A DNA stretch of 64,000 nt, taken from Armatimonadota bacterium. GTDB taxonomy: Bacteria; Sysuimicrobiota; Sysuimicrobiia; Sysuimicrobiales; Humicultoraceae. Both the position numbers and the translations under genes were made by a program. The stretch spans positions 1 to 64,000 of the forward strand of contig JAVHMA010000007.1 in assembly GCA_031081715.1 (NCBI GenBank), in the 5' to 3' direction. How positions within the stretch are numbered: the stretch's first letter is position 1; each line of letters starts with the position of its first letter. This document shows, piece by piece, positions 1-64,000 of the stretch. The notes under the pieces were generated by a model that saw only the letters and a program-made list of their open reading frames with translations, was not told where the DNA came from and did not search any database.

Positions 1-181
1 GGATCTCTTCGCGGTGCCCGGGCGTCCCGAACAGTCGCTGCGCGCGCACGAGGCGATCGTCGAGGCGGTCGCCGCCGGCGACCCCGAGACCGCCGTGCGG
101 GCCCTGCGCGACCACGCGGCCAGTGTCCGCGCCACGGTGGACGCGGTCACCGCGCTGGCGCGCTCGAGACGGCGGCGTTGA
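1..181 (+). CDS. GntR-family regulator, C-terminal FCD end (5' part outside window)
   Basis: The frame is open from base 2 and stops at TGA 179-181. The visible 59 residues include RAHEAIVEAVAAGDPETA and RALRDHAASVR, the last helices of the FCD effector-binding domain of FadR-subfamily GntR repressors (pattern H-E-x-I-x-x-A-x-x-x-G-D, then R-x-H). These regulators bind an operator as dimers and respond to a small organic acid. The gene runs in the same direction as the catabolic operon that starts at 318, so it may control that operon; this is an inference from position. The DNA-binding domain lies upstream of the window. Confidence 0.85.
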   Translation, partial: DLFAVPGRPEQSLRAHEAIVEAVAAGDPETAVRALRDHAASVRATVDAVTALARSRRRR

Positions 182-315
182 TTGCGGCATTCACATCGTC
201 AGCGGATGTTCATCGTAGCCGTGGCAACCTGTTCGACCTGACGATGAAGTACGCCGACGTGCTGCCGCTCGCGCGCGTGCTCCGCGCGCTCGGCCCGCGG
301 CGGGGAGGAGCGTGA
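178..315 (+). other. Short leader region with an unexplained open frame
   Basis: This gap lies between the GntR end and the dehydrogenase at 318. One frame is open to TGA 313-315. From ATG 244 it would give 23 residues (start MKYADVLPLARVL), and the frame extends upstream past the stop of gntR. It could be a tiny leader peptide, the tail of a lost gene, or chance in GC-rich DNA. No promoter pair stands out. The GGAGGAG at 304-310 serves the next gene. Confidence 0.2.
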
Positions 316-317
316 GG

Positions 318-1391
318 ATGGAGGTCGCGGTGCTGGGCGCGGGCGCCGGCGGCCAGGCGGCTGCGGCGGTGCTCGCCCGCCGGGGCCATCGGGTGCGCCT
401 GTACAACCGCTCGCCCGCTCGTCTGGAGCCGCTCCGCGCAGCGGGCGGGCTCACCATCTCGGGCGACCAGGGCGAGGGCTTCGTCGCGCTGCCGCACCTG
501 ACGACCGACGCGGCGGCCGCGGTCCGCGGCGCAGAGGCGGTGCTGATCTTCGTGGGCGCCAACGGCCAGGCCGACGTGGCCCGCGCCATCGCGCCCGCGC
601 TGGCCGACGGCCAGATCGTCGTGTTCTGCTCCGGGTCGGCCGGCAGCCTGGAGGCGGCGCGCCTCTGGCGCGAGGGCGGGCTCGAAGCACGCGTGCTGCT
701 CGGCGAGACGGTCTCGCTCCCGCAGTCGGCGCGCACTACCGGACCGGCGCAGCTCAAGATCCGTCTCCCCGTCCGGCCGCATGCCGCGGCGTTCCCCGCG
801 GCCGCCACCGACCGGCTGCGCGAGCGCCTCGCGCCTCTCTTCGAGACCCAGCCCGCCGTCAACGTGCTGGACACGGGTCTCAACAACCCGAACTTCCTCA
901 TCCACCCGGCGCCGATGGTGGTGAACTACGCGGCAATCGAGCGGGCCGACGGCGCGCTCTCCCTGATGAACGAGGGCATGACGCCGGCCACGCTGCGGCT
1001 GATGGACGCCCACGACGCTGAGAAGCTCGCGCTGGCGCGCGCGCTCGGGCTGCCCGCGCGGACCCTGGACGACGTCTACCTCAGCCTGGGCAGCGGCCCG
1101 CACGTCTACCGGCAGCCCGGCGAGCCGATGGGGCTGCGCGACCGGATCCACTGGCGGTACATCGACGAGGACGTGCCGATGGGCACGGTACTCTGGAGCT
1201 CGCTGGGGCGCGCGCTGGGGGTGCCCACGCCGCTCAGCGACGGCATCGTGGCCATCGCCGGCGCGCTGCGCGGGAGGGACTATCGGGCGGACGGCCGCAC
1301 CGTCGAAACGCTGGGCCTCGCCGGGCTCGACGCCGTCGGGATCACGCACTACCTGGCCACGGGCGAACGGCCCGGCGAGAGGAGGGGATGA
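318..1391 (+). CDS. NAD/NADP octopine/nopaline dehydrogenase family protein
   Basis: A 357-residue two-domain dehydrogenase. The Rossmann nucleotide-binding motif GAGAGG lies at about residues 7-12 after MEVAVL, and the helical opine-dehydrogenase domain occupies the second half (around NPNFLIHPAPMVVNYAAIE). The family forms or oxidises the secondary amine between an amino acid and a 2-oxo acid with NAD(P)H; the substrate here is unknown. ATG 318 was chosen because GGAGGAG 304-310 sits 7 bases ahead; GTG 312 is in frame but only 1 base from that site. The stop overlaps or abuts the next start (ATGATG at 1388-1393). It is the first gene of an operon with an enolase-superfamily enzyme and an M24 peptidase, which suggests breakdown of an opine-like or modified amino acid. 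Confidence 0.87.
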   Translation: MEVAVLGAGAGGQAAAAVLARRGHRVRLYNRSPARLEPLRAAGGLTISGDQGEGFVALPHLTTDAAAAVRGAEAVLIFVGANGQADVARAIAPALADGQIVVFCSGSAGSLEAARLWREGGLEARVLLGETVSLPQSARTTGPAQLKIRLPVRPHAAAFPAAATDRLRERLAPLFETQPAVNVLDTGLNNPNFLIHPAPMVVNYAAIERADGALSLMNEGMTPATLRLMDAHDAEKLALARALGLPARTLDDVYLSLGSGPHVYRQPGEPMGLRDRIHWRYIDEDVPMGTVLWSSLGRALGVPTPLSDGIVAIAGALRGRDYRADGRTVETLGLAGLDAVGITHYLATGERPGERRG

Positions 1392-2515
1392 TGCGCATCA
1401 CCGGGGCGGCGCTGACCGTAACGCACGTGCCGGTCCGCCGGCCGCACAAGATGAACATCGGCACCACGCACTACCAGGAGCTGGTGCTGGTCGAGCTCCG
1501 CACCGACGAGGGGCTCTCCGGGTGGGGCGAGGTCCCCCACATGGTCCGGCACTCGCTGAAGGGCGAGTCCACCGGCACCGTGGTCAGCATGCTGCGCGAG
1601 TTCCTGATTCCCGCGGTGGTCGGCCTGGACCCCCGCGACCTGGAGGCCGTGCACGCCCGGATGGCGCGCGTGCCGTGGAACTACCGCGCCAAGTCCGGCA
1701 TCGACCTGGCGTGCTTCGACCTGGCCGGCAAGGCGATGGGCGTCCCGGCCTACCGGCTGCTGGGCGGCCGGGTCCGCGACCGCGTGGGGCTGAGCTGGTC
1801 GATTCCGATCGTCGAGCCGGCCGTCGGCATCGAGGAAGCGCAGGCGATGGTCGAGCGCGGCTGGCGCATCATCAAGGTCAAGCTCGGCCGCCCGCGGTGG
1901 GACGAGGACGTGGCGGCTGCGCGGGCGATCCGCCGCGCGCTGCCCGCGAGCGTCAGCGTGCGGCTCGACGCGAATCAGGCGTTCGACACGAAGACCGCGA
2001 TCCGGGTCGCGCGCGCGCTCGAGGACGAGGGGCTCGACTTCTTCGAACAGCCCACGCCGGTCGGCGACCTCGAAGGGCTGCGGACGGTCAAGGAGGCGAC
2101 CACGCTGCCGGTCATGGCCGACGAGTCGTGCACCACGGTGGACGACGCCGTCGCGCTGGCCCGGGCACGCGCCGCGGACCTGTTCAGCATTTACGTCTGC
2201 TCGCCCGGCGGGCTGCTCCCGGCGAAGAAGATCGCGATCATCGGCGAGACCGCGGGCATCGGCGGGTACGTGGGCGGCGCGCTGGAGGGGCCGCTGGGCA
2301 CCGCCGCTGCGCTGCACCTGGCCGCCAGCAGCCCCGGCATCACGCTGGGGTGCGAACAGGTCGGCGCCTACCTGCTCGTCGAGGACCTGGCGGCCGACCC
2401 GATGCCCATGGAAGACGGCGCGCTGTGCGTGCCAGAGGCGCCGGGGCTCGGCGTGAGCCTGAACCCCGTGCTCGTGGCGAAGTACCAGGTCGAACGCGTG
2501 GAGGTGGCGGGATGA
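1391..2515 (+). CDS. Mandelate racemase/muconate lactonizing family enzyme (enolase superfamily)
   Basis: A 374-residue enolase-superfamily protein with a capping domain and a TIM barrel. The three Mg2+ ligands are visible: D193 (RLDANQ), E219 (FFEQP) and D244 (MADES). The KxK motif K162/K164 (IIKVKLG) supplies one catalytic lysine. The strand-6 position that normally reads L-K before a GG pair reads I-Y here (SIYVCSPGG, Y268), so the usual second lysine of the MLE subgroup is missing. The reaction is abstraction of a proton alpha to a carboxylate (racemisation, dehydration or cycloisomerisation); the substrate is unknown. ATG 1391 fits the AGGAGG at 1380-1385 better than ATG 1388, which overlaps the preceding stop. 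It is translationally coupled to both neighbours. Confidence 0.9.
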   Translation: MRITGAALTVTHVPVRRPHKMNIGTTHYQELVLVELRTDEGLSGWGEVPHMVRHSLKGESTGTVVSMLREFLIPAVVGLDPRDLEAVHARMARVPWNYRAKSGIDLACFDLAGKAMGVPAYRLLGGRVRDRVGLSWSIPIVEPAVGIEEAQAMVERGWRIIKVKLGRPRWDEDVAAARAIRRALPASVSVRLDANQAFDTKTAIRVARALEDEGLDFFEQPTPVGDLEGLRTVKEATTLPVMADESCTTVDDAVALARARAADLFSIYVCSPGGLLPAKKIAIIGETAGIGGYVGGALEGPLGTAAALHLAASSPGITLGCEQVGAYLLVEDLAADPMPMEDGALCVPEAPGLGVSLNPVLVAKYQVERVEVAG

Positions 2516-3723
2516 TCGTCAGCTCACCGACTGGACGCCAGCCGCGGTTCGCGGACTTCCCCAGGGAGGAGTACGTCGCCCGGGTGCGCCGCGCCCGCGC
2601 GCTGATGGCGTCCGCCGGGCTGGACGCGCTCGTGGTCACCGGCAAGGAGAACGTCATCTACTACACGGGCCTGCTCACGATCGGGTGGATCAGCAAGCAC
2701 CGCCCGCTCGGCGCCATCATCGCCCACGACCACGACGCGCCCCTGATGATCGTCCCGGAGAGCCTACTGTCGGTCGCCGAGGAGTCGTCGTGGATCGATG
2801 AGGTCCGGCCGTGGGGCGGCGTCAAGGTGCCCGGCGCGCCGGCGGACCCGATCGATGCCTTTCTGGCCGGCATGCGCGAGCTCGGGTTGACGCGGGGCCG
2901 CATCGGTATGGAGCTGGGCTACGGGCAACGCATCGGCATGCCGCAGGCCGACGTGGACGCCTTCCGCGCCGCCCTCTCCGACGCCACCCTGGTGGACGCC
3001 TCCGGGGTGCTGTGGGCCCAGCGGATGGTGAAGTCACCGCTGGAGATCGAGGCGATCCGCCGCGCCTGCGCGGCGACCACGCGCGCGTTCGAGGTCGGGT
3101 TCGGCGCGCTCCGCGAGGGGATGACCGAGCGTGAGCTGGCCGGCATCATGCTGCGCGAGCTCGCCTCGACCAACTACCCGCCCGGGTTCATCATGGTGCG
3201 CTCGGGTGTGGAGAAGTACCGCATGATCAACGTCGAGCCGTTCGACAAGCCGATGCGACGCGGCGACCTGGTCATCGTGGACGCGGGCGCCACCTACCGG
3301 TCGTACTGGTCCGACTACATGCGGATGGCCTGCATCGGCGAGCCGACCCCCGAGCAGCGTCGCTTCTTCGCGGCGGACCTGGCCTCGCAGTCGGCCGGGG
3401 TCGCCGCGGTGCGGGCGGGGGTCCAGGCGGGCGCGATCTTCCAGGCCTGCCAGAATGCGATCGAGGCGCACGGCCTGTCGGAGCACGCGGCGCTGGAACG
3501 CATCGGCCACGGCGTCGGGCTGGACGTGCACGAGCCGCCCTCGCTCGCCCGGGGTTCCACGACGGTGATCGAGGAAGGGATGGTGCTGACCGTCGAGCCC
3601 ATCTTCTGGGACCAGCCGCACGGGCGCATCGGCAACTTCGCGCTCGAGGACGTGCTGGTGGTCACCAAGGACGGCCACGAGGTCCTCTCGCGGTTTCCCA
3701 AGGACCTCTACGTGGTGGCGTAG
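2512..3723 (+). CDS. M24 family metallopeptidase (Xaa-Pro aminopeptidase/creatinase-like)
   Basis: A 403-residue pita-bread hydrolase. An N-terminal creatinase/prolidase domain (around YYTGLLTIGW) is followed by the catalytic domain. All five dinuclear metal ligands are present: D257 (VDAGATY), D268 (YWSDYM), H333 (IGHGVG), E362 (TVEPIF) and E379 (ALEDVL). The family removes N-terminal residues before proline or hydrolyses creatine-like C-N bonds; substrate cannot be told from sequence. ATG 2512 overlaps the previous TGA (2513-2515), with GGAGG at 2500-2504. A much longer in-frame open frame upstream overlaps the enolase gene and is not coding. It acts with the two preceding enzymes, probably in the cytoplasm since no signal peptide is seen. 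Confidence 0.92.
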   Translation: MIVSSPTGRQPRFADFPREEYVARVRRARALMASAGLDALVVTGKENVIYYTGLLTIGWISKHRPLGAIIAHDHDAPLMIVPESLLSVAEESSWIDEVRPWGGVKVPGAPADPIDAFLAGMRELGLTRGRIGMELGYGQRIGMPQADVDAFRAALSDATLVDASGVLWAQRMVKSPLEIEAIRRACAATTRAFEVGFGALREGMTERELAGIMLRELASTNYPPGFIMVRSGVEKYRMINVEPFDKPMRRGDLVIVDAGATYRSYWSDYMRMACIGEPTPEQRRFFAADLASQSAGVAAVRAGVQAGAIFQACQNAIEAHGLSEHAALERIGHGVGLDVHEPPSLARGSTTVIEEGMVLTVEPIFWDQPHGRIGNFALEDVLVVTKDGHEVLSRFPKDLYVVA

Positions 3724-3726
3724 CCG

Positions 3727-3840
3727 ATGCCCGACGAGCGCGTCGGCGGCGCGCCCGGCGGCCTCGAGGAATTCATCCCGCCTGCCGTGGCCTTGCTGGT
3801 GGTGGACATGCAACACGCCTTCGCGTCGCCGGACGGCTTG
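3727..3840 (+). pseudogene. Isochorismatase-family hydrolase, 5' fragment only
   Basis: Starting 3 bases after the M24 stop, ATG 3727 opens a frame whose residues 20-38 (PAVALLVVDMQHAFASPDG) match the first strand and catalytic-Asp loop of cysteine hydrolases of the isochorismatase/N-carbamoylsarcosine amidase family (LVVDMQ with its Asp). After about codon 38 the similarity stops abruptly and the frame runs on into unrelated low-complexity sequence. The next recognisable coding sequence, in another frame, is the tail of a peptide-permease gene. I read this as the left side of a deletion or rearrangement junction near 3838-3845. In similar operons an isochorismatase-type amidase accompanies a creatinase-like enzyme, so the intact ancestor probably belonged to this pathway. 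Confidence 0.6.
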
Positions 3841-3841
3841 G

Positions 3842-3940
3842 TGGGCCTTCCTGACGGTCCTGGCGTTCAACCTGGTGGGGGACGGTCTGCGCGACGCGCT
3901 CGACCCTCGCGTGAGCCGGTCCCGCGCCACGCGGGGGTAG
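3842..3940 (+). pseudogene. DppC/OppC-type ABC permease, 3' fragment only
   Basis: In frame 2 the sequence reads W-A-F followed by LTVLAFNLVGDGLRDALDPR, ending at TAG 3938-3940. This is the conserved C-terminal signature of peptide/nickel ABC permeases; the intact DppC later in this window ends with SYNVVGDALRDALDPR. No start, no membrane segments and no EAA loop precede it, because the frame meets the isochorismatase fragment directly. It is therefore the right side of the same junction. The following LLM oxidoreductase starts 7 bases downstream, as expected if it once followed a complete transporter gene. Confidence 0.65.
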
Positions 3941-3946
3941 ACGACG

Positions 3947-4966
3947 ATGCGCTTTGGGTTCGCGACCATCCCGGGTGAGACCGGGGAGTTCACCGCGCTA
4001 GTGCGGGACGCCGAGGCCATGGGGTTCCACCAGGCCTGGGTCCCGGACCAGACGTTCCACCGCGACGTGTTCGCCGTGCTCGCCGCGTGCGCGGCGGAGG
4101 CGCGCCGCATCGCGCTCGGCGTGGGGGTCACCAACCCGTTCACGCGCCACCCGGTCCAGATCGCCCGGGCGGCCGCCACCGTGGACGAGATCTCGGGCGG
4201 CCGGCTCACGGTCGGCATCGGCGCCGGTAACCGCCGCGAACTGCTCCGGCCGCTGGGGCTCGAACAAGAGCGAACCGCGCAGCGGTGCGCCGAGGCCGTG
4301 GCGGTGATCAAGGGCCTGCTCCGGGGCGAGCGCGTGACGCACGAGAGCGACACCCTGACCGTGCGGGACGTCGCCCTGGACTTCGCCGCCCGGGCGAACC
4401 TGCCGGTCTACCTCGCCGGCCGAGGCCGCCTCGTCCTGCGGGCCGCGGGCGAGCGGGCGGACGGCGTCATCATCGGCGCGCTGAGCGACCCTCAGGGCCT
4501 ACGCTACGCGCTTGCCCAGGTCGAAGCCGGTGCGGCCGCGGCCGGACGGACGCTGGACGGGTTCGGCGTCGTCAGCTGGGTCACGTGCCTGCTGACGGAC
4601 GACCGCGCGGCGACGCTCGAGGCGATCCGGCCCAGCATCGCGCATGTGATCGGCGGCGCGCCGGCCGAGGTGCTGCTGGGCATCGGATTGGACGCCGGCC
4701 TCGTGCGCCGCGTCAAGGACGGCTACGCGACCGGCGGACCGCTCGCGGCCGCGCAGCACGTGACGCCCGACGTGGTCGACCGGCTCGCAATCGTCGGCGA
4801 CGGGCCGTACGTGGTCGACCGCGTCGCCCTGCTCCGCGGCCACGGCGTCACGCAGGTCGTCGTCCTCCTGCCCGGACGCGGCGCGCGGTCGAGCCACAGC
4901 GCGCCCGACGTGGATCACCGCGCCCTGCTGCGCCGGTTCGCCGAGCAGGTGATCGCGCGCCTCTGA
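3947..4966 (+). CDS. LLM-class flavin/F420-dependent oxidoreductase
   Basis: A 339-residue luciferase-like TIM-barrel protein. The N terminus MRFGFATIP, the GVGVTNPFTRHPVQIARAAA segment and the EISGGRLTVGIGAG segment are typical of the MER-like LLM group that uses F420 or FMN. The reaction class is hydride transfer to or from an organic substrate; substrate unknown. ATG 3947 follows the permease remnant by 6 bases, and the upstream GCGGGGG is only a weak ribosome-binding site. It is transcribed with the upstream catabolic genes. Cytoplasmic, no signal peptide. Confidence 0.85.
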   Translation: MRFGFATIPGETGEFTALVRDAEAMGFHQAWVPDQTFHRDVFAVLAACAAEARRIALGVGVTNPFTRHPVQIARAAATVDEISGGRLTVGIGAGNRRELLRPLGLEQERTAQRCAEAVAVIKGLLRGERVTHESDTLTVRDVALDFAARANLPVYLAGRGRLVLRAAGERADGVIIGALSDPQGLRYALAQVEAGAAAAGRTLDGFGVVSWVTCLLTDDRAATLEAIRPSIAHVIGGAPAEVLLGIGLDAGLVRRVKDGYATGGPLAAAQHVTPDVVDRLAIVGDGPYVVDRVALLRGHGVTQVVVLLPGRGARSSHSAPDVDHRALLRRFAEQVIARL

Positions 4967-5016
4967 CCAGGGCCGGCCCGGCAGGCGGCGCGCGCCGGCG
5001 GTCGAAACGCTACGGC

Positions 5017-5883
5017 GTGACCGCCCTGGCGACGGGGCTGGTGCTGGCCGCGGCCGGCGTCCACGCCACCTGGAACCTCCTGGCGAAGCGCACCGGCGGC
5101 GGGGCGGCGTTCATCTGGATGACCTGCCTCGCCGGCGGGCTGTTCTACGCGCCGCTCGCCGCGGCCGTCGCCTGGTGGCAGCGGCCGGCGATCGGCCCGG
5201 ATCAGCTCCTGTTCATGGCCGGTAGCGCCGTCCTGCACGCGGGCTACTTCCTGCTGCTCATGCGCGGCTACCGCGCCGGCGACCTGTCCCTCGTCTACCC
5301 GCTGGCGCGCGGTACCGGGCCCGCGCTGTCCACCGCGGCCGCGGTCGCCTTCCTGGGCGAACGGCCCACCGCGCTGGCCCTGACGGGCGCGGCGCTGGTC
5401 GTGCTCGGGGTCTTCGGCCTCACCGGCGGCCCGCGCATCTTCGCGCGAGGCCACCGCGCGACCGGTCGCGCGGTGGCCTACGGCCTGGCGACCGGCCTGC
5501 TGATCGCCGGCTACACGCTCTGGGACAAACAGGCGGTCACCGCGATGCTGATCCCGCCGCTCATCCTCGACTGGGGTGCCAACATGGGCCGCGTCGCGCT
5601 ACTCTCCCCGCTGGCCGTGCGCGGGTGGGACGAGGTCCGGCTCCACTGGCGGGCGCACCGCGTGGAGACGCTGGGGGTCGGGCTGCTTGCACCGCTGTCG
5701 TACATCCTGGTGCTCACCGCGATGGTCTTTACGCCCGTGAGCTACGTCGCGCCAGCGCGCGAGGTCAGCATCCTGGTGGCCACGGTGCTGGGCACGCGGT
5801 TGCTGGCCGAGGGCGACGGCGCGCGCCGGCTGGCCGCCGCGGCCGCGATCGCGATCGGGGTCATCGCGCTCGCGCTCGGCTGA
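5017..5883 (+). CDS. EamA/DMT-family transporter
   Basis: A 288-residue very hydrophobic protein with about ten predicted membrane helices in two EamA repeats. Motifs GVHATWNLLAKR at the start of repeat 1 and SLVYPLARGTGPAL in helix 4 are typical. The family exports or exchanges amino acids, nucleosides and related metabolites. The start is taken as GTG 5017: the frame upstream of it overlaps the LLM gene and has no hydrophobic character, while VTALATGLVLAAAGVHA is the expected first helix. It lies 50 bases after the LLM gene in the same direction and may be the last gene of that operon. Confidence 0.85.
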   Translation: MTALATGLVLAAAGVHATWNLLAKRTGGGAAFIWMTCLAGGLFYAPLAAAVAWWQRPAIGPDQLLFMAGSAVLHAGYFLLLMRGYRAGDLSLVYPLARGTGPALSTAAAVAFLGERPTALALTGAALVVLGVFGLTGGPRIFARGHRATGRAVAYGLATGLLIAGYTLWDKQAVTAMLIPPLILDWGANMGRVALLSPLAVRGWDEVRLHWRAHRVETLGVGLLAPLSYILVLTAMVFTPVSYVAPAREVSILVATVLGTRLLAEGDGARRLAAAAAIAIGVIALALG

Positions 5884-5924
5884 CGCCTGCGCGTGGCCCG
5901 AGCTGGGCACACCCCTGGTGGATT

Positions 5925-6004
5925 CTCCGACAAGGGCAAACCCGCCGCGAGGCGGGGACGCAAAGCCACCGGACCCTCGAGGTCGGCCGGGCTGCCGAAG
6001 AGGA
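5925..6004 (+). ncRNA. Cyclic-di-GMP class I (GEMM-I) riboswitch
   Basis: The conserved core is readable. AGGGCAAACC (5933-5942) leads into a hairpin with stem CCCGCC/GGCGGG (5941-5946 and 5951-5956) closed by a GCGA tetraloop of the GNRA type. Then come GGGACGCAAAGCC (5955-5967), a second short hairpin GACC-loop-GGTC (5972-5984), and the 3' element CCGGGCTGCCGAAG (5987-6000). This matches the GEMM-I aptamer, including the tetraloop that docks into the second hairpin. The 3' end runs straight into a purine-rich AGAGGA (5999-6004) ahead of ATG 6009. Ligand folding could therefore control access to the ribosome-binding site; this mode is an inference. No intrinsic terminator is seen after the aptamer. 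Confidence 0.9.
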
Positions 6005-6008
6005 CCCG

Positions 6009-6200
6009 ATGCCTGCCGAACGCACCGCCCGCGCGCCGGAGGGCGCGCGCGCCCGCTCGCTCGTCTTCTGGTTCGCGACCGCCGCGCTCGTGACCGCTAC
6101 CGCGTTGCTCGCCCCTCCACTGGAGGCCGACCCCGATCTCTGGGGCTGGGACGTCGTCTGCCACGAGGAGACGGCGCTCGGCCCGCCGGCCTGTCGCTAG
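6009..6200 (+). CDS. Small riboswitch-controlled membrane-anchored peptide, function unknown
   Basis: A 63-residue ORF whose ATG lies 8 bases after the conserved 3' element of the c-di-GMP-I riboswitch, with AGAGGA as the likely ribosome-binding site. The N terminus is basic (RTARAPEGARARS), then one hydrophobic helix at about residues 17-36 (LVFWFATAALVTATALLA), then a short tail WGWDVVCHEE with two cysteines (C51, C62). This would place the tail outside the membrane if the positive-inside rule holds. I do not recognise the family. Position directly behind the aptamer makes it the primary target of c-di-GMP control, with the HD-GYP regulator 82 bases further on. A longer in-frame extension upstream overlaps the EamA gene and the riboswitch and is rejected. 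Confidence 0.6.
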   Translation: MPAERTARAPEGARARSLVFWFATAALVTATALLAPPLEADPDLWGWDVVCHEETALGPPACR

Positions 6201-6282
6201 CCGCGCCGCCTAGCCGAACCGCGTTCCGGGCATAGCACCGATAGGATGGTCCGGCGCCAGTGAAGCCGGGAGAAGGCGCATC

Positions 6283-7320
6283 ATGCCCGGGCACCGCGTG
6301 TTGATCGTGGACGACGATTCAGCCACCCGCGAGCTCCTGTCCAAGTTGCTCGCGCCGCACGGCTACGCCGCCACGGCCGTGCGCACGTGGGACGCGGCGC
6401 AGCGCGCGCTCGCGGAGGCCACACCCGACCTGATCTTGCTCGACATCCGCCTGCCCGACGCGGACGGCCGGGCGGCGTGCCGCCAGCTGCGCGGCGCGGA
6501 GGCCACCGCGCAGGTCCCGATCATCCTGATGACGGCGTTCCCCGAGAGCGGCCGGCTCGGCCTCGGGGCGGGCGCGGACGCGGTCCTGCACAAGCCGATC
6601 CGTCGCGAGGAGTTGCTGTCCTGGACCGGGTGCCTGGTCCGAGCGCGGCAGGCCGCGGCGCTGGAGGAGCGGGTGGAGCACGCGCTGATCGCGCTCGCCG
6701 CGACGGTGGAGGCACGCGCCGAGCACCGGCACGACCACCCGCGGTCGGTAGCCCGCTACAGCGAGCGGCTGGCCGAGGCGCTGGGGCTGCCCGAGCGCGA
6801 GATCGCCGTCATCCGCACCGCCGCCCTGCTGCACGACATCGGCATGATCGGCGTGCCGGAGACGATCCTGCAGCAGCCGCGGTCGCTGGCGCCCGGCGAG
6901 CTCGCGCAGGTAAAGCCCCACACGCTCCTGGGCGCGGAGCTCGTGCGCGTGCTGCCCCACGGCGACGAGATCGCGGCGATCGTCCGCTCGCACCACGAGC
7001 GGTGGCACGGCGGCGGCTACCCGGACGGCCTGGCCGGCGAGGAGATCCCGCTCGGCGCCAGGATCGTCGCGGTGGCGGATGCCTTCGATGCGCTCACCGC
7101 GGCGCGGCCGTACCGGGCGGCGCTGGCGACCGCGGAAGCCCTCGACGTCCTGTGGCTCGGGGCCGGCGCCCAGTGGGACCCCGACCTGGTCGAACGGTTC
7201 ACCGCGATCATCCGGCCCGAGGGCCGCACCCCTCGCACACCGGCGGCCGCCGGGCCCCGGCCGATGGACCCGCGCGACGCGCTCGTGCGCTACCTCACGC
7301 TGACCGGCGACCGCCCGTAG
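6283..7320 (+). CDS. Response regulator with HD-GYP output domain
   Basis: 345 residues. The receiver domain (1-120) has the acidic pair D10-D12, phosphoacceptor D54 (LLDIRLPDADG), T84 and K104. The HD-GYP domain (about 130-300) shows H184-D185, H213, H237-H238-E239 and GYP at 245-247, followed by ADAFDALTAARPYR. HD-GYP domains hydrolyse c-di-GMP to GMP or pGpG at a two- or three-iron site. The usual HDIGK motif reads HDIGM here (M188), so a phosphate-contacting lysine is missing; activity is likely but not certain. ATG 6283 has GGGAGAAGG upstream. The riboswitch and 63-residue ORF upstream suggest feedback between c-di-GMP and its own turnover. No histidine kinase gene is adjacent. Confidence 0.93.
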   Translation: MPGHRVLIVDDDSATRELLSKLLAPHGYAATAVRTWDAAQRALAEATPDLILLDIRLPDADGRAACRQLRGAEATAQVPIILMTAFPESGRLGLGAGADAVLHKPIRREELLSWTGCLVRARQAAALEERVEHALIALAATVEARAEHRHDHPRSVARYSERLAEALGLPEREIAVIRTAALLHDIGMIGVPETILQQPRSLAPGELAQVKPHTLLGAELVRVLPHGDEIAAIVRSHHERWHGGGYPDGLAGEEIPLGARIVAVADAFDALTAARPYRAALATAEALDVLWLGAGAQWDPDLVERFTAIIRPEGRTPRTPAAAGPRPMDPRDALVRYLTLTGDRP

Positions 7321-7326
7321 GCACGC

Positions 7327-7359
7327 GCCGGGGGAGCGAGCGTCGCCCGCTCCCCCGGC
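7327..7359. terminator. Bidirectional hairpin terminator
   Basis: A perfect 12-bp stem, GCCGGGGGAGCG (7327-7338) with CGCTCCCCCGGC (7348-7359), and a 9-base loop. It sits in the 58-base gap between the convergent HD-GYP gene and the secreted-protein gene. There is no strong T-tract on either side, so termination may depend on the very stable stem or on Rho. Confidence 0.75.
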
Positions 7360-7378
7360 CTCCCCAGCCCCGGGTGTT

Positions 7379-8266
7379 CTAACGTGACACCGTGAACGGG
7401 TTCCGCGGCGGGCTGTCGCCGCGGGCGCCGAGGTAGACGCGGCCCGCGGACGCCAGGGCGCCGTCGATGAGCAGCGTGAACGTCAACCGCGACCCACCGA
7501 CCCGGAACCTCACGCCGTCGATGCCCTCGGCGGTGACGGTCTCCCAGGCGATCAGGCGTGCGTCGCTAGCCATCGCGTCCTCGTGCGGCTCGAATCGCAC
7601 CGCATCCACATCGAAGAACCGACCGTCGGTCGTGATGAGCCCCGACGCGCGTCGGCTGGTACCACCCATCGTCCAGTGGACGTGGAAACCGTCGCGATCC
7701 TGCCAGACGTAGTACCCGGGGCGGTCGCTGTAGAACCGCGGCCGGCCCGCCAGACCGCGCGACCAGTCGTCGGGCCGCGACGCCTCGCGCAGCCGGAGCA
7801 CGAACGGGTTGCTCACCGCCCGCGCCCGGCCTCGGCCCAGGTGGATCTCATCGGAGCGGGCCAGGCGCCCGTCGATGAGTAGCCGGAACCGGACCCAGTC
7901 GGCGCTCCGAGAGAGCTCGAAGCTGAAGCCCTCGTACCCGCCGCGCGTGCGCGCGGACCAGACGATCGTCGAGCTGCCCCGGCGGATCACGTCGCCGGGG
8001 TCGAGGTCCGCACGCTTCAGGTCGCGGATCTCACCGTCGGTCGTGATGTCGCCGCCGAAGGACCGCACGCGCGCGCCGGCGCGCCACCTGACGTGGAACG
8101 TGTCCCCGTCGGTCCAGATGAAGTACCCGGCGTCGCGGCCGAACGTCTGCGGCTCGCCCTGCGCCGATCCGAGCTCAACCTGCTCGCCGGTCTGGGCACC
8201 GGCCGGGACGATGCCCAGCAGCGCCAGGGCCAGCAGTGCCGCCATGATACCGAGTGCGCGTCGCAT
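7379..8266 (-). CDS. Secreted protein with two tandem repeats, function unknown
   Basis: 295 residues with a clear signal peptide (MRRALGIMAALLALALLG, likely cleavage after PAGA). The mature part consists of two similar units of about 125 residues. Each starts with GYF/YxWxDxDxFHVxW, then a basic stretch, then ITTDGxxxD, and each ends with a WxxxRFRL-or-TFTLLIDGxLA-like strand and an L/YLGxxGxxxxNPF close. This points to a duplicated beta-rich domain exposed outside the cytoplasm. I do not recognise the family. ATG 8266 is preferred; GTG 8275 is an in-frame alternative three codons upstream, and AGGTGAGG lies between them. It is downstream of the GntR gene on the same strand (68-base gap) and convergent with the HD-GYP gene. 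Confidence 0.75.
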   Translation of the reverse strand: MRRALGIMAALLALALLGIVPAGAQTGEQVELGSAQGEPQTFGRDAGYFIWTDGDTFHVRWRAGARVRSFGGDITTDGEIRDLKRADLDPGDVIRRGSSTIVWSARTRGGYEGFSFELSRSADWVRFRLLIDGRLARSDEIHLGRGRARAVSNPFVLRLREASRPDDWSRGLAGRPRFYSDRPGYYVWQDRDGFHVHWTMGGTSRRASGLITTDGRFFDVDAVRFEPHEDAMASDARLIAWETVTAEGIDGVRFRVGGSRLTFTLLIDGALASAGRVYLGARGDSPPRNPFTVSR

Positions 8267-8334
8267 CGACCTCACCTCGCCTCTCGGCTCCGCCCCCTGA
8301 TACGGCAGGGCGCACGGGCGGGTTCCGAAGGAAG

Positions 8335-9036
8335 CTAGGAACCGGCGGGCTGAGCCCCGGTAGGCATAGGAGCTGATGGCGCGACGCGCAGGTGGGTCAG
8401 CACCGCGAGCCCGGCCGCTCGCACGTGGTGCCGCATCGCCGACTCCGCCAAGGCCGGATCGCGGGTCCGCACGGCCTCGACGATCGCCTCGTGCTCGCGC
8501 ATGGACGTGGCGAGCCGCCCGGGCAGGCGGGCCGAGGTGCTGATGAGCAACCGGATCTGGCCGTTGAACGCCTCGGCGACGCGCATGAGCCGGGCGTTGC
8601 GCGCCGCCTCGCGCAGCGCCCGATGGAATGCGAGGTCGAGGTCGCCGTAGCGCTCGACGTCGCCCGCGGCGACGCAGCCGCGCTGCTGGCGTAGCAGATG
8701 GTCGAGCTGCGCGTCGAGCGGAGCCTCGGCGCGGGCCGCGGCCAGCGAGGCGGCCAACCCTTCGACGACCTCGCGCAGCGCGTAGAGCTCTTCGATGTCC
8801 GCCGGCGTCGGCTCGGGCACGGAGTACCCGTGGTGGGGAACGCCGACGACCAGCCCCTCGCGTTCAAGCGCGGCCAGCGCGGCCTTGATCGGGGTCGGGG
8901 AGAGGCCCATCTCCTCGGCGAGCACCCGCACCACGAGCTTGCGGCCCGGCCGGAGCCTGCGTTCGAGGATCGCCGACCGCAGGGCCCGGTACGCCTCGCG
9001 CGACAGCGTGGTACGGTCAATGGTCATCGGCATCAT
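8335..9036 (-). CDS. GntR/FadR-type (FCD) transcriptional regulator
   Basis: 233 residues. The winged helix-turn-helix spans about residues 10-75 (YRALRSAILERRLRPGRKL, then LAEEMGLSPTPIKAALAALEREGL), followed by the FCD effector domain (about 85-215) with its metal-binding histidines in DLAFHRAL, REHEAIVEAV and MRHHVRAA. FCD regulators usually repress a neighbouring catabolic operon until a carboxylate-type ligand binds. It is divergent from the dehydratase-transporter operon at 9137, and the shared 100-base gap holds a palindrome and an A/T-rich direct repeat, so it most likely controls that operon and itself. Tandem ATG codons at 9036 and 9033 are both possible starts, with GAGAGGG ahead. 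Confidence 0.92.
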   Translation of the reverse strand: MMPMTIDRTTLSREAYRALRSAILERRLRPGRKLVVRVLAEEMGLSPTPIKAALAALEREGLVVGVPHHGYSVPEPTPADIEELYALREVVEGLAASLAAARAEAPLDAQLDHLLRQQRGCVAAGDVERYGDLDLAFHRALREAARNARLMRVAEAFNGQIRLLISTSARLPGRLATSMREHEAIVEAVRTRDPALAESAMRHHVRAAGLAVLTHLRVAPSAPMPTGAQPAGS

Positions 9037-9070
9037 GGTCGCCCTCTCACCCGAAGTCTAGGCACATGGC

Positions 9071-9106
9071 CTTGACGAGGTCAAGACTTTAGATTTAAGA
9101 TTTAAT
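9071..9106. promoter_or_regulatory. Divergent promoter/operator region for GntR and the sugar-acid operon
   Basis: In an otherwise GC-rich window this gap is strikingly A/T-rich. It contains a perfect 6-3-6 palindrome CTTGAC-GAG-GTCAAG (9071-9085) and a tandem direct repeat AGATTTA-AGATTTA (9091-9104). The left palindrome arm carries a -35-like TTGACG (9072-9077); 17 bases on lies TTAAGA (9095-9100), with TTTAAT (9101-9106) as another -10 candidate. The palindrome overlapping the -35 is a natural operator for the divergently encoded GntR repressor. Assignment of the binding protein is an inference. Confidence 0.6.
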
Positions 9107-9136
9107 AGTTAGCACTCCGCTTCTCAGGAGGGCGCC

Positions 9137-9424
9137 GTAGCCTACCAAGCCATCGCGCACAGGCAGGACGACGCCGTCGCGATTGCGGTCGGCGACATCG
9201 CGCCCGGGACCCGCGTCGAAGTGCGCATCCTCGACGGCTCGCCGCCCGTGGCCGTGACGGCCACCGAGGCCATTCCGCTGGGCCACAAGGTCGCGCTGCG
9301 GTCGCTCGCCGCCGGCGAGGACGTCGTCGAGTACGGGGAGCGGATCGGCCGGGCGACGCGGGTCATCGCACCCGGCGCGCACGTGCACGTCCACAACATC
9401 CGCAGCGCGAGGTGGCCGGGATGA
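9137..9424 (+). CDS. UxaA-family dehydratase/lyase, small SAF-domain subunit
   Basis: About 95 residues matching the SAF N-terminal domain of altronate/galactarate dehydratases and of SuyA: AIAHRQDDAVAIAVGDIAPG, IPLGHKVAL, VVEYGERIGRA and the terminal GAHVHVHN. With the C-terminal domain as a separate gene directly after, this is a split UxaA/SuyAB-type enzyme. There is no ATG, GTG, TTG or CTG in frame between the upstream stop (TAG 9110-9112) and GTG 9221, and GTG 9221 would cut away a third of the domain. The expected start falls on GTA 9137, 4 bases after AGGAGG (9127-9132). A GTG-to-GTA change, a sequence error or a rare start is needed; the start given here is provisional. Confidence 0.7.
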   Translation, partial: VAYQAIAHRQDDAVAIAVGDIAPGTRVEVRILDGSPPVAVTATEAIPLGHKVALRSLAAGEDVVEYGERIGRATRVIAPGAHVHVHNIRSARWPG

Positions 9425-10569
9425 GGCTCACCGGGTACCGCCGCGCCAACGGGTCGGTCGGCGTCCGCAACCACGTCGCGGTGATCCCGCTCGACGACCT
9501 GTCCAACACCGCGGCGGAGGGTGTCGCCTCCCTGGTTACCGGTACGCTCGCACTGCCCCACGCCTACGGCCGGCTGCAGTTCGGCGAGGACCTCGACCTG
9601 TTCTTCCGCACGATGATCGGCACCGGCGCCAACCCCAACATCGCCGCGGCCGTGGTCATCGGCATCGAGCCCACCTGGACGCGGCGGCTCGCCGACGGGA
9701 TCGCAGCGACCGGGAAACCCGTCGAGGCGCTCTCCGTCGAGGGCGCGGGCGACCTCCGCACGATCGAGCGCGCAGCCCGGGCGGCGCAGGCCATGGTGGC
9801 GGACGCCAGCGAACTCGCGCGCGAGCCCGTCGAGCCGGGCGAGCTGGTGGTCTCGATCAAGTGCGGCGAGTCCGACACAACCCTGGGCGTCGCCGGCAAC
9901 CCGGCGCTGGGACGTGTCGTGGACCGGCTGGTGGACGCGGGAGCGACGGTCATCTTCGGCGAAACCTCGGAGCTGACCGGCGGCGAGCACCTCATCGCCG
10001 CGCGCTGCGCTACGCCCGAGGTGCGCGAGGCCTTCATGCGGGCGTACGCTGCCTACGTCGAGTTCATCGCGTCCGTGGGCGCCGACCTGCTCGGCTCGCA
10101 GCCGACCGAGGGCAACATCCGCGGCGGCCTGTCGACCATCGAGGAGAAGGCGCTGGGCAACATCCAGAAGACCGGGACGAGGCCGGTACGCTCCGTGCTG
10201 GCGCCCGCGGAGCGGCCCGGGGGACCGGGGCTGCACTTCATGGACACTTCCAGTGCCGCGGCCGAGATGATCACGCTGGCGGCCGCGGCCGGCTCGGTCC
10301 TGCACTTCTTCACAACGGGTCAGGGAAACGTCATCGGCAACCCCATCGTCCCGGTGATCAAGATCTCGCCGAACCCGAAGACGGTCGGCACCATGCGCGA
10401 GCACATCGACATCGATCTGACGGCGCTGCTGGCCGGGGCGATCGGGCTCGACGAGGCGGCCGACCGGATCATGGCGGTCTTCGAGCGGACGGTGAGGGGG
10501 CGCCTGACCGCGGCCGAGATTCTGGGGCACCGTGAGTTCGTCCTCACCAGGCTGTACCGGAGTGCCTAG
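9421..10569 (+). CDS. UxaA-family dehydratase/lyase, large C-terminal subunit
   Basis: 382 residues from ATG 9421, which overlaps the small-subunit stop. Family motifs are clear: GYRRANGSVGVRNHVAVIP at the N terminus, the metal-site region SIKCGESDTTLGVAGNPALG, the GG-LSTIEEKALGNIQKTG block and PVIKISPNPKT. The family contains altronate and galactarate dehydratases (UxaA, GarD) and (2R)-sulfolactate sulfo-lyase (SuyB). Sequence by eye does not separate these. The neighbouring aldehyde dehydrogenase, sugar ABC importer, FucI-like isomerase and GH31 enzyme place it late in a sugar or sulfosugar pathway. GTG 9412 is an alternative start three codons upstream. Confidence 0.88.
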   Translation: MRLTGYRRANGSVGVRNHVAVIPLDDLSNTAAEGVASLVTGTLALPHAYGRLQFGEDLDLFFRTMIGTGANPNIAAAVVIGIEPTWTRRLADGIAATGKPVEALSVEGAGDLRTIERAARAAQAMVADASELAREPVEPGELVVSIKCGESDTTLGVAGNPALGRVVDRLVDAGATVIFGETSELTGGEHLIAARCATPEVREAFMRAYAAYVEFIASVGADLLGSQPTEGNIRGGLSTIEEKALGNIQKTGTRPVRSVLAPAERPGGPGLHFMDTSSAAAEMITLAAAAGSVLHFFTTGQGNVIGNPIVPVIKISPNPKTVGTMREHIDIDLTALLAGAIGLDEAADRIMAVFERTVRGRLTAAEILGHREFVLTRLYRSA

Positions 10570-10596
10570 GGACGCCCGGGGCACGGAGGGCGCGCG

Positions 10597-12012
10597 ATGA
10601 AGATGTACGTGGCAGGCCAGTGGGTCGAGGGACACCGCACGCAGCCGGTGCTCAACCCCTTCGACGGTTCGGTGGTGGACACGGTCCCCATGGCCACCGC
10701 GGACGACGTCGAGCGGGCGCTGGCGGCGGCCGTGCGAGGCGCCGGGACGATGCGCCGGCTACCGGCGTACGAGCGCGCGCGGATCCTACGGCGGGCCGCG
10801 GACCTGCTGGCGGCGCGCAGCGAGGAGTTCGCCCGCACCATCACCCTCGAGGAAGGCAAGATCATCAAGGAAGCGCGGACCGAGGTGGCGCGCGCGGTGG
10901 AGGTGCTGGCGCTGTCGGCCGAGGAGGGAAAGCGCCTCTACGGCGAGGTGGTGCCGCTGGACGCCGCGCCCGGCGTCACCGCGCAGTTCGGCTTCACGAT
11001 CCGTGTGCCGTGCGGCGTGGTCGTGGCGATCAGCCCCTTCAACTTCCCCCTGAACCTGGTCATGCACAAGGTCGGCCCGGCGCTGGCGGCCGGGAACAGC
11101 GTCATCATCAAGCCGGCCAGCGACACCCCGCTGTCGGCCCTCAAACTCGTCGAGGTCCTGCTCGAGGCCGGCGTGCCGGCCGAGGGCGTGCAGTGCGTCA
11201 CCGGGAGCGGCCGCGAGGTGGGCGAGGCGCTCTGCGCCGACCCGCGGGTGCGGAAGGTGACCTTCACCGGCAGCCGCGACGTGGGCGAGCGCATCTGCAA
11301 GGTCGCGGGGCTCAAGCGGGTCACCATGGAGTTGGGGAGCAACTCGCCGGTGATCGTGATGCCGGACGCCGACCTGGAGCGGGCGGCGGCCGCCATCGCC
11401 TCCACCGGCTACGCCAACGCGGGCCAGGTGTGCATCAGCGCGCAGCGCATCATCGGGTTGCGGCCGATCTACGGCGAGCTGATCGACGCGCTGCGCCCGA
11501 AGGTAGAGGCGATCCGGGTCGGCAACCCGCTCGAGGAGCAGACCGCCATGGGCCCGCTGGTGCGCGAGGCCGAGGCAAAGCGGGTCGAGACCTGGGTGCG
11601 CGAGGCGGTCGCGGGCGGGGCGCGCGTGGTCGTCGGCGGCGAGCGCCGCGGCGCGCTATACCCCGCCACGGTGGTGGCCGACGTGGACCCGCGCATGCGC
11701 CTCTCCCGGGATGAGCTCTTCGGCCCGGCCGTGGCGCTCACGCCCGCCGGGACGATCGACGAAGCTATCGCGCTCGCCAACGATTCCGCCTACGGGCTGG
11801 CGGCCTCCATCTTTACGCGCGACCTCGACCGGGCGATGCGATTCGCTCGCGAGGTCGAGAGCGGCAACATCCACGTCAACTGGGGCCCGCAGTGGCGCGC
11901 GGACCTGATGCCCTACGGCGGCCTGAAGGAGAGCGGGTTCGGCAAGGAAGGCCCGCGGTACGCCGTGGCGGAGATGACCGAGACGAAGATGGTCGTGCTG
12001 CACGTCGAGTAG
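10597..12012 (+). CDS. NAD(P)-dependent aldehyde dehydrogenase
   Basis: 471 residues, usual length for the family. The N-terminal signature is GQWVEGHRTQPVLNPFDGS. The cofactor region has SPFNFPLNLVMHKVGPALAAG and KPASDTPLSA, the general-base Glu is in TMELGSNSP, and the catalytic Cys is in NAGQVCISAQR. The closing motif is PYGGLKESGFGKEGP. It oxidises an aldehyde to the acid with NAD(P)+. The overall look is that of lactaldehyde/semialdehyde-type ALDHs, which also include sulfolactaldehyde dehydrogenases. ATG 10597 has GGAGGG (10585-10590) upstream. It is third in the operon, between the dehydratase and the transporter. Confidence 0.93.
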   Translation: MKMYVAGQWVEGHRTQPVLNPFDGSVVDTVPMATADDVERALAAAVRGAGTMRRLPAYERARILRRAADLLAARSEEFARTITLEEGKIIKEARTEVARAVEVLALSAEEGKRLYGEVVPLDAAPGVTAQFGFTIRVPCGVVVAISPFNFPLNLVMHKVGPALAAGNSVIIKPASDTPLSALKLVEVLLEAGVPAEGVQCVTGSGREVGEALCADPRVRKVTFTGSRDVGERICKVAGLKRVTMELGSNSPVIVMPDADLERAAAAIASTGYANAGQVCISAQRIIGLRPIYGELIDALRPKVEAIRVGNPLEEQTAMGPLVREAEAKRVETWVREAVAGGARVVVGGERRGALYPATVVADVDPRMRLSRDELFGPAVALTPAGTIDEAIALANDSAYGLAASIFTRDLDRAMRFAREVESGNIHVNWGPQWRADLMPYGGLKESGFGKEGPRYAVAEMTETKMVVLHVE

Positions 12013-12061
12013 GCGCGCGGCCGGCTCCGCACGGGGCCGGACCAGGAGGGAGGAGATCGGC

Positions 12062-13327
12062 ATGAAGGTCCGTCTATTGGCGGCATGCGCCGCCATCGCG
12101 ATCGGCCTGGTCGCCCTGCCCGTCGCGGCGCAGTCGGCGACCACGATCACCTGGAGCACCCTGGCCACGGGCGGCCCCCAGGTGTCGGACGTCTACCGCG
12201 CGCTGGCGCAGGTCTACGAGCGCCAGAACCCTGGCGTGCGGGTCACCGTGCAGATTCAACCGGGGACCTCGGGCGAGCAGTACAACCGCTACGTGACGTT
12301 GTTCGCGGCGCGGGACAGCTCGGTGGACGTGATCTCCATCGACGTCATCTGGCCCGCGCCGATGGTCGCCGCAGGGTGGCTCGCCCCCCTTGACCAGTGG
12401 TTCGCCCCGGAGCGGCGGACCGAATTCCTGCCGGGGGCGATCCGTGCGAACACGATCGGCGGCCGGATTTACGGCGTCCCGTGGTATACGGACGCGGGGC
12501 TCCTCTACTACCGCCGCGACCTCTTGGAGAAGCACAACGCGCGGGTGCCGCAGACCTGGGACGAGCTGATCAGCACGGCGCAGCGGATCGTGGCGGCCGA
12601 GAACAACCCACAGCTCGGCGGGTTCCTTTTCCAGGGCGCCCGGATCGAGGCGCTCGCCAACTTCTTCTTCGAGGTCCTCTGGAGCAACGGCGGCGACATC
12701 CTCGACGCCAACGGCAGGGTGATCCTGGACAACGGCAAGGGCCTCGAGGCGCTGAACTTCATGCTCGACCTGGTGCGCCGGCACCGGGTGACCCCACCGG
12801 GGGTCACCACGCTGCCCACCGACGACACGCGCGCGGCGTTCCAGGACGGCCGGTTCGTGTTCCTGCGGAACTGGACGTACGCGATGGGGCTGTTCCAGAG
12901 CGAGGGCTCGCGCGTGCAGGGACGCGTCGGCATCGCGCCGCTCCCGCGGGGGAGCGCGGGCAGCGCCTCCACGCTAGGCGGCTGGCAGCTCGCGGTCAGC
13001 AACTTCTCGCGCAACAAGGAGGCGGCCTATCGGTTCGTCGAGTTCATGACCGGTCCGGTCGCTCAGAAGGCCATGGCGACCCAGCTCAGCACGGTTCCTA
13101 CGTGGAAGGCCACGTTCGAGGACGCGCTCGTGAAGCAGCGCGCGCCGTACTACCCCGACATGCTCAAGGTGGCCCTCAACGCCCGGCCCCGGCCGCAGAT
13201 CTCGGACTACCCGCGGCTGTCGAGCATCGTGCAGACGAACCTGCACGCGGCGCTCACGGGTCAGATCAGCGCCGACGAGGCCGTCGGTCGGATGACGCGC
13301 GAGATCCGCTCGCTGTTGGGCCAGTAG
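12062..13327 (+). CDS. Sugar ABC transporter substrate-binding protein (family 1, MalE-like)
   Basis: 421 residues with a signal peptide (MKVRLLAACAAIAIGLVALPVAAQS). There is no lipobox cysteine at the cleavage region, so it may be released or retained by the uncleaved helix. The mature part has solute-binding family 1 features: the PGVRVTVQIQPG strand, SVDVISIDVIWPAPMVAAGWLAPLD, GVPWYTDAGLLYYRRDLLEKH, and GGWQLAVSNFSRNKEAAYRFVEFM. It captures a sugar or oligosaccharide for the two permeases that follow. ATG 12062 is preceded by AGGAGGGAGGAG. The ATP-binding subunit is not in this operon. Confidence 0.92.
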   Translation: MKVRLLAACAAIAIGLVALPVAAQSATTITWSTLATGGPQVSDVYRALAQVYERQNPGVRVTVQIQPGTSGEQYNRYVTLFAARDSSVDVISIDVIWPAPMVAAGWLAPLDQWFAPERRTEFLPGAIRANTIGGRIYGVPWYTDAGLLYYRRDLLEKHNARVPQTWDELISTAQRIVAAENNPQLGGFLFQGARIEALANFFFEVLWSNGGDILDANGRVILDNGKGLEALNFMLDLVRRHRVTPPGVTTLPTDDTRAAFQDGRFVFLRNWTYAMGLFQSEGSRVQGRVGIAPLPRGSAGSASTLGGWQLAVSNFSRNKEAAYRFVEFMTGPVAQKAMATQLSTVPTWKATFEDALVKQRAPYYPDMLKVALNARPRPQISDYPRLSSIVQTNLHAALTGQISADEAVGRMTREIRSLLGQ

Positions 13328-13337
13328 GGAGCGGCGG

Positions 13338-14270
13338 GTGGCGGCGCGCACGGCGCCCGGGGCGGGCGTCCGGATCGTCCAGCGGTGGACCAGCGGCCAG
13401 CTCACCCAGGGTGAGCTGGCCGCGCTGTTGATCCTGCCCTGCGTCGCCTTCCTGGCTGTTTTCGCCGTCTACCCCATCGTCAACGCCTTCTGGACCGCGC
13501 TGCACACGCTGCGCCTCGACCAGCCGCAGCTGGGGATGCCGTTCGTCGGCCTGCGCAACTTCGCCAGGGCGGCGGCCGACCCGGATGCGTGGCACGCCAT
13601 GCGCGTGACCCTGTCGTACACGGCGGTAACCGTGACCGCCCAGTTCGTGCTCGGCCTGGCCATCGCGCTCGTCATCAATCGTATGCAACGAGGCCGGAAC
13701 GCGGTGCGGGCCGCGGCGCTTCTGCCCTGGACGATGGCCCCGGTCCTGGCTGGCCAGATGTGGCGGTGGTTGTTCAACGACCAGGCGGGCGTCATCAACG
13801 ACCTGCTCAACCGCGTGGGGCTGGTCCACGGCCAGGTCATCTGGCTGGGGTCGCCCGTGCTCGCGTTCTTGGCCGTCACCGTGGCTGCCACGTGGGGCGC
13901 CGCGTCGTACATGGCGCTGATCCTGCTGGCCGGCCTGACCGGCATCCCCGACGAGCTCTACGAAGCCGCCAGCCTGGACGGCGCCTCGCCGGCGCGCGCG
14001 TTCCTGGCGGTCACCCTGCCGCTGCTGCGCAACGCCATCATGGTGGCGCTCGTCCTGCGCACCCTGGGCGCGCTCCAGGCGCTGGACCTGCCCTTCGCGA
14101 TGACCGCCGGTGGCCCCGGGAACGCCACGGAGACGTTCGCGCTGTTCATCTACAAGAACACCTTCCAGTTCCTGGACTTCGGGTATGGCGCGGCGCTGTC
14201 GGTCGTCCTGGTGGTGATCGCGCTGGGCTTCGCCGGCACCTACTACCGCGTGCTGGCGCCGCGGGACTGA
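13338..14270 (+). CDS. Sugar ABC transporter permease (MalF/UgpA-like)
   Basis: 310 residues with six predicted membrane helices, the first at LLILPCVAFLAVFAVYPIVNAFWTAL (described in two parts: LLILPCVAFLAVF, then AVYPIVNAFW). The cytoplasmic EAA loop EAASLDGASPARAFLAVTLP docks to the ATPase. GTG 13338 lies 10 bases after the binding-protein stop, with weak GGAGCGGCGGG ahead. It pairs with the MalG-like permease at 14274. Confidence 0.92.
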   Translation: MAARTAPGAGVRIVQRWTSGQLTQGELAALLILPCVAFLAVFAVYPIVNAFWTALHTLRLDQPQLGMPFVGLRNFARAAADPDAWHAMRVTLSYTAVTVTAQFVLGLAIALVINRMQRGRNAVRAAALLPWTMAPVLAGQMWRWLFNDQAGVINDLLNRVGLVHGQVIWLGSPVLAFLAVTVAATWGAASYMALILLAGLTGIPDELYEAASLDGASPARAFLAVTLPLLRNAIMVALVLRTLGALQALDLPFAMTAGGPGNATETFALFIYKNTFQFLDFGYGAALSVVLVVIALGFAGTYYRVLAPRD

Positions 14271-14273
14271 GCG

Positions 14274-15107
14274 ATGGCTGGCCGGGCGCCGGTCCTGCGG
14301 GTGGGCCACTGGCTGCTGGTCGGCGTCGTGCTGGTCTGGTCGCTGGCGCCCTACCTCTGGACGCTCGCCACCTCGTTCAAGACCGAGCGGGAGCTCTACC
14401 AGTTCCCGGTCACCTACTGGCCCCACGCGCCCACGATCGTCAACTACGTGGCGGTCTTCACCCAGAACCCGTTCGGGCGCTTCCTGCTGAACAGCGCGCT
14501 GGTCACGGTCATCTCGACCGTGGCCTGCCTGTTCATCGCGGCGCTGGCCGCCTACGCGTTCGCGCGGCTGCGCTTTCGCGGTCGCGAGGCACTGCTGGTG
14601 GGCCTGCTGATCGTCGCGATGATCCCGCTGATCACGGTCATCGTGCCGCTCTACATCCTGGTGCGCAACCTGGGCCTGCTGAACTCCTACGCGGGCCTCG
14701 TCGCGCCGTACGTCACCTACGCGCTCCCGGTGGCGATCTTCATCCTGACCGCGTTCTTCCGCGAGATTCCCCAGGAGCTGGAGGAAGCCGCCCTAATCGA
14801 CGGCTGCACACGGCTCAACACGCTGTGGCGCATCATCGCACCGCTGGCCGCGCCCGGTCTCATCACCGCGGGCATCATCGTGTTCGTCTACACCTGGAAC
14901 GAGTTCCTGGTCGCGCTCACCCTCACCAGCACCAACGAGGTGCGCACGATCACGGTCGGCATCGCCCTCTACCGGGGCGAGTTCACGTTCCCCTGGGGGG
15001 TGATCTCGGCGGCGGTGACCCTGGCCACCATCCCCATCATGGTGCTCATCCTGCTGGGCCAGCGGCTGGTCATCCGGGGCCTGACTGCGGGCGCCGTGAA
15101 AGGGTAG
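14274..15107 (+). CDS. Sugar ABC transporter permease (MalG/UgpE-like)
   Basis: 277 residues, six predicted membrane helices. The MalG-type N terminus (SLAPYLWTLATSFKTERELY) is followed by NYVAVFTQNPFGRFLLNSAL, the EAA loop EEAALIDGCTRLNTLWRIIA and the VYTWNEFLVALTLT segment typical of this subunit. It starts 3 bases after the MalF-like stop and completes the membrane part of the importer. No nucleotide-binding subunit is encoded within 10 kb on this strand, so a shared MsmX/UgpC-type ATPase from elsewhere is expected. Confidence 0.92.
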   Translation: MAGRAPVLRVGHWLLVGVVLVWSLAPYLWTLATSFKTERELYQFPVTYWPHAPTIVNYVAVFTQNPFGRFLLNSALVTVISTVACLFIAALAAYAFARLRFRGREALLVGLLIVAMIPLITVIVPLYILVRNLGLLNSYAGLVAPYVTYALPVAIFILTAFFREIPQELEEAALIDGCTRLNTLWRIIAPLAAPGLITAGIIVFVYTWNEFLVALTLTSTNEVRTITVGIALYRGEFTFPWGVISAAVTLATIPIMVLILLGQRLVIRGLTAGAVKG

Positions 15108-15112
15108 CGGCC

Positions 15113-16483
15113 GTGGCCGCCGCGGACCCCCTGCAGGTGGGTCTGGTGCCCATCGTCCGCCCGCTGTTTCGCGGCGCGCGCCTGAACCTGGCGGAGCGAA
15201 GCGCGCGCACACTCGCCGCGCTCGGCCCGGCGTTGGGTTTCACCGTCGCGTACGTGGCCCCGCCGGTGGCCAGCGCGGAGGACGCCGCCGCGGCGGCGGC
15301 GGCGCTCACAGCCCGCCACCGGACCGGCGGACTCGACCTGGCGATGGTCCTCCACGTGACGTTCGCCACCGGCGAGGTCACCGCGCCGCTGCTCGCGGCG
15401 CCCGTGCCGCTCGGCCTCTGGGCGATCCGCGAGGTCGAGCCGACCGGACCCCTGCCCCAGAATGCGCTGTGCGGCGCGCACCTCAGCCTGAGCCTGCCGA
15501 CCTCGCGCGCCCTCCCGGTGAAGTGGTTCTACGGCGACGTGGCGGAGGTGGCATTCCGCCGGCGCTTGGAGGTGACACTGCGCGCGCTGCGCGGTGTGCG
15601 GGCGGTCCGGGACGCTCGGGTGCTGTGGGTCGGCGGGGTGGCCCCCGGGTTTGCGCGGCTCGAATCGCTCCCCGACCTGCCGGTGGTCGTCGAACGACGG
15701 CCGCTGGAGGTTGCGTTCGACGCGCTGCGCGCGGTGGACGAGGCCGCGGTGGACGCCCGACTGGAGTCGCTGGACGAACCGTCGGCCCTTTCGCACGAGG
15801 ACTTGCGCGGGACGGTCCGCATGGAACTGGCGCTGGAGGCCCTGGCCCGGGGCTACGACGCGGTGGCGCTCAGGTGCTGGCCCGAGATCCCGGACGGCGC
15901 CGGCGTGCAGACGTGTTCAGCGTACGCGCGCCTGGCCGACCGCGGCTGCCTCTTCGCCTGCGAGGGCGACGCCGCCGGCGTCATCTCGATGCTCGCGGTC
16001 GCCGCGGTCACCGGACGGCCGGCGATCCTGGTCGACCTCTCGGCCGCCGATGACCAGGGACTCCTGTTCTGGCACTGCGGCAACGCGGCGGCGGCATGGG
16101 CCGCGGACGGCCGCACGCGTCTGGCGCCTCACTTCAACCGCGGCATCCCGGCGGTCCGCGAGATGCGCCTGACGCCGGGAGGGGCCTGCGGGCTGCGTTT
16201 TCTCGAAGGACGCCGGGCGGTGGTCTATGCCGGCAGGGTACTCGACCGGGAGGACGGGTACGATGGCGTCAGCGGATGGATCGGTGACCTGCGGTGGGCC
16301 GGCCGCCCGATCGGCCCGGACGGATTCCTGGCGAGCGTGCTGAACCGGCGGCTCCCGCACCACCTCGTGTGGGGTCGCGGCGACGAGGAGGCCGCGCTGC
16401 TGGAGCTGTGCGCATGGCTCGGCCACGTGCCGCTGGAGGCCGACCCCGAGGACCTTACGCTGCGGTGGACCAATGCGGGCTAA
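15113..16483 (+). CDS. L-fucose/L-arabinose isomerase-like protein
   Basis: 456 residues from GTG 15113; the longer open frame upstream overlaps the permeases and is not used. The protein resembles the COG2407 fucose/arabinose isomerase-like group. It has an N-terminal Rossmann-like half (LGFTVAYVAPPVASAEDA) and a C-terminal half with ALRCWPEIPDGAGVQTCSAYARL, FACEGDAAGVISML, DLSAADDQGLLFWHCGNA and a late APHF histidine. Glu, Asp and His in these motifs correspond to the Mn2+ site of the aldose-ketose isomerases. It probably interconverts an aldose and a ketose delivered by the upstream importer and released by the GH31 enzyme. The 3' end overlaps the next gene by 11 bases. Confidence 0.75.
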   Translation: MAAADPLQVGLVPIVRPLFRGARLNLAERSARTLAALGPALGFTVAYVAPPVASAEDAAAAAAALTARHRTGGLDLAMVLHVTFATGEVTAPLLAAPVPLGLWAIREVEPTGPLPQNALCGAHLSLSLPTSRALPVKWFYGDVAEVAFRRRLEVTLRALRGVRAVRDARVLWVGGVAPGFARLESLPDLPVVVERRPLEVAFDALRAVDEAAVDARLESLDEPSALSHEDLRGTVRMELALEALARGYDAVALRCWPEIPDGAGVQTCSAYARLADRGCLFACEGDAAGVISMLAVAAVTGRPAILVDLSAADDQGLLFWHCGNAAAAWAADGRTRLAPHFNRGIPAVREMRLTPGGACGLRFLEGRRAVVYAGRVLDREDGYDGVSGWIGDLRWAGRPIGPDGFLASVLNRRLPHHLVWGRGDEEAALLELCAWLGHVPLEADPEDLTLRWTNAG

Positions 16484-18671
16484 CGTGGGGCTGGAGCCCG
16501 GATCGCTGCGGCCGCTGGAGACCTTCACCCTACGGGCGTCCACGTCCGACGGCGCCCGCTTGGCCACGGCGCCCGCCGACCTGGAGGTGTCGGCCTACGC
16601 ACCGGGCATCTTCAGGGTCCGCGGCCTGGCGCGAGGATGCGCCCCTGGCCCAGACTACGGCGTGCTCGTCGGCCGAGCCGAACGCTCCGGGCGGGTGCGC
16701 GTCACCGCCGCCGCCGGCGCCGTCCGCCTCGAGGCCACGGGGCCGGACGGCGCGCCGCTGGCCCTCGAGGTAGACTCGACGCCGGTGCGGGTGCGCCTGG
16801 TCCGCGGCGGCCGCACGCTCCTCGAGTCCAGCACCGACGGGCACCTGCGCGGCGGGCTGCGTCTCCCGACGCTCGCGCTCGAAGGGGACGCCGCGCCCGG
16901 GTGGTGGGCCGCGTTCGCGCTGCGCAGCGGCGAGCCCGTCTACGGCCTGGGCGAGGGATTCGGTCCCCTGAACCGTCGTGGGCAGCTTGTCACCTCGTGG
17001 GTGGCCGACGCGCTCGGTGTGAACAGCGCGCTTTCCTACAAGCACGCGCCCTTCGCCTGGAGCCCGGAGGGCTGGGGGCTCTTCGTCCACACCACGGCGC
17101 GCGTTCACCACGGCGTCGGCTACCCGCAGTGGTCGCAGCGCAGCTACGTGGTCCGCGTCGAGGAGCCAGTGCTGGACCTGTTCCTCATGGCGGGCGAGGA
17201 GCCCGCGGCGATCCTCGAGCGCTACACGTGGCTCACCGGCCGCGCGTCGCTACCGCCCCGCTGGAGCTATGGGGCGTGGATGTCGCGCGCCTGGTACCGC
17301 ACGGCCGCCGAGGCCCTGGATGCCGCGCGCGGTCTGCGCACGCGGCGCATCCCCTGCGACGTCCTCACGCTGGACGGCCGCGCTTGGCTCGTGGTCGAGA
17401 CCCGCTTCGGCTTCGAGTGGGACCGCGCGCGTTACCCCGACCCCGAGGCGTTCGCGCGCGAGCTGCATGCGCTGGGCCTGCGGCTGTGCGTGTGGGAGTA
17501 CCCCTACGTGTCCGTGCACAACCCGCTGTTCCAGGACCTGGCGGACCGCGGCTACCTCCTCCGCACCGCGGGCGGCGCGCCCTACGTGTACGAGTGGGAC
17601 CCGCGGCCCTTCGGCACGCTGCTGTCGCAACTGCCGCCGAGCGGCATCGTGGACTTCACGAACGCCGAGGCCGCTGCCTGGTACCGGGATGCGCACCGGA
17701 AGCTGTTCGCGCAGGGCGTCGACGTGCTGAAGAGCGACTTCGGCGAGCAGGTACCCGAGGACGCGGTCGCGTCCAACGGGGACCGCGGCGCGCGGCTGCA
17801 CAACGCGTACCCGCTGCTCTACAACCGCTGTGTCTTCGAGGCCACCGAGGAGCACGCGCCCGGCGCCGCGCTGGTCTGGGCGCGCTCCGGCTGGGCCGGC
17901 AGCCAGCGCTACCCCATTCAGTGGGGCGGCGACCCGCAGAGCGACTGGGAGGGACTGGCCGCCAGCATCCGCGGCGGCCTGTCCTGGGGCGCGAGCGGCG
18001 CCCCGTTCTACAGCCACGACATCGGTGGCTTCTACCACACCACGCCAGCGGCGCTCCCCGACCCCGAGCTGTACATCCGGTGGGCCCAGGCCGGTGTGCT
18101 CTGCTCGCACACGCGCTTCCACGGCACGAGCCCGCGCGAGCCGTGGCACTACGGCGACGATGCCGAGCGTATCGTGCGCGACTGGCTGCGGTGGCGCTAC
18201 CGCCTCATTCCCTACCTGCAGGCGTGCGCGCTGGAGGCGCACCGCCTGGGCTTGCCGGTGATGCGCGCGATGGCCGTGGCGTTCCCGTATGACCGCGCGT
18301 CATGGGCGTTCGAGCAGCAGTATCTCTTGGGTCCTTCGCTGCTGGTCGCGCCGGTGGTCGTCCCGGGCGGCCGCGTGCAGGTCTACCTGCCGACCGGCGG
18401 CTGGTACGAGGTGCCCACAGGCGTGCGCCACCAAGGGCCGGCCGTGCTCGACCTCACCGTGCCGATCGACCGGGCGCCGATCTTCGGCCGCGAAGGGTAT
18501 CTGCTGCCGCTCGGACCTGAGGTCCAGCACACCGGAGAACTCGGACCGGACCCCCACGTCGAGGAAGTGTGGGCGTTCGGCCCACCCGCGCAACCCCTCG
18601 AGTTACCCGGGATGTCACTTTCGGCTGACCTGGGCACGATGCCGTCCGGCGTCCACCTGCGGCGCTGGTAG
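16473..18671 (+). CDS. Glycoside hydrolase family 31 (alpha-xylosidase/alpha-glucosidase-like)
   Basis: 732 residues. An N-terminal beta-sandwich leads to SGEPVYGLGEGFGPLNRRG, then the (beta/alpha)8 barrel. The nucleophile is D422 in LKSDFGEQVPEDA and the acid/base is D487 in WGGDPQSDW. HDIGGFYHTTP and HTRFHGTSPREPW follow, as in YicI-type GH31 enzymes, and a C-terminal beta domain ends the protein. No signal peptide is seen, so it acts in the cytoplasm on imported alpha-linked glycosides, releasing an aldose for the FucI-like isomerase. The barrel insert TLDGRAWLVVETRFGFEW differs from YicI. Sulfoquinovosidases are also GH31, but I cannot identify their sulfonate-binding residues here. Confidence 0.92.
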   Translation: MRANVGLEPGSLRPLETFTLRASTSDGARLATAPADLEVSAYAPGIFRVRGLARGCAPGPDYGVLVGRAERSGRVRVTAAAGAVRLEATGPDGAPLALEVDSTPVRVRLVRGGRTLLESSTDGHLRGGLRLPTLALEGDAAPGWWAAFALRSGEPVYGLGEGFGPLNRRGQLVTSWVADALGVNSALSYKHAPFAWSPEGWGLFVHTTARVHHGVGYPQWSQRSYVVRVEEPVLDLFLMAGEEPAAILERYTWLTGRASLPPRWSYGAWMSRAWYRTAAEALDAARGLRTRRIPCDVLTLDGRAWLVVETRFGFEWDRARYPDPEAFARELHALGLRLCVWEYPYVSVHNPLFQDLADRGYLLRTAGGAPYVYEWDPRPFGTLLSQLPPSGIVDFTNAEAAAWYRDAHRKLFAQGVDVLKSDFGEQVPEDAVASNGDRGARLHNAYPLLYNRCVFEATEEHAPGAALVWARSGWAGSQRYPIQWGGDPQSDWEGLAASIRGGLSWGASGAPFYSHDIGGFYHTTPAALPDPELYIRWAQAGVLCSHTRFHGTSPREPWHYGDDAERIVRDWLRWRYRLIPYLQACALEAHRLGLPVMRAMAVAFPYDRASWAFEQQYLLGPSLLVAPVVVPGGRVQVYLPTGGWYEVPTGVRHQGPAVLDLTVPIDRAPIFGREGYLLPLGPEVQHTGELGPDPHVEEVWAFGPPAQPLELPGMSLSADLGTMPSGVHLRRW

Positions 18672-18703
18672 CACGGCCGAGGCACGCCCGCCGTACTCGC
18701 AGC

Positions 18704-21199
18704 TCACGGCGTGGCCGGCACCCAGCCCAGCGCCACCAGTTGCACGACGACCCCGCCGCGGCACGGCGCGATCGGCACCCGCTCCAGCGGGTCGGTCGCG
18801 GGATCACCGCTAGCACCGACGCGCCGCACCTCGGCCGCCACCTGCGCCTCGACCTCGGCGAGCTGGCGGCGGACCAGCTCGACGGTCTCCTGCGCCCGGC
18901 GGACATCCTTGGCTTCCTTGTAGGCCCGGGTGGCGCCGCGGGCCGCGGTGGTGGCGCGGCCCAGGGTGCCGGCGCTCGCCGCGCGACGGCCGACCAGCGC
19001 GCCGAGCAGGGTCGCGCCCATCGAGACCGCGGTCTGCACCTGCTGCTGCTGCGCCTGGAGCTGCTCGCGCGCCAGGGCCTGCTCGGCCCGGCGCAGCCGC
19101 TCCTGCAGCGCCGCCAGCCTGGCCCCGTGCTTCTCCCGGAGCCGCTCAACCGCGGCGTCGCGGCGCTCGCGCCATGCGTCCTGCAGCCGGATGCGGAACG
19201 TGCGCTCCGGCTCTCCGTCCTCCGAGACGAGCCCGGTGCCGGGGTGGCGCCACCGCTCGATGCGTCGTGTCTGGAGGATCCAGCGGGCGAAGTCCTTCGT
19301 CCACCCCTCGTATGACTTCGGCCGGCTGGCGGCCGGCGGTGGGGGCTCAAATGTCGCGCCGGGCGCCGGATCAGCCTCCACCTCGGCCACCCCGACTTCG
19401 GTATCGCGCGCCGCATCCCACGCGAGCGTCACGACGCCGGCGCGCATCGGCACGAGCACCGAGATGTCGCGCACGACGTCCACGCCAAACCTGGCATCCT
19501 CAAAGTGCACCCTTGCCGAGGCCAGCAGGTGCGGCTCGTAGTGCACGGGCCCGGTGGACGGCAGGCGCGCGGGCAGGAAGACCTGGCGGATCTCCGGCGG
19601 CAGCACGGGCCTGGACCCAACGGGCACCTCGACAGCGCGACCAGGGCCCGCGAGCCGCTCGCCCCCCACCCCGACCGGCGGCGCGTCCGCGCGCACCGCG
19701 GCCGACGCACCCCGCGCCTCGGCCGTCCGAGGGAGAGCGGACGCGGACGGGGCCCCGCCGGCCAGGTGGGGCTCCATGAGGCGCCGCACCTGGTCGCGCG
19801 TCAGCGGACCGCGCAGGTACGACATGGCCCACCGCGTCTCGAAGAGCAGCGGCGCCGCCTCGTGCACGTTGTGCAGCAGGAACACCCGCTTGCCCAACCC
19901 CGAGAGCGTGGCGTCGATGCGGGCGCGCTCGAAGGCGCCGCCTGCTGATGCCGCCACGCCTTCCAGCCCATCGAGCACCCGGGCCTTGTCGCGTTCGGTC
20001 TGCAGCCGTCCCAAAAACCAGGTACCGGCGTTGGCCAGCCCCTTGTAGTCCAGGTCCACGGGGTTCTGGGTCGCGAGCACGACGCCCAGCCCGAAGGCGC
20101 GCGCCTGTTTGAGCAGCGCGAGCAGCGGACCCTTCGACGGCGGGTTGGCCACCGGCGGGAAGAACCCGAAGACCTCGTCCATGTAGAGCAGCGCGCGGAG
20201 CGTGGTCGTGCCCGACTGGCCGCGCATCCACCCCACCACCTGTGCCAGCAGCAGCGCCACGAAAAACATGCGCTCCGCGTCCGAGAGGTGCGCCAGGTAG
20301 ATGACCGACACCCGCGGGCCACCGGCCGGTGTGTGCAGCAACCGGTCCACGTCGAGGGGCTCCCCCTCCGTCCACGCAGCAAACCCGGGCGCGGCAAGCA
20401 GGTTGTTGAGGCGGACCGCGAGCTGGAAGCGCTCAGGCGACGGAAAGAACGTCTCCAGGTCGAGGACACCGACCCGGGCGACCGGCGGCGCCTGAATCTG
20501 GTGGATCAGCGCCGGCAGGTCGAGGTCCACGCCATCGCGCCAGGCCGCCTCGAGGATCGTCGCAACCAAGATGTGCTCGCGGCTCTGGAGGGGATCCGCG
20601 GCCAGGCCGACCAGCCCGAGCAGCCCGGTGGCGGTCACCCCGACGCGCTCGGCCAGCGCCTCGCGGTCGGCGCGCACCGCAGCCGGCGGCGCGGCGAACG
20701 AGCGCAGCAGCGAGACCGGCAGCCCGGCGGTGCTCCCGGGCGTGTAGATCGCGAAGTCCGCGGCCTCGCGCAGGCGCCGGATGCGGGTGCCATCCTGGCC
20801 CCACTCGGCGAGCCCCCGGGCCCACAGCGCGGCCTGTTCCTGCGCGTACGCGTCCACGGAGAGGCCGCGCTGGCGCGCGTCGTCCGCGTTCACCCAGGGG
20901 AGGAAGTCATCGGGCCGCAGCTCGGGGAAGGTGAGCAGCAGGTTCGTCAAGTCGCCTTTCGGGTCGATCACGATCGCCGGCACACCGTCGAGCGCGGCCT
21001 CCTCGAGCAGGCACACCCCGAGCCCGGTCTTGCCGCTGCCGGTCATTCCGATGCAGACGGCGTGCGTGACGAGATCGCGCGCGTCGTAGAGGACCGGCTG
21101 GGCCAGCGCGCCGCCGTCGGCGTCCAGGGCGCGGCCGAGGTAGAAGACGCCGAGCCCCTCGTAGCCCGACGGCACAGACGGCGCGCGGCGCGACGGCAC
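18704..21199 (-). CDS. HerA/VirB4-like ATP-binding protein with C-terminal coiled coil
   Basis: 831 residues from GTG 21199. The Walker A motif GMTGSGKT is at residues 51-58, the Walker B is in ALLYMDEVFGFFPP near residue 340, and LATQNPVDLDYKG follows, as in HerA/TraG-type P-loop ATPases. After about residue 560 come a Pro/Ala-rich linker and a conserved extension. Next is a long coiled coil (RDAAVERLREKHGARLAALQ, then RLRRAEQALAREQLQAQQQQ) and a short beta-rich end. HerA relatives move DNA or protein chains; the exact job is unknown. An open frame extends upstream over mscL but MscL is clearly coding there. The start lies 5 bases after the mscL stop with a poor ribosome-binding site, suggesting coupled translation. 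Confidence 0.88.
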   Translation of the reverse strand: MPSRRAPSVPSGYEGLGVFYLGRALDADGGALAQPVLYDARDLVTHAVCIGMTGSGKTGLGVCLLEEAALDGVPAIVIDPKGDLTNLLLTFPELRPDDFLPWVNADDARQRGLSVDAYAQEQAALWARGLAEWGQDGTRIRRLREAADFAIYTPGSTAGLPVSLLRSFAAPPAAVRADREALAERVGVTATGLLGLVGLAADPLQSREHILVATILEAAWRDGVDLDLPALIHQIQAPPVARVGVLDLETFFPSPERFQLAVRLNNLLAAPGFAAWTEGEPLDVDRLLHTPAGGPRVSVIYLAHLSDAERMFFVALLLAQVVGWMRGQSGTTTLRALLYMDEVFGFFPPVANPPSKGPLLALLKQARAFGLGVVLATQNPVDLDYKGLANAGTWFLGRLQTERDKARVLDGLEGVAASAGGAFERARIDATLSGLGKRVFLLHNVHEAAPLLFETRWAMSYLRGPLTRDQVRRLMEPHLAGGAPSASALPRTAEARGASAAVRADAPPVGVGGERLAGPGRAVEVPVGSRPVLPPEIRQVFLPARLPSTGPVHYEPHLLASARVHFEDARFGVDVVRDISVLVPMRAGVVTLAWDAARDTEVGVAEVEADPAPGATFEPPPPAASRPKSYEGWTKDFARWILQTRRIERWRHPGTGLVSEDGEPERTFRIRLQDAWRERRDAAVERLREKHGARLAALQERLRRAEQALAREQLQAQQQQVQTAVSMGATLLGALVGRRAASAGTLGRATTAARGATRAYKEAKDVRRAQETVELVRRQLAEVEAQVAAEVRRVGASGDPATDPLERVPIAPCRGGVVVQLVALGWVPATP

Positions 21200-21204
21200 G
21201 GAGG

Positions 21205-21636
21205 TCAGGCCAGCCCCGAGGTGCAGTAGGGGCAGCGGGTTGCCACCAGTGGAATGATCATGCCGCAGTACGGGCACGTCGTGGTCGTCGCGGCCGCGGG
21301 CGCCTCCTGTCGGCGGAAGCGGTTGACCACCCGCACCACCTGGAACACCGCGAAGGCCACGATGAAGAAGTTGACGACGGTGTTCAGGAACGCACCGTAC
21401 GCGATGACCGGCGCGCCGGCCTCGCGCGCCGCGCGCAGCGACGGATACGCCTGGTCGGACAGGTCGAGGAACAGGGCGCCGAAGTCGATGCGGCCGAGCA
21501 GCAACCCGAGCGGCGGCATCAGCACGTCGTTCACCAGCGAGGTCACAACCGCGCCGAAGGCTGCGCCGATGATGAGCCCGACCGCCAGATCGACCATGTT
21601 GCCTCGCACGGCGAACTCGCGAAACTCTCTCAGCAT
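21205..21636 (-). CDS. mscL: Large-conductance mechanosensitive channel with zinc ribbon
   Basis: 143 residues. N-terminal EFREFAVRGNMVDLAVGLII (amphipathic helix plus first membrane helix), NDVLMPPLGLLLGRIDF, and the second helix AYGAFLNTVVNFFIVAFAVF are diagnostic for MscL. The C terminus adds a zinc ribbon, C121-x2-C124 and C135-x2-C138 (CPYCGM, RCPYCTS), in place of the usual charged bundle. MscL opens under membrane tension to release solutes after osmotic downshock. ATG 21636 has GGAGGG upstream at 6-base spacing. It is the first gene of a two-gene operon with the HerA-like ATPase. Confidence 0.95.
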   Translation of the reverse strand: MLREFREFAVRGNMVDLAVGLIIGAAFGAVVTSLVNDVLMPPLGLLLGRIDFGALFLDLSDQAYPSLRAAREAGAPVIAYGAFLNTVVNFFIVAFAVFQVVRVVNRFRRQEAPAAATTTTCPYCGMIIPLVATRCPYCTSGLA

Positions 21637-21780
21637 TGAGGACCCTCCGCAGCGGCGCAACGAGGTGAGGTGCGACTTCCATCCCCAGAGGCGGCCTTCC
21701 TCCACCCGACGGACACCACACGGCCGCACACGGCGGCAGGCGCCGCACTCCGAAATCGCGTGCTCGCGTGGAGACCGACC

Positions 21781-21806
21781 GTGTATAATCGTGCAGAGAC
21801 ATACAC
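21781..21806 (+). promoter_or_regulatory. Consensus -10 promoter with overlapping inverted repeat, upstream of aroM
   Basis: A perfect TATAAT (21784-21789) lies 76 bases before ATG 21865 in the divergent mscL/aroM gap. The -35 region about 17 bases upstream (near 21761) is poor. The arms GTGTAT (21781-21786) and ATACAC (21801-21806) form an inverted repeat with 14 bases between them that overlaps the -10 element, a typical operator position. No regulator gene is adjacent. Apart from this the 21637-21864 gap shows nothing else that I can name. Confidence 0.55.
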
Positions 21807-21864
21807 GCGACCGATGCTTTCCGCAGTCTCGGTACCGCGCGGTCTCTGTGCCCGGGAGGTGGCG

Positions 21865-22563
21865 ATGGACACGATAGCCATGATCACCGTGGGGCAGGCC
21901 CCGCGTGACGATCTGGTCCCGTTCATGGAAGAGGTCTTCAGCCGCAAGGTCGCCATCCTCCAGGCCGGCGTGCTCGACGGCCACAGCCGCGAGGCGATGG
22001 CCGACCTGGCCCCCGATGCCGACGAGGTGGGCATCGTGGCACGGCTCCAGGACGGCTCCAACACCCTGCTCTCGCACCGCAAGATCCTCCCGCGGGTGCA
22101 GGCGCTCGTGGACCGCGTGGTGGCCGCGGGCGCTGAGCTGGTCGTGATCCTCTGCGGGGCCGACTGGTCCGCGCTGCGCTCGCCGGTCCTGATCGTCAAC
22201 CCCGGCAAGGTCTTCCCGGCCGTCGTCTCGGCCCTGGCCTCCGGATGGCGGCTGGGCGTCATCAAGCCGTCGGCCGGGCAGATCGAGCAGGCCCGCTCGC
22301 AGTTCGCGCGACGCGGCATCGACGCGGTGGTGGTCGCCGCGTCCCCATACACCGGCGAGCAGCGCCTGCGCGACGTGCGGGGCGCGGCCGAGGAGCTGCG
22401 TCGCGCTCGGGTCGACCTGGTCTGGATGACCTGCGTGGGCATGGACGAGGCGATGCGCGCGGTCGTACGCCAGGTCACCGGGAAGCCAGTGATCCTCGCG
22501 CGGACGATCCTGGCGCGCGTGATCGACGAGTTCCTGTCGGCGGAGCGCGTCCCCGTCGCGTAG
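21865..22563 (+). CDS. aroM: AroM family protein
   Basis: 232 residues. MITVGQAPRDDLVPFMEE at the N terminus, the DGSNTLLSHRKILPRVQ segment and the VWMTCVGMDEAMRAVVR block match the AroM family. The fold is related to Asp/Glu/hydantoin racemases; no reaction is established. ATG 21865 has GGGAGGTGG upstream. It heads an operon with an M28 peptidase homologue, an enolase-superfamily enzyme and a peptide-type ABC transporter. This context points to amino-acid or small-peptide metabolism, perhaps racemisation, rather than to the aromatic pathway for which AroM is named. Confidence 0.85.
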   Translation: MDTIAMITVGQAPRDDLVPFMEEVFSRKVAILQAGVLDGHSREAMADLAPDADEVGIVARLQDGSNTLLSHRKILPRVQALVDRVVAAGAELVVILCGADWSALRSPVLIVNPGKVFPAVVSALASGWRLGVIKPSAGQIEQARSQFARRGIDAVVVAASPYTGEQRLRDVRGAAEELRRARVDLVWMTCVGMDEAMRAVVRQVTGKPVILARTILARVIDEFLSAERVPVA

Positions 22564-22592
22564 CCTGACCCGATCCTGCGAGGAGGACGCCG

Positions 22593-24404
22593 ATGGCCCC
22601 TACCCGTACCGCCCCCACGTTCGAGGAGCGCCTGCGCGGCGCGGTCTCCCCGCGCCGGCTGGCGGCGCACCTGCAGCGCTTCTCCACTTTGCACCGGGAA
22701 ACCGGCGGGCCGGACGAGCGCGCCGCGGTGGACTACATCGTCGAGGCGCTCCGGGCCGCGGGGATCGAGGCGACCGTGCACGAGTTCCGCGGGTTCGTGA
22801 GCCTGCCGCGCGAGGCGTCGCTGCGGGTCACGGTGCCCGAGGCCCGCGAGGTCGCCTGCCGGCCGCGCTCGTTCTCGGCCAACACCCCGCCCGGGGGCAT
22901 CGAGGGCGAGCTGGTCTTCGTCGGTTCGCTCGACGAGGACCGCACCAAGATGATCTTCGCCCGCACCGGCGACGAGGGCGAGTACGAAGGCAAGGACGTG
23001 CGCGGGAAGGTCGTGCTGGGCACCGCCGGCGGCCCGGACGGCGTGAAGCGCGCGGCGGAGCACGGCGCCATCGCCTACGTCCACATGTGGCCGTCGGGCG
23101 AGGACGCCATCCACGAGATGATCGTCACGAGCATCTGGGGCACGCCGACCCCGGAGTCGATCGGCCGGCTGCCCGCGATCCCGGCGCTGTCGATCAAGAA
23201 GGCCGACGGCGAGCGCCTGCGGCAGATGACCGAGCGTGGGCCCCTCCGGGTGCGGCTGCACGCGCGGGCCGAGACCGGATGGCGGACGTTGCCGCTCGCG
23301 GTCGCCGACGTCCCCGGTGCCGAGCCCGAGTTCCTGCTGGTGGGCGCGCACATCGACTCCTGGTACGAGGGGATTACCGACAACGCCACCGGCGACGCCT
23401 GCCTGCTCGAGATGGCCCGCGTGCTGCAACGGCACCGGAAGCGGTTGCGCCGCGGGGTGCGGTTCGCCTGGTGGCCGGGCCACTCCCACGGCCGTTACGC
23501 CGGCTCGACGTGGTACGCGGATGTCGCGTTCGACGAACTGCGCCGGCGCGCGCTCGGGTACCTGAACATCGACTCCCCGGGCGTCAGAGACACCGCGATC
23601 TTCGACTGCCGCTACAACATGGGCGAGGTCGAGGACCTGATGAAGCGCACCGTCCCCGAGGTGACCGGCCAGTCCCCGAACATTCGCAGGCCATTCAAGG
23701 CCGGGGACCAGTCGTTCTGGGGCATCGGCCTGCCGTCGCTGGGTGCGTTCCGGATGCTGCCCAACGACCACCCGGACCGCGCGACGGTCGGCGGCAGCGG
23801 CGCGGGCTGGTGGTGGCACACCCCCGCCGACACGCTCGACAAGGCGGACGCGGACATCCTGGCTCAGGACACCGGGCTCTACCTGACCATCACCGCGCGC
23901 CTGGTCACCCCGGCCGTGCTGCCCTTCAACTTCGTCCCGGCCGCCGGGGACTTCGCCTCGCTGCTGAGCGAGCTGGCCCGCGCGGTGGGCGAACGGCTCC
24001 CACTCGGCGACCTGGTCGCGCGCGCCGAGGAGTTCGGCGCGCTAGCCGGACGGCTGGAGCGGGTACGCGCCGATCTCGACGCCGCCGCCGGAGCCCGCGC
24101 GCCGGGCCGGAGGCTAGCGGGTCGGATCGCACGTCTCAACCGCGGGCTGATGGCGCTCTCGCGCATCATCAACCCCGTGCTCTACACGATCGAGGGGCCC
24201 TATGACCACGACCCGGCGCTGCAGGCACCGATGCTCCCCGGGCTCCAGGGCGTGCGCGCACTGGCCACGCTGGCGCCCGACTCCGACGCCTACGGGTTCC
24301 TGCGCACGCGGCTGGTGCGCGAGCGGAATCGCGTGGCCGACGCGCTGGCCACGGCCGCAGAGCACGTGGCGCTCATGCTGACCGACCTCGCCCCAAGCCG
24401 ATGA
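22593..24404 (+). CDS. M28-family peptidase homologue with altered active site
   Basis: 603 residues. A PA-like insert (about 95-210) lies inside an M28 zinc-peptidase fold. The first ligands H (GAHIDSWYEG) and D (DNATGDACL), the later Asp (NIDSPG) and the last His (WWWHTPADTLDK) are in place. The usual AEExG-x2-GS motif, which carries the catalytic Glu and a ligand Glu, reads GHSHGRYAGS here. A His may replace the ligand and no catalytic Glu is visible. No signal peptide is seen. ATG 22593 follows GAGGAGG. The downstream enolase overlaps its stop by 4 bases. It may hydrolyse a peptide or amide before epimerisation, or have a changed reaction. Confidence 0.85.
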   Translation: MAPTRTAPTFEERLRGAVSPRRLAAHLQRFSTLHRETGGPDERAAVDYIVEALRAAGIEATVHEFRGFVSLPREASLRVTVPEAREVACRPRSFSANTPPGGIEGELVFVGSLDEDRTKMIFARTGDEGEYEGKDVRGKVVLGTAGGPDGVKRAAEHGAIAYVHMWPSGEDAIHEMIVTSIWGTPTPESIGRLPAIPALSIKKADGERLRQMTERGPLRVRLHARAETGWRTLPLAVADVPGAEPEFLLVGAHIDSWYEGITDNATGDACLLEMARVLQRHRKRLRRGVRFAWWPGHSHGRYAGSTWYADVAFDELRRRALGYLNIDSPGVRDTAIFDCRYNMGEVEDLMKRTVPEVTGQSPNIRRPFKAGDQSFWGIGLPSLGAFRMLPNDHPDRATVGGSGAGWWWHTPADTLDKADADILAQDTGLYLTITARLVTPAVLPFNFVPAAGDFASLLSELARAVGERLPLGDLVARAEEFGALAGRLERVRADLDAAAGARAPGRRLAGRIARLNRGLMALSRIINPVLYTIEGPYDHDPALQAPMLPGLQGVRALATLAPDSDAYGFLRTRLVRERNRVADALATAAEHVALMLTDLAPSR

Positions 24405-25513
24405 TCGAGCCAGCGCTGCGGCGGATCGCCTGGGCCCGCGCCACCCTGGTCGAGCGGGAGGCGTCCAGCCGCCTGACGACCTCCTACGGCGACGCGCCGG
24501 CGCGCCGGCCACACGTGATCGTCGAGATCGGCACGGCCGCGGGCGCGGTCGGGCTGGGCGAGGCCTCGCCGCTCCCCGAGTTCACCGGCGAGACCGCGGC
24601 TGCGGTGCACCACGCGCTCACCGAGACCTACTTCCCGGCGCTACCGGGCCATGAGGCCACGGCGCCCGCGGCGGTCGCCGCGGAGATGGAGCGCCTGCTG
24701 CCGGGCAACCCCTCGGCGCGCGCGGCGATCGACATGGCCGTCCACGACCTGGCGGGACGGCTGCTGGGCGTGCCGGTGGCCGCGCTGCTCGGCGGCGTGC
24801 GCCGTCCCTCGGTGGCCCTCGCCCGCGCGCTGGGCATCGGGACCGTCGCCGCTACCGTGGCCGCGGCCGAGCGGTACGCCGCGGACGGGTTCCGCACGCT
24901 CAAGCTCAAGGTCGGGCAAAATCCCCGCGCGGACGTCGAGCGGGTGCGGGCGGTGCGGCGCGCGGTCGGGGACGACGTGCGCATCCGCATCGACGCCAAC
25001 CAGGGCTACGACGCGGCGACCGCGGTGGGCGTGCTGCGCGCGCTGGAAGACTGCCGGCTCGAGTACGTCGAGCAGCCGGTACCCCGGTGGGATCACGCGG
25101 GTATGGCGCACGTGCGTCGGGCCGCGGGCACGCCAGTGCTCGCCGACGAGGCTGTCCACACGCCGCAGGACGCCCTGGCGCTGATCCGCGCCGGCGCCGC
25201 CGACCTGTTCGCGCTGAAGTTCGTCAAGACCGGCGGGCTCGTGCGCGCCGCGCAGATCGCCGCGATCGGCGAGGCCGCCGGCATCGACTGCGTGGTCATC
25301 AGCCCCTTCGAGACCCAGATCGGCGCCGCGGCCGGGCTCCACATGGCGCTCGCGCTCCCGCTGGGCCGGCACGCGCACGAGCTGACCGTGTTCGCGACAC
25401 AGCCGGCGATGGCGCGGACCGGCATCCACCTCCGCGGCGACGCGCTCCACCCCGCCGAGACACCCGGCCTGGGCGTGGAGAGCATCGTCGAGCTCGCCGG
25501 GAGCCGAGCGTGA
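24401..25513 (+). CDS. Enolase-superfamily enzyme, dipeptide epimerase/MLE-like
   Basis: 370 residues. It carries the full MLE-subgroup set: K168-x-K170 (LKLKVG), metal ligands D198 (RIDANQ), E224 (YVEQPV) and D249 (LADEAVH), and the second catalytic lysine K273 (FALKFVKTGG). The combination with SPFETQIGAAAGLHMALA and with a peptide-type ABC importer and M28 homologue suggests epimerisation of a dipeptide or N-acyl amino acid. o-Succinylbenzoate synthase or cycloisomerase activity is less likely in this context. ATG 24401 overlaps the previous TGA, and its own stop overlaps the permease start, so translation is coupled on both sides. Confidence 0.9.
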   Translation: MIEPALRRIAWARATLVEREASSRLTTSYGDAPARRPHVIVEIGTAAGAVGLGEASPLPEFTGETAAAVHHALTETYFPALPGHEATAPAAVAAEMERLLPGNPSARAAIDMAVHDLAGRLLGVPVAALLGGVRRPSVALARALGIGTVAATVAAAERYAADGFRTLKLKVGQNPRADVERVRAVRRAVGDDVRIRIDANQGYDAATAVGVLRALEDCRLEYVEQPVPRWDHAGMAHVRRAAGTPVLADEAVHTPQDALALIRAGAADLFALKFVKTGGLVRAAQIAAIGEAAGIDCVVISPFETQIGAAAGLHMALALPLGRHAHELTVFATQPAMARTGIHLRGDALHPAETPGLGVESIVELAGSRA

Positions 25514-26457
25514 GCCGCTACCTGGCGCTGCGCGTGCTGCAGGGCGCGCTGCTCCTGTTCGTGGTGAGCGCGGTGGTCTTCCTGATCGTGCACAGCGCGC
25601 CGGGCGGCCCGGCGATCCTGAACAATCCGGACGTGGACCCGCAGACCGCGCGGGCGATCGCGCGCGACCTCGGCCTGACCGACCCGATCCCGGTCCAGTA
25701 CGCGCGGTGGGTCGCGCGCGCGCTGTCGGGCAACCTGGGTCGTTCCTACCAGCACCAGACCCCGGTTATCTCGCTCATCCGTAACCGCATCCCCAACACC
25801 CTGCTGCTGGCCGGCACCGCGCTGGTCATCGCCCTGGCCGTCGCGATCCCGCTCGGGATCGTCTCGGCGGTAAGGCGCTACTCGGCCGTGGACTACCTGG
25901 CCACGGTGGCCGCCTTCTTCGGCGTGTCGGTGCCGAACTTCTGGCTCGGCATCATGCTCATCGTACTGTTCTCGGTGACGCTCGGCTGGCTGCCCTCGGC
26001 GGGGATGCGGACCGCCGGCGTGCAGGCCGGGCCTGGAGACGTCCTGTTGCACCTGATCATGCCAGCGGTCGTGCTCTCGACCTTCCCGCTAGCGCAGTTG
26101 ATGCGCTACGCGCGGTCGAGCATGGTCGAGGTGCTGGGGCAGGACTACGTGCGGACCGCGCGCGCGAAGGGGCTGGGCCCGGGGCGGGTGCTCGGCACCC
26201 ACGCGCTGCGCAACGCGCTCATCCCGGTCGTGACCGTGCTGGGCGTCATCACCCCGCGGCTGCTCTCAGGGGCCGTGATCACCGAGACGATCTTCGCCTG
26301 GCCGGGGCTGGGCCGTCTGGCGGTGGACGCCGCCATCACGCGGGACTACCCGCTGATCATGGGGCTCGTGATGACCACCGCGGTGCTCGTGATCGTCAGC
26401 AACCTCATCGTGGACGTCGCCTATGTCGCGCTCGATCCGCGGATCCAGCTCCGCTGA
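25510..26457 (+). CDS. Peptide/nickel-type ABC transporter permease (DppB-like)
   Basis: 315 residues, six predicted membrane helices. The DppB-type N terminus RYLALRVLQGALLLFVVSAV and the LGLTDPIPVQYARWV segment are followed by the EAA-type loop YVRTARAKGLGPGRVLGTHA and the end LIVDVAYVALDPRIQ. GTG 25510 overlaps the preceding TGA. It imports a peptide, opine or related compound with the DppC-like partner that follows. Confidence 0.93.
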   Translation: MSRYLALRVLQGALLLFVVSAVVFLIVHSAPGGPAILNNPDVDPQTARAIARDLGLTDPIPVQYARWVARALSGNLGRSYQHQTPVISLIRNRIPNTLLLAGTALVIALAVAIPLGIVSAVRRYSAVDYLATVAAFFGVSVPNFWLGIMLIVLFSVTLGWLPSAGMRTAGVQAGPGDVLLHLIMPAVVLSTFPLAQLMRYARSSMVEVLGQDYVRTARAKGLGPGRVLGTHALRNALIPVVTVLGVITPRLLSGAVITETIFAWPGLGRLAVDAAITRDYPLIMGLVMTTAVLVIVSNLIVDVAYVALDPRIQLR

Positions 26458-27370
26458 CGCGGCGGTCGGCGTCGCGCCGCCCGGCGCGACGGCCCGGGGG
26501 CCGGCGCCCGCCGTCGGGCGCGGGACCTTCGCCGTGTTCTGGAATCGGTTCCGCCGCAACCGGCTGGCCGTGGCGGTGCTGGGCGTGCTGACGGCGCTGC
26601 ACCTGGTGGCGGCGGCGGCGGACGCGCTCGCGCCCTACGACCCCGCGGCGCTCGACCTGCTCAACCAGTTCGCCCCGCCGTCGCGCGAGCACCCGCTGGG
26701 CACCGACGAGGCCGGGAGGGACGTGCTGTCGCGCCTGATCGTGGGCGCGCGGGTTTCCCTGTCGGTCGGCCTGGCCGCCATGCTGGTAGCGGTGACGGTC
26801 GGGAGCATCGTCGGCGCGCTCGCGGGGTTCTACGGCCGCGCTACCGACGGCGTCCTGATGCGGCTGGCGGACGGCATGCTCACAATCCCGACCTTCTTCC
26901 TGGCGCTGCTCGTGCTGGCGGTGTTCGGCTCGAGCCTGGCGAACGTGATCCTCGTCATCGGCCTCACCGGGTGGATGGTTGTCGCGCGGGTGGTCCGGGC
27001 CGAGGTGCTGCGCACGCTCCCGCAGGAGTTCGTGCTGGCGGCCCGGGCGCTCGGTGCCTCCGACGCGCGGCTGCTCGTTCGACACGTGGTACCGCAGGCG
27101 TTCGCCTCGGTGATCGTGGCCGCGACGCTGGGCGTCGCCTACGCGATTCTCACCGAGTCGGCGCTGTCCTACCTGGGGCTCGGCGTCCAGCCGCCGACCC
27201 CGACATGGGGCAACATGCTCTCCGGCGCCCAGCAGTACGTCTGGACGCGGCCGCAGCTCGCGGTCTATCCTGGGCTGCTCATCATGACCTGCGTCTTAAG
27301 CTACAACGTCGTCGGCGACGCCTTGCGGGATGCGCTGGACCCGCGGGCGAGCCGCGCCCGCCTGGCGTAG
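26423..27370 (+). CDS. Peptide/nickel-type ABC transporter permease (DppC-like)
   Basis: 315 residues, six predicted membrane helices after a proline/glycine-rich cytoplasmic N terminus. The HPLGTDEAGRDVLSRLIVGA signature, the loop FVLAARALGASDARLLVRHV and the end SYNVVGDALRDALDPR are classical for DppC/OppC. ATG 26423 overlaps the DppB end by 35 bases; a later start would lose only the tail before RFRRNRLAVAVLG. The C terminus is the intact counterpart of the permease fragment at 3842-3940. Confidence 0.93.
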   Translation: MSRSIRGSSSADAAVGVAPPGATARGPAPAVGRGTFAVFWNRFRRNRLAVAVLGVLTALHLVAAAADALAPYDPAALDLLNQFAPPSREHPLGTDEAGRDVLSRLIVGARVSLSVGLAAMLVAVTVGSIVGALAGFYGRATDGVLMRLADGMLTIPTFFLALLVLAVFGSSLANVILVIGLTGWMVVARVVRAEVLRTLPQEFVLAARALGASDARLLVRHVVPQAFASVIVAATLGVAYAILTESALSYLGLGVQPPTPTWGNMLSGAQQYVWTRPQLAVYPGLLIMTCVLSYNVVGDALRDALDPRASRARLA

Positions 27371-27387
27371 CGAGCGCGCACACGGCG

Positions 27388-27407
27388 CCCGGGGAGGCGG
27401 CCCCGGG
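27388..27407 (+). terminator. Intercistronic hairpin before the binding-protein gene
   Basis: Perfect 7-bp stem CCCGGGG/CCCCGGG (27388-27394 with 27401-27407) and a 6-base loop in the 69-base gap between dppC and the substrate-binding gene. No T-tract follows. It could act as a partial terminator or as an mRNA-stabilising stem that sets a higher level of binding protein relative to permease; neither can be decided from sequence. Confidence 0.4.
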
Positions 27408-27439
27408 ACGCATGAGGAGACGCACAAGGGGGGGTTGGC

Positions 27440-29011
27440 ATGAACAGACGCACGGCGATCATCCTGGTGGCGGCGCTACTGGCGGCCACGCTGCCGGCTG
27501 GCCTGCAGGCGGGCCCCGCGGCCGGGGGCAACGTGCTGCGGCTGTCGATCAACGGCGACGTGACGATCAACCCGCTCACGTTCCCGCAGCAGCTGCCCAC
27601 CACGCAGGTCATCAAGACGATGTTCAACACGCTCACCAAGTACAATCCGGGCGACCTGAAGGTCGTCCCCGACCTGGCCACGTTGTGGACCCCGGCGGAG
27701 AACGGCCGCATCTGGATCTTCAAGCTCCGCCGCAACGTCCGGTGGCACGACGGCCGGCCCTTCACCGCGGCCGACGTGAAGTTCACCTTCGACGCCATCA
27801 TGGACCCGCGCACGCGGGCTCTCTACCGCACGACCTTCACCGGCCTGCAGTCGGTGGCGGTCGTGGACGACTACACGGTCCGGTTCGAGTTCGACCGACC
27901 CTATCCGTCGCTGCCGATCGTGGTGGGGTTCAACATCCCGATCGTGCCGCGCCACCTGCTCGAGGGGAAGAACCTGGCGGAGATGCCCGAGTTCATCCGC
28001 AACCCGGTGGGGACGGGCCCCTTCAAGTGGAAGGAGTACGTCGAGGGCTCGCACCTGACCCTGGAGGCCAACCCGGACTACTACGCCGGACGCCCGGCGC
28101 TCGACGCGCTGGTCATCAAGATCATCCCGGAGATCAACACCGTTGTCGCGCAGCTCCGTACCGGTGAGCTCGACCTGGGCGTCGTCGAGCCGGTCCACCT
28201 GGACAGCCTGCGCGGCCAGGCGCATCTCCGGTTCCAGACGGTCGAGCTCCCGAGCGCGTTCTACATCGCGCTCAACGGCTCGCGGTTTCCGTTCACCGAC
28301 CGGCGCGTTCGGCAGGCGCTCATGTACGGCCTCAACCGGCCGCAGATCGTCGAGCGCATCCTCAAGGGGACGGCGAATCTCGCCAGCGGGCCGTATGCGA
28401 AGGCGTTCGGCCGCTTCTACAACCCCGACCTCAAGCCGTACCCCTACGACGTCAACCGGGCCAAGGCGCTGCTGGCGGAGGCCGGCTTCCGCCCGGGCGC
28501 CGGCGGCGTGCTGGAGCGGGAGGGCCGGCCGCTCGCTTTCGAGCTGATGGTGGACAAGGGCAACCCCACGCGCGAGCAGATCGCGCTGGTCGCCCAGCAG
28601 CAATGGCGGCAGCTCGGCGCGGAGGTGCGGCTCGCCGTGGTCGAGTGGTCGGTCTACATCCGCCGCGGCAACCAGCGGCCGGGCGACTACGACGCGCGCA
28701 CGTCGTGGCGCATCACCTCGCCCGACCCGGACAAGACGCCCGAGTACACGTCCGGCGGGACGGTCAACCACTACATGTACGCGAATCCCGAGGTGGACCG
28801 GCTGATGGCCGAGGCCCGGGCGACCTTCGACCCCACCCAGCGGCCGAAGCTCTACCACCGGCTGCAGCAGATCATCTACGAGGACGTGCCCGTGATCTGG
28901 ATCTTCTACAACTCGGAGATTCTGGCGATCAACCGGCGCGTGCAGAACTTCCCGAACCTGGGGCTGCGCGACGCGCTCACCTGGATGAACGTCGTCTCGG
29001 TGGCGCGGTAG
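27440..29011 (+). CDS. ABC transporter substrate-binding protein (family 5, DppA/OppA-like)
   Basis: 523 residues with a signal peptide (MNRRTAIILVAALLAATLPA, cleavage near LQAGPA). Family-5 features are FKLRRNVRWHDGRPFTAADV, YTVRFEFDRPYPSLPIV, the VGTGPFKWKEYV turn, NPDYYAGRPALDALVIK, and GLNRPQIVERILKG. It delivers peptides or similar solutes to the DppBC-like permeases upstream. Placement after the permeases rather than before is less usual. No DppD/DppF ATPase genes follow; a terminator does. ATG 27440 lies after GGGGGGG. Confidence 0.93.
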   Translation: MNRRTAIILVAALLAATLPAGLQAGPAAGGNVLRLSINGDVTINPLTFPQQLPTTQVIKTMFNTLTKYNPGDLKVVPDLATLWTPAENGRIWIFKLRRNVRWHDGRPFTAADVKFTFDAIMDPRTRALYRTTFTGLQSVAVVDDYTVRFEFDRPYPSLPIVVGFNIPIVPRHLLEGKNLAEMPEFIRNPVGTGPFKWKEYVEGSHLTLEANPDYYAGRPALDALVIKIIPEINTVVAQLRTGELDLGVVEPVHLDSLRGQAHLRFQTVELPSAFYIALNGSRFPFTDRRVRQALMYGLNRPQIVERILKGTANLASGPYAKAFGRFYNPDLKPYPYDVNRAKALLAEAGFRPGAGGVLEREGRPLAFELMVDKGNPTREQIALVAQQQWRQLGAEVRLAVVEWSVYIRRGNQRPGDYDARTSWRITSPDPDKTPEYTSGGTVNHYMYANPEVDRLMAEARATFDPTQRPKLYHRLQQIIYEDVPVIWIFYNSEILAINRRVQNFPNLGLRDALTWMNVVSVAR

Positions 29012-29025
29012 GCGGTAGGAGGCGG

Positions 29026-29062
29026 GCCGGGGTCCGGAGGCGCGAGGCCCCCGGACCCCGGC
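29026..29062. terminator. Bidirectional hairpin terminator
   Basis: A perfect 12-bp stem GCCGGGGTCCGG (29026-29037) with CCGGACCCCGGC (29051-29062), loop of 13 bases, in the 54-base gap between the convergent binding-protein gene and the lactate-permease gene. No T-tract on either strand. Confidence 0.75.
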
Positions 29063-29065
29063 GCC

Positions 29066-30628
29066 TCAGAGGCGCAGCGCGGCCGCCAGCCACCCCGCCA
29101 GCCCCAGCCCCGCGGTCATCAGCAGGGCGTAGCGCAGCGTCACGCGCATGACCCGGCCTTCCTGGCCGGCCGAGCCGGTGGTGGCGGTGGCCAGCACCAC
29201 CTTGGCCGGCGTGACCATCGAGCCCAGCGCCCCGCCCGCACTCTGCAAGGCCGCGATGAGCGTCGGGCTGAGCGCGAGCAGCAGCGCACCGTCGCGCTGC
29301 AGCGCGCCGAAGAGCAGGTTCGAGCTGGTATTGCTGCCGGTGATCACGGTGCCGAGCAGGCCGATGAACGGTGACACGAACGGGAAGAGGGCGCCGAAGG
29401 TGGCCGTGAGGCCGCGGGCCAGCAGGAAGGTCATGCCGCTGTAGTTCATCACCATCGCGACCCAGACGAGCAGCACGATCGTCAGCGTGGTGGGCACGCC
29501 CTGCGCGCGCGCGCCGGCCCACACCGCCCGCCACGCGGGCAGCGCGACGCCGCACCGGCCGTAGAGCAGCGCGGTGAGGGTGGTCGCGTAGAGCAGCAGC
29601 GACCCGGGGTGGCCGGGCAGCGGCAGCACGTAGGACGAGGCGCCAGCGTTCCAGCCGTGCCCGGTGGTGACGCCGGGGAACGACAGCGTGACCTGGACGC
29701 GGCCGAGGGCCTCGCGCAGCGGCCCGACCAGCGTGGCCGCCCCCACCAGGACGATCAGGATCGCGTAAGGGAGGAACGCGAGCCGCGCCGACATCGCCGC
29801 GCGCGCCGGGAGCACCGCCGCTGACGGCCCGTTGCGCCGGTCGGCGTGCACCTGGGCGCGCCGGGCCAGCAGCATGCTGACCCCCATGCCCACCATGCCC
29901 GCGGCGAACGCCGCGATCGTCCACTGCCGGGTCAGCGAGAAGGCGAGCTGGGTGGCGGCCATCGCGCTCCCGAGCACGAGCACGCTCCAGAATGAGCGTC
30001 GGACCGCGGCCCACCCGCCGTGGAGATGGGCCACCGCGAACCCGGTGGCCACGGCAGCCATCCCGAGCAGGATGCAGATCCAGGCGCCCAGCCCCGGGCG
30101 CGGCAGCCCGGTCACGCTCCGGATGGCCTGGAACGATGACCCCATGGTGCCCATCGAGACCGCCCACGAGTGGCCGAGGAGGGGCACCGCCGCGGCTTCC
30201 AGCGGGCCGAACCCCAGCCCGACCAGCAACGGCGCGGTGACCGCCACGGGCACGCCGAAGCCCGCGACCCCCTGCAGGAACGAGCTGAACGCGAAGCCGA
30301 TGATGAGGAGCTGCCAGAGGCGGTCGGTCGTGAGCCGGCCGACCGCGGCCCCGATGCTCTCGATCGCGCCCGCGCCGTCGGCCAGCCGGTCGAGCAGCAG
30401 CGCGGCCCAGATGATGTAGAGCACGTCGAAGCTGACCGCCAGCCCGCGCCCCAGCGCCACGCCGACCGTGGCACCGGGGGCCCGAAACACCGTGACCGCC
30501 AGGGCGAGCGCGACGCCGAGCGCGGCCAGGCCCGACCGCGCGCCGCTCCACCCCAGGCGCAGCAGGGCGACGAGCAGGACGACAAGCGGCAGGCTGGCGA
30601 GCGCGACGTGCCAGAGGTCGACCGGCAT
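29066..30628 (-). CDS. lctP: L-lactate permease family transporter
   Basis: 520 residues with about 13 predicted membrane helices. FSSFLQGVAGFGVPVAVTAP, LLGHSWAVSMGTMGSSF, GTVITGSNTSSNLLFGALQ and QSAGGALGSMVTPAKVVLA are LctP-family signatures. The transporter takes up lactate or glycolate with protons. ATG 30628 has no good ribosome-binding site; TTG 30631 is an in-frame alternative. A long open frame continues upstream over the DUF255 gene but is a shadow there. It is 59 bases downstream of that gene on the same strand, and a TACACT-like -10 on the minus strand near 30656-30661 could give it its own promoter. Confidence 0.92.
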   Translation of the reverse strand: MPVDLWHVALASLPLVVLLVALLRLGWSGARSGLAALGVALALAVTVFRAPGATVGVALGRGLAVSFDVLYIIWAALLLDRLADGAGAIESIGAAVGRLTTDRLWQLLIIGFAFSSFLQGVAGFGVPVAVTAPLLVGLGFGPLEAAAVPLLGHSWAVSMGTMGSSFQAIRSVTGLPRPGLGAWICILLGMAAVATGFAVAHLHGGWAAVRRSFWSVLVLGSAMAATQLAFSLTRQWTIAAFAAGMVGMGVSMLLARRAQVHADRRNGPSAAVLPARAAMSARLAFLPYAILIVLVGAATLVGPLREALGRVQVTLSFPGVTTGHGWNAGASSYVLPLPGHPGSLLLYATTLTALLYGRCGVALPAWRAVWAGARAQGVPTTLTIVLLVWVAMVMNYSGMTFLLARGLTATFGALFPFVSPFIGLLGTVITGSNTSSNLLFGALQRDGALLLALSPTLIAALQSAGGALGSMVTPAKVVLATATTGSAGQEGRVMRVTLRYALLMTAGLGLAGWLAAALRL

Positions 30629-30687
30629 CAATAGCGGCGGCGGGCCGCCATAGAGTGTACGCGACGCGCGCCCGCGCTCCCTGCCGG

Positions 30688-32724
30688 TTAGGCCGCCGCG
30701 AGCTCCGCCTCCAGTGCCGCGGGCTCGGTCACCGGCAGCCGGCAGGTGAAACCCCGGCAGACGAACGCGGTCGGCCGCCCGTCCACGGGCGTGCGGCCCT
30801 CCAGCAGCGGCACGCCGGGCGCCTCGCCTGGCCGGCCCAGTGCCACGACCTGGTGGGGTCGATACCGCGCGCGCAGCACGTCGAGGAGCGCGCGCGTCCC
30901 GGCCGCGTCCGGGTCGCCGACGATGGCGACCTCCCGCGGGGAGGCGAGCGCGAAGTCGAGCGCGCACAGCCAGTGGGCAAACGCCGTCGGATACGCGCCC
31001 GCCGCGGGTTGCACCTCGCGGATGGCCGCCTCGGCCAGCTCGCGATCGCGCGCCGCGCCGGTGAGCGCCGCCAGCCGCAGCAGGACCGACGCGGCCATCG
31101 CGCTGCCGGACGGTGTGGCGTTGTCCTGCAGGTCCCGGGGCCGCACGACCAGCGCCTCGTGGTCGTCGCTCGTGTCGTAGAACCCGCCGCCGGGCCGGCC
31201 GAACCGCTCGACCATGACCCGGGCGAGCGCGCGCGCCTCGGCGAACCACCGCGCCTCGAATGTGGTCTCGTAGAGCGCGAGCAGCCCGTCGCAGAGGCAC
31301 GCGTAGTCCTCGAGGTAGGCGTTGAACCGGGCCCTCCCCGCTCGCCAGGTGCGCAACAGCCGGCCGTCCGGGGTGCGCATCTCCGAAAGCAGAAACGCCG
31401 CCGTGCGCGTGGCGGCCTCGCGCCAGTCGGCGCGGTCGAAGATGCGGGCGGCCTCGGCGAGCGCGCCCAGCGCGAGCCCGTTCCACGCGGCGAGCACCTT
31501 GTCGTCGGTGGCGGGCCGGTGTCGCGCGGACCGGCGCTCGAACAGCGCGCGCCGGCCGGCCCGTAGTTCCGCCTCGATCTCGTCGAGCGTCATGCCACGC
31601 GCGGCGGCCAGCGCCGCGGCATCGGCGGCCACGTGCAGGATGTTGCGGCCCTCGAAGTTGCCGCCCTCGGTGACGCCGTAAGCCTCCATGAACAACCCGG
31701 CGCCGGGGCCCAGCGCCGCGCGCACCTCGTCCGCGGCCCACACGTAGTACCGGCCCTCTTCGCCCTCGGAGTCGGCGTCCAGGCTGCTGTAGAACCCGCC
31801 GGCCGGGGAAGCCATCTCGCGGAGCAGGAAGCCCAGGGTTTCCTCCACGACGCGACGGAACAGCGGTGTCTGGGTCACCTGCCAGGCGTGCAGGTAGACG
31901 CGCGCGAGCTGCGCGTTGTCGTAGAGCATCTTCTCGAAGTGCGGCACCAGCCAGGCCGCGTCGGTCGCGTACCGGTGGAAGCCGCCGCCCAGGTGATCGT
32001 AGATGCCGCCCCGGGCTATCCGGGCGAGGGTGGCCTCGGCCATCGCCCGCGCCGACGCGTCGCCGGTGCGCGCGTGGGTGCGCAGGAGGAACTCGACGGT
32101 CATCGGCTGGGGAAACTTGGGCGCCCGGCCCCAGCCGCCGTGCTTGAGGTCGAAGGCGCGCTCGAGCGTGCGGACGGCGGCATCGAGCGTACCCGCGGCC
32201 AACTCGGGCAAAGCGGCGCGGCCCTCGTCGGTGCGCAGCGCGCGCAGCAGTGTTTCGGCGCTGCGCCGCACCTCCTCGCGCCGCGTGCGCCAGGCGTCGG
32301 CCACGGCGCGGAGCAGGTCGGCGAACGCGGGCAGGCCGCCGCGCGCGACTGGCGGGAAGTACGTGCCGCCGTAGAACGGCACGCCGTCCGGCGTCAGGAA
32401 CACGCTCATCGGCCAGCCGCCGTGCCCGGTCATCGCCACGACCGCGTTCATGTAGATGCCGTCCACGTCCGGGCGCTCCTCGCGGTCTACCTTCACGTTC
32501 ACGAAGTGCGCGTTCATCACCGCGGCCACCGCCGGGTCCTCGAACGACTCGTGCGCCATCACATGGCACCAGTGACACGCCGCGTACCCGATGCTGAGGA
32601 AGATGGGTTTGTCCTCGGCCCGGGCGCGCGCGAACGCCGCCTCGCCCCAGGGGTACCAGTCCACGGGGTTGTCCGCGTGCTGGAGCAGATACGGGCTGCT
32701 CTCGGAGGCGAGCCGGTTCGACAT
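30688..32724 (-). CDS. Thioredoxin-fold DUF255 protein (YyaL/SPATA20-like)
   Basis: 678 residues, the usual length. N-terminal thioredoxin-like domain starts [20 protein letters not shown] and carries the CxxC pair C50-H-W-C53 in [14 protein letters not shown]. An (alpha/alpha)6 barrel resembling N-acylglucosamine epimerases follows ([58 protein letters not shown]). No signal peptide, so it is cytoplasmic. The biochemical function of the family is not settled. ATG 32724 has no clear Shine-Dalgarno; an inverted repeat lies immediately upstream. Confidence 0.93.
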
Positions 32725-32727
32725 GGT

Positions 32728-32751
32728 ACGTCGATTTTATCAACTCGACGT
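32728..32751. repeat. Inverted repeat at the start of the DUF255 gene
   Basis: Arms ACGTCGA (32728-32734) and TCGACGT (32745-32751) are perfect 7-base reverse complements separated by TTTTATCAAC. It lies 4 bases upstream of ATG 32724 (minus strand), where a Shine-Dalgarno sequence would be expected and is missing. It may be an operator or a hairpin at the 5' end of the mRNA. Confidence 0.45.
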
Positions 32752-33061
32752 GCTCGCGGGGTGATTCCGAGGAACGCCCGGCCCTTGGTCGCGACCCTCG
32801 CCCAATTCGTGCCCTCGGCCAGCGGGGGCATCTCGCTGGACCGCCGCGCAGCCGGCTGCGTATACTGAGACCGTCGGGACGGGCGCGGTTCCCCAATCCT
32901 GCTGCTGGCGGGGCTGGAGCGCGTGCAGATCGCGCCGGGTCGGACCGCGCTTACCCCGCTCGACTTCACGCACTACCCCGCCATGTCCGCCGGCATGCAC
33001 GTCCGGGGCATGTAGTCTCCGAGAGGTCGCCTGAGGTCTGTACCATCCTGGAGGGATCGCT
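32752..33061 (+). other. Gene-poor stretch with a -10-like site and a coding-like tail
   Basis: No complete gene is seen here. A TATACT at 32861-32866 resembles a -10 element on the plus strand but lacks a good -35. From 32869 a frame is open to TAG 33013-33015. It reads in part VQIAPGRTALTPLDFTHYP and ends MSAGMHVRGM, with no start codon of its own that fits. It looks like the 3' end of a lost gene; I do not recognise it. CTGGAGGG at 33048-33055 is the ribosome-binding site of the stalk-protein gene at 33062. Confidence 0.3.
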
Positions 33062-34636
33062 GTGAAGACTCGCCGGTCGGTGGTGATCCTGGTGCTCGCC
33101 GCGGTCGCGCTCGCGCCCTTCCCGGCGCCGCTCGCCGCGCAGTCCCCGCCGGCGATCCGCGTGCTGGTCAACGGCGACCCGGTGGCCTTCGACGTCCCGC
33201 CGACCGAGGTCGGCGGTCGGCTGCTGGTCCCGCTACGCGGCGTGTTCGAGCGCCTCGGCGCGACGGTGGAGTGGGACCCCGGGACGCAGCGCATCACCGC
33301 CCGCAGCGCCGACCGGACCATCGAGCTGGTCGTGGGCCAGCGCGACGCGGCGGTGAACGGCCGGCCCGTGGTGCTGGACGTGCCGCCCATGCTGGTCGGC
33401 GGACGCACGATGGTGCCCCTGCGGTTCGTCAGCGAGGCGTTGGGCGCCTACGTCCAGTGGCAGGCCGAGACGCGCACGGTGCTGATCACCGTGGCCACGG
33501 CGGCCGCCCCCCGACCGCCGGCCCCGGCGCCTCCCGCGCCTCCGACGACGCCGGCCGCGCCCCAGGCGACCCCGACGCCGGCCCCGCAGCCCACCGCGAC
33601 GCCAGGGCCGCGCATCACCGAAGGGGTCCTGGTCGCGGTCAACACCACCGCGACCCCACCGAGGATCCAGGTCGGCGTGGGAAACGTCATCCACATCTTT
33701 GTGGTCAGCCCGGACACGGCGATCCTGCGCACCGACGTCGGGACGGGCGCCGGCGGCTCGGTGGCGCTCGCCGCTCTGCGCGTCGGCGACCAGGTGCGCG
33801 TCGAGGCGCCCGGTACCTCGAACGAGGCCGCGGTGATCCGCGCCACATTCCGGCAGGCCCGCGGGCGGGTGGACGTCATGACCCAGACCGCGATCGCGCT
33901 GCAGGACGGGCAGGTGATCCGCATCAACGGCGACGCCGCGGTGACGCTGAACGGCGCGGTGGTGCCGCTTGGGGACGCGCCGGCGCGCGTGCGCCGCGGC
34001 GACGAGGTTGTCGTCCGCCAGAACCCCGTGACCAACGAGGCCTGGGAGATCGCCGTGACCCAGGCCGGCGTCGCGCGTCCCACGGCGACGCCGACCGCGA
34101 CCCCCTCCCCGGCGCCGGCCGCCGGCACGGTCACGTTCGTCGCCATCGCGGACGCGCCATTGAGCGAGGCCGCGCCGAACACCGCGCACGCGGGCGACCC
34201 CCTCTGGGTCGGCCGCGAGCCCTCCGGCCGGTGGCGCTCGCTCGTGGCCTTCAACGTCTCGCTGCCCGCTGGCTCGCAGGTGCGGCGCGCCCGGCTCCGC
34301 TTGTTCATGCACGGGCTGCGCAGCGGCGGGCTGGACCTCTACACGGTCTACGCCGCCACGCGCGCCTGGCGGGAGTCGAACGCGACCTGGAATGCCCGGG
34401 CGAACGAGTACGACCGCGGCCGGTCCTCCGGCGCCGTCGCCATCGCGGGCGGCACGCGCGTGTTCATCGAGTGGGACGTGACGGAGATCGTCCGGGCGTG
34501 GGTGAGCGGCGCGGAGCCGAACCACGGGTTCCTGATCCGCAACCTCGAGCTCGGCACGAACCTGCTCTCCTTCGCCAACCGGCAGGACGCGGCGGCCAAC
34601 CGGCCGCGGCTGATCGTGGAGTACGGGCCGCCGTAG
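33062..34636 (+). CDS. Secreted copper-amine-oxidase-like stalk protein with DNRLRE domain
   Basis: 524 residues with a signal peptide (MKTRRSVVILVLAAVALAPF, cleavage near LAAQS). Residues about 30-140 form a copper-amine-oxidase N-terminal-like stalk: VLVNGDPVAFDVPPTEVGGR, LLVPLRGVFERLGATVEWD, then GGRTMVPLRFVSEALGAYVQ. A Pro/Thr/Ala linker leads to a central beta region, then a second linker, and a C-terminal DNRLRE-type sandwich of about 165 residues (SLVAFNVSLPAGSQVRRARL, WNARANEYD, EWDVTEIVRAWVSG). Such proteins sit at the cell surface; binding rather than catalysis is likely. GTG 33062 follows TGGAGGG. It stands alone, between minus-strand genes on both sides. Confidence 0.87.
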   Translation: MKTRRSVVILVLAAVALAPFPAPLAAQSPPAIRVLVNGDPVAFDVPPTEVGGRLLVPLRGVFERLGATVEWDPGTQRITARSADRTIELVVGQRDAAVNGRPVVLDVPPMLVGGRTMVPLRFVSEALGAYVQWQAETRTVLITVATAAAPRPPAPAPPAPPTTPAAPQATPTPAPQPTATPGPRITEGVLVAVNTTATPPRIQVGVGNVIHIFVVSPDTAILRTDVGTGAGGSVALAALRVGDQVRVEAPGTSNEAAVIRATFRQARGRVDVMTQTAIALQDGQVIRINGDAAVTLNGAVVPLGDAPARVRRGDEVVVRQNPVTNEAWEIAVTQAGVARPTATPTATPSPAPAAGTVTFVAIADAPLSEAAPNTAHAGDPLWVGREPSGRWRSLVAFNVSLPAGSQVRRARLRLFMHGLRSGGLDLYTVYAATRAWRESNATWNARANEYDRGRSSGAVAIAGGTRVFIEWDVTEIVRAWVSGAEPNHGFLIRNLELGTNLLSFANRQDAAANRPRLIVEYGPP

Positions 34637-34646
34637 CGCCCGCGAC

Positions 34647-36014
34647 TCAGACCGCTTCGCCCTGTCCCACCACCGGCACCGCCGCCGGGATGCGGGCGCC
34701 GGTGAGCGCGCGGGCCAGCGCCCGGGCCGGTTCCTCGTCGCCGTGCACGCAGAAGGCCCGCCCCACCTCGGGGATGCGCCGGATCCACGCCAGGAGCTCG
34801 CGCCGGTCGGCGTGCGCGCTGAACGCGTCGACCCGCGCGATGCGGATGGCCACGTGGTGGGGCTCGCCGTAGATGCGCACCTCCGGCGCGCCGTCCAGCA
34901 GCCGGCGCCCCAGCGTGTGCTCCGCCTGGTAGCCGACGAACAGCAGCGTCGAGCGCGGGTCGCCCACGTAGCGCTCCAGGTGCGCCAGGATACGACCGCT
35001 CTCCGCCATGCCCGAGGTGGCGATCACCACGCACGGCTCGTCGCGCGCCACGAGCGCCCGCGACTCACGCGCGGTCCGCACGTAGCGCAGCCCCCGGAAC
35101 CCGAAGGGGTCGCGCCGCCGCAGCACCGTCCGCGCCTCGCCGCCGAAGCCCTCGGGGTGCCGGCGGAAGATCGCCGTGGCGTCGGTCGCCATCGGGCTGT
35201 CCACGTAGACCGGCACCTCGGGAACGCGTCCGGCCTCGCGCAACGCGCGCAGCGCGTACGCCAGCTCCTGCGTGCGACCGACCGCGAACGCCGGGATCAG
35301 CACCCGGCCTCCGCGCGCGACCGTCTCGCCCACGACGGAGGCCAGACGGTCTATGGCGTGCTCGCGCGACTCGTGGTCGCGGTCGCCGTAGGTGGACTCG
35401 GTGACCAGCAGGTCCACGGCGGGCAGGACGTCGGGGTCTCGGATGATCGCGGTCCCGGGCCGACCCAGGTCTCCGGTGAAGCCCAGCCGCCGGCCGCCGG
35501 CCTCGAAGACGACGGACGCGGACCCCAGGATGTGCCCGGCGTCCACGAAGCGCGCCGCCCCCGGCCCGACGCGGAACGTCCGGCCGTAGGGTACCGCGCA
35601 CAGCCGAGCCAGGGTGCGCTCCACGTCGCGCACGCCGTAGAGCGGCTCGGCGGCTGGCAGTCCCTGGCGGCGCCGAAGGCGGTTGACGATCGCCACGTCG
35701 TGGCGCGCCACCTTCGCGGCGTCGCGCAGCACCAGCGCGGTCAGGTCGCGCGTCGCGGGCGTGCAGTAGATCGGCCCGCGGAAGCCGCCGGCGACGAGCG
35801 TGGGGAGGTTCCCGCAGTGGTCCAGGTGCGCGTGCGAGAGGATGACGGCGTCCACGTCGCGCGCCGGCGTCGGCAGGCGGCGGTTCCAGGCCAGCGCGGC
35901 CTCGCGGGCGCCCTGGAAGAGCCCGCAGTCCAGGTAGACGAGCGCGCCGCCGGCCTCGACGATGTGCAGCGATCCGGTGACGGTCCGGACCGCGCCGTGA
36001 AAGATCAGCCGCAC
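34647..36014 (-). CDS. Beta-CASP metallo-beta-lactamase-fold ribonuclease-like protein
   Basis: 455 residues. The zinc motif SHAHLDHCG (H61, H63, D65, H66), DAGHILGSASV, FTGDLGRPG and ESTYGDRDH define the MBL core. The beta-CASP insert and VIATSGMAESGRILAHLERY, GYQAEHTLGRRLLDG and VDAFSAHADRRELLAWI identify the RNA-metabolising MBL/CPSF-like group. Endo- or exoribonuclease activity is the family expectation. ATG 36014; its gap to the upstream sppA gene is 9 bases, so the two are probably co-transcribed. Confidence 0.93.
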   Translation of the reverse strand: MRLIFHGAVRTVTGSLHIVEAGGALVYLDCGLFQGAREAALAWNRRLPTPARDVDAVILSHAHLDHCGNLPTLVAGGFRGPIYCTPATRDLTALVLRDAAKVARHDVAIVNRLRRRQGLPAAEPLYGVRDVERTLARLCAVPYGRTFRVGPGAARFVDAGHILGSASVVFEAGGRRLGFTGDLGRPGTAIIRDPDVLPAVDLLVTESTYGDRDHESREHAIDRLASVVGETVARGGRVLIPAFAVGRTQELAYALRALREAGRVPEVPVYVDSPMATDATAIFRRHPEGFGGEARTVLRRRDPFGFRGLRYVRTARESRALVARDEPCVVIATSGMAESGRILAHLERYVGDPRSTLLFVGYQAEHTLGRRLLDGAPEVRIYGEPHHVAIRIARVDAFSAHADRRELLAWIRRIPEVGRAFCVHGDEEPARALARALTGARIPAAVPVVGQGEAV

Positions 36015-36023
36015 CGGGCGGCG

Positions 36024-37031
36024 CTAGAAGGCCATCAGGTACTGAACCGCGATCGGCTGCTGGGGCGCGGTCAGCTCGTCGAGCGGTGGCCCGCCGAGCC
36101 ACAGCCGCACCCGCCGCCCGCCGGACCCGAGCAGCGTCCAGAGCAGGCCCTCGCCGCCGTACTCCACGATCAAGGGGTCGGCGAGCCCGGCGCGGCGCCG
36201 GGCCACGTCCACGGCCTCGGTGAAGCCGCCCAGACTGTCCACCAGGCCGAGCCGGTGCGCCTGGGCCCCGGAGTAGATGCGGCCGTCGGCCAGCGCCCGC
36301 ACCCGCGCGCGATCCATGCGCCGCCCCTGCGCCACGACGTCCACGAACCGCCCGTAGGCCTCGTCCACGAACCCCTGGAGGATCGCGGCCTCCTGCGGGG
36401 TCACCGGCCGGGTCGGGTTGCCCAGGTCCTTGAAGGCGCCGCTCTTGAACACGATCGTCCGCCAGCCGATCTTGCGCGAGAGCTCCTGGATGTTGGTCAG
36501 GGTGACGATGACCCCGATGCTCCCGGTGATGGTCGTGGGGTCGGCGACGATGTGGTCGGCGCCGGAGGCGACGTAGTAGCCTCCGGACGCCGCGACCTCG
36601 GTCATCAACGCCACCACGACCTTGCGCGCGCGGCGCAGCGCCTGCAGGCCCCGGGTGATCTCGTCGCTCGCCACGACCGAGCCGCCCGGCGTGTTGAGCT
36701 CGACGATCACGGCCTTGACCGCGGCGTCGCGCCGGGCCCGCTCCAGCAACGCCGCGATCCGCCGGCTGGCCGCCCCGGCCGAGCCGAGCGGCAAGCCCGA
36801 GAAGCCCTCGCGGGTGATCGGCCCGACGACGCGGATCACCGCGATCTTGTCGGGCCCGGCGCCACCGAGCACGCGCTCGGGGCCGCCCGGGAGGAGGCCG
36901 CCGGCCACCGCGCCCGGCCCGCCGCCGGCGGCCCCCACGACCGCGCCGAGGCCGAACCCCGTCGCGAACGCCCCGCCCAGCGCCGCCATCGCCAGCGCCA
37001 CGCCCGCCACCACCGCGACGATCTGCCTCAT
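36024..37031 (-). CDS. sppA: Signal peptide peptidase, SppA 36K type
   Basis: 335 residues with an N-terminal membrane helix (IVAVVAGVALAMAALGGAF) and a glycine-rich linker. The serine protease domain has the nucleophile S149 in VAASGGYYVASGADHIVA and the general-base lysine K201 in FKSGAFKDLGNPTRP, as in Bacillus SppA. NTPGGSVVASDEI and TGSIGVIVTLTN are also conserved. It cleaves leftover signal peptides in the membrane and acts as an oligomer on the outer face. ATG 37031. It lies just downstream of an ABC-2 exporter operon on the same strand. Confidence 0.94.
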   Translation of the reverse strand: MRQIVAVVAGVALAMAALGGAFATGFGLGAVVGAAGGGPGAVAGGLLPGGPERVLGGAGPDKIAVIRVVGPITREGFSGLPLGSAGAASRRIAALLERARRDAAVKAVIVELNTPGGSVVASDEITRGLQALRRARKVVVALMTEVAASGGYYVASGADHIVADPTTITGSIGVIVTLTNIQELSRKIGWRTIVFKSGAFKDLGNPTRPVTPQEAAILQGFVDEAYGRFVDVVAQGRRMDRARVRALADGRIYSGAQAHRLGLVDSLGGFTEAVDVARRRAGLADPLIVEYGGEGLLWTLLGSGGRRVRLWLGGPPLDELTAPQQPIAVQYLMAF

Positions 37032-37052
37032 CGCGACACCTCCGCTCCTCGG

Positions 37053-38180
37053 TCAGTCGATCTTCTTCTGGAACCGCGTGATCGCCAGCCCGAAGACCAC
37101 CAGCGCCAGGACCACGAGCGGCACGGTCTGCCCCCACAGGTGCTCGAGCCCAACGCCTTTGATGAGAATGCCCCGGACCACGATGATGTAGTACGTCAGC
37201 GGCAGCACCTGTCCCACCCACTGCAGCGCCACGGGCAGCGACTCCCGCGGGAACAGGAAGCCGGAGATCAAGATGCTCGGGAGCAGCGTGAGCTGCGAGA
37301 GCTGGAGCGCCTGCTGGAAGTTGCGCGAGACGGTCGAGATGAGCGTGCCGATCCCCAGCGAGGAGAAGAAGAACGCCAGCGTCATGACATAGAGGAGCAG
37401 CAGGCTCCCCCGCACCGCCACCCCAAACCAGGCGTAGGCCAGCAGCAGGATGAAGGTGATGTTGACGTAGCCCACGACGATGAGCGGCAGGACTTTGCCC
37501 AGCATCAGCTCGAGGGGCTGGATGGGCGTGACCACGAGCTGTTCGAGCGTCCCCATCTCGCGCTCGCGGACGATGACCGCCACGCTCATGAACGTGGTGG
37601 TGAACTGGAGGATCACCGCGAGCACGCCGGGCACGATGAAGACCTGCGACTTCAGGTCCGGGTTGTACCAGGCCCGGGTGCGCACCTCGAGCGGCGCCGG
37701 GGGCGGCCGCTGGCCGCGGCGCTCCAGCACCCGGACGAGCACGTCCTGCGAGATGCGGGTGCCGATGCCCCCGGCGACCGACAGCACCACGCGCGCGCTG
37801 GTCGCGTCGGAGGCGTCCACCACCACGAGCACCTGCGCCGGGCGGCCCGCCCGAAGGTTCGCCGCGTAGTCGGGCGGGATCACGACGCCGATCTTCGCCC
37901 ACCCGCCGTCGAGCGCGCGCTCGATCTCAGCCAGGTTGCGCGCGCCGCCCGTGACCGCGAAGTAGCGGGTGTTCTCGAACGCCGCCACCAGCGCCCGGCT
38001 CTCCTCGCTGTTGGACTGGTCCCAGACAAGGGTGGGCTGGTGCAGCACCTCGTTGGACAGGTAGCCGTAGAGGATGAGCTGGATGATCGGCAGCGAGATC
38101 AGCGTGCCCAGCGTGCGCCGGTCGCGCAGGAGCTGCGTGATCTCCTTGCGCATGATGCTCCACAGGCGCCCCCAGCTCAT
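37053..38180 (-). CDS. ABC-2 type transporter permease (YhhJ/YbhR-like)
   Basis: 375 residues. First helix around residues 22-40 (TLGTLISLPIIQLILYGYLS), a large extracytoplasmic loop of about 130 residues, then five membrane helices starting FIVPGVLAVILQFTTTFMSV. VIVREREMGTLEQLVVTPIQ is the ABC-2 family signature. ATG 38180 overlaps the stop of the upstream ATPase gene. It is the only permease in a cluster with two ATPase genes and one HlyD-type protein, so it probably works as a homodimer. Confidence 0.93.
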   Translation of the reverse strand: MSWGRLWSIMRKEITQLLRDRRTLGTLISLPIIQLILYGYLSNEVLHQPTLVWDQSNSEESRALVAAFENTRYFAVTGGARNLAEIERALDGGWAKIGVVIPPDYAANLRAGRPAQVLVVVDASDATSARVVLSVAGGIGTRISQDVLVRVLERRGQRPPPAPLEVRTRAWYNPDLKSQVFIVPGVLAVILQFTTTFMSVAVIVREREMGTLEQLVVTPIQPLELMLGKVLPLIVVGYVNITFILLLAYAWFGVAVRGSLLLLYVMTLAFFFSSLGIGTLISTVSRNFQQALQLSQLTLLPSILISGFLFPRESLPVALQWVGQVLPLTYYIIVVRGILIKGVGLEHLWGQTVPLVVLALVVFGLAITRFQKKID

Positions 38181-39118
38181 CGGGGCGGGCCCCCCGTCCC
38201 GCGCCGCTCGACCAGGGCCACGAACACGTCCTCGAGCGCGGGCAGGATCGGCTCCACCGCCTCGATGCGGAACCCGCGGTCGATCAGCGCACGGGCCAGG
38301 GGCCGGGCCGCCCCGGCGTCGTCCACGGTGGCGTGGATGGCGGCGCCGTGCAGCGCGGCGTCGCGCACCGCGGGCAGCGCCTCCACGACCGGCAGCGCGT
38401 CGACCACGCGGTCGGTCCGGACCTCCAAGACCACGCCGGGCATCTGCTCGCGCTTGATGGCCGCCGGCGTCCCCTGCGCGATGATGCGGCCATCGGAGAT
38501 GAAGGCGAGCCGGTCGCAGTGCTCCGCCTCGTCCATGTAGTGCGTGGTCACCATGATGGTGGTGCCCTCGTCCGAGAACCGGTCGATCAGATCCCAGAAC
38601 TGCCGGCGGGAGGTGGGGTCCACGCCCGCGGTGGGCTCGTCCAGGAAGACCATCTGCGGTCGGTGCAGGACCGCGCAGCCCAGCGCGAGCCGCTGGCGGA
38701 AGCCGCCGGCGAGCTCGCGGGCCGGGGCGCCCTGACGGTCGGTCAGGCCCGACCGATCGAGCCACTTGTCCACCTGGCCGCGGAGCGCCGGACCCGCCAG
38801 CCCGTAGACGCCCGCGTAGAACTCGAGATTCTCGCGCACGGTGAGGTCGGGATAGAGCGAAAACCGCTGCGACATGTAGCCGATGCGGCGCTTGATCTCC
38901 TCGGGCGCGCGGCGGACGTCGAAGCCCAGGACCTCCGCGGTCCCCTCGCTGGGGTCGAGGATGCCACACAGCATCCGGATGGTGGTGGACTTGCCCGCGC
39001 CGTTGGGGCCGAGGAAGCCCCAGACCTCGCCGGGTTGGATCTCGAACGACAGGTGGTCCACGGCCACGAACTCCCCGAAGCGGCGCGTCAGGCCCTCGGC
39101 GCGGACGGAGAACTCCAC
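38177..39118 (-). CDS. ABC-2 exporter ATP-binding protein, second copy in operon
   Basis: 313 residues. Walker A GPNGAGKST (37-45), Q-loop MSQRFSLYPDLTV, signature LAGGFRQRLALG in place of LSGG (136-147), Walker B MVFLDEPTAGVD (D160, E161) and the switch His in VTTHYMDEAEH. The last 75 residues are the C-terminal extension common in drug/polysaccharide exporters of this class. It is closely similar to the ATPase at 39121 and lies 2 bases after it, which suggests duplication. Confidence 0.93.
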   Translation of the reverse strand: MEFSVRAEGLTRRFGEFVAVDHLSFEIQPGEVWGFLGPNGAGKSTTIRMLCGILDPSEGTAEVLGFDVRRAPEEIKRRIGYMSQRFSLYPDLTVRENLEFYAGVYGLAGPALRGQVDKWLDRSGLTDRQGAPARELAGGFRQRLALGCAVLHRPQMVFLDEPTAGVDPTSRRQFWDLIDRFSDEGTTIMVTTHYMDEAEHCDRLAFISDGRIIAQGTPAAIKREQMPGVVLEVRTDRVVDALPVVEALPAVRDAALHGAAIHATVDDAGAARPLARALIDRGFRIEAVEPILPALEDVFVALVERRGTGGPPR

Positions 39119-39120
39119 GG

Positions 39121-40062
39121 TCAGGCCGGCGGGCCCGCGGCCGGCGCCCCTGCGGTGCGGGCGCGCGAGACGAACACGTCCTCGAGCGACGGCGGCACGG
39201 GCCGCAGCCCGGCCACCTGCACGCCGGAGGCGGCGAGCGCCGCGGGCAGGACCGCCGCGGCCTGGGGTGCGGTCACGAGCACGTGCAGGCGGTCGCCGAA
39301 CACCTCCAGGCTCTCGACCAGCGGATGGTCGCGGAGCACACGCTTGGCCTCCTGCTGCGGCGCGGCGACGATCTCAAGGATCTCGCCGCGCATCGTCGCC
39401 TTGAGCGTCCCCGGGTCGCCAACCGCGATCATCCGGCCCCGGTCCATCAGCCCCACCCGCGAGGCGCGCTCCGCCTCGTCCATGTACGGCGTGCTGACGA
39501 AGATCGTCATCCCGCGCGCGTGGAGCCCGTAGAGGAACCGCCAGAACTGCCGGCGCGAGACCGGATCGACGCCGGTGGATGGCTCGTCGAGCACCAGCAG
39601 CTCGGGCTCGTGGATGAGCGTGCAGGCGAGCGCGAGCTTCTGCTTCATGCCGCCGGAGAGGAACTGCGCCGGCCGGCCGACGAACGCTGACAGGCGAAAG
39701 TCGCCGAGCAGCCGCGCCGCGCGCGCCTCGAACGCGGAGGCCGGCACCCCGTAGAGCCCGGCGTAGAGACGCAGATTCTCCATGACGGTCAGGTCGCCGT
39801 AGAGGCTGAACCGCTGCGGCATGTAGCCCAGATGCGCCTTGACCTGCTCCGGGTCGCGGCCCACGTCCCAGCCGAGCACCTCGGCGGTGCCGGCGGTCGG
39901 CGACAGCGCGCCGCAGAGCACGCGGATGAGCGTGGTCTTGCCGGCGCCGTCGGGGCCGACGAGCGCGAAGATCTCTCCGCGGGCGACCTCCAGGTCGAGT
40001 CCATCCACGGCCACCAGCTCGCCGAATCGGCGCAGGAGCCCGGCGCAGCGAATCGCGGTCAC
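39121..40062 (-). CDS. ABC-2 exporter ATP-binding protein, first copy in operon
   Basis: 313 residues from GTG 40062, which overlaps the stop of the HlyD gene (GTGA). Walker A GPDGAGKTT (36-44), MPQRFSLYGDLTV, signature FLSGGMKQKLALA, Walker B LLVLDEPSTGVDP and FVSTPYMDEAER, where the usual switch His position is Pro (STPYM against TTHYM in the next copy). The open frame upstream of the GTG runs over the HlyD gene and is rejected. In YbhFGSR-like systems two ATPase halves are fused; here they are separate genes and only this one lacks the switch His. Confidence 0.92.
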   Translation of the reverse strand: MTAIRCAGLLRRFGELVAVDGLDLEVARGEIFALVGPDGAGKTTLIRVLCGALSPTAGTAEVLGWDVGRDPEQVKAHLGYMPQRFSLYGDLTVMENLRLYAGLYGVPASAFEARAARLLGDFRLSAFVGRPAQFLSGGMKQKLALACTLIHEPELLVLDEPSTGVDPVSRRQFWRFLYGLHARGMTIFVSTPYMDEAERASRVGLMDRGRMIAVGDPGTLKATMRGEILEIVAAPQQEAKRVLRDHPLVESLEVFGDRLHVLVTAPQAAAVLPAALAASGVQVAGLRPVPPSLEDVFVSRARTAGAPAAGPPA

Positions 40063-41420
40063 GGGGGGGCCGCGGTCAAGATCACGGCGTCGGCCGGCAG
40101 ACCCGGCTTCATGACCCCGTCCGGGTTGTCGAGCGCGATGCGCACGGCAAAGACGAGCTTCGCACGCTCCTCGCGCGTCTGCACGTTGCCCGGGGTGAAC
40201 TCGGCGCGGCTGCTGATCTCCTCGACCGTGCCGGGGAACGTACGGCGCGGGAAGGCGTCCACCCGCACCTCGACCGGCTGGCCCAGGCGCACGCGGCCCA
40301 GGTCGCCCTCGGCCACGAAGATGCGCAGGAAGACACGGCGCAGGTCCGCGACGGTAACGATCGGTGCCCCGACGGCGACCAGGTCGCCGACCTCGACGCT
40401 GCGCGACACCACCACGCCATCGATGGGCGCACGCACGGTCGCGTGCCCGCGCGCGGTACGCGCGACCCGCAGCACGGCCCGCGCCTGCTCGAGCGCGGCA
40501 CGGGCGGCGTCCACGTCCCGGGCGCGCTGGGTCACCAGCCCGGCCGCGGCCTCGGCGCCGCGCAGCGCGGCCCGCGCCTGCTCGGCCTGGGCGCGCGCGG
40601 CCTCCACGTCGAGCGCGCGGATGGACACGCTCCGGCGGTTCGCGCGCGCAGCCTCCAGCGCCGCCTCGGCCTGTGCCTGCGCCGCGCGCGCGGCCTCGCG
40701 CTGCGAGACCGCGGCGTTGTGCTGGGCGCGCGCGCCGTCGCGCTGGGCCGCGGCCGCGGCCTGGGCGGCGCGCCCGGCGTCGAGCTGCTGGGCGGCCACC
40801 GCGCCCTCGCGGTAGAGCTGCTCCAGCCGCGCGGCGTCCGCGCGCGCCTGTTCCCACCGCGCCTCGGCCGCTGCCAGGGCCGCCTCGGCCGCGCGCGCGC
40901 TCGCCTCGGCCGCCTGTAGCGCCGCGCGCGCAGCCCGCACCTGGGCCTCGGCCTGGCGCTCCTGCGCGTCCACCGACGCCTGCTGGAGCTCGGCGGCCTG
41001 CCCCGCCTGCGGTATGCGCGTCCGGCTCGCCTCGGCCGCGGCCCGCGCCTGCGCGATGGCGGTGGCGCTCTGCGCCTGCTGCAACGCCAGCGCGCTCTGC
41101 GCCTGGCGCAGCCGCGCCTCGGCCGCGGCGACGGCGGCCTCGGCCTGGGCCACCTGCGCGTCCAGCGTCTCGGCGTCGAGCTCGGCAACCACCTGCCCGG
41201 CGCGCACCGCCGCGCCCTCCCGCGCGGGCAGGGCGACCACACGGCCGGCGACCTGGGGCGCGACGTCCACCTGCGTCGCCTCGATCGTCCCCGAGCCTTC
41301 GATCCGGTCATCGGGGGCCCGGCCCCGGGGGAGCGCCAGGTAGACGGCCGCGGCGACGAGCGCCAGCGCCAGGACGGCCAGCCGCAGCCGTGCCGCGGGG
41401 TGGGGTCGGTTGGGGCTCAT
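40059..41420 (-). CDS. HlyD/EmrA-type periplasmic adaptor (membrane fusion) protein
   Basis: 453 residues. One N-terminal membrane helix (LRLAVLALALVAAAVYLALP), then SGTIEATQVDVAPQVAGRVV (lipoyl/barrel-sandwich half 1), a very long Ala/Gln/Arg-rich alpha-hairpin coiled coil (about residues 85-320), ATVRAPIDGVVVSRSVEVGD (half 2) and a beta-barrel end. Such adaptors link an inner-membrane exporter to the outer envelope, so presence with an ABC-2 exporter hints at a two-membrane envelope or a thick wall. ATG 41420 heads the exporter operon, 12 bases after the mrpG gene. Confidence 0.92.
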   Translation of the reverse strand: MSPNRPHPAARLRLAVLALALVAAAVYLALPRGRAPDDRIEGSGTIEATQVDVAPQVAGRVVALPAREGAAVRAGQVVAELDAETLDAQVAQAEAAVAAAEARLRQAQSALALQQAQSATAIAQARAAAEASRTRIPQAGQAAELQQASVDAQERQAEAQVRAARAALQAAEASARAAEAALAAAEARWEQARADAARLEQLYREGAVAAQQLDAGRAAQAAAAAQRDGARAQHNAAVSQREAARAAQAQAEAALEAARANRRSVSIRALDVEAARAQAEQARAALRGAEAAAGLVTQRARDVDAARAALEQARAVLRVARTARGHATVRAPIDGVVVSRSVEVGDLVAVGAPIVTVADLRRVFLRIFVAEGDLGRVRLGQPVEVRVDAFPRRTFPGTVEEISSRAEFTPGNVQTREERAKLVFAVRIALDNPDGVMKPGLPADAVILTAAPP

Positions 41421-41432
41421 GACGTCGGCTCC

Positions 41433-41864
41433 TCAGGTCGTGCTGTGATCGGCGGCCCGGCCGTCACCCGGGCCGGGGCGTTCGGCGGCGCGCGCCGGTC
41501 CGCCGTCGGGATCGCGCAGCGCGTGCGTCTCGGGATCATAGCGCCCGCGCAGCTCGTCCACCATGGTGCCGCGCCACAGGGGCACGCCGGTCACGTACGC
41601 CGCCCGCGCAATCATGTGGGCGGCCACCGGCGCGGTGAGCAGGATGAACGCCACGGTCGCACCGACGCGGCTGACGACGCCGAGCGCCTGGAAGTGCACC
41701 GCGACCGCCAGCAGCATCAGCGCGGCCCCCAGCGTCGCGGCCTTGGACGACGCGGACATGCGCAGGTAGAGGTCCGGCATCCGCACGATGCCCGCGGCCG
41801 CGATCAAAATCCAGATCGCCCCGAAGGCCAGCAAGGCGGCGGTGAGGAGCTCGCGCGGGCTCAT
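41433..41864 (-). CDS. mrpG: Mrp-type cation/proton antiporter subunit G (operon 1)
   Basis: 143 residues, three predicted membrane helices. FGAIWILIAAAGIVRMPDLY, LRMSASSKAATLGAALML and FILLTAPVAAHMIARAAY are MrpG/PhaG signatures. The last 45 residues form a polar cytoplasmic tail longer than usual. ATG 41864 overlaps the mrpF stop. It is the last antiporter gene of the minus-strand Mrp operon. Confidence 0.94.
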   Translation of the reverse strand: MSPRELLTAALLAFGAIWILIAAAGIVRMPDLYLRMSASSKAATLGAALMLLAVAVHFQALGVVSRVGATVAFILLTAPVAAHMIARAAYVTGVPLWRGTMVDELRGRYDPETHALRDPDGGPARAAERPGPGDGRAADHSTT

Positions 41865-42124
41865 CGGCCGCGCTCCACGTAGCGCGCGAACGCGATGGTG
41901 CCGAGGAAGGAGACCAGCGCCAGGGTGATGGCCACGTCGAGGTAGACCGGCTGGTCGGTGGCCACTTCATAGGCGGCGATCATGCCGATGACCACCACCG
42001 TCAACAGGTCCAGGGCCACGACGCGGTCAGGGGCGCTCGGGCCGCGGACGATCCGGTACAGGGTGAGCACGAGCGCCGCGGCGAGCACCGGCATGACGGC
42101 CCAGAGCGCGAGCGCCCGCAGCAT
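41861..42124 (-). CDS. mrpF: Mrp-type antiporter subunit F (operon 1)
   Basis: 87 residues, three membrane helices. LYRIVRGPSAPDRVVALDLL and the end ISLAL-type region ALVSFLGTIAFARYVERG match MrpF/PhaF. ATG 42124 overlaps the mrpE stop by one base and its stop overlaps mrpG. F and G are essential small subunits of the hetero-oligomeric Na+(K+)/H+ antiporter. Confidence 0.94.
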   Translation of the reverse strand: MLRALALWAVMPVLAAALVLTLYRIVRGPSAPDRVVALDLLTVVVIGMIAAYEVATDQPVYLDVAITLALVSFLGTIAFARYVERGR

Positions 42125-42591
42125 CAGTCGAAGACCTCCTGCACGCGCCGTTCATAGCCCGCCTTCACGCCCGCGCGAAAGCTCGCGGGGTCCTCGAGCG
42201 CGAGCGTGTGCACGTAGAGCACGCGCCGGCTCTCGGAAACATCCAGGCTCAGCGTCCCGGGCGTGAGCGTGATCAGGTTCGCCAGCATCGTGATCTCGGC
42301 GTCGGTACGCACGTCGAGCGGCACCGCCACGATCCCCGGGCGCATCCGGTCCAGCGGTGCCAGGATGTGGTAGGCCACGCGAAGGTTCGCCAGCACGAGC
42401 TCCCACGCGACGAAAACCACGAACCCGGCGACCTCCCGTACCTGCCGAAAGTACCCGGTGGAGCCTCCCACACGGGTCGCAAGCCAGAGCACGGCGAACC
42501 CCAGCGCGAACCCCGCGGCCAGGTTCGCGGCGGAAAAGTGGCCGGTCAGGGCGACCCAGGCAAGCGCCAGCAACACGTTGGCCAGCAGCAC
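42124..42591 (-). CDS. mrpE: Mrp-type antiporter subunit E (operon 1)
   Basis: 155 residues from GTG 42591. [20 protein letters not shown] gives the expected first helix, followed by a second helix and the cytoplasmic part with [32 protein letters not shown] and [14 protein letters not shown]. The GTG was chosen because GGCGGAGGG lies 7 bases ahead and the N terminus then matches MrpE; ATG 42624 would add eleven residues that overlap mrpD. It is one base after the mrpD stop. Confidence 0.92.
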
Positions 42592-42592
42592 C

Positions 42593-44098
42593 CTACGGCC
42601 CTCCGCCCAGCACCGCGCGCGCATAGCCCGCGGGGTCGAGGAGTTGCGCCGCCGCTCGGGCCGCGAGCGCCAGCCCCGCCTCGGCGAAGACCCCGAGCAG
42701 CACGACGAGCGCGGCGAGCGCGACGATCGGGCCGAGGAGTGCCGCCGGGAGCCGCGGCGCCGCGCCCGCGGGCGCGCGGGGTGACCCGCCAACTGGGGCC
42801 GGCTTCCAGAACGCCTCGGTCCAGATCTTGATCATCGAGAACAGCGTGAGGAGTCCGACGCCGAGGGCCGCGGCGACGACGGCGTAGCGGCCGGCACCGA
42901 GGCCGGCCTGCACGAGCGCAAGCTTCGCCGCGAACCCGGAAAGCGGCGGCACCCCGGCCAGCGAGAGCGCCGGGATGAGAAAGAGCACCGCCAGCCCCGG
43001 GTGGGACCGGTAGGCGCCGCCGAGCGAGGGCAGGTCGTAGGTCCCGCACAGCCGGTGGAGCGCGCCGCTGACGAGGAACAGCGCCGCCTTCGACAGGATG
43101 ACGTGCGCCATGAAGAAGATCGCCCCGGCCAGGGAGGCCGCGGTGTTCAGTCCCAATCCCATGAGCAGGTAGCCGATCTGGCTGACGATGTGGAAGGAGA
43201 GAAGACGGCGCACTTCTGCCTGGGCCACGGCGCCGAGCACCCCGGTCACCATGGTGAGCGCCGCGGCGGCCAGGAGCAGCGAGTGCGTGAAGGCAACCTC
43301 CTGGGTGAACAGCAGGGTGAACATCCGGATCAGCGCGTAGACGCCCACCTTCGTCAGGAGCCCGGAGAAGAGCGCCGAGATCGCGACCGGCGGGGTGTGG
43401 TAGGCGGCGGGCAGCCAGAAGAAGAGCGGGAACGCCGCGGCCTTGATGCCAAAGGCGATCAGGAACAACACCGCCACGGTCGTCGCGAGGCCCGGCGGTA
43501 CCTCGGCGGCGAAGCGCCTGGCCAGATCGGCCATGTTCAGTGTGCCGGCCACGCCGTAGGTGATCCCCACCGCCGCCAGAAAGAAGGCGGAGGCGATCAG
43601 GTTGAGGGTGACGTACTTGATCGCGCCCTCGAGCTGTGCGCGCCGGCCGCCATGGGTCACCAGGACGAACGACGCCATCAGCATGACCTCGAACCAGACG
43701 TAGAGGTTGAACAGGTCGCCCGTGAGGAAGGCGCCGCAAACCCCGAGCAGGAGCAGCAGGAGCAGCGGATAGTAGCCGAACGCCTCCTCACGCGCCTCGA
43801 TCGTCGTGAGCGAGTAGACCGTCGCCACCAGCCCCATCACGCCGGCCAGCACCACCATGACCCCGCTGAACAGGTCGGCGACGAGCGTGATCCCGAACGG
43901 CGCTGGCCACGCGCCCAGCTGCACGGCCAGGATGCCGTCGCGCGAGACGACGGCCAGCAGCCAGGCGCCCGCGACGAGCAACCCGGCCGCCCCGGCGACG
44001 CCCAGGATGCGCTGCGCCGCACGCGAGCGCGCGGCCAGCAGTGCACCGGCCGCCGCGACGAGCGGTACGAGCAGCGGGAGCGCGAGCGGCAGACTCAC
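42593..44098 (-). CDS. mrpD: Mrp-type antiporter subunit D (operon 1)
   Basis: 501 residues, 14 predicted helices, of the NuoN/NuoM-like proton-channel family. [20 protein letters not shown] carries the conserved membrane Glu, [20 protein letters not shown] the conserved Lys, and [19 protein letters not shown] the third motif. GTG 44098 overlaps the mrpC stop. MrpD and MrpA form the ion-translocating core. Confidence 0.94.
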
Positions 44099-44442
44099 GT
44101 GTCGGTAGACCGCATCTCGTCGAGGTCGTCGCTCCCGACGGTCTGGTACGCCCGCTTGAGGAGCACGATCGTGAACGCGGTGACGCCGAAGCTGATGACG
44201 ATCGCCGTGAGGATGAGGGCCTGGGGGAGCGGGTCCGCGTAGGGCGACGGCGGCACCGCGGCGTCGAAGGGAATGACGGGCGCTTGCGCGCGCACGAGCC
44301 GGCCGGCGGTGAAGATCAGCAGGTTGGCCGCGTACCCGATCAGCGCGAGCCCGATGGCCAGCTTGACGATGCTGCGCCGGAGCATGAGGTAGAGCCCCGC
44401 CGCGTACAGCCCGCCGACGACCACTGCCAGCACGACCTCCAC
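44095..44442 (-). CDS. mrpC: Mrp-type antiporter subunit C (operon 1)
   Basis: 115 residues, three helices, NuoK-like. [30 protein letters not shown] and [20 protein letters not shown] are diagnostic. GTG 44442 has AGGAG at good spacing and lies just after the mrpB stop at 44444-44446. Confidence 0.95.
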
Positions 44443-44443
44443 G

Positions 44444-44851
44444 CTACTCCTCCATCAGGGCGAAGACGATGGTCAAGGCGGCACCCAACACGACCAGGTA
44501 GACAGCCAGATCGAACAGGAGGGGCGTCCCGAGCTTCGCACCGCCGGCAACCGGCAGGGTCACCCACCACCCGGTCAGGAACGGCCGACCCAGCGCGACC
44601 CCCGGCAACCCGCTCGCGACCGCGAGCAGCAGACCGGCCGCGAGCGCAGCGCGTGGGTCCACCCGCAGCAGGCGTCGTGCCTGGTCCACGCCGGCGGCGA
44701 TACCGACCAGGACGAACGCCGCCGCGCCGACCAGGCCGCCCACGAACCCGCCGCCCGGCTCGTCGTGTCCCCGCAGGAGCAGGAACACCGAGAACAGCAG
44801 CAACAGCGGCAGCAGGTACCGGGCGGCGGTGGACAGGATCAGCGACGGCAC
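44444..44851 (-). CDS. mrpB: Mrp-type antiporter subunit B (operon 1)
   Basis: 135 residues, four helices. [40 protein letters not shown] and [20 protein letters not shown] match MrpB. GTG 44851 lies 2 bases after the mrpA stop. In operon 2 the same domain is fused to MrpA. Confidence 0.94.
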
Positions 44852-44853
44852 GG

Positions 44854-47148
44854 TCAGCGCGTCCTCGCACGCAGCCTCATCAACGCGTAGACCCCCACCC
44901 CGGCGATGGCGAGCACCGTGATCTCACCGAGCGTGTCCAGCGCGCGGAAGTCCACCAAAATCACGTTCACGACGTTCCGGCCGCCGGCCAGCGGCACGCT
45001 CGACTCGGCGTAGTAGGCGCTGACCCGGCGCTCCAGCGAGAAACCGGTGGCGGCCAGCAGCAGCAGCGTCATCAGCCCGCCGGCGGCCGTGGCCACCAGG
45101 GCGTCGCGGACGCGCGCCGCAGTCCCGGAGTAGCGCGCGAAGCGCGGCATCCGGTACAGTACGAGCACGAACAAGATCACAGTGAGCGTCTCGACGGCGA
45201 ACTGCGTCATCGCCAGGTCCGGCGCGCCGTAGAGAATGAAGACAACCGCTATCCCGTACCCTACCGCGCCCAGCGCCGCCACCGCGGCCAGCCTCGACGG
45301 CGCGCGCACCGCCCCGAGCGCCGCGAGCAGGATCGCCGCGGCCAGGACCCACTCGTAGGACCGCACGTCCCCCAGCGCCGTGGGCAACCGCACGCCGACG
45401 CGGGTAGCGAGCGCGTATCCGGTAACGGCGACGGTGGTGCCAACCACGACCAGGAGGTAGGTGCGCAGGTAGCCGCTCTGGAGCAGCCGCGTCTGGTCGC
45501 GCGCGGCGGCCAGCAGCGCTCGCATGGCCCAGTCGTACCACGCGGCCGGTCCGAGGCGCCCGGCGCGGTCCAGCCACGCCGCGTCGCGGCGGAGCACCGA
45601 CCGGGTGGCGTAGAGCGTGGCTCCCGCGAGCACCGTGAGCACGCTGAGTCCGAGCGCGGGGGTGAACCCGTGCCACAGCTTCAGCGCCAGCGTCACCGGG
45701 GCGCCGAGCGTGGCGCCGGCGGCCGAGGCCACCAGCGGCTGCGCGGTCCACACCGGAGCGAGCCCCACGGCGAGGCCGAGCCCTGCCAGCAGCGCCGGAC
45801 CGACAAGCAGACTCGGCGGAGCCTCGTGCGGCGTCCTGGGTGTCGGGTGAGCCGGGCCGGCGAACGGTTCGACGCCGGCGATGCCCGCGACGGCGACCAA
45901 GGCGGCACTCGCCACGACCACCACCCCCAGCGCCCAGGCCGCCCCACCGGGGCCCGGCCAGACCGCCTCGTACAGCAACTCCTTGGCCAGGAAGCCGAGT
46001 GCCGGCGGCAGTCCGGCCATGGAGAGCGCGGCCAAGCCCGCCGCCGCCGCCGTCAGGGGCATCGCGCGCCGCAGGCCGCCGACCCGGCTGACGTCGCGCA
46101 TGCCGGTCTCGTGGTCCACCGCGCCGGCGACCAGGAACAGTGCGCCCTTGTACAACGCGTGCGCGAGCAGGAAGACCATGGCCGCCTCGACCGCGGCCGG
46201 CGTGCCCGCGCCGATGAGCGCCGTCAGCGCGCCGAGCGCGCTCACCGTGGAGTACGCCAGGATGCGCTTCAGGTCGGTCTGGCGCAACGCGAGCAGCGCG
46301 CCGACCAGCATGGTCGCGGCGCCGACGGGCAGAACGAGCGCGGTCCAGACCGTGGTCCCACCGAGCACCGGGGCCAGGCGCGCCAGCAGGTAGACCCCGG
46401 CCTTCACCATGGTCGCCGAGTGGAGGTAGGCGCTCACCGGTGTCGGCGCCTCCATGGCGCTGGGCAGCCAGAAGTGAAACGGCACCTGCGCCGACTTCGT
46501 GAACGCGCCGACCAGGATCAGGACCAGGACAGGCAGGTAGAGCACATGGCCGCGCACCGCCTCCGCGTGCGCGATCAGGGCGGAGACCGCGAACGTCCCG
46601 CCGACCTGCCCGAGCAGCAGCAGCCCGGTCAGCAGGACCAGCCCGCCCCCGGCGGTCACCAACAGCGCCTGCAACGCCGCCGAGCGGGCCTCGGCCCGGT
46701 CGTGGTCGAAGCCGATCAGCAGGTAAGAACTGACGCTGGTGAGCTCCCAGAAGACGAACATCGCGATCAGGTCGTCCGCGAGGACCAGACCGAGCATCGA
46801 GGCCATGAAGAGGAATAGCGACGCGAAGAACCGACCGAGCTGCGGGTGACCGGCCAGGTAGCCCCCGGCGTAGACCGTCACCACCGCGCCGACGCCTGTG
46901 ATAAGGAGGCCGAAGAGCAGGCTCAAGCCGTCCAGGCGGAACGAGAGCGCAATCCCCAGCGTCGGGATCCATGCGGTCGCGGCCGTGGCGATCGAGCCCG
47001 CGGCGACCGCGGGGACCTGCGCGGCCAGGTAGGCGGTCATCGCGGCGGGAGCGAGCGCGAGCATCCAGCCGGCGTGCGCGGGGGCGCGGCGCACGATCCA
47101 CGGCGCGGCGAGCGCGAGCGCGAAGCCCGAAGCGACCGCCGCGATCAT
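44854..47148 (-). CDS. mrpA: Mrp-type antiporter subunit A (operon 1)
   Basis: 764 residues. The first 500 or so are a NuoL-like antiporter module with [20 protein letters not shown] (key Glu), [20 protein letters not shown] (key Lys) and [20 protein letters not shown]. The C terminus adds the DUF4040 segment ([20 protein letters not shown]) and the MbhE-like part ending [23 protein letters not shown] 47148 lies 21 bases after the CBS-protein stop, so the CBS gene leads the operon. Together A-G exchange cytoplasmic Na+ (or K+) for H+. Confidence 0.95.
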
Positions 47149-47169
47149 CCGGCCGTCGGTCCCGCCGGC

Positions 47170-47553
47170 TTACGACCCGGCTCGATCGAGGGGTCGGTCG
47201 TGCAGGTTGAGGAACAGCTGGATGATGTCGCTGGCGCTGATGATGCCCACGACCCGGCCCGCGCGGACGATCGGCACGCGGCGGACCATGCGGTCGAGCA
47301 TGAGCCGGGCGACGTCCTCCACGGGCGTGTCCTCGTCGGCGGTCACGGGGTCCGTCGACATCACCTCGCCGACGGTGTCGCCGTACCGTCCTACCAGGTC
47401 CACCAGACTCACCATACCGACGAGGGTGTCCGCCGGGCCGACGACGGGCGCGCCGTGGATCCGGTAGCGGAGCAGCACATCGGCCGCCTCGGCCACCGTC
47501 ATCTCCGGGGTCACCGTCACCACGTCCGTCACCATGATATCCCTGGCCTCCAC
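47170..47553 (-). CDS. Small CBS-domain-pair protein
   Basis: 127 residues consisting only of two CBS motifs (VEARDIMVTDVVTVTPEM, GAPVVGPADTLVGMVSLVDL; then VGEVMSTDPVTADEDTPVED, VPIVRAGRVVGIISASDI). CBS pairs bind adenosine nucleotides or related ligands and regulate partner proteins. GTG 47553 was chosen for GGAGG six bases upstream; a longer frame would overlap the divergent promoter. It is the first gene of Mrp operon 1 and may sense energy state for the antiporter; that link is an inference. Confidence 0.88.
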   Translation of the reverse strand: MEARDIMVTDVVTVTPEMTVAEAADVLLRYRIHGAPVVGPADTLVGMVSLVDLVGRYGDTVGEVMSTDPVTADEDTPVEDVARLMLDRMVRRVPIVRAGRVVGIISASDIIQLFLNLHDRPLDRAGS

Positions 47554-47644
47554 CCAACACCTCCGCGCAGCCGTCGTGTTTCTACCTTCCACCACGCGTC
47601 GGCCGACCCCTGCGGCCCGGCTACCCACACCGGCCCGCCGCATC

Positions 47645-47657
47645 TACAATAGGAACA
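47645..47657 (+). promoter_or_regulatory. -10-like element directly ahead of the S2P start
   Basis: TACAAT at 47645-47650 ends 6 bases before ATG 47657. With the usual distance to the transcription start, the mRNA would begin at or near the A of the ATG, giving a leaderless transcript. Only a weak AGGAA separates them, and the -35 region near 47622 is poor. The other half of this 103-base divergent gap should hold the promoter of the CBS-mrp operon; I see no clear element. Confidence 0.4.
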
Positions 47658-48790
47658 TGCTGCGCGGTGGCTACCGGTTGCCGTTTCGGCTCGCGGGAAT
47701 CCCCCTCTACCTCGATCCGACGTTCCTGATTGTCCTGCCGCTGCTTGCCTGGATGATCGGCAGCCGGATCGAGCTCTACGTCCGCCTCTTCGGGCTGCCC
47801 CTCGACCCGGCGGCGCTGCAGGCCGGCGGTCAGGCCTACACCCTCGGCCTGGCCGCGGCGCTCGGGCTGTTCGCCAGTGTCGTCGTCCACGAGCTCGGCC
47901 ACGCCCTCGTCGGCCGGCGCTATGGCGTCCAGGTCAGACGCATCACGCTGTGGCTGCTCGGCGGCATGGCCCAGTTCGAGGAGATTCCGCGCCAGCGCGG
48001 GGCCGAGGCGGTCATCGCCATCGCCGGACCCCTGACGAGCCTGGCGGTCGCGGCGGTGAGCCGGGTAGCGCTGGGGCTGTTGCCGTGGTCCGCCAGCGGG
48101 CAGTTCGTGCTGGGCTACCTGGCCTACATGAACGTCGCGCTCGCCGTGTTCAACCTGCTCCCGGCGCTGCCGCTGGACGGCGGCCGTGTGCTGCGCTCGC
48201 TGCTGGCGCTGCGGCTCCCCTACCTGCGGGCGACGCAGGTGGCCGCCGGCCTCAGCACGGGCCTGGCGATCCTGCTCGGGCTGTACGGGTTCCTCACGCT
48301 GAACATCTTCCTGATGCTGATCGCCTTCTTCGTCTACATGGCCGGCAACGCCGAGACGCAGACCACGCTCATCACGGACCTGCTCGGGGACATCGGCGTC
48401 CGCGAGGTCATGACGCGACGGGTGGAAACGGTGCCCCCGGACCTGCCCGTCGCCGACCTGCTCCAGAAGATGCTCCGAGAGCGCCACCTGGGCTACCCCG
48501 TGGTGGATGGCACCGGGCACCTGGTCGGGGTAGTCGACCTGCAGCACGTGCAGGGCGCGCAGCCCGACGCCACCGTCGAGCGGGTGATGTCTACCGAGGT
48601 GGTGATGATCCCGGAGACCGGGACGGCGCTCGAGGCGTTCCAGATCATGAGCGCCAACAACTTCAGCCGCCTGGTGGTAGTGGACGCGCGGAAAGAGATG
48701 GTCGGGATCGTCAGCAAGACCGACCTCGTCCGAGCCATCCAGGTGCGTGTCGTCGGGGCGGCGTTCCTGCCGGCGGCGGCCCGCGGGTAG
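47657..48790 (+). CDS. Site-2 protease family (M50) metalloprotease with CBS domains
   Basis: 377 residues. An N-terminal membrane domain has the zinc motif H78-E79-x2-H82 (VVVHELGHALVGRRYG) and the third ligand D174 in LPALPLDGGRVLRSLL; AIAGPLTSLAVAAVS is also conserved. Residues about 245-375 are a CBS pair (VREVMTRRVETVPPDLPVAD, ERVMSTEVVMIPETGTALEA). Group-3 S2P enzymes cut membrane-embedded regulators; substrate unknown. An earlier start would overlap the CBS gene on the other strand. It is 2 bases upstream of the NSS transporter gene and divergent from Mrp operon 1. Confidence 0.93.
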   Translation: MLRGGYRLPFRLAGIPLYLDPTFLIVLPLLAWMIGSRIELYVRLFGLPLDPAALQAGGQAYTLGLAAALGLFASVVVHELGHALVGRRYGVQVRRITLWLLGGMAQFEEIPRQRGAEAVIAIAGPLTSLAVAAVSRVALGLLPWSASGQFVLGYLAYMNVALAVFNLLPALPLDGGRVLRSLLALRLPYLRATQVAAGLSTGLAILLGLYGFLTLNIFLMLIAFFVYMAGNAETQTTLITDLLGDIGVREVMTRRVETVPPDLPVADLLQKMLRERHLGYPVVDGTGHLVGVVDLQHVQGAQPDATVERVMSTEVVMIPETGTALEAFQIMSANNFSRLVVVDARKEMVGIVSKTDLVRAIQVRVVGAAFLPAAARG

Positions 48791-48792
48791 CG

Positions 48793-50154
48793 GTGGCCGC
48801 CGCGTCCGCGCCCCAGGCCGCGGACGAGCAGTGGGGCTCGCGAGTCGGGTTCGTACTGGCGAGCGCTGGGTCGGCGGTCGGACTTGGCAACATCTGGCGC
48901 TTCCCATCGGTGGCCGCCGACAACGGCGGGGGCGCGTTCGTCCTCCTGTTCCTGTTCGTCATCCTGCTCGTCGGAGCGCCGGCGCTGATGGCCGAGATGG
49001 CGTTGGGGCGCCACACGAGGCGGAATCCCGTGGACGCCTTTGCCTCGCTGCGGCCCCGCAGCCGGTGGGCGCTGGCCGGCGGGCTCGGCGTGCTCGCGTC
49101 GTTCGTGATCCTCTCCTACTACTCCGTGATCGCCGGGTGGGTCCTGGCGTACGCGCTGATGGCGGTGCGCGGCGATCTAGTCGGCCAGGATGCCACGGCG
49201 CTCGGGCAGACCTACGCGAACCTGGCGGGCCACCCCTGGCGCCCGGTGTTCTGGCATGCGATCTTCATGGCGATGACTGTAGCCGTCGTCGCCGGCGGCG
49301 TGCGGCGGGGCATCGAACGCTGGGCGAAGATCTTGATGCCGGCGCTGGTCGCCCTGCTGGTGGTGCTCGGCGTGCGTACCCTGACGCTGGACGCCGCCCG
49401 CGAGGGCGCGGTCTGGTTCTTCACGCCGCGATGGGACCTGTTCACCTGGTCGTCGGTCGTGCGGGCGACCGGCCAGGTGTTCTTCAGTTTCAGCCTCGGC
49501 ATGGGGGTCATGATTACCTACGGGAGCTACCTCGGGCGGGCGGAGGACATCCCGCGGAGCGCGGCCTATGTGGCCGCCGCCGACGCGGCCATCGCGCTGC
49601 TTGCCGGGATGATCGTCATCGCCACGCTCTTCGCGTTCGGCCTGCCGGTCCAGGGAGGCCCGGGGCTGCTGTTCATCACCCTCCCGGCCCTGCTGGGCCG
49701 GATGCCGCTGGGCGCGGCGTTGACGCTCGCCTTCTTCGCAATGGTCGCGATGGCGGCCCTCACGTCGGCGGTGGCACTGCTCGAGGTGGTCGCGGCGTTC
49801 GCGGTCCAGCGCCTGGGCATGGCCCGGCGGCGCGCGGTCGTCGCCGCGGCGGTGCTGATCTTCGGTCTGGGCGTCCCGTCGGCGCTCTCGCAGGGTGCGC
49901 GGCCGGTCCACCTGCTCGGCCGCGACTTCCTGAGCGCACTCGACGCGGTGACGTCGGACCTGATCCTTCCACTGGGCGGGCTCTCGACGGCCGTGTTCGT
50001 CGGATGGGTGTGGGGCGTCGAGCCTGCTCTGCGGGAGCTCCGCGCCGGAAGCCCACGGTTTCGCGCCGCGCGCGTGTGGGCGGCCAGCGTGCGCGTCGTG
50101 ATTCCGGTGACGGTGGCCGGCGTCCTGGCCGCGGGTCTGGCCGGGGTCAGGTAG
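48793..50154 (+). CDS. Sodium-dependent transporter, NSS (SNF) family
   Basis: 453 residues from GTG 48793, about 11-12 predicted helices. The Na+ and substrate site motif SAVGLGNIWRFPSVAADNGG is diagnostic, followed by VGAPALMAEMALGRHTRRNP, VILSYYSVIAGWVLAY and QVFFSFSLGMGVMITYGSYL. NSS proteins (LeuT, MhsT) import amino acids or amines with Na+. The gene sits between two Mrp Na+/H+ antiporter operons, which would maintain the Na+ gradient it consumes. It may be co-transcribed with the S2P gene. Confidence 0.94.
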   Translation: MAAASAPQAADEQWGSRVGFVLASAGSAVGLGNIWRFPSVAADNGGGAFVLLFLFVILLVGAPALMAEMALGRHTRRNPVDAFASLRPRSRWALAGGLGVLASFVILSYYSVIAGWVLAYALMAVRGDLVGQDATALGQTYANLAGHPWRPVFWHAIFMAMTVAVVAGGVRRGIERWAKILMPALVALLVVLGVRTLTLDAAREGAVWFFTPRWDLFTWSSVVRATGQVFFSFSLGMGVMITYGSYLGRAEDIPRSAAYVAAADAAIALLAGMIVIATLFAFGLPVQGGPGLLFITLPALLGRMPLGAALTLAFFAMVAMAALTSAVALLEVVAAFAVQRLGMARRRAVVAAAVLIFGLGVPSALSQGARPVHLLGRDFLSALDAVTSDLILPLGGLSTAVFVGWVWGVEPALRELRAGSPRFRAARVWAASVRVVIPVTVAGVLAAGLAGVR

Positions 50155-50185
50155 GCGGATGCGGCCCGCGCCGCCGCCCGACGCC

Positions 50186-50215
50186 TTGACCGACGTGAAG
50201 CGGGTCGTGTAGCGT
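50186..50215 (+). promoter_or_regulatory. Candidate promoter of Mrp operon 2
   Basis: TTGACC (50186-50191) followed after 18 bases by TAGCGT (50210-50215), 58 bases upstream of GTG 50274. The -35 is good and the -10 is poor. The remaining part of this 119-base gap shows no terminator hairpin after the NSS gene that I can see. Confidence 0.35.
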
Positions 50216-50273
50216 AGTCGCGTACGCGCGCGCCCAGCAGACCCGACACCGGAGCCCACGCAGCCGATCCGCT

Positions 50274-53021
50274 GTGCCCACCATCCTCGGCGTCCTCCCG
50301 CTCGTCGCGATCATGGCCGCGCCGACTCTGCCGGCCCTCGGCCGCGGCCGCCTCCATCCCGGCTGGCCGGCGGCGGTCGTCGCGACGGCGCTGCTTGCGG
50401 CGGTCGCGCGGCTGGCATCGGGGCCGCTGGCCGGCGCCCCGGTGCGCGTCTCGATCCCCTGGTTTCCCGACCTCGGCCTGCGGTATGCGCTGACGCTCGA
50501 CGGCTTGGGGCTCGTCTTCGCCGGGCTCATCACGGCTGTCGGCGTCCTGGTTACCGTGTACTCGATCGGCTACATGGAGCGCTCCGAACGGCTGGGCCGC
50601 TTCTACGCCTACCTGCTGTTGTTCATGGGGGCGATGCTCGGGATCGTCCTGGCGGACGACCTGGTGCTGCTCTATGTATTCTGGGAGCTCACCAGCCTCA
50701 TGTCGTTCTTCCTGATCGGGTACCACGACGAGCGCGAGGCGGCGCGGGCCGGCGCGACCCAGGCGCTGGTGGTGACCGTCGCCGGCGGTGTCACGATGCT
50801 GGTCGGGCTCGTGCTGCTCGCGCACGTCGGCGGTACCTGGCAGGTCAGCGGCCTGGTGGCCCGAGCGGCCGCGGTCGCGGCGGACCCGCGCGCCCCGGCC
50901 GCGCTCGGGCTCATCCTGGTCGGCGCGTTCGCGAAGTCGGCGCAGGTACCGCTGCAGTTCTGGCTGCCGTCGGCCATGGTGGCGCCCACGCCGGTGTCCA
51001 CCTACCTGCACGCGGCCACGATGGTCTGGGCCGGCGTCTACCTGCTCGCCCGGCTCCTCCCGGTGCTGGGCGGCGTGGCGCTGTGGACGCCCGCGCTCAC
51101 CACGGTGGGCCTGGTCACGCTGCTGGTCGGCGCCGGGCTCGCGCTCGTGCAGGATGACCTGAAGGCGCTCCTGGCGTACTCGACCGTGGGCGCCCTGGGC
51201 ATGGCCGTCGCGCTCGTCGGCTGGGGCACGCCCGCCGCGGTCGCGGCCGCGATGGTGCACGTGGTCAACCATGCCACCTTCAAGGGGGCGCTGTTCCTGG
51301 TCGCAGGCGCGGTGGAGCACGCGACCGGCAGCAGGCTGATCGAGCGGCTCGGCAGCCTGCGCCGGGCGATGCCGCTCACCGCCGCCGTGGCCGCAGCCGC
51401 CGCCTGGTCGATGGCCGGGCTCCCGCCGTTCGGCGGCTTCTGGAGCAAGGAAGCGGCCGTGGCCGCGTTCCTGCACGATGCCTGGTTGCCGGCCGCGGTC
51501 GTGGTCGTCTCGGGCGCGATGTCGCTCGCCTACGGCGCCCGGTTCATGCGCGTCTTTGCCGGGGCGGCACCGCGGCCAGGTGGAAGAGGCGGCCCGCGCG
51601 CCGCCAGGACAACGGCCGTCTGGCACCGCGCGCACGAGCCGACGGCGCTGCTCTGGGGCCCGGCCGCGGCGCTGGCGGCCGCCGGCCTTGTCTTCGGGCT
51701 GGTGCCGTGGCTCCCCGCAGGCGCCGCCGGGGCCGCGGCGCGCGCGGTCGCACCGGCGGCGGGCACCCCGGCGCCCCACGGCCTCTCCCTCACCGCCGCG
51801 GTCGTCACGGGCGCCACGCTGGTGCTCGGCGCGGGCTTCTACGCGCTCGCCCCGGTCGCGCTGCGGCTGCGAGGCGCGCTCGCGCCGCTGAGCACCGGCC
51901 GCCTCTACGAGCGCGGTTACGATGCTACGCTCGCGGGCGCCCGCGTGCTCACCGCGGCCTACATGACCGGTCGGACACGTGACTACATCGCCTACATCCT
52001 CGCCGCGGCCGCCCTCGGCGTCGGCGCCACGCTCGCCCTGACCGGACTGCCACCGGCGCTTCCGCCCGGCGCGCTCGAGGCCGGGCCGCTGATCGCGGTG
52101 CTCGTGGCGGCCGCCGCCGCCGCGGCCGCGGTCCGCCTCCGGCTGCTCGTCGCCGCGATCCTGGCACTGGGGGTGGCGGGCTACGCCATCAGCATCGTCT
52201 ACCTCCTGCTCAACGCCCCGGACATCGCGATCACCCAGGCGGTGGTCGAGACGATGTCGCTGATTCTGTTCTTGGTCGCGATCACGGCGCTCGCCGCCAG
52301 CGACGCCGGCCACCCCGCGCGCCGGCCGCCAGCGGACGGCATCATCGCGCTCGCGGCCGGCGTGGGCGCCGCGGTGCTCGCGCTGCTGGTTGAGAACGTG
52401 TCCGATCTGCCGCGGATCGCCGCGGAGTTCTTCGCGCATGCCGGCGAGGCCGGCGGGAAGAACGTCGTGAACCTGGTGATCGTGGACTTCCGCGGCTGGG
52501 ACACGATGGGCGAGATCAGCGTCCTGGCCATCGCGGCGCTCGGCATCATTGCGCTCGCCCCGTGGCGCGAGGCCGGCGAGCGGCGCGCGCGCGGCCGGAA
52601 AGGCGAGCCCACGGCTGAGCCTGACCTGGGGATGACGTCGCCCATCCTGCGGACCATCGCCCGCCTGGCATCCCCGCTCATCGTCGTCTACGCGGTGCTG
52701 CTGTGGGCCACCGGGCACTATGGCCCGGGCGGCGGGTTCGTCGCCGGGCTCATGCTCGCCGCGGCCCTGATCCTGCGGGCCGAGGCGTTCGGCCCCCACC
52801 TGCTCGCGCGGCGCTGGGACCGGCTCATGGCCGTCGGGCTGCTGATCGCCGCCGCATCGGCGGTGGCACCGCTGGCGGTCGGCGCGCCGCTGCTGGACCA
52901 CATCCTGCTGCACGTGGGTCGCTACGAACTCGCGTCCTCGCTGATCTTCGATCTGGGTGTGCTCTGCCTGGTCGCCGGCGCCGTCATGGCCGCGGTACGG
53001 TCGCTGGTGGAGGCCGCCTGA
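50274..53021 (+). CDS. mrpA: Mrp-type antiporter subunit A-B fusion (operon 2)
   Basis: 915 residues. The NuoL-like module ([60 protein letters not shown]) is followed by DUF4040 (VYLLLNAPDIAITQAVVETM), the MbhE-like segment VNLVIVDFRGWDTMGEISVL and a complete MrpB domain (PLIVVYAVLLWATGHYGPGG through LIFDLGVLCLVAGAVMAAV). M787 (ATG 52632, with CTGGGG ahead) could serve as an internal start for a free 129-residue MrpB. GTG 50274. MrpA-MrpB fusions are known; operon 1 has the two separate, so the copies are not a recent duplication. Confidence 0.94.
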   Translation: MPTILGVLPLVAIMAAPTLPALGRGRLHPGWPAAVVATALLAAVARLASGPLAGAPVRVSIPWFPDLGLRYALTLDGLGLVFAGLITAVGVLVTVYSIGYMERSERLGRFYAYLLLFMGAMLGIVLADDLVLLYVFWELTSLMSFFLIGYHDEREAARAGATQALVVTVAGGVTMLVGLVLLAHVGGTWQVSGLVARAAAVAADPRAPAALGLILVGAFAKSAQVPLQFWLPSAMVAPTPVSTYLHAATMVWAGVYLLARLLPVLGGVALWTPALTTVGLVTLLVGAGLALVQDDLKALLAYSTVGALGMAVALVGWGTPAAVAAAMVHVVNHATFKGALFLVAGAVEHATGSRLIERLGSLRRAMPLTAAVAAAAAWSMAGLPPFGGFWSKEAAVAAFLHDAWLPAAVVVVSGAMSLAYGARFMRVFAGAAPRPGGRGGPRAARTTAVWHRAHEPTALLWGPAAALAAAGLVFGLVPWLPAGAAGAAARAVAPAAGTPAPHGLSLTAAVVTGATLVLGAGFYALAPVALRLRGALAPLSTGRLYERGYDATLAGARVLTAAYMTGRTRDYIAYILAAAALGVGATLALTGLPPALPPGALEAGPLIAVLVAAAAAAAAVRLRLLVAAILALGVAGYAISIVYLLLNAPDIAITQAVVETMSLILFLVAITALAASDAGHPARRPPADGIIALAAGVGAAVLALLVENVSDLPRIAAEFFAHAGEAGGKNVVNLVIVDFRGWDTMGEISVLAIAALGIIALAPWREAGERRARGRKGEPTAEPDLGMTSPILRTIARLASPLIVVYAVLLWATGHYGPGGGFVAGLMLAAALILRAEAFGPHLLARRWDRLMAVGLLIAAASAVAPLAVGAPLLDHILLHVGRYELASSLIFDLGVLCLVAGAVMAAVRSLVEAA

Positions 53022-53338
53022 TGGGTGCGGCGGTAGCGCTTCTCGTGGGCGTGCTCGTGGCCTCGGGTGTCTACCTGCTCCTGGGCCGATCGCTCATGCG
53101 CCAGATCATCGGGCTATCGCTGCTGTCGCACGCCGCGAACGTCTTCATCCTGCTGTCGGCCGGGCTCCGGGGCAACGTGCCGGTGCTGGGCGAGGCGCCC
53201 GCGCCCTACACCGACCCGTTGCCACAGGCGCTCATCCTCACCGCGATCGTGATCTCGTTCGGTGTCACCGCGTTCCTGCTGGCGCTGGGCTACCGGATGC
53301 ACCTGTTCGAGGGAGGCGCGGACGACGATGATCGCTGA
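53021..53338 (+). CDS. mrpC: Mrp-type antiporter subunit C (operon 2)
   Basis: 105 residues, three helices. VYLLLGRSLMRQIIGLSLLS, HAANVFILLSAGLRG and [20 protein letters not shown] match MrpC/NuoK. ATG 53021 shares one base with the mrpAB stop. Its end overlaps the start of mrpD by 11 bases. Confidence 0.95.
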   Translation: MGAAVALLVGVLVASGVYLLLGRSLMRQIIGLSLLSHAANVFILLSAGLRGNVPVLGEAPAPYTDPLPQALILTAIVISFGVTAFLLALGYRMHLFEGGADDDDR

Positions 53339-54785
53339 GATGGTCGCCGCGCTCCCGGCGGCGCCGATCGTGGTGCCGCTGGTGACCGCGATCCTGCTGC
53401 TGGCCGGGCCACGCCCGCGCGCGCAGCGGCTGCTCGGCCTGGCCGGGAGCGTGGTATCGCTGGCCGCCGCCGCGGCGCTGGTGGCGGCGACGCGGCGGGG
53501 CGAGGTGCTGCCGATCCAGGCCGGCGGCTGGCCGGCACCCTACGGCATCACGCTCGTGGCCGACGCGCTCGCCGCGCTGATGGTCCTCATCGCGTCGTTG
53601 ATCGGGCTCGTGGCCTTGCTCTACACGATCGGCGCGCGGCGAGACGACCGGTTCGTCCACGCGGGTTGGCAGTTCCTGCTGGCGGGCATCAACTGGGCGT
53701 TCCTCACCGGGGATATCTTCAACCTGTACGTCGCCTACGAGGTCATGCTCGTCGCCTCGTACTTCCTGCTCACCCACGGCACATCCCGGGCACAGGCGCG
53801 GGAAGCGTTCACGTACGTGGCGATCAACCTGGTCGCGTCCATGTTCTTCCTGTTCGCGGTCGCGCTGACCTACTCGGCCACCGGCACGCTGAACATGGCG
53901 CACCTGGCCGAGCGGGTGCCCGCGGCGCCGGTCGCGCCGGTACGGGCGGCGGCGGTGCTGTTCTTCCTCGCGTTCGGCATCAAGGCGGCGGTCTTCCCGC
54001 TGTTTTTCTGGCTCCCGCACGCGTACGCGATCCCCCGCGCGGGCATCGCGGCGTTCTTCGGCGGGCTCCTCACCAAGGTCGGTGTCTACTCGCTGTTCCG
54101 GGTCTTCACCGTTGTCTTTCCCGGCCAGCTGGACGGGGTGTTGCTGTGGGTCGCCGCGGGCACGATGCTGCTGGGCGTGCTGGGGGCGCTCGCGCAGGAC
54201 GACATCCGCCGCATCCTTTCCTTTCATATCATCAGCCAGGTCGGGTACATGGTCATGGGGCTGGGGCTGGCGAGCCAGCTCGGCGTGGCGGGCGGGCTGT
54301 TCTACGTCCTGCACCACATCGTGGTGAAGTCCGGGCTGATCCTGGTGGGTGGCGCCATCGAGGAGACGCATCGCACGGGCCGGCTCGACCGGCTAGGTGG
54401 GCTGGCGCGCACGAACGGTCCGCTGGCGCTCGTGTTCCTGCTCTGTGCGCTCTCGCTGGCCGGCGTCCCGCCGATGTCCGGGTTCTTCGCGAAGCTGCTG
54501 CTGATCCGCGCCGGGCTGGAGGCCGGCCAGCCGTGGATCGTGGCGGTCAGCGTCCTGGTGAGCGTGCTCACGCTGCTGTCCATGCTGAAGATCTACAGCG
54601 GCGCGTTCTGGGGAGCGGGCTCGCCGCCGCGCGCGCCGGCCCGGCTCGTGGCGCCCGCGGCCGCGCTGGCCGCGATCACGTTGCTCGTCGGGCTTGGGGC
54701 GCAAGGGCTGTACGGCCTGGCCAGCACCGCGGCCGGCCACCTGACCGCGCCCGCGGCCTACGTCTCTACGGTGCTGAGAAAGTAG
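53328..54785 (+). CDS. mrpD: Mrp-type antiporter subunit D (operon 2)
   Basis: 485 residues, 14 predicted helices. FLTGDIFNLYVAYEVMLVAS (key Glu), [20 protein letters not shown] (key Lys) and LSFHIISQVGYMVMGLGLAS are conserved. ATG 53328 has GGGAGG about 12 bases upstream; the frame further upstream overlaps mrpC and is not used. It is followed directly by mrpE. Confidence 0.94.
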   Translation: MIAEMVAALPAAPIVVPLVTAILLLAGPRPRAQRLLGLAGSVVSLAAAAALVAATRRGEVLPIQAGGWPAPYGITLVADALAALMVLIASLIGLVALLYTIGARRDDRFVHAGWQFLLAGINWAFLTGDIFNLYVAYEVMLVASYFLLTHGTSRAQAREAFTYVAINLVASMFFLFAVALTYSATGTLNMAHLAERVPAAPVAPVRAAAVLFFLAFGIKAAVFPLFFWLPHAYAIPRAGIAAFFGGLLTKVGVYSLFRVFTVVFPGQLDGVLLWVAAGTMLLGVLGALAQDDIRRILSFHIISQVGYMVMGLGLASQLGVAGGLFYVLHHIVVKSGLILVGGAIEETHRTGRLDRLGGLARTNGPLALVFLLCALSLAGVPPMSGFFAKLLLIRAGLEAGQPWIVAVSVLVSVLTLLSMLKIYSGAFWGAGSPPRAPARLVAPAAALAAITLLVGLGAQGLYGLASTAAGHLTAPAAYVSTVLRK

Positions 54786-55115
54786 ATGCTGCGGCGCGTG
54801 TGGGCGGGCTGCACGGCGCTGGCCACCTTCGTGGTGCAGAACGTCGTGGCCACGGTCACGGTGGCCTGGCTCGTACTGCATCCCCGACGTCGGGTACGGT
54901 CGGGCATCGTACGCGTCCCGCTGGACGTGACGACCGACGCCGCAATCACGATGCTGGCCCACGGGATCACCCTGATCCCCGGGACGATGACCGTGGACGT
55001 GGCCCCGGACCGGTCGTCCCTGCTCGTCCACGTGCTGGACCTGGAGGACCCGGAGGCCACGGTCGCGGAGATCAAGCGCACCCTGGAGGCGCCGATCCGG
55101 AGGATGCTGGAGTGA
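54786..55115 (+). CDS. mrpE: Mrp-type antiporter subunit E, short form (operon 2)
   Basis: 109 residues against 155 for the operon-1 copy. One membrane helix remains (ALATFVVQNVVATVTVAWLV), followed by the conserved cytoplasmic part IVRVPLDVTTDAAITMLAHG, ITLIPGTMTVDV and LLVHVLDLEDPEATV. The first helix pair of normal MrpE is missing; the ATG follows the mrpD stop immediately, so no room for it exists. Either a natural short form or an N-terminal loss. Confidence 0.88.
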   Translation: MLRRVWAGCTALATFVVQNVVATVTVAWLVLHPRRRVRSGIVRVPLDVTTDAAITMLAHGITLIPGTMTVDVAPDRSSLLVHVLDLEDPEATVAEIKRTLEAPIRRMLE

Positions 55116-55375
55116 CCGCCACGACCGTGGCGCTGGCGATGCTGGTCGCCGCGATGGCGCTGGGCCTCGCGCGGCTGATCCGCGGTCCGCACCTCGGTGA
55201 CCGCATCGTCGCCGGAGACACGATCGCGCTCATCGTCATCAACCTGGTCGCGGCCCTCGGCGTGCGCGCCGATACTCGGCTCTATGCGGATGTGGCCGCG
55301 GTGATCGCCATCCTGGGGTTCATCGGCACGGTGGCCGCGGCGCGCTACCTGCGTGGGAGGCCCCCTCTTGCGTGA
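55112..55375 (+). CDS. mrpF: Mrp-type antiporter subunit F (operon 2)
   Basis: 87 residues, three helices. LARLIRGPHLGDRIVAGDTI and AVIAILGFIGTVAAARYLRG match MrpF. GTG 55112 overlaps the mrpE stop (GTGA). Confidence 0.93.
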   Translation: MTATTVALAMLVAAMALGLARLIRGPHLGDRIVAGDTIALIVINLVAALGVRADTRLYADVAAVIAILGFIGTVAAARYLRGRPPLA

Positions 55376-55682
55376 GTCCCTGGTGGCGGCCATGCTGCTG
55401 CTCGGCGCCGCGCTCTCGCTGGTCGCGGCGCTGGGGCTGCACCGGTTCGCCGATGCCTACGCCAGGCTCCACGCCGCCACGAAGGCGGCCACGCTCGGCC
55501 TGATGCTCACCCTGGCCGCCGCTATCCTGGCCCACGGCACCGACGGCCGCGAGGTGGCGACCCTACTGTTCGTCTTCATGACCTCGCCGGTGAGCGCGCA
55601 CATGGTGGCGAAGGCGATGTACGAGACCGGGTACCGACCATGGGAGGAGGCAGCGAAGCCTGCCCGCCGCCGGCGGCGGTAG
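55368..55682 (+). CDS. mrpG: Mrp-type antiporter subunit G (operon 2)
   Basis: 104 residues, three helices. LLLGAALSLVAALGLHRFAD, YARLHAATKAATLGLMLTL and LFVFMTSPVSAHMVAKAMYE match MrpG. TTG 55368 is preferred: it overlaps the mrpF stop by 8 bases and has GGGAGG about 8 bases ahead. GTG 55353 in the same frame is the alternative and would destroy that spacing. This ends the second Mrp operon (AB-C-D-E-F-G). Confidence 0.9.
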   Translation: MRESLVAAMLLLGAALSLVAALGLHRFADAYARLHAATKAATLGLMLTLAAAILAHGTDGREVATLLFVFMTSPVSAHMVAKAMYETGYRPWEEAAKPARRRRR

Positions 55683-55738
55683 TGTGAGGAAGACACGACG
55701 ACTGTTCGGTCTTCTCGAGCCCGCGCTCAGGTGCTAGC

Positions 55739-56686
55739 ATGGTTCTGATAAGACCCACCAGATCATCGGCGCCAAGCGCTCCAGTGCCGGGGAGTGCGCC
55801 CCGCTCGGCACTCTCGCAAACCCATCATGTCCTGCATCTTGGCGACGCGCGCGAGATGGACTGGATCCCCGATGGCAGTATCCACCTTGTCGTCACCTCT
55901 CCGCCGTACTGGACGCTCAAGAAGTACCGAGATCATCCAGGACAGTTAGGTGACCTCCAGGACTACGCCCAGTTTCTTGCCGAGCTCGACCGGGTCTGGC
56001 GACATTGCTATCGCGTTCTTGTAGCGGGAGGACGCCTTGTCTGCGTCATCGGAGACGTGTGCATCGCGCGGAGACGGAACAACGGACGGCACCTCGTAGT
56101 TCCCTTGCACGCCGACATCGCCATCCGAGCGAGGGCCCTTGGGTTCGACTACCTCACGCCGATTCTGTGGCACAAGATCGCGAACGCGTCGTACGAGGTC
56201 GCGAATGGCTCATCATTCCTTGGCAAGCCTTTTGAACCGAACGCCATCATCAAGAATGACATAGAGTACATACTAATGCTCCGCAAACCAGGCGGGTACC
56301 GCAAGCCAACCCCCGAACAGCGGAAGGCATCCCGTCTGCCGAAGGAGGAACACGCCAAGTTCTTCCGATCTATCTGGACTGACGTACCAGGCGCGTCAAC
56401 ACGGGATCATCCGGCACCGTTCCCCGTGGAGCTCGCTCAACGACTGGTAAGAATGTTTTCCTTCGTTGGGGACACGGTGCTCGACCCGTTCAGCGGAACC
56501 GGATCCACGACCCTCGCGGCAATCGCGGCGGGCCGGAACAGCATATCCAACGAGATCGACCCTCACTATCTGGACCTCTCCAAGCGTCGAATTGAATCGG
56601 CGCTGCGCCAAACGTCGCTCTTCTCTGGGGCGTCGCCCACGTTGATCATCGAGACCTCTCCTCACCCGCCGAAGCGCTCCTCATAG
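55739..56686 (+). CDS. Site-specific DNA methyltransferase (beta-class, N4-cytosine/N6-adenine)
   Basis: 315 residues. Catalytic motif IV TSPPYW at residues 53-58 precedes the SAM-binding motif DPFSGTGSTTLAA starting at D249, the beta-class order. TSPPY is more usual for N4-cytosine enzymes than the DPPY of most N6-adenine enzymes. Target recognition would lie between. The DNA is visibly less G/C-biased at third codon positions than its neighbours, a sign of transfer. No complete restriction gene is next to it; the convergent gene at 56662 overlaps its 3' end by 25 bases and may be a damaged partner. Confidence 0.9.
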   Translation: MVLIRPTRSSAPSAPVPGSAPRSALSQTHHVLHLGDAREMDWIPDGSIHLVVTSPPYWTLKKYRDHPGQLGDLQDYAQFLAELDRVWRHCYRVLVAGGRLVCVIGDVCIARRRNNGRHLVVPLHADIAIRARALGFDYLTPILWHKIANASYEVANGSSFLGKPFEPNAIIKNDIEYILMLRKPGGYRKPTPEQRKASRLPKEEHAKFFRSIWTDVPGASTRDHPAPFPVELAQRLVRMFSFVGDTVLDPFSGTGSTTLAAIAAGRNSISNEIDPHYLDLSKRRIESALRQTSLFSGASPTLIIETSPHPPKRSS

Positions 56687-56967
56687 AGCTGCGCGATACG
56701 CTTTACGAACTCGTCATAGTGATCCGCGTCACCTGGCTGCGGCGCCGGTGAGTCCGTCCACGGTGTCGCCTCGCCCTGGTTATCGCATTCGACAACGATC
56801 GTGGCGTAGGCGTCGAGCCCAACCCCGCCAATCGTCTCGCGGATCGGCAAACCCCTGAGGTGCCTTACCATGCGTTGTGCAACCTCGGGCTGCTTGTGGT
56901 ACGTAACGCGCACGCTCTGGCCCTTGGCTTGCCGAAGTGGTGATACGAACTCCTTGGCGATGTTCAC
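56662..56967 (-). CDS. Hypothetical protein, probably 5'-truncated
   Basis: 101 residues from GTG 56967. The same frame stays open without a start codon up to 57042 and looks coding there too (IYSSHGIVHAGRPDAIAAGI reads smoothly into TVVNIAKEF), so the true N terminus seems lost. TGA 57043-57045 ends it just before the tRNA promoter. Later motifs include GLDAYATIVVECDNQGEATP and DHYDEFVKRIAQLYEERF. I do not recognise the family. Shared atypical composition and overlap of its 3' end with the methyltransferase suggest they arrived together; a role as a cognate endonuclease is only a guess. Confidence 0.5.
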   Translation of the reverse strand: MNIAKEFVSPLRQAKGQSVRVTYHKQPEVAQRMVRHLRGLPIRETIGGVGLDAYATIVVECDNQGEATPWTDSPAPQPGDADHYDEFVKRIAQLYEERFGG

Positions 56968-57054
56968 GACCGTGATCCCTGCCGCGATTGCGTCGGGGCG
57001 ACCCGCATGGACGATGCCGTGCGATGAGTAGATACGTCCTAGTCAAGTCCGTGC

Positions 57055-57060
57055 TATGAT
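57055..57060 (+). promoter_or_regulatory. -10 element of the tRNA-Ser gene
   Basis: TATGAT at 57055-57060 lies 8 bases upstream of the tRNA 5' end. The region 17 bases further up (57032-57037, ATACGT) is a weak -35. Confidence 0.45.
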
Positions 57061-57068
57061 GCGTTTTT

Positions 57069-57158
57069 GGAGGAGTTCGGGAGCCCGGTACCCGGACGGT
57101 CTCGAAAACCGTTGGGCGCATCCGCGCCTCGTGGGTTCAAATCCCACCTCCTCCGCCA
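57069..57158 (+). tRNA. tRNA-Ser (anticodon CGA)
   Basis: The acceptor stem GGAGGAG (57069-57075) pairs with CTCCTCC (57148-57154), with discriminator G57155 and an encoded CCA 57156-57158. The anticodon arm is ACGGT-CTCGAAA-ACCGT, giving anticodon CGA (codon UCG). A long variable arm (class II) is built on GGGCGC and GCGCC-type bases, and the T arm is GTGGG-TTCAAAT-CCCAC. Length 90 bases fits tRNA-Ser. Confidence 0.96.
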
Positions 57159-57192
57159 TCCTCGCCGCGGCCGCGCCCGACGCAGCCGCTCC

Positions 57193-57221
57193 TTGACGCC
57201 CCGGCGCCCCTCGGTCACTAT
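57193..57221 (+). promoter_or_regulatory. Candidate promoter of the envelope operon
   Basis: TTGACG (57193-57198) and CACTAT (57216-57221) are separated by 17 bases, 67 bases before GTG 57288. The -35 matches well and the -10 moderately. It lies after the tRNA gene, so the operon need not depend on tRNA transcription. Confidence 0.4.
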
Positions 57222-57287
57222 CGTGGCGAGGCGCGCGGCGACGTCCCTCCCGAACCGATCTCTGCCGCGCGATCCGGAGGCGCCATC

Positions 57288-58880
57288 GTGGACCGCAGTC
57301 TCCTCCCCGGCGTGCTCGCGCTCGCCGCCGCAGGCTGGGCGTGCGGCGCGCTCCTGGCGCGCGGCGGGGGGCCACCCTCCCCCCGCCGCGCGCTGCCCAC
57401 CGCCGTCGCGGTCGCCGCGCTCGCGCTTATCGCTGTCGCCACCCTGCCCGGCCGGGCGGTCTGGAAGGACGCCGAGGCGTGGGGGCCGGGCGCCGTGGCC
57501 GGCGGCATAGCCGCGCTGCTGGCTGGATGGCCCGCGCTGGGTACGCCGCGCCACGGCCTCGGCCGCGCAGGCGCCGTCGTCTCGGCACTGTTCCCGGCGA
57601 CGGGCGCCGCGGCCGCCCTGCTCTGGCTGCGGCCCGGGACCGCCGACGCCATGGCCGGGGCCGCCGCGGGATGGGTACTCGCCACGGCGCTGCTGGCCCT
57701 CGCGCTGGACCGTCCTCGCGATCCGACAAGCGGCTCCGACGGCACCGCCCTGCTCGCGGCGGGGACGGGCTTCGCGGTAACGGTGTTCGCGGCGATGGCG
57801 ATGGGCGGCTACCGCGACGCGGCTGCGAGTGCCGACTTCCGATGGACCGCGGCGATCCTCCTGATCGCGGCCGCGGTGCCGGTCCTCGCCCTGCTGGCGG
57901 CGCTGCCGGCGAGCAGCCGCGGCCGGTCCGTGGTGCGCGCGGTCGCGGCAAGCGCGCTGCTGGCCGCGCTCGCCGCGCTAGTGGGTGACCGCGTGCTCGC
58001 CCAGCCGCGCTTCGCCCAGGTCGCGCTCGTGGGCGCAGCAACCCCGCTCCTGGCATGGTGGCTGCACGCGGAGGGTGCCGTCACGCCGGACGACCGCGGG
58101 GGCGTGCCGCTGCACGCGGCGCTCGCTGCGCTGGTGGTGCTGGCCGGTACCGTGGCCGCCTTCTACCTGCTCATCGGCTACGGCGTGGGCGCGATGCTGG
58201 TGGCGGCCTGGCTGCCCGCAACGGTCCTGGTGGCCTCGGTTCGCGACGAGCGGGCAGGCGACGAGCGGGCGGGCGACGAGCGGGCAGGCGACCAGCGCAG
58301 CGGCGCAGACGCCGCCGGCCGGGCGGTGACCACCTTGCTCACCTTCGGCGCGGTCGTGCTGCTCTACCGTCTGTACCTGGAGCGCTTCCAGGGCCAGCTC
58401 TCGGGCGCGGTGCTCACTGACCACTTCGCGATCTTCAGCCTGATCGCGGGCGCGGTGAGCCCGGCGCTGCTCGCCGGCGCGCTGGCCCCGCGCGACGGGC
58501 GCACCTCGCCGGCGCGCGCGCTGGTGCGTCTGTTCTTCGCGCTCGTCCTGGCCCTGGCGCTGCCCGCCATGTTGCTCGCGCTGTGGGGTCCGCGCGCGGC
58601 GATCGGCCTGCTCGCGGGTCTGATGGTCGGAATCGTGATGGCGCCCGGGAACGTCGCCGCCGCGGTCGCGGCGCTGGTGGTGGCGGTGCCGCTCCTGCAG
58701 TGGTCGCCCGCCGCGCTGGCGGTCTCCGGCCTGCCGCGCGCCGAAAAAGTCCGCTTCGTGCTGTGGATCGCCGGGATCGCCCTGGCCGCGCTGGTGGCCA
58801 CCGACATCGGCGCGCGGCTGATCACGCTCGGCCGCGGCACCCGCCGCGCCGCGGCGCCGGCCGGGGAAGGAGCACCGTGA
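57288..58880 (+). CDS. Polytopic membrane protein, function unknown
   Basis: 530 residues, Ala/Leu-rich, with roughly 13-14 predicted membrane helices and no recognised motif. A charged cytoplasmic-type loop at about residues 320-342 is a tandem repeat DERAG-DERAG-DERAG-DQRSG. The loop LLYRLYLERFQGQLSGAVLT follows. GTG 57288 has GGAGG about 9 bases ahead. The stop overlaps the alpha-2-macroglobulin gene (GTGA), so the two are translationally coupled and probably act together at the envelope. I do not recognise the family. Confidence 0.75.
   Translation: MDRSLLPGVLALAAAGWACGALLARGGGPPSPRRALPTAVAVAALALIAVATLPGRAVWKDAEAWGPGAVAGGIAALLAGWPALGTPRHGLGRAGAVVSALFPATGAAAALLWLRPGTADAMAGAAAGWVLATALLALALDRPRDPTSGSDGTALLAAGTGFAVTVFAAMAMGGYRDAAASADFRWTAAILLIAAAVPVLALLAALPASSRGRSVVRAVAASALLAALAALVGDRVLAQPRFAQVALVGAATPLLAWWLHAEGAVTPDDRGGVPLHAALAALVVLAGTVAAFYLLIGYGVGAMLVAAWLPATVLVASVRDERAGDERAGDERAGDQRSGADAAGRAVTTLLTFGAVVLLYRLYLERFQGQLSGAVLTDHFAIFSLIAGAVSPALLAGALAPRDGRTSPARALVRLFFALVLALALPAMLLALWGPRAAIGLLAGLMVGIVMAPGNVAAAVAALVVAVPLLQWSPAALAVSGLPRAEKVRFVLWIAGIALAALVATDIGARLITLGRGTRRAAAPAGEGAP
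58245..58304 (+). repeat. 15-base in-frame tandem repeat
   Basis: Three near-perfect copies of GACGAGCGGGCAGGC (58245-58259, 58260-58274 with one change, 58275-58289) and a diverged fourth (58290-58304). Being 15 bases long it keeps the frame and encodes DERAG units in a loop of the membrane protein. Copy number may vary between strains. Confidence 0.85.
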
Positions 58881-61800
58881 CAGACGCACCCGTGTCCGCC
58901 TCGCTGGAACGGGCGCATGGCCGCCGGGGGCACCTGGCGTTGATCGCCGCGATTGCCGCAGTAGCCGGCGCGCTGGCCTTCGCCATCGGCCAACAGACGC
59001 CGGTCGGCCGCATCGAGGGTGAGATTCTCGACGCCCGCGCCCGGGCTCCGGTGGCCGGCGCTCAGGTCGTGCTCACACCCGCCGACGAGAGCAGCCGGCC
59101 CCGGCTGATCTACGCGGTCAGCGACGCCCGAGGCCGGTTCTCGCTCGCGCACGTACCGGCCGGCGAGTACCGGATCGCCGCGTACCGTGACACGTTCGCG
59201 GTTGACGACGAGACCGTGCGGGTGATCGAGGGGCGGACAGCGACGGTGGCGCTCCGCCTGACGTTCTCGCGGCCGCGCATTCAGCTGGTCGGCCCCCGAC
59301 GCCACTTCACCACGGCCGAGCCGGTGACGCTGCCGGTACGCGGCTACGTCGAGACGGGCTCTGCGGCCCCAGGCCGCGTGATCACGATGCGCGTCTACCG
59401 CGCGCGGCTCTCGGCGCTGCTGCGCGACCGGCGCGCCGCGGCGGCGCTCTCGTACGGCGAGGGGTGGCGGCCCACCGAGAGGCTGCCCGCGGTGGTGCTG
59501 CGCCCCGCGGACGCGCCGCCGCCCACGCTGGTCTTTGAGCAACGGTTCCCGATCACCGGGGCGGGCATCGAGGGTTTCTACACCCAGACACTCGACGCCG
59601 GGCGCCGCCCGCCCGGGCTCTACCTGGTGGAGGCGCACCACGCGGGCGCGGCGGTCTCGACGTGGATGCTCGTCTCCGACACCGCGCTCGTCCTCAAGCG
59701 CGCGCCGGGCGAAGCGCTCGCGTTCGTGGCGGACGCCCTTAGCGGCGCGCCGGTGGCAGGCAGCGCCGTCCGCCTCTACCGCGGTGGGGCAGTGGTCGCG
59801 CAGGGTGTGACAGGGACCGACGGCCTGGTGCGCTTGCCCGTGCGCGGCGACCTGGACACCGCGTACCTGCTCGCGGTCGCGCAGCGCGGCGACGATGAAG
59901 CCGTGGTGGGCCGCACCGAGTACAGCATGGAGGGGGCAGGCCCGTTCACGCTCCACGCCTACACCGACCGGCCGATCTACCGGCCGGGGCAGCGCATCGC
60001 CTTCAAGGGCATCGTCCGCCGGACCCTGGCGCCCGGGGAGGCCTACGCGGTGCCGGCCGGACAGCCCGTGGCGGTGGAGCTCCGCGATCCGCAGGGCGAG
60101 CCGGTGCTCCGGCAGCGGCTCGTCGCCAACGCCTACGGGTCGTTCGCCGGCCACGCCGACCTCAGCCCCGAAGCCCCGACCGGCCCCTACAGCCTGGTGC
60201 TCAGCGCCGGCGGCTCGACGGTCTCTCACGACGTCGTCGTCGCCGCGTACCGCAAGCCCGAGTTCTCCGTCACCGTCTCGCCGGCTCAGGCGCGGTACAT
60301 GCGCGGCGAGATCGCAAGTGCGGCGGTCTCAGCGCGGTTCTACTTCGGCGCGCCGGTCGCCGGCGCGGTGCTCAGGTACGCGGTCTACCGCACGCCCGAC
60401 TGGTACGGCGACTACCTGACGGCCTACGGCGAGGAGCCGGACCCCGACGACGCGGTGTTCGCGGGCTACGGCGGGTACGGCGAGGCCGTGGCCGAGGGCG
60501 AGACGCGGCTCGACGATCAGGGGAAGGCCACGCTCACCTTCAGGGCGGACGTGCCCGAACCTCGGGACGGACCGCAGCACCAGATCTTCACGGTGCAGGT
60601 CGTGGTCCGCGACCCCTCCGGGCGCGAGGTGGCCGGCGAGGCGGCGGTGCGCGTCGTCCCCGGCGACCTTACGCTGGCGCTGCGGCCCGAGGGCAGCCTC
60701 GTCGAGCCCGGCCGGCCCGCGCGCGTCAGGGTGCTCGCGCGCGACCTCGACCGTCGCCCGGCGCCGGGAGTGCGGGTCACCCTCCAGACCGCCTACGAGC
60801 GATGGGATGCTGGGCGACGCGAGTATGTCGCGACCCCCTTCGACGCCCGCGCGCTCACCGTCGGCGCCGACGGTACCGCCGCGGTCGAGCTCGCGTTCCC
60901 GCGCAGCGGAGCGGTGCGGCTCCAAGCGCTCGCGCACGACGCGCGCGGCCGACCGATCCGCGCCTCGACCTGGCTGTGGGTCGCGGACGCCTCGGCCGGC
61001 GACCTGGGCGTGCGCTACACCGACCTCTCCCTCCAGACCGACCGGCGCCGGTACCGGCCCGGAGAGGTGGCCCGCGTCCTGCTCAACGCCGGCGAGGTGG
61101 GCCCGACGGTGTTGCTGACGATCGAGGGCACGCGCCTGCACCGAGCGTTCGTGGTGCCGCTGGAACGTCGCACGACCGTGCTGAGCGTGCCGATCCTCGC
61201 CGAGTACGGGCCCAACGTCTACCTTTCGGCCCTCTACGTGAAGGACCGCCGCCTGGCGCGCGGCGAGGTCGGGCTGAGCGTCGCGGTACCGGAGCGCGAG
61301 CTGACGGTGACGGTACGCAGCGACCGGCCGACCTACGAGCCGGGCGAGCGCGCTACCTACACGGTCGAGATCACCGACACCGCCGGCCGGCCGCAGCAGG
61401 CCGAATTTTCGCTCGCCGTCGTGGACGAGGCGATCTACGCGCTGCGCGAGGACGATCCGCGCGCGCTCGTGGAGGCCTTCTACCCGCGGCGCTGGAACCA
61501 GGTCCGCACCAGCTTCTCGTTCGAGCTCTGGTACCTGGGCGACGCCGACAAGGGCGAGATCAGCACCGCGCTCCGCCGCCGGTTCGAGGACACCGCCGGC
61601 TGGTTCCCCTCGCTCGTGACCGACACGCAGGGCCGCGCGGTCGTGGCGCTGACCCTCCCCGATAACCTGACGACCTGGCGGGCGACCGTGCTCGCGCACA
61701 CGAAGGACACCCGGCTGGGGCGCGGGGTGCACACGGCGACCGTGAGCCGGCCGTTCTTCGTCCGCGTGGAGACCCCGCGCCTGTTCTCCCAGCACGATCG

Positions 61801-63640
61801 GTCGCGCGTGCTGGTGACCGTGCACAACGAGACCGACGCACCCCTGGCGGCTCTCGTCCGCTTCCAGGCCGACGGGCTGGAAGTGGACGGCCCAGCCGAG
61901 CGGGAGGTCACGGTGCCGCCGCGGCGGGCCGAGCCCGTGAGCTGGGAGGTGGTCGCGCGCCGGCCAGGCGAGGGCACGATCCGCGTGGCCGCGCGCACGA
62001 TCACCACCCCGGTCCAGACGGACGGCGTGGAGCTCGTGGTGCCGGTGCGCCCGCGTGGCCGCACCGAGGTCACGAGCCTGCCGGGCGACCTGACGGCGGG
62101 CCGGCCGGCGGTCGCGAGCGTGGAACTCGACGCCCGGGCCATCCCGGAGGCGACTTCGCTCGAGATCCGGCTGACCCCGTCGGTGACCGACGCCGCGGTC
62201 GGCGCGCTCGAGTACCTGATCGGGTATCCCTACGGCTGCGTCGAGCAGACGATGAGCCGGTTCCTGCCGACCGTGCTGGTGCAGCGCGTCATGCGCGAGG
62301 CCGGCCGGCCCCAGGCCGAGCTCGAGGCGCGTATCCCCGCGATGGTGCGCGACGGCCTCACTCGCCTCTATCGCGCACAGCACGAGAGCGGCGGCTGGGG
62401 ATGGTGGGAGTTCGGCGACCCGGACCCGTGGATGACCGCCTACGTCCTCTCCGGCCTGGCCACGGCCCGCGCGGAAGGCTTCCCGGTGCGCGACAGCGTG
62501 CTGGCATCGGGGCGGAAGGCCGCGCTCGATCTGGCCGGCGAGACCCAGGACGGCGAGACGCGGATGTTCCTGCTCTACGCGACGGCGCTGGCCGGCGACC
62601 CGGATGGCGCCCGCGCGGCCCGGGCCCGGCTCGGGCTCGGCGGCCTGCGGCCCGAGGGGCTGGCGTACGCCGTGCTGCTCGACCGGCTGGTCGGCCGCGA
62701 CCCGCGGCCCGCGTTCTCCGCGCTGATGCAACGCGCGGTCACCGAGGACGGGCTCGTCCACTGGCCGTCGGCCGACCGGTGGGACTGGAACGACCGCATG
62801 GCCACCGCGCTCGGGCTGCGGGCGCTGCTGGCGGTCACCCCCTCCGACGCGCGGGTCGAGCCGGTCGTGCGCTGGCTGATGTTGCGGCGCACCGAGTCGT
62901 ACTGGGGCAGCACGCGCGACACATCGTGGGTGCTGGCGGCGCTGGCCGACTACCTGCGGCGGGAGCGCGGCCCTGTCGCGGCGGGCGAGGTCCGGGTGCG
63001 CCTCAACGGCCGGCTGCTGCGCGCGGTGCGGCTCGACGCGGGTGAAGGCGCCCCGCCCGTGCTGCGCGTGCCGGCCTCGCAGCTGCGGCCGGGCAGCAAC
63101 GAGATCATCCTCGAGCGCACGGGCGGGACGAGCCGGGTGTTCTACACGGTGGCGCTGCAGCAGGTGGTCGCCGCCGACACGTTCCCGGCACTGTCGCCGG
63201 CCCGCGTCCGGGTGACCCGCGAGTACCTCCGCCTGGTCCCCCGGCGGGACGCCTCGGGCAACATCTCGCTCCAGGCCGAGCCCACCCGCGACGAACTGCG
63301 CGCGGGCGATCAGGTGCTGGTGCGCCTGACGATCACCACGCCCGCGCCGCTGGCGTACGTCATCATCGAGGATCCGTTCCCGGCAGGCTTCGAGGCCACC
63401 GAGCGCGGCCGCGCCGAGGTCGAGGTCGACGGCTGGCAGTGGTGGTGGGACTACACCGACGTGCGGGACGACCGCATCGCGATCTTCGCGCGCGAGATCC
63501 CCGCCGGCACGCACATGATCGAGTACAACGTGCGCGCGCAGACCCCGGGCGCCTACCAGGCGCTGCCGGCTGTGCTCCAGGGCATGTACGCACCGCGCCT
63601 GCGGGCGGAGAGCGCGGGCGCGCGCGTGGTGGTGCGATGA
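58877..63640 (+). CDS. Alpha-2-macroglobulin family protein with thioester motif
   Basis: 1587 residues. One N-terminal membrane helix (LALIAAIAAVAGALAFAIG) is followed by a carboxypeptidase-regulatory-like domain (IEGEILDARARAPVAGAQVV), several MG domains including YTDRPIYRPGQRIAFKGIVR, the A2M region (FPSLVTDTQGRAVVALTLPD) and the thioester C1121-V-E-Q1124 in YPYGCVEQTMSRFLP. After this comes the (alpha/alpha) TED domain (SGGWGWWEFGDPDPWMTAYV), and receptor-like beta domains close the protein. Bacterial A2Ms trap attacking proteases at the surface. In many bacteria the partner is PBP1C; here the neighbours are a membrane protein and VanW. GTG 58877 has GGAAGGAG ahead. Confidence 0.94.
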   Translation: MTDAPVSASLERAHGRRGHLALIAAIAAVAGALAFAIGQQTPVGRIEGEILDARARAPVAGAQVVLTPADESSRPRLIYAVSDARGRFSLAHVPAGEYRIAAYRDTFAVDDETVRVIEGRTATVALRLTFSRPRIQLVGPRRHFTTAEPVTLPVRGYVETGSAAPGRVITMRVYRARLSALLRDRRAAAALSYGEGWRPTERLPAVVLRPADAPPPTLVFEQRFPITGAGIEGFYTQTLDAGRRPPGLYLVEAHHAGAAVSTWMLVSDTALVLKRAPGEALAFVADALSGAPVAGSAVRLYRGGAVVAQGVTGTDGLVRLPVRGDLDTAYLLAVAQRGDDEAVVGRTEYSMEGAGPFTLHAYTDRPIYRPGQRIAFKGIVRRTLAPGEAYAVPAGQPVAVELRDPQGEPVLRQRLVANAYGSFAGHADLSPEAPTGPYSLVLSAGGSTVSHDVVVAAYRKPEFSVTVSPAQARYMRGEIASAAVSARFYFGAPVAGAVLRYAVYRTPDWYGDYLTAYGEEPDPDDAVFAGYGGYGEAVAEGETRLDDQGKATLTFRADVPEPRDGPQHQIFTVQVVVRDPSGREVAGEAAVRVVPGDLTLALRPEGSLVEPGRPARVRVLARDLDRRPAPGVRVTLQTAYERWDAGRREYVATPFDARALTVGADGTAAVELAFPRSGAVRLQALAHDARGRPIRASTWLWVADASAGDLGVRYTDLSLQTDRRRYRPGEVARVLLNAGEVGPTVLLTIEGTRLHRAFVVPLERRTTVLSVPILAEYGPNVYLSALYVKDRRLARGEVGLSVAVPERELTVTVRSDRPTYEPGERATYTVEITDTAGRPQQAEFSLAVVDEAIYALREDDPRALVEAFYPRRWNQVRTSFSFELWYLGDADKGEISTALRRRFEDTAGWFPSLVTDTQGRAVVALTLPDNLTTWRATVLAHTKDTRLGRGVHTATVSRPFFVRVETPRLFSQHDRSRVLVTVHNETDAPLAALVRFQADGLEVDGPAEREVTVPPRRAEPVSWEVVARRPGEGTIRVAARTITTPVQTDGVELVVPVRPRGRTEVTSLPGDLTAGRPAVASVELDARAIPEATSLEIRLTPSVTDAAVGALEYLIGYPYGCVEQTMSRFLPTVLVQRVMREAGRPQAELEARIPAMVRDGLTRLYRAQHESGGWGWWEFGDPDPWMTAYVLSGLATARAEGFPVRDSVLASGRKAALDLAGETQDGETRMFLLYATALAGDPDGARAARARLGLGGLRPEGLAYAVLLDRLVGRDPRPAFSALMQRAVTEDGLVHWPSADRWDWNDRMATALGLRALLAVTPSDARVEPVVRWLMLRRTESYWGSTRDTSWVLAALADYLRRERGPVAAGEVRVRLNGRLLRAVRLDAGEGAPPVLRVPASQLRPGSNEIILERTGGTSRVFYTVALQQVVAADTFPALSPARVRVTREYLRLVPRRDASGNISLQAEPTRDELRAGDQVLVRLTITTPAPLAYVIIEDPFPAGFEATERGRAEVEVDGWQWWWDYTDVRDDRIAIFAREIPAGTHMIEYNVRAQTPGAYQALPAVLQGMYAPRLRAESAGARVVVR

Positions 63641-64000
63641 CCCGCCGGCCCGACCTCCACCTGCTCGCCGCCGCGGCGGCGCTCGCGGCCGCAGTCCTCC
63701 TGGGCGGGCTCGGGGTCGCGCGGCTCGCCGCGGCTCCGCCGCCCGAGGTGGAGCTGGCCGGCTACGCCACGAGCCTCCGGGGCCGCACGAGCGGGCAGCG
63801 CCACAACGCAGTGCTCGCGGCCCGGGCGCTCGACGGCGTGCGCATCCTCGCCGGCGGGGAGTTCTCGTACAACCGGACCGTGCGGTCCTGGACCGTGGAC
63901 CGCGGCTATGTGAAGGCACCGGTGAGCTATGATGGCGAGCTGGTGCCGGCCTTCGGAGGCGGCGTCTGCCAAACGTCCACCACGCTGTACAACGCTGCCC
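63637..64000 (+). CDS. VanW family protein (3' end outside window)
   Basis: The first 121 residues are visible. A signal/anchor helix (LLAAAAALAAAVLLGGLGVA) precedes the VanW core: RTSGQRHNAVLAARALDGVR, AGGEFSYNRTVRSWTVDRGY and the hallmark FGGGVCQTSTTLYNA. VanW proteins are extracytoplasmic and of unclear function, named from vancomycin-resistance clusters but widespread outside them. ATG 63637 overlaps the stop of the A2M gene, indicating one operon. The frame is open at the window end. Confidence 0.93.
   Translation, partial: MTRRPDLHLLAAAAALAAAVLLGGLGVARLAAAPPPEVELAGYATSLRGRTSGQRHNAVLAARALDGVRILAGGEFSYNRTVRSWTVDRGYVKAPVSYDGELVPAFGGGVCQTSTTLYNAA

Follow-up and report, generated by a model that had tools for sequence, protein, structure and literature searches.

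A canonical c-di-GMP-I riboswitch precedes a lineage-specific small ORF and a divergent HD-GYP protein in an Armatimonadota bacterium

Within the 64,000-nt stretch of Armatimonadota DNA analysed here (hereafter the window), a c-di-GMP-I riboswitch lies directly in front of a 63-codon open reading frame (ORF), which is followed by a gene for a response-regulator protein with receiver (REC) and HD-GYP domains. The explanation that we find best, with a probability of about 0.5, is that a canonical c-di-GMP-I riboswitch controls translation of the 63-residue peptide together with the REC-HD-GYP protein, which is more likely a receptor than a hydrolase and belongs to a small divergent clade that retains the metal-binding histidines and has lost residues needed for hydrolysis. 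The features of the locus, by position in the window, are as follows.

5885–5909, + strand: promoter-like GCCTG-N14-TGGGCA, a near-match to a motif of the family
5926–6000, + strand: c-di-GMP-I riboswitch aptamer
6000–6003, + strand: GAGG in the 3' strand of P1; it overlaps a possible Shine-Dalgarno sequence that lies 5 nt upstream of the ATG, and is a proposed switch point
6009–6200, + strand: orphan 63-codon ORF with one hydrophobic helix or signal peptide and a Trp/Cys tail
6268–6276, + strand: Shine-Dalgarno-like GGGAGAAGG, 6 nt before the HD-GYP start codon
6283–7320, + strand: REC-HD-GYP gene with substituted catalytic positions

Results

The aptamer has the pocket of canonical c-di-GMP-I RNAs

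A cmscan search of the window against Rfam 15 returned a single riboswitch, at 5926–6000 (+), which matches RF03167 (c-di-GMP-I-GGC; gathering score 59) with 63.7 bits and an E-value of 1e-12, as it does in a local scan. The parent family RF01051 scores the same RNA at 59.1 bits, above its curated cut-off of 35. The preliminary description, made from the letters alone, had read an aptamer core, a GNRA hairpin and a 3' element here, and the covariance search bears it out. P2 is capped by GCGA, a loop of the GNRA type, and the bases at the positions that we take to be G20, A47 and C92 in Vc2 riboswitch numbering are G (5935), A (5962) and C (5995). In covariance architecture, P2 loop and pocket the RNA therefore agrees with GEMM-I (RF01051 and RF03167, clan CL00126).

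The higher score of RF03167 raises the question of whether the RNA belongs to the variant class c-di-GMP-I-GGC and recognizes a different ligand. The consensus of the RF03167 model carries a G at the position matching Vc2 A47, and the name of the class would itself read as a pocket triplet. In the alignment the window base at this position is A. Among 70 aptamer copies (11 from the window's own genome, 57 from ten family members and 2 from the wider order), A47 and C92 never vary, 67 have G20 and all 70 have the GNRA P2 loop, so that, judged by its pocket, the window RNA is a canonical c-di-GMP-I aptamer. Its score exceeds the RF03167 cut-off while the G in place of A47 is absent from all 70 copies, and we rejected the altered-ligand reading on the strength of the A at A47, leaving it a very small residual chance. 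The preference for RF03167 over RF01051 probably reflects scaffold similarity, and the window copy would be expected to bind c-di-GMP.

G20 is changed in three of the 70 aptamers, to A in L044 (genome G010, before a sigma gene) and L074 (G003) and to C in L039 (G004). G20A is a change known from cGAMP-binding GEMM-Ib RNAs, and for this reason the three copies may have an altered ligand preference. Elsewhere in the window, a tRNA gene with a long variable arm lies at 57069–57155 (48.6 bits).

The leader places the start codon within reach of the aptamer

Between the end of the aptamer and the ATG at 6009 are eight bases (6001–6008), as had been described. The GAGG at 6000–6003 is the sole ribosome-binding-site candidate for the ORF and continues P1, and a scan of 5700–7420 revealed neither an intrinsic terminator nor a sigma-70 promoter. 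Given the short distance, the lack of a terminator in that interval and the continuity of GAGG with P1, the simplest guess is translational control in which c-di-GMP turns expression off. Ligand binding would stabilize P1, whose 3' side carries the ribosome-binding GAGG, making OFF the likeliest sign, and the riboswitch would thereby govern translation initiation of a lineage-specific membrane or exported peptide. The REC-HD-GYP protein would be controlled through a transcript presumably shared with the 63-codon ORF. Against this, P1 is weak in the window copy, and free-energy folding of the leader did not recover the aptamer or exceed shuffled sequences (z-scores –0.5 to 1.7).

In lacking a terminator, the window copy differs from many GEMM-I copies of its own genome, several of which (L002, L005, L006, L009 and L011) are followed, as judged by eye, by a terminator-like hairpin and a T run. 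A start codon close behind the aptamer is also found in relatives (L026, L027, L030, L051, L057, L062, L063 and L069).

The 63-codon ORF is probably coding and lacks homologues

The preliminary description of a tiny ORF with one membrane helix and a Trp/Cys-containing tail fits the sequence: the product has a single hydrophobic segment, whose best 19 residues have a mean Kyte-Doolittle value of 1.91, and a tail containing W and C. An Arg-rich N terminus precedes the hydrophobic core, which is followed by a border between PPLEA and DPD that can also be read as a signal-peptide cleavage region. As an alternative to a membrane peptide, these features would fit a 23-residue peptide with two Cys that is set free from a cleavable signal peptide.

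Codon usage, scored with log-odds trained on 31 window genes, gives 0.18 per codon. Open 63-codon stretches in other frames reach this value in 2.4% of cases, and 7.3% of stretches from true genes do not exceed it. The ORF is thus probably coding. Searches for related proteins by tblastn in 40 relatives, ten of them from the window's own family, in Pfam, and among 298 small ORFs behind 69 other riboswitch copies found no homologue, and NCBIfam gave one sub-threshold match. A scan of the GTDB genome collection, from which the window's own records were left out, gave one match (L084, 54% over 28 residues), which we regard as due to chance: it comes from an unrelated metagenome-assembled genome (MAG) of lower G+C content, and there is no riboswitch there. 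With no homologue in these searches, the case for the ORF is carried by its codon statistics.

It is possible, though in our estimation less likely than not, that the ORF is a leader or chance ORF that makes no functional protein, the riboswitch acting on the HD-GYP gene by coupled translation or mRNA stability. The lack of homologues in the relatives, in the genome collection apart from the chance match and among the 298 small ORFs would agree with this, as would a reading frame that is open far upstream too, as expected at such G+C content. Codon usage well above that of off-frame stretches, a start codon within translational range of the aptamer and a coherent hydrophobic segment behind an Arg-rich N terminus all argue instead for a translated peptide. 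What had been called an undescribed small membrane protein is indeed undescribed, while its being functional draws no support from conservation in any search, homologues behind other GEMM-I copies included. Lack of conservation of the small ORF had been named in the preliminary description as a result that would refute its reading, and it is largely what we find, though no relative keeps the riboswitch at this site.

Unrelated small hydrophobic ORFs of 36–94 codons follow the riboswitch in relatives (L055, L056 and L072; L024 and L029; L065), among them a WEFWAGVLLAG family and an MRWK family before DUF5317. Since such ORFs follow copies across the family, a small membrane protein behind a c-di-GMP-I riboswitch would not be unique there; the sequence of the window peptide appears to be.

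The HD-GYP protein has lost catalytic residues and retained most metal ligands

The next gene was correctly identified as encoding a REC-HD-GYP protein, the product of 6283–7320 matching Pfam Response_reg (6e-21) and HD_5 (4e-41), with V-cGAP3, PA4781 and PmGH as its best PDB matches. In PmGH numbering, H189, H221, D222, H250, H276, H277, D305 and D308 are retained, so that all metal ligands except E185 are present. The substitutions are D183A, E185H, R192S, K225M and D281H, so that D183, K225 and D281 are now A, M and H. The signature reads HHERWHGGGYP as against HHExxDGxGYP, with H in place of D.

In PmGH, D183A or K225A abolishes activity (PMC4159591). Loss of hydrolysis in the window protein is rated likely at most, because HD-GYP activity cannot always be predicted from such residues (PMC4212101). 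The protein may still be an enzyme, given the retained metal ligands, this unpredictability and V-cGAP3, which lacks D183 and yet is named a cGAMP phosphodiesterase in the PDB.

Having lost residues needed for cutting, the protein is likelier to act as a c-di-GMP receptor or regulator than in a degradation loop; it would sense c-di-GMP, or signal from its receiver domain, rather than remove the nucleotide. DvhD provides a precedent for a degenerate HD-GYP serving as a c-di-GMP receptor (PMC13090378). It and the inactive Bd1817 (described in PMC4159591) share with the window protein the HD-GYP fold, lost catalytic positions and proposed c-di-GMP sensing. DvhD, however, loses the HD and HH metal ligands, whereas in the window protein, which carries a receiver domain, these are retained and D183, K225 and D281 are lost.

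The window protein belongs to a divergent clade of three

Of the aligned HD-GYPs of the order, 18 have D183, K225 and D281 all in place; those that do not are the window protein and two others, which form one clade with it (support 100/99). One of the two is an orthologue in genome G005 (52% identity over residues 6–312) with D183S, K225M and D281G. The other, encoded in the window's genome directly behind another copy of the riboswitch (L005), has D183C, D222E, H276C and D281N and retains K225. A profile of the three proteins found no further member in 43 genomes (members 330–337 bits, next protein 193). A c-di-GMP-I riboswitch accompanies two of the three members; the G005 member, the closest orthologue, has none nearby, and no relative checked keeps the window arrangement.

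A riboswitch-linked HD-GYP at L204 (G015:C478) has HDLGM for HDxGK and an intact HHExxDG signature.

These data bear on the circuit proposed in the preliminary description, in which the riboswitch would control an active c-di-GMP phosphodiesterase, closing a homeostatic feedback loop, along with a functional small membrane protein. An aptamer with an intact pocket, an HD-GYP gene next in line with both domains at full strength and retained metal-binding residues, and copies of the riboswitch elsewhere in the order that precede genes for HD-GYP or GGDEF-HD-GYP proteins speak for it. Against it, D183, K225 and D281 are substituted in both the window protein and its G005 orthologue, the HD-GYP gene is only second behind the riboswitch, and the arrangement is not conserved. 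The proposal was right on the riboswitch and is probably wrong on the enzyme; a feedback loop at this locus is weakly supported, and we consider the circuit as a whole rather improbable.

Control of c-di-GMP over its own turnover genes is stated to be rare in general (PMC6366702). It is plausible within the order, because the riboswitch directly precedes genes for a REC-GGDEF-HD-GYP (L058), a GAF-HD-GYP (L083) and a membrane HD-GYP whose residues are canonical (L082); the window locus is not the best example.

Riboswitch copies extend to a sigma factor and a promoter-like motif

The window's genome has 11 c-di-GMP-I riboswitch copies. The genes behind them include those for two pilin-like proteins, a TPR-MshEN-T2SSE pilus-type ATPase, a secreted protein with a G8 domain and one with a CAP domain, a periplasmic binding protein, an HD-GYP, a SigB/SigF-type sigma factor and an IS256 transposase fragment that has a hydrophobic segment. 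With pili, surface and signalling functions, this looks like an ordinary c-di-GMP regulon, in line with the placement of GEMM-I RNAs 5' of pili, secretion and signalling genes.

A truncated IS256/Mutator transposase domain lies behind the riboswitch in three genomes (L003, L045 and L051), with a C-terminal hydrophobic segment in L003, and is apparently a domesticated transposase under c-di-GMP control.

At least 24 of the 43 genomes of the order, 10 of the 11 from the family and no fewer than 14 others, have a SigB/SigF-type sigma gene no more than 400 nt behind a c-di-GMP-I riboswitch, as established by comparing coordinates by hand. The best NCBIfam match of the sigma is TIGR02980, below its cut-off. 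In the window's genome, which also encodes a second SigB-like sigma, the gene (29218-30024) lies directly behind the riboswitch of L002 (G000:C41:29076-30024).

Just upstream of family riboswitches, the motif GWCTR-N14-YGGGCA occurs in 22 of 70 regions, where dinucleotide shuffles give 0.09, and 20 of the 22 have a spacer of 14. By leave-one-out scoring, 36 of 67 copies from the window's family, roughly half, lie above the 99.9% level of the shuffles. Outside the family just 3 of 41 exceed the 99% level (0.4 expected), which makes the motif mainly a family-level feature. Searched for across the whole of 11 genomes, its strict form has 67 sites, compared with 36 for a reversed control, and about 13 of the 67 sites lie within about 110 nt of a riboswitch. 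Promoter-like sites of this kind precede, for example, L005, L001, L007 and L008. SigB/SigF promoters have the form GTTTA-N13-15-GGGTA, which the motif resembles.

The window site at 5885–5909, scored with a position weight matrix trained on 20 other riboswitch upstream regions, reaches a leave-one-out score of 11.2 (null p 0.0015), and its offset matches that in L005. It would put the transcription start at about 5915–5918, just before P1, and the window riboswitch is probably transcribed from such a SigB/SigF-type promoter. The sigma factor under riboswitch control may read these promoters.

Discussion

Beyond the locus itself, we tentatively suggest, as a possibility, a two-tier regulon in the family: one riboswitch would control the SigB/SigF-type sigma, and that sigma would drive promoters upstream of further riboswitches, the window's included, gating each target twice by c-di-GMP. 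The targets would include the new clade of non-hydrolysing HD-GYP receptors.

Two systems invite comparison. The Cd1 riboswitch of Clostridioides difficile, located before the flgB operon containing sigD (PMC6366702), likewise is a c-di-GMP riboswitch controlling an alternative sigma factor. Unlike in Cd1, the sigma gene here is of the SigB/SigF type and follows its riboswitch directly, and further riboswitches appear to have a promoter of such a type in front of them. The merRNA and FliA regulon of Bdellovibrio bacteriovorus also place a c-di-GMP riboswitch RNA and the regulon of an alternative sigma factor within a single developmental programme (PMC3627812); merRNA, by contrast, stands alone with no downstream gene and is not marked with a FliA promoter in that paper's table.

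What is of most interest at this locus is its context, namely the divergent clade of HD-GYPs with its ties to riboswitches, and the double gate that c-di-GMP and a sigma factor may form. The order also offers several cases of a riboswitch before a turnover gene as exceptions to the general rarity of such control. Both riboswitch-tied HD-GYPs of the window's genome have altered active sites, so that what looks like a feedback loop would instead be a protein receptor placed under the control of an RNA. Should the link between sigma and promoter hold, a single second messenger would act through riboswitches at two levels, on the sigma factor and in the leaders of that sigma's targets.
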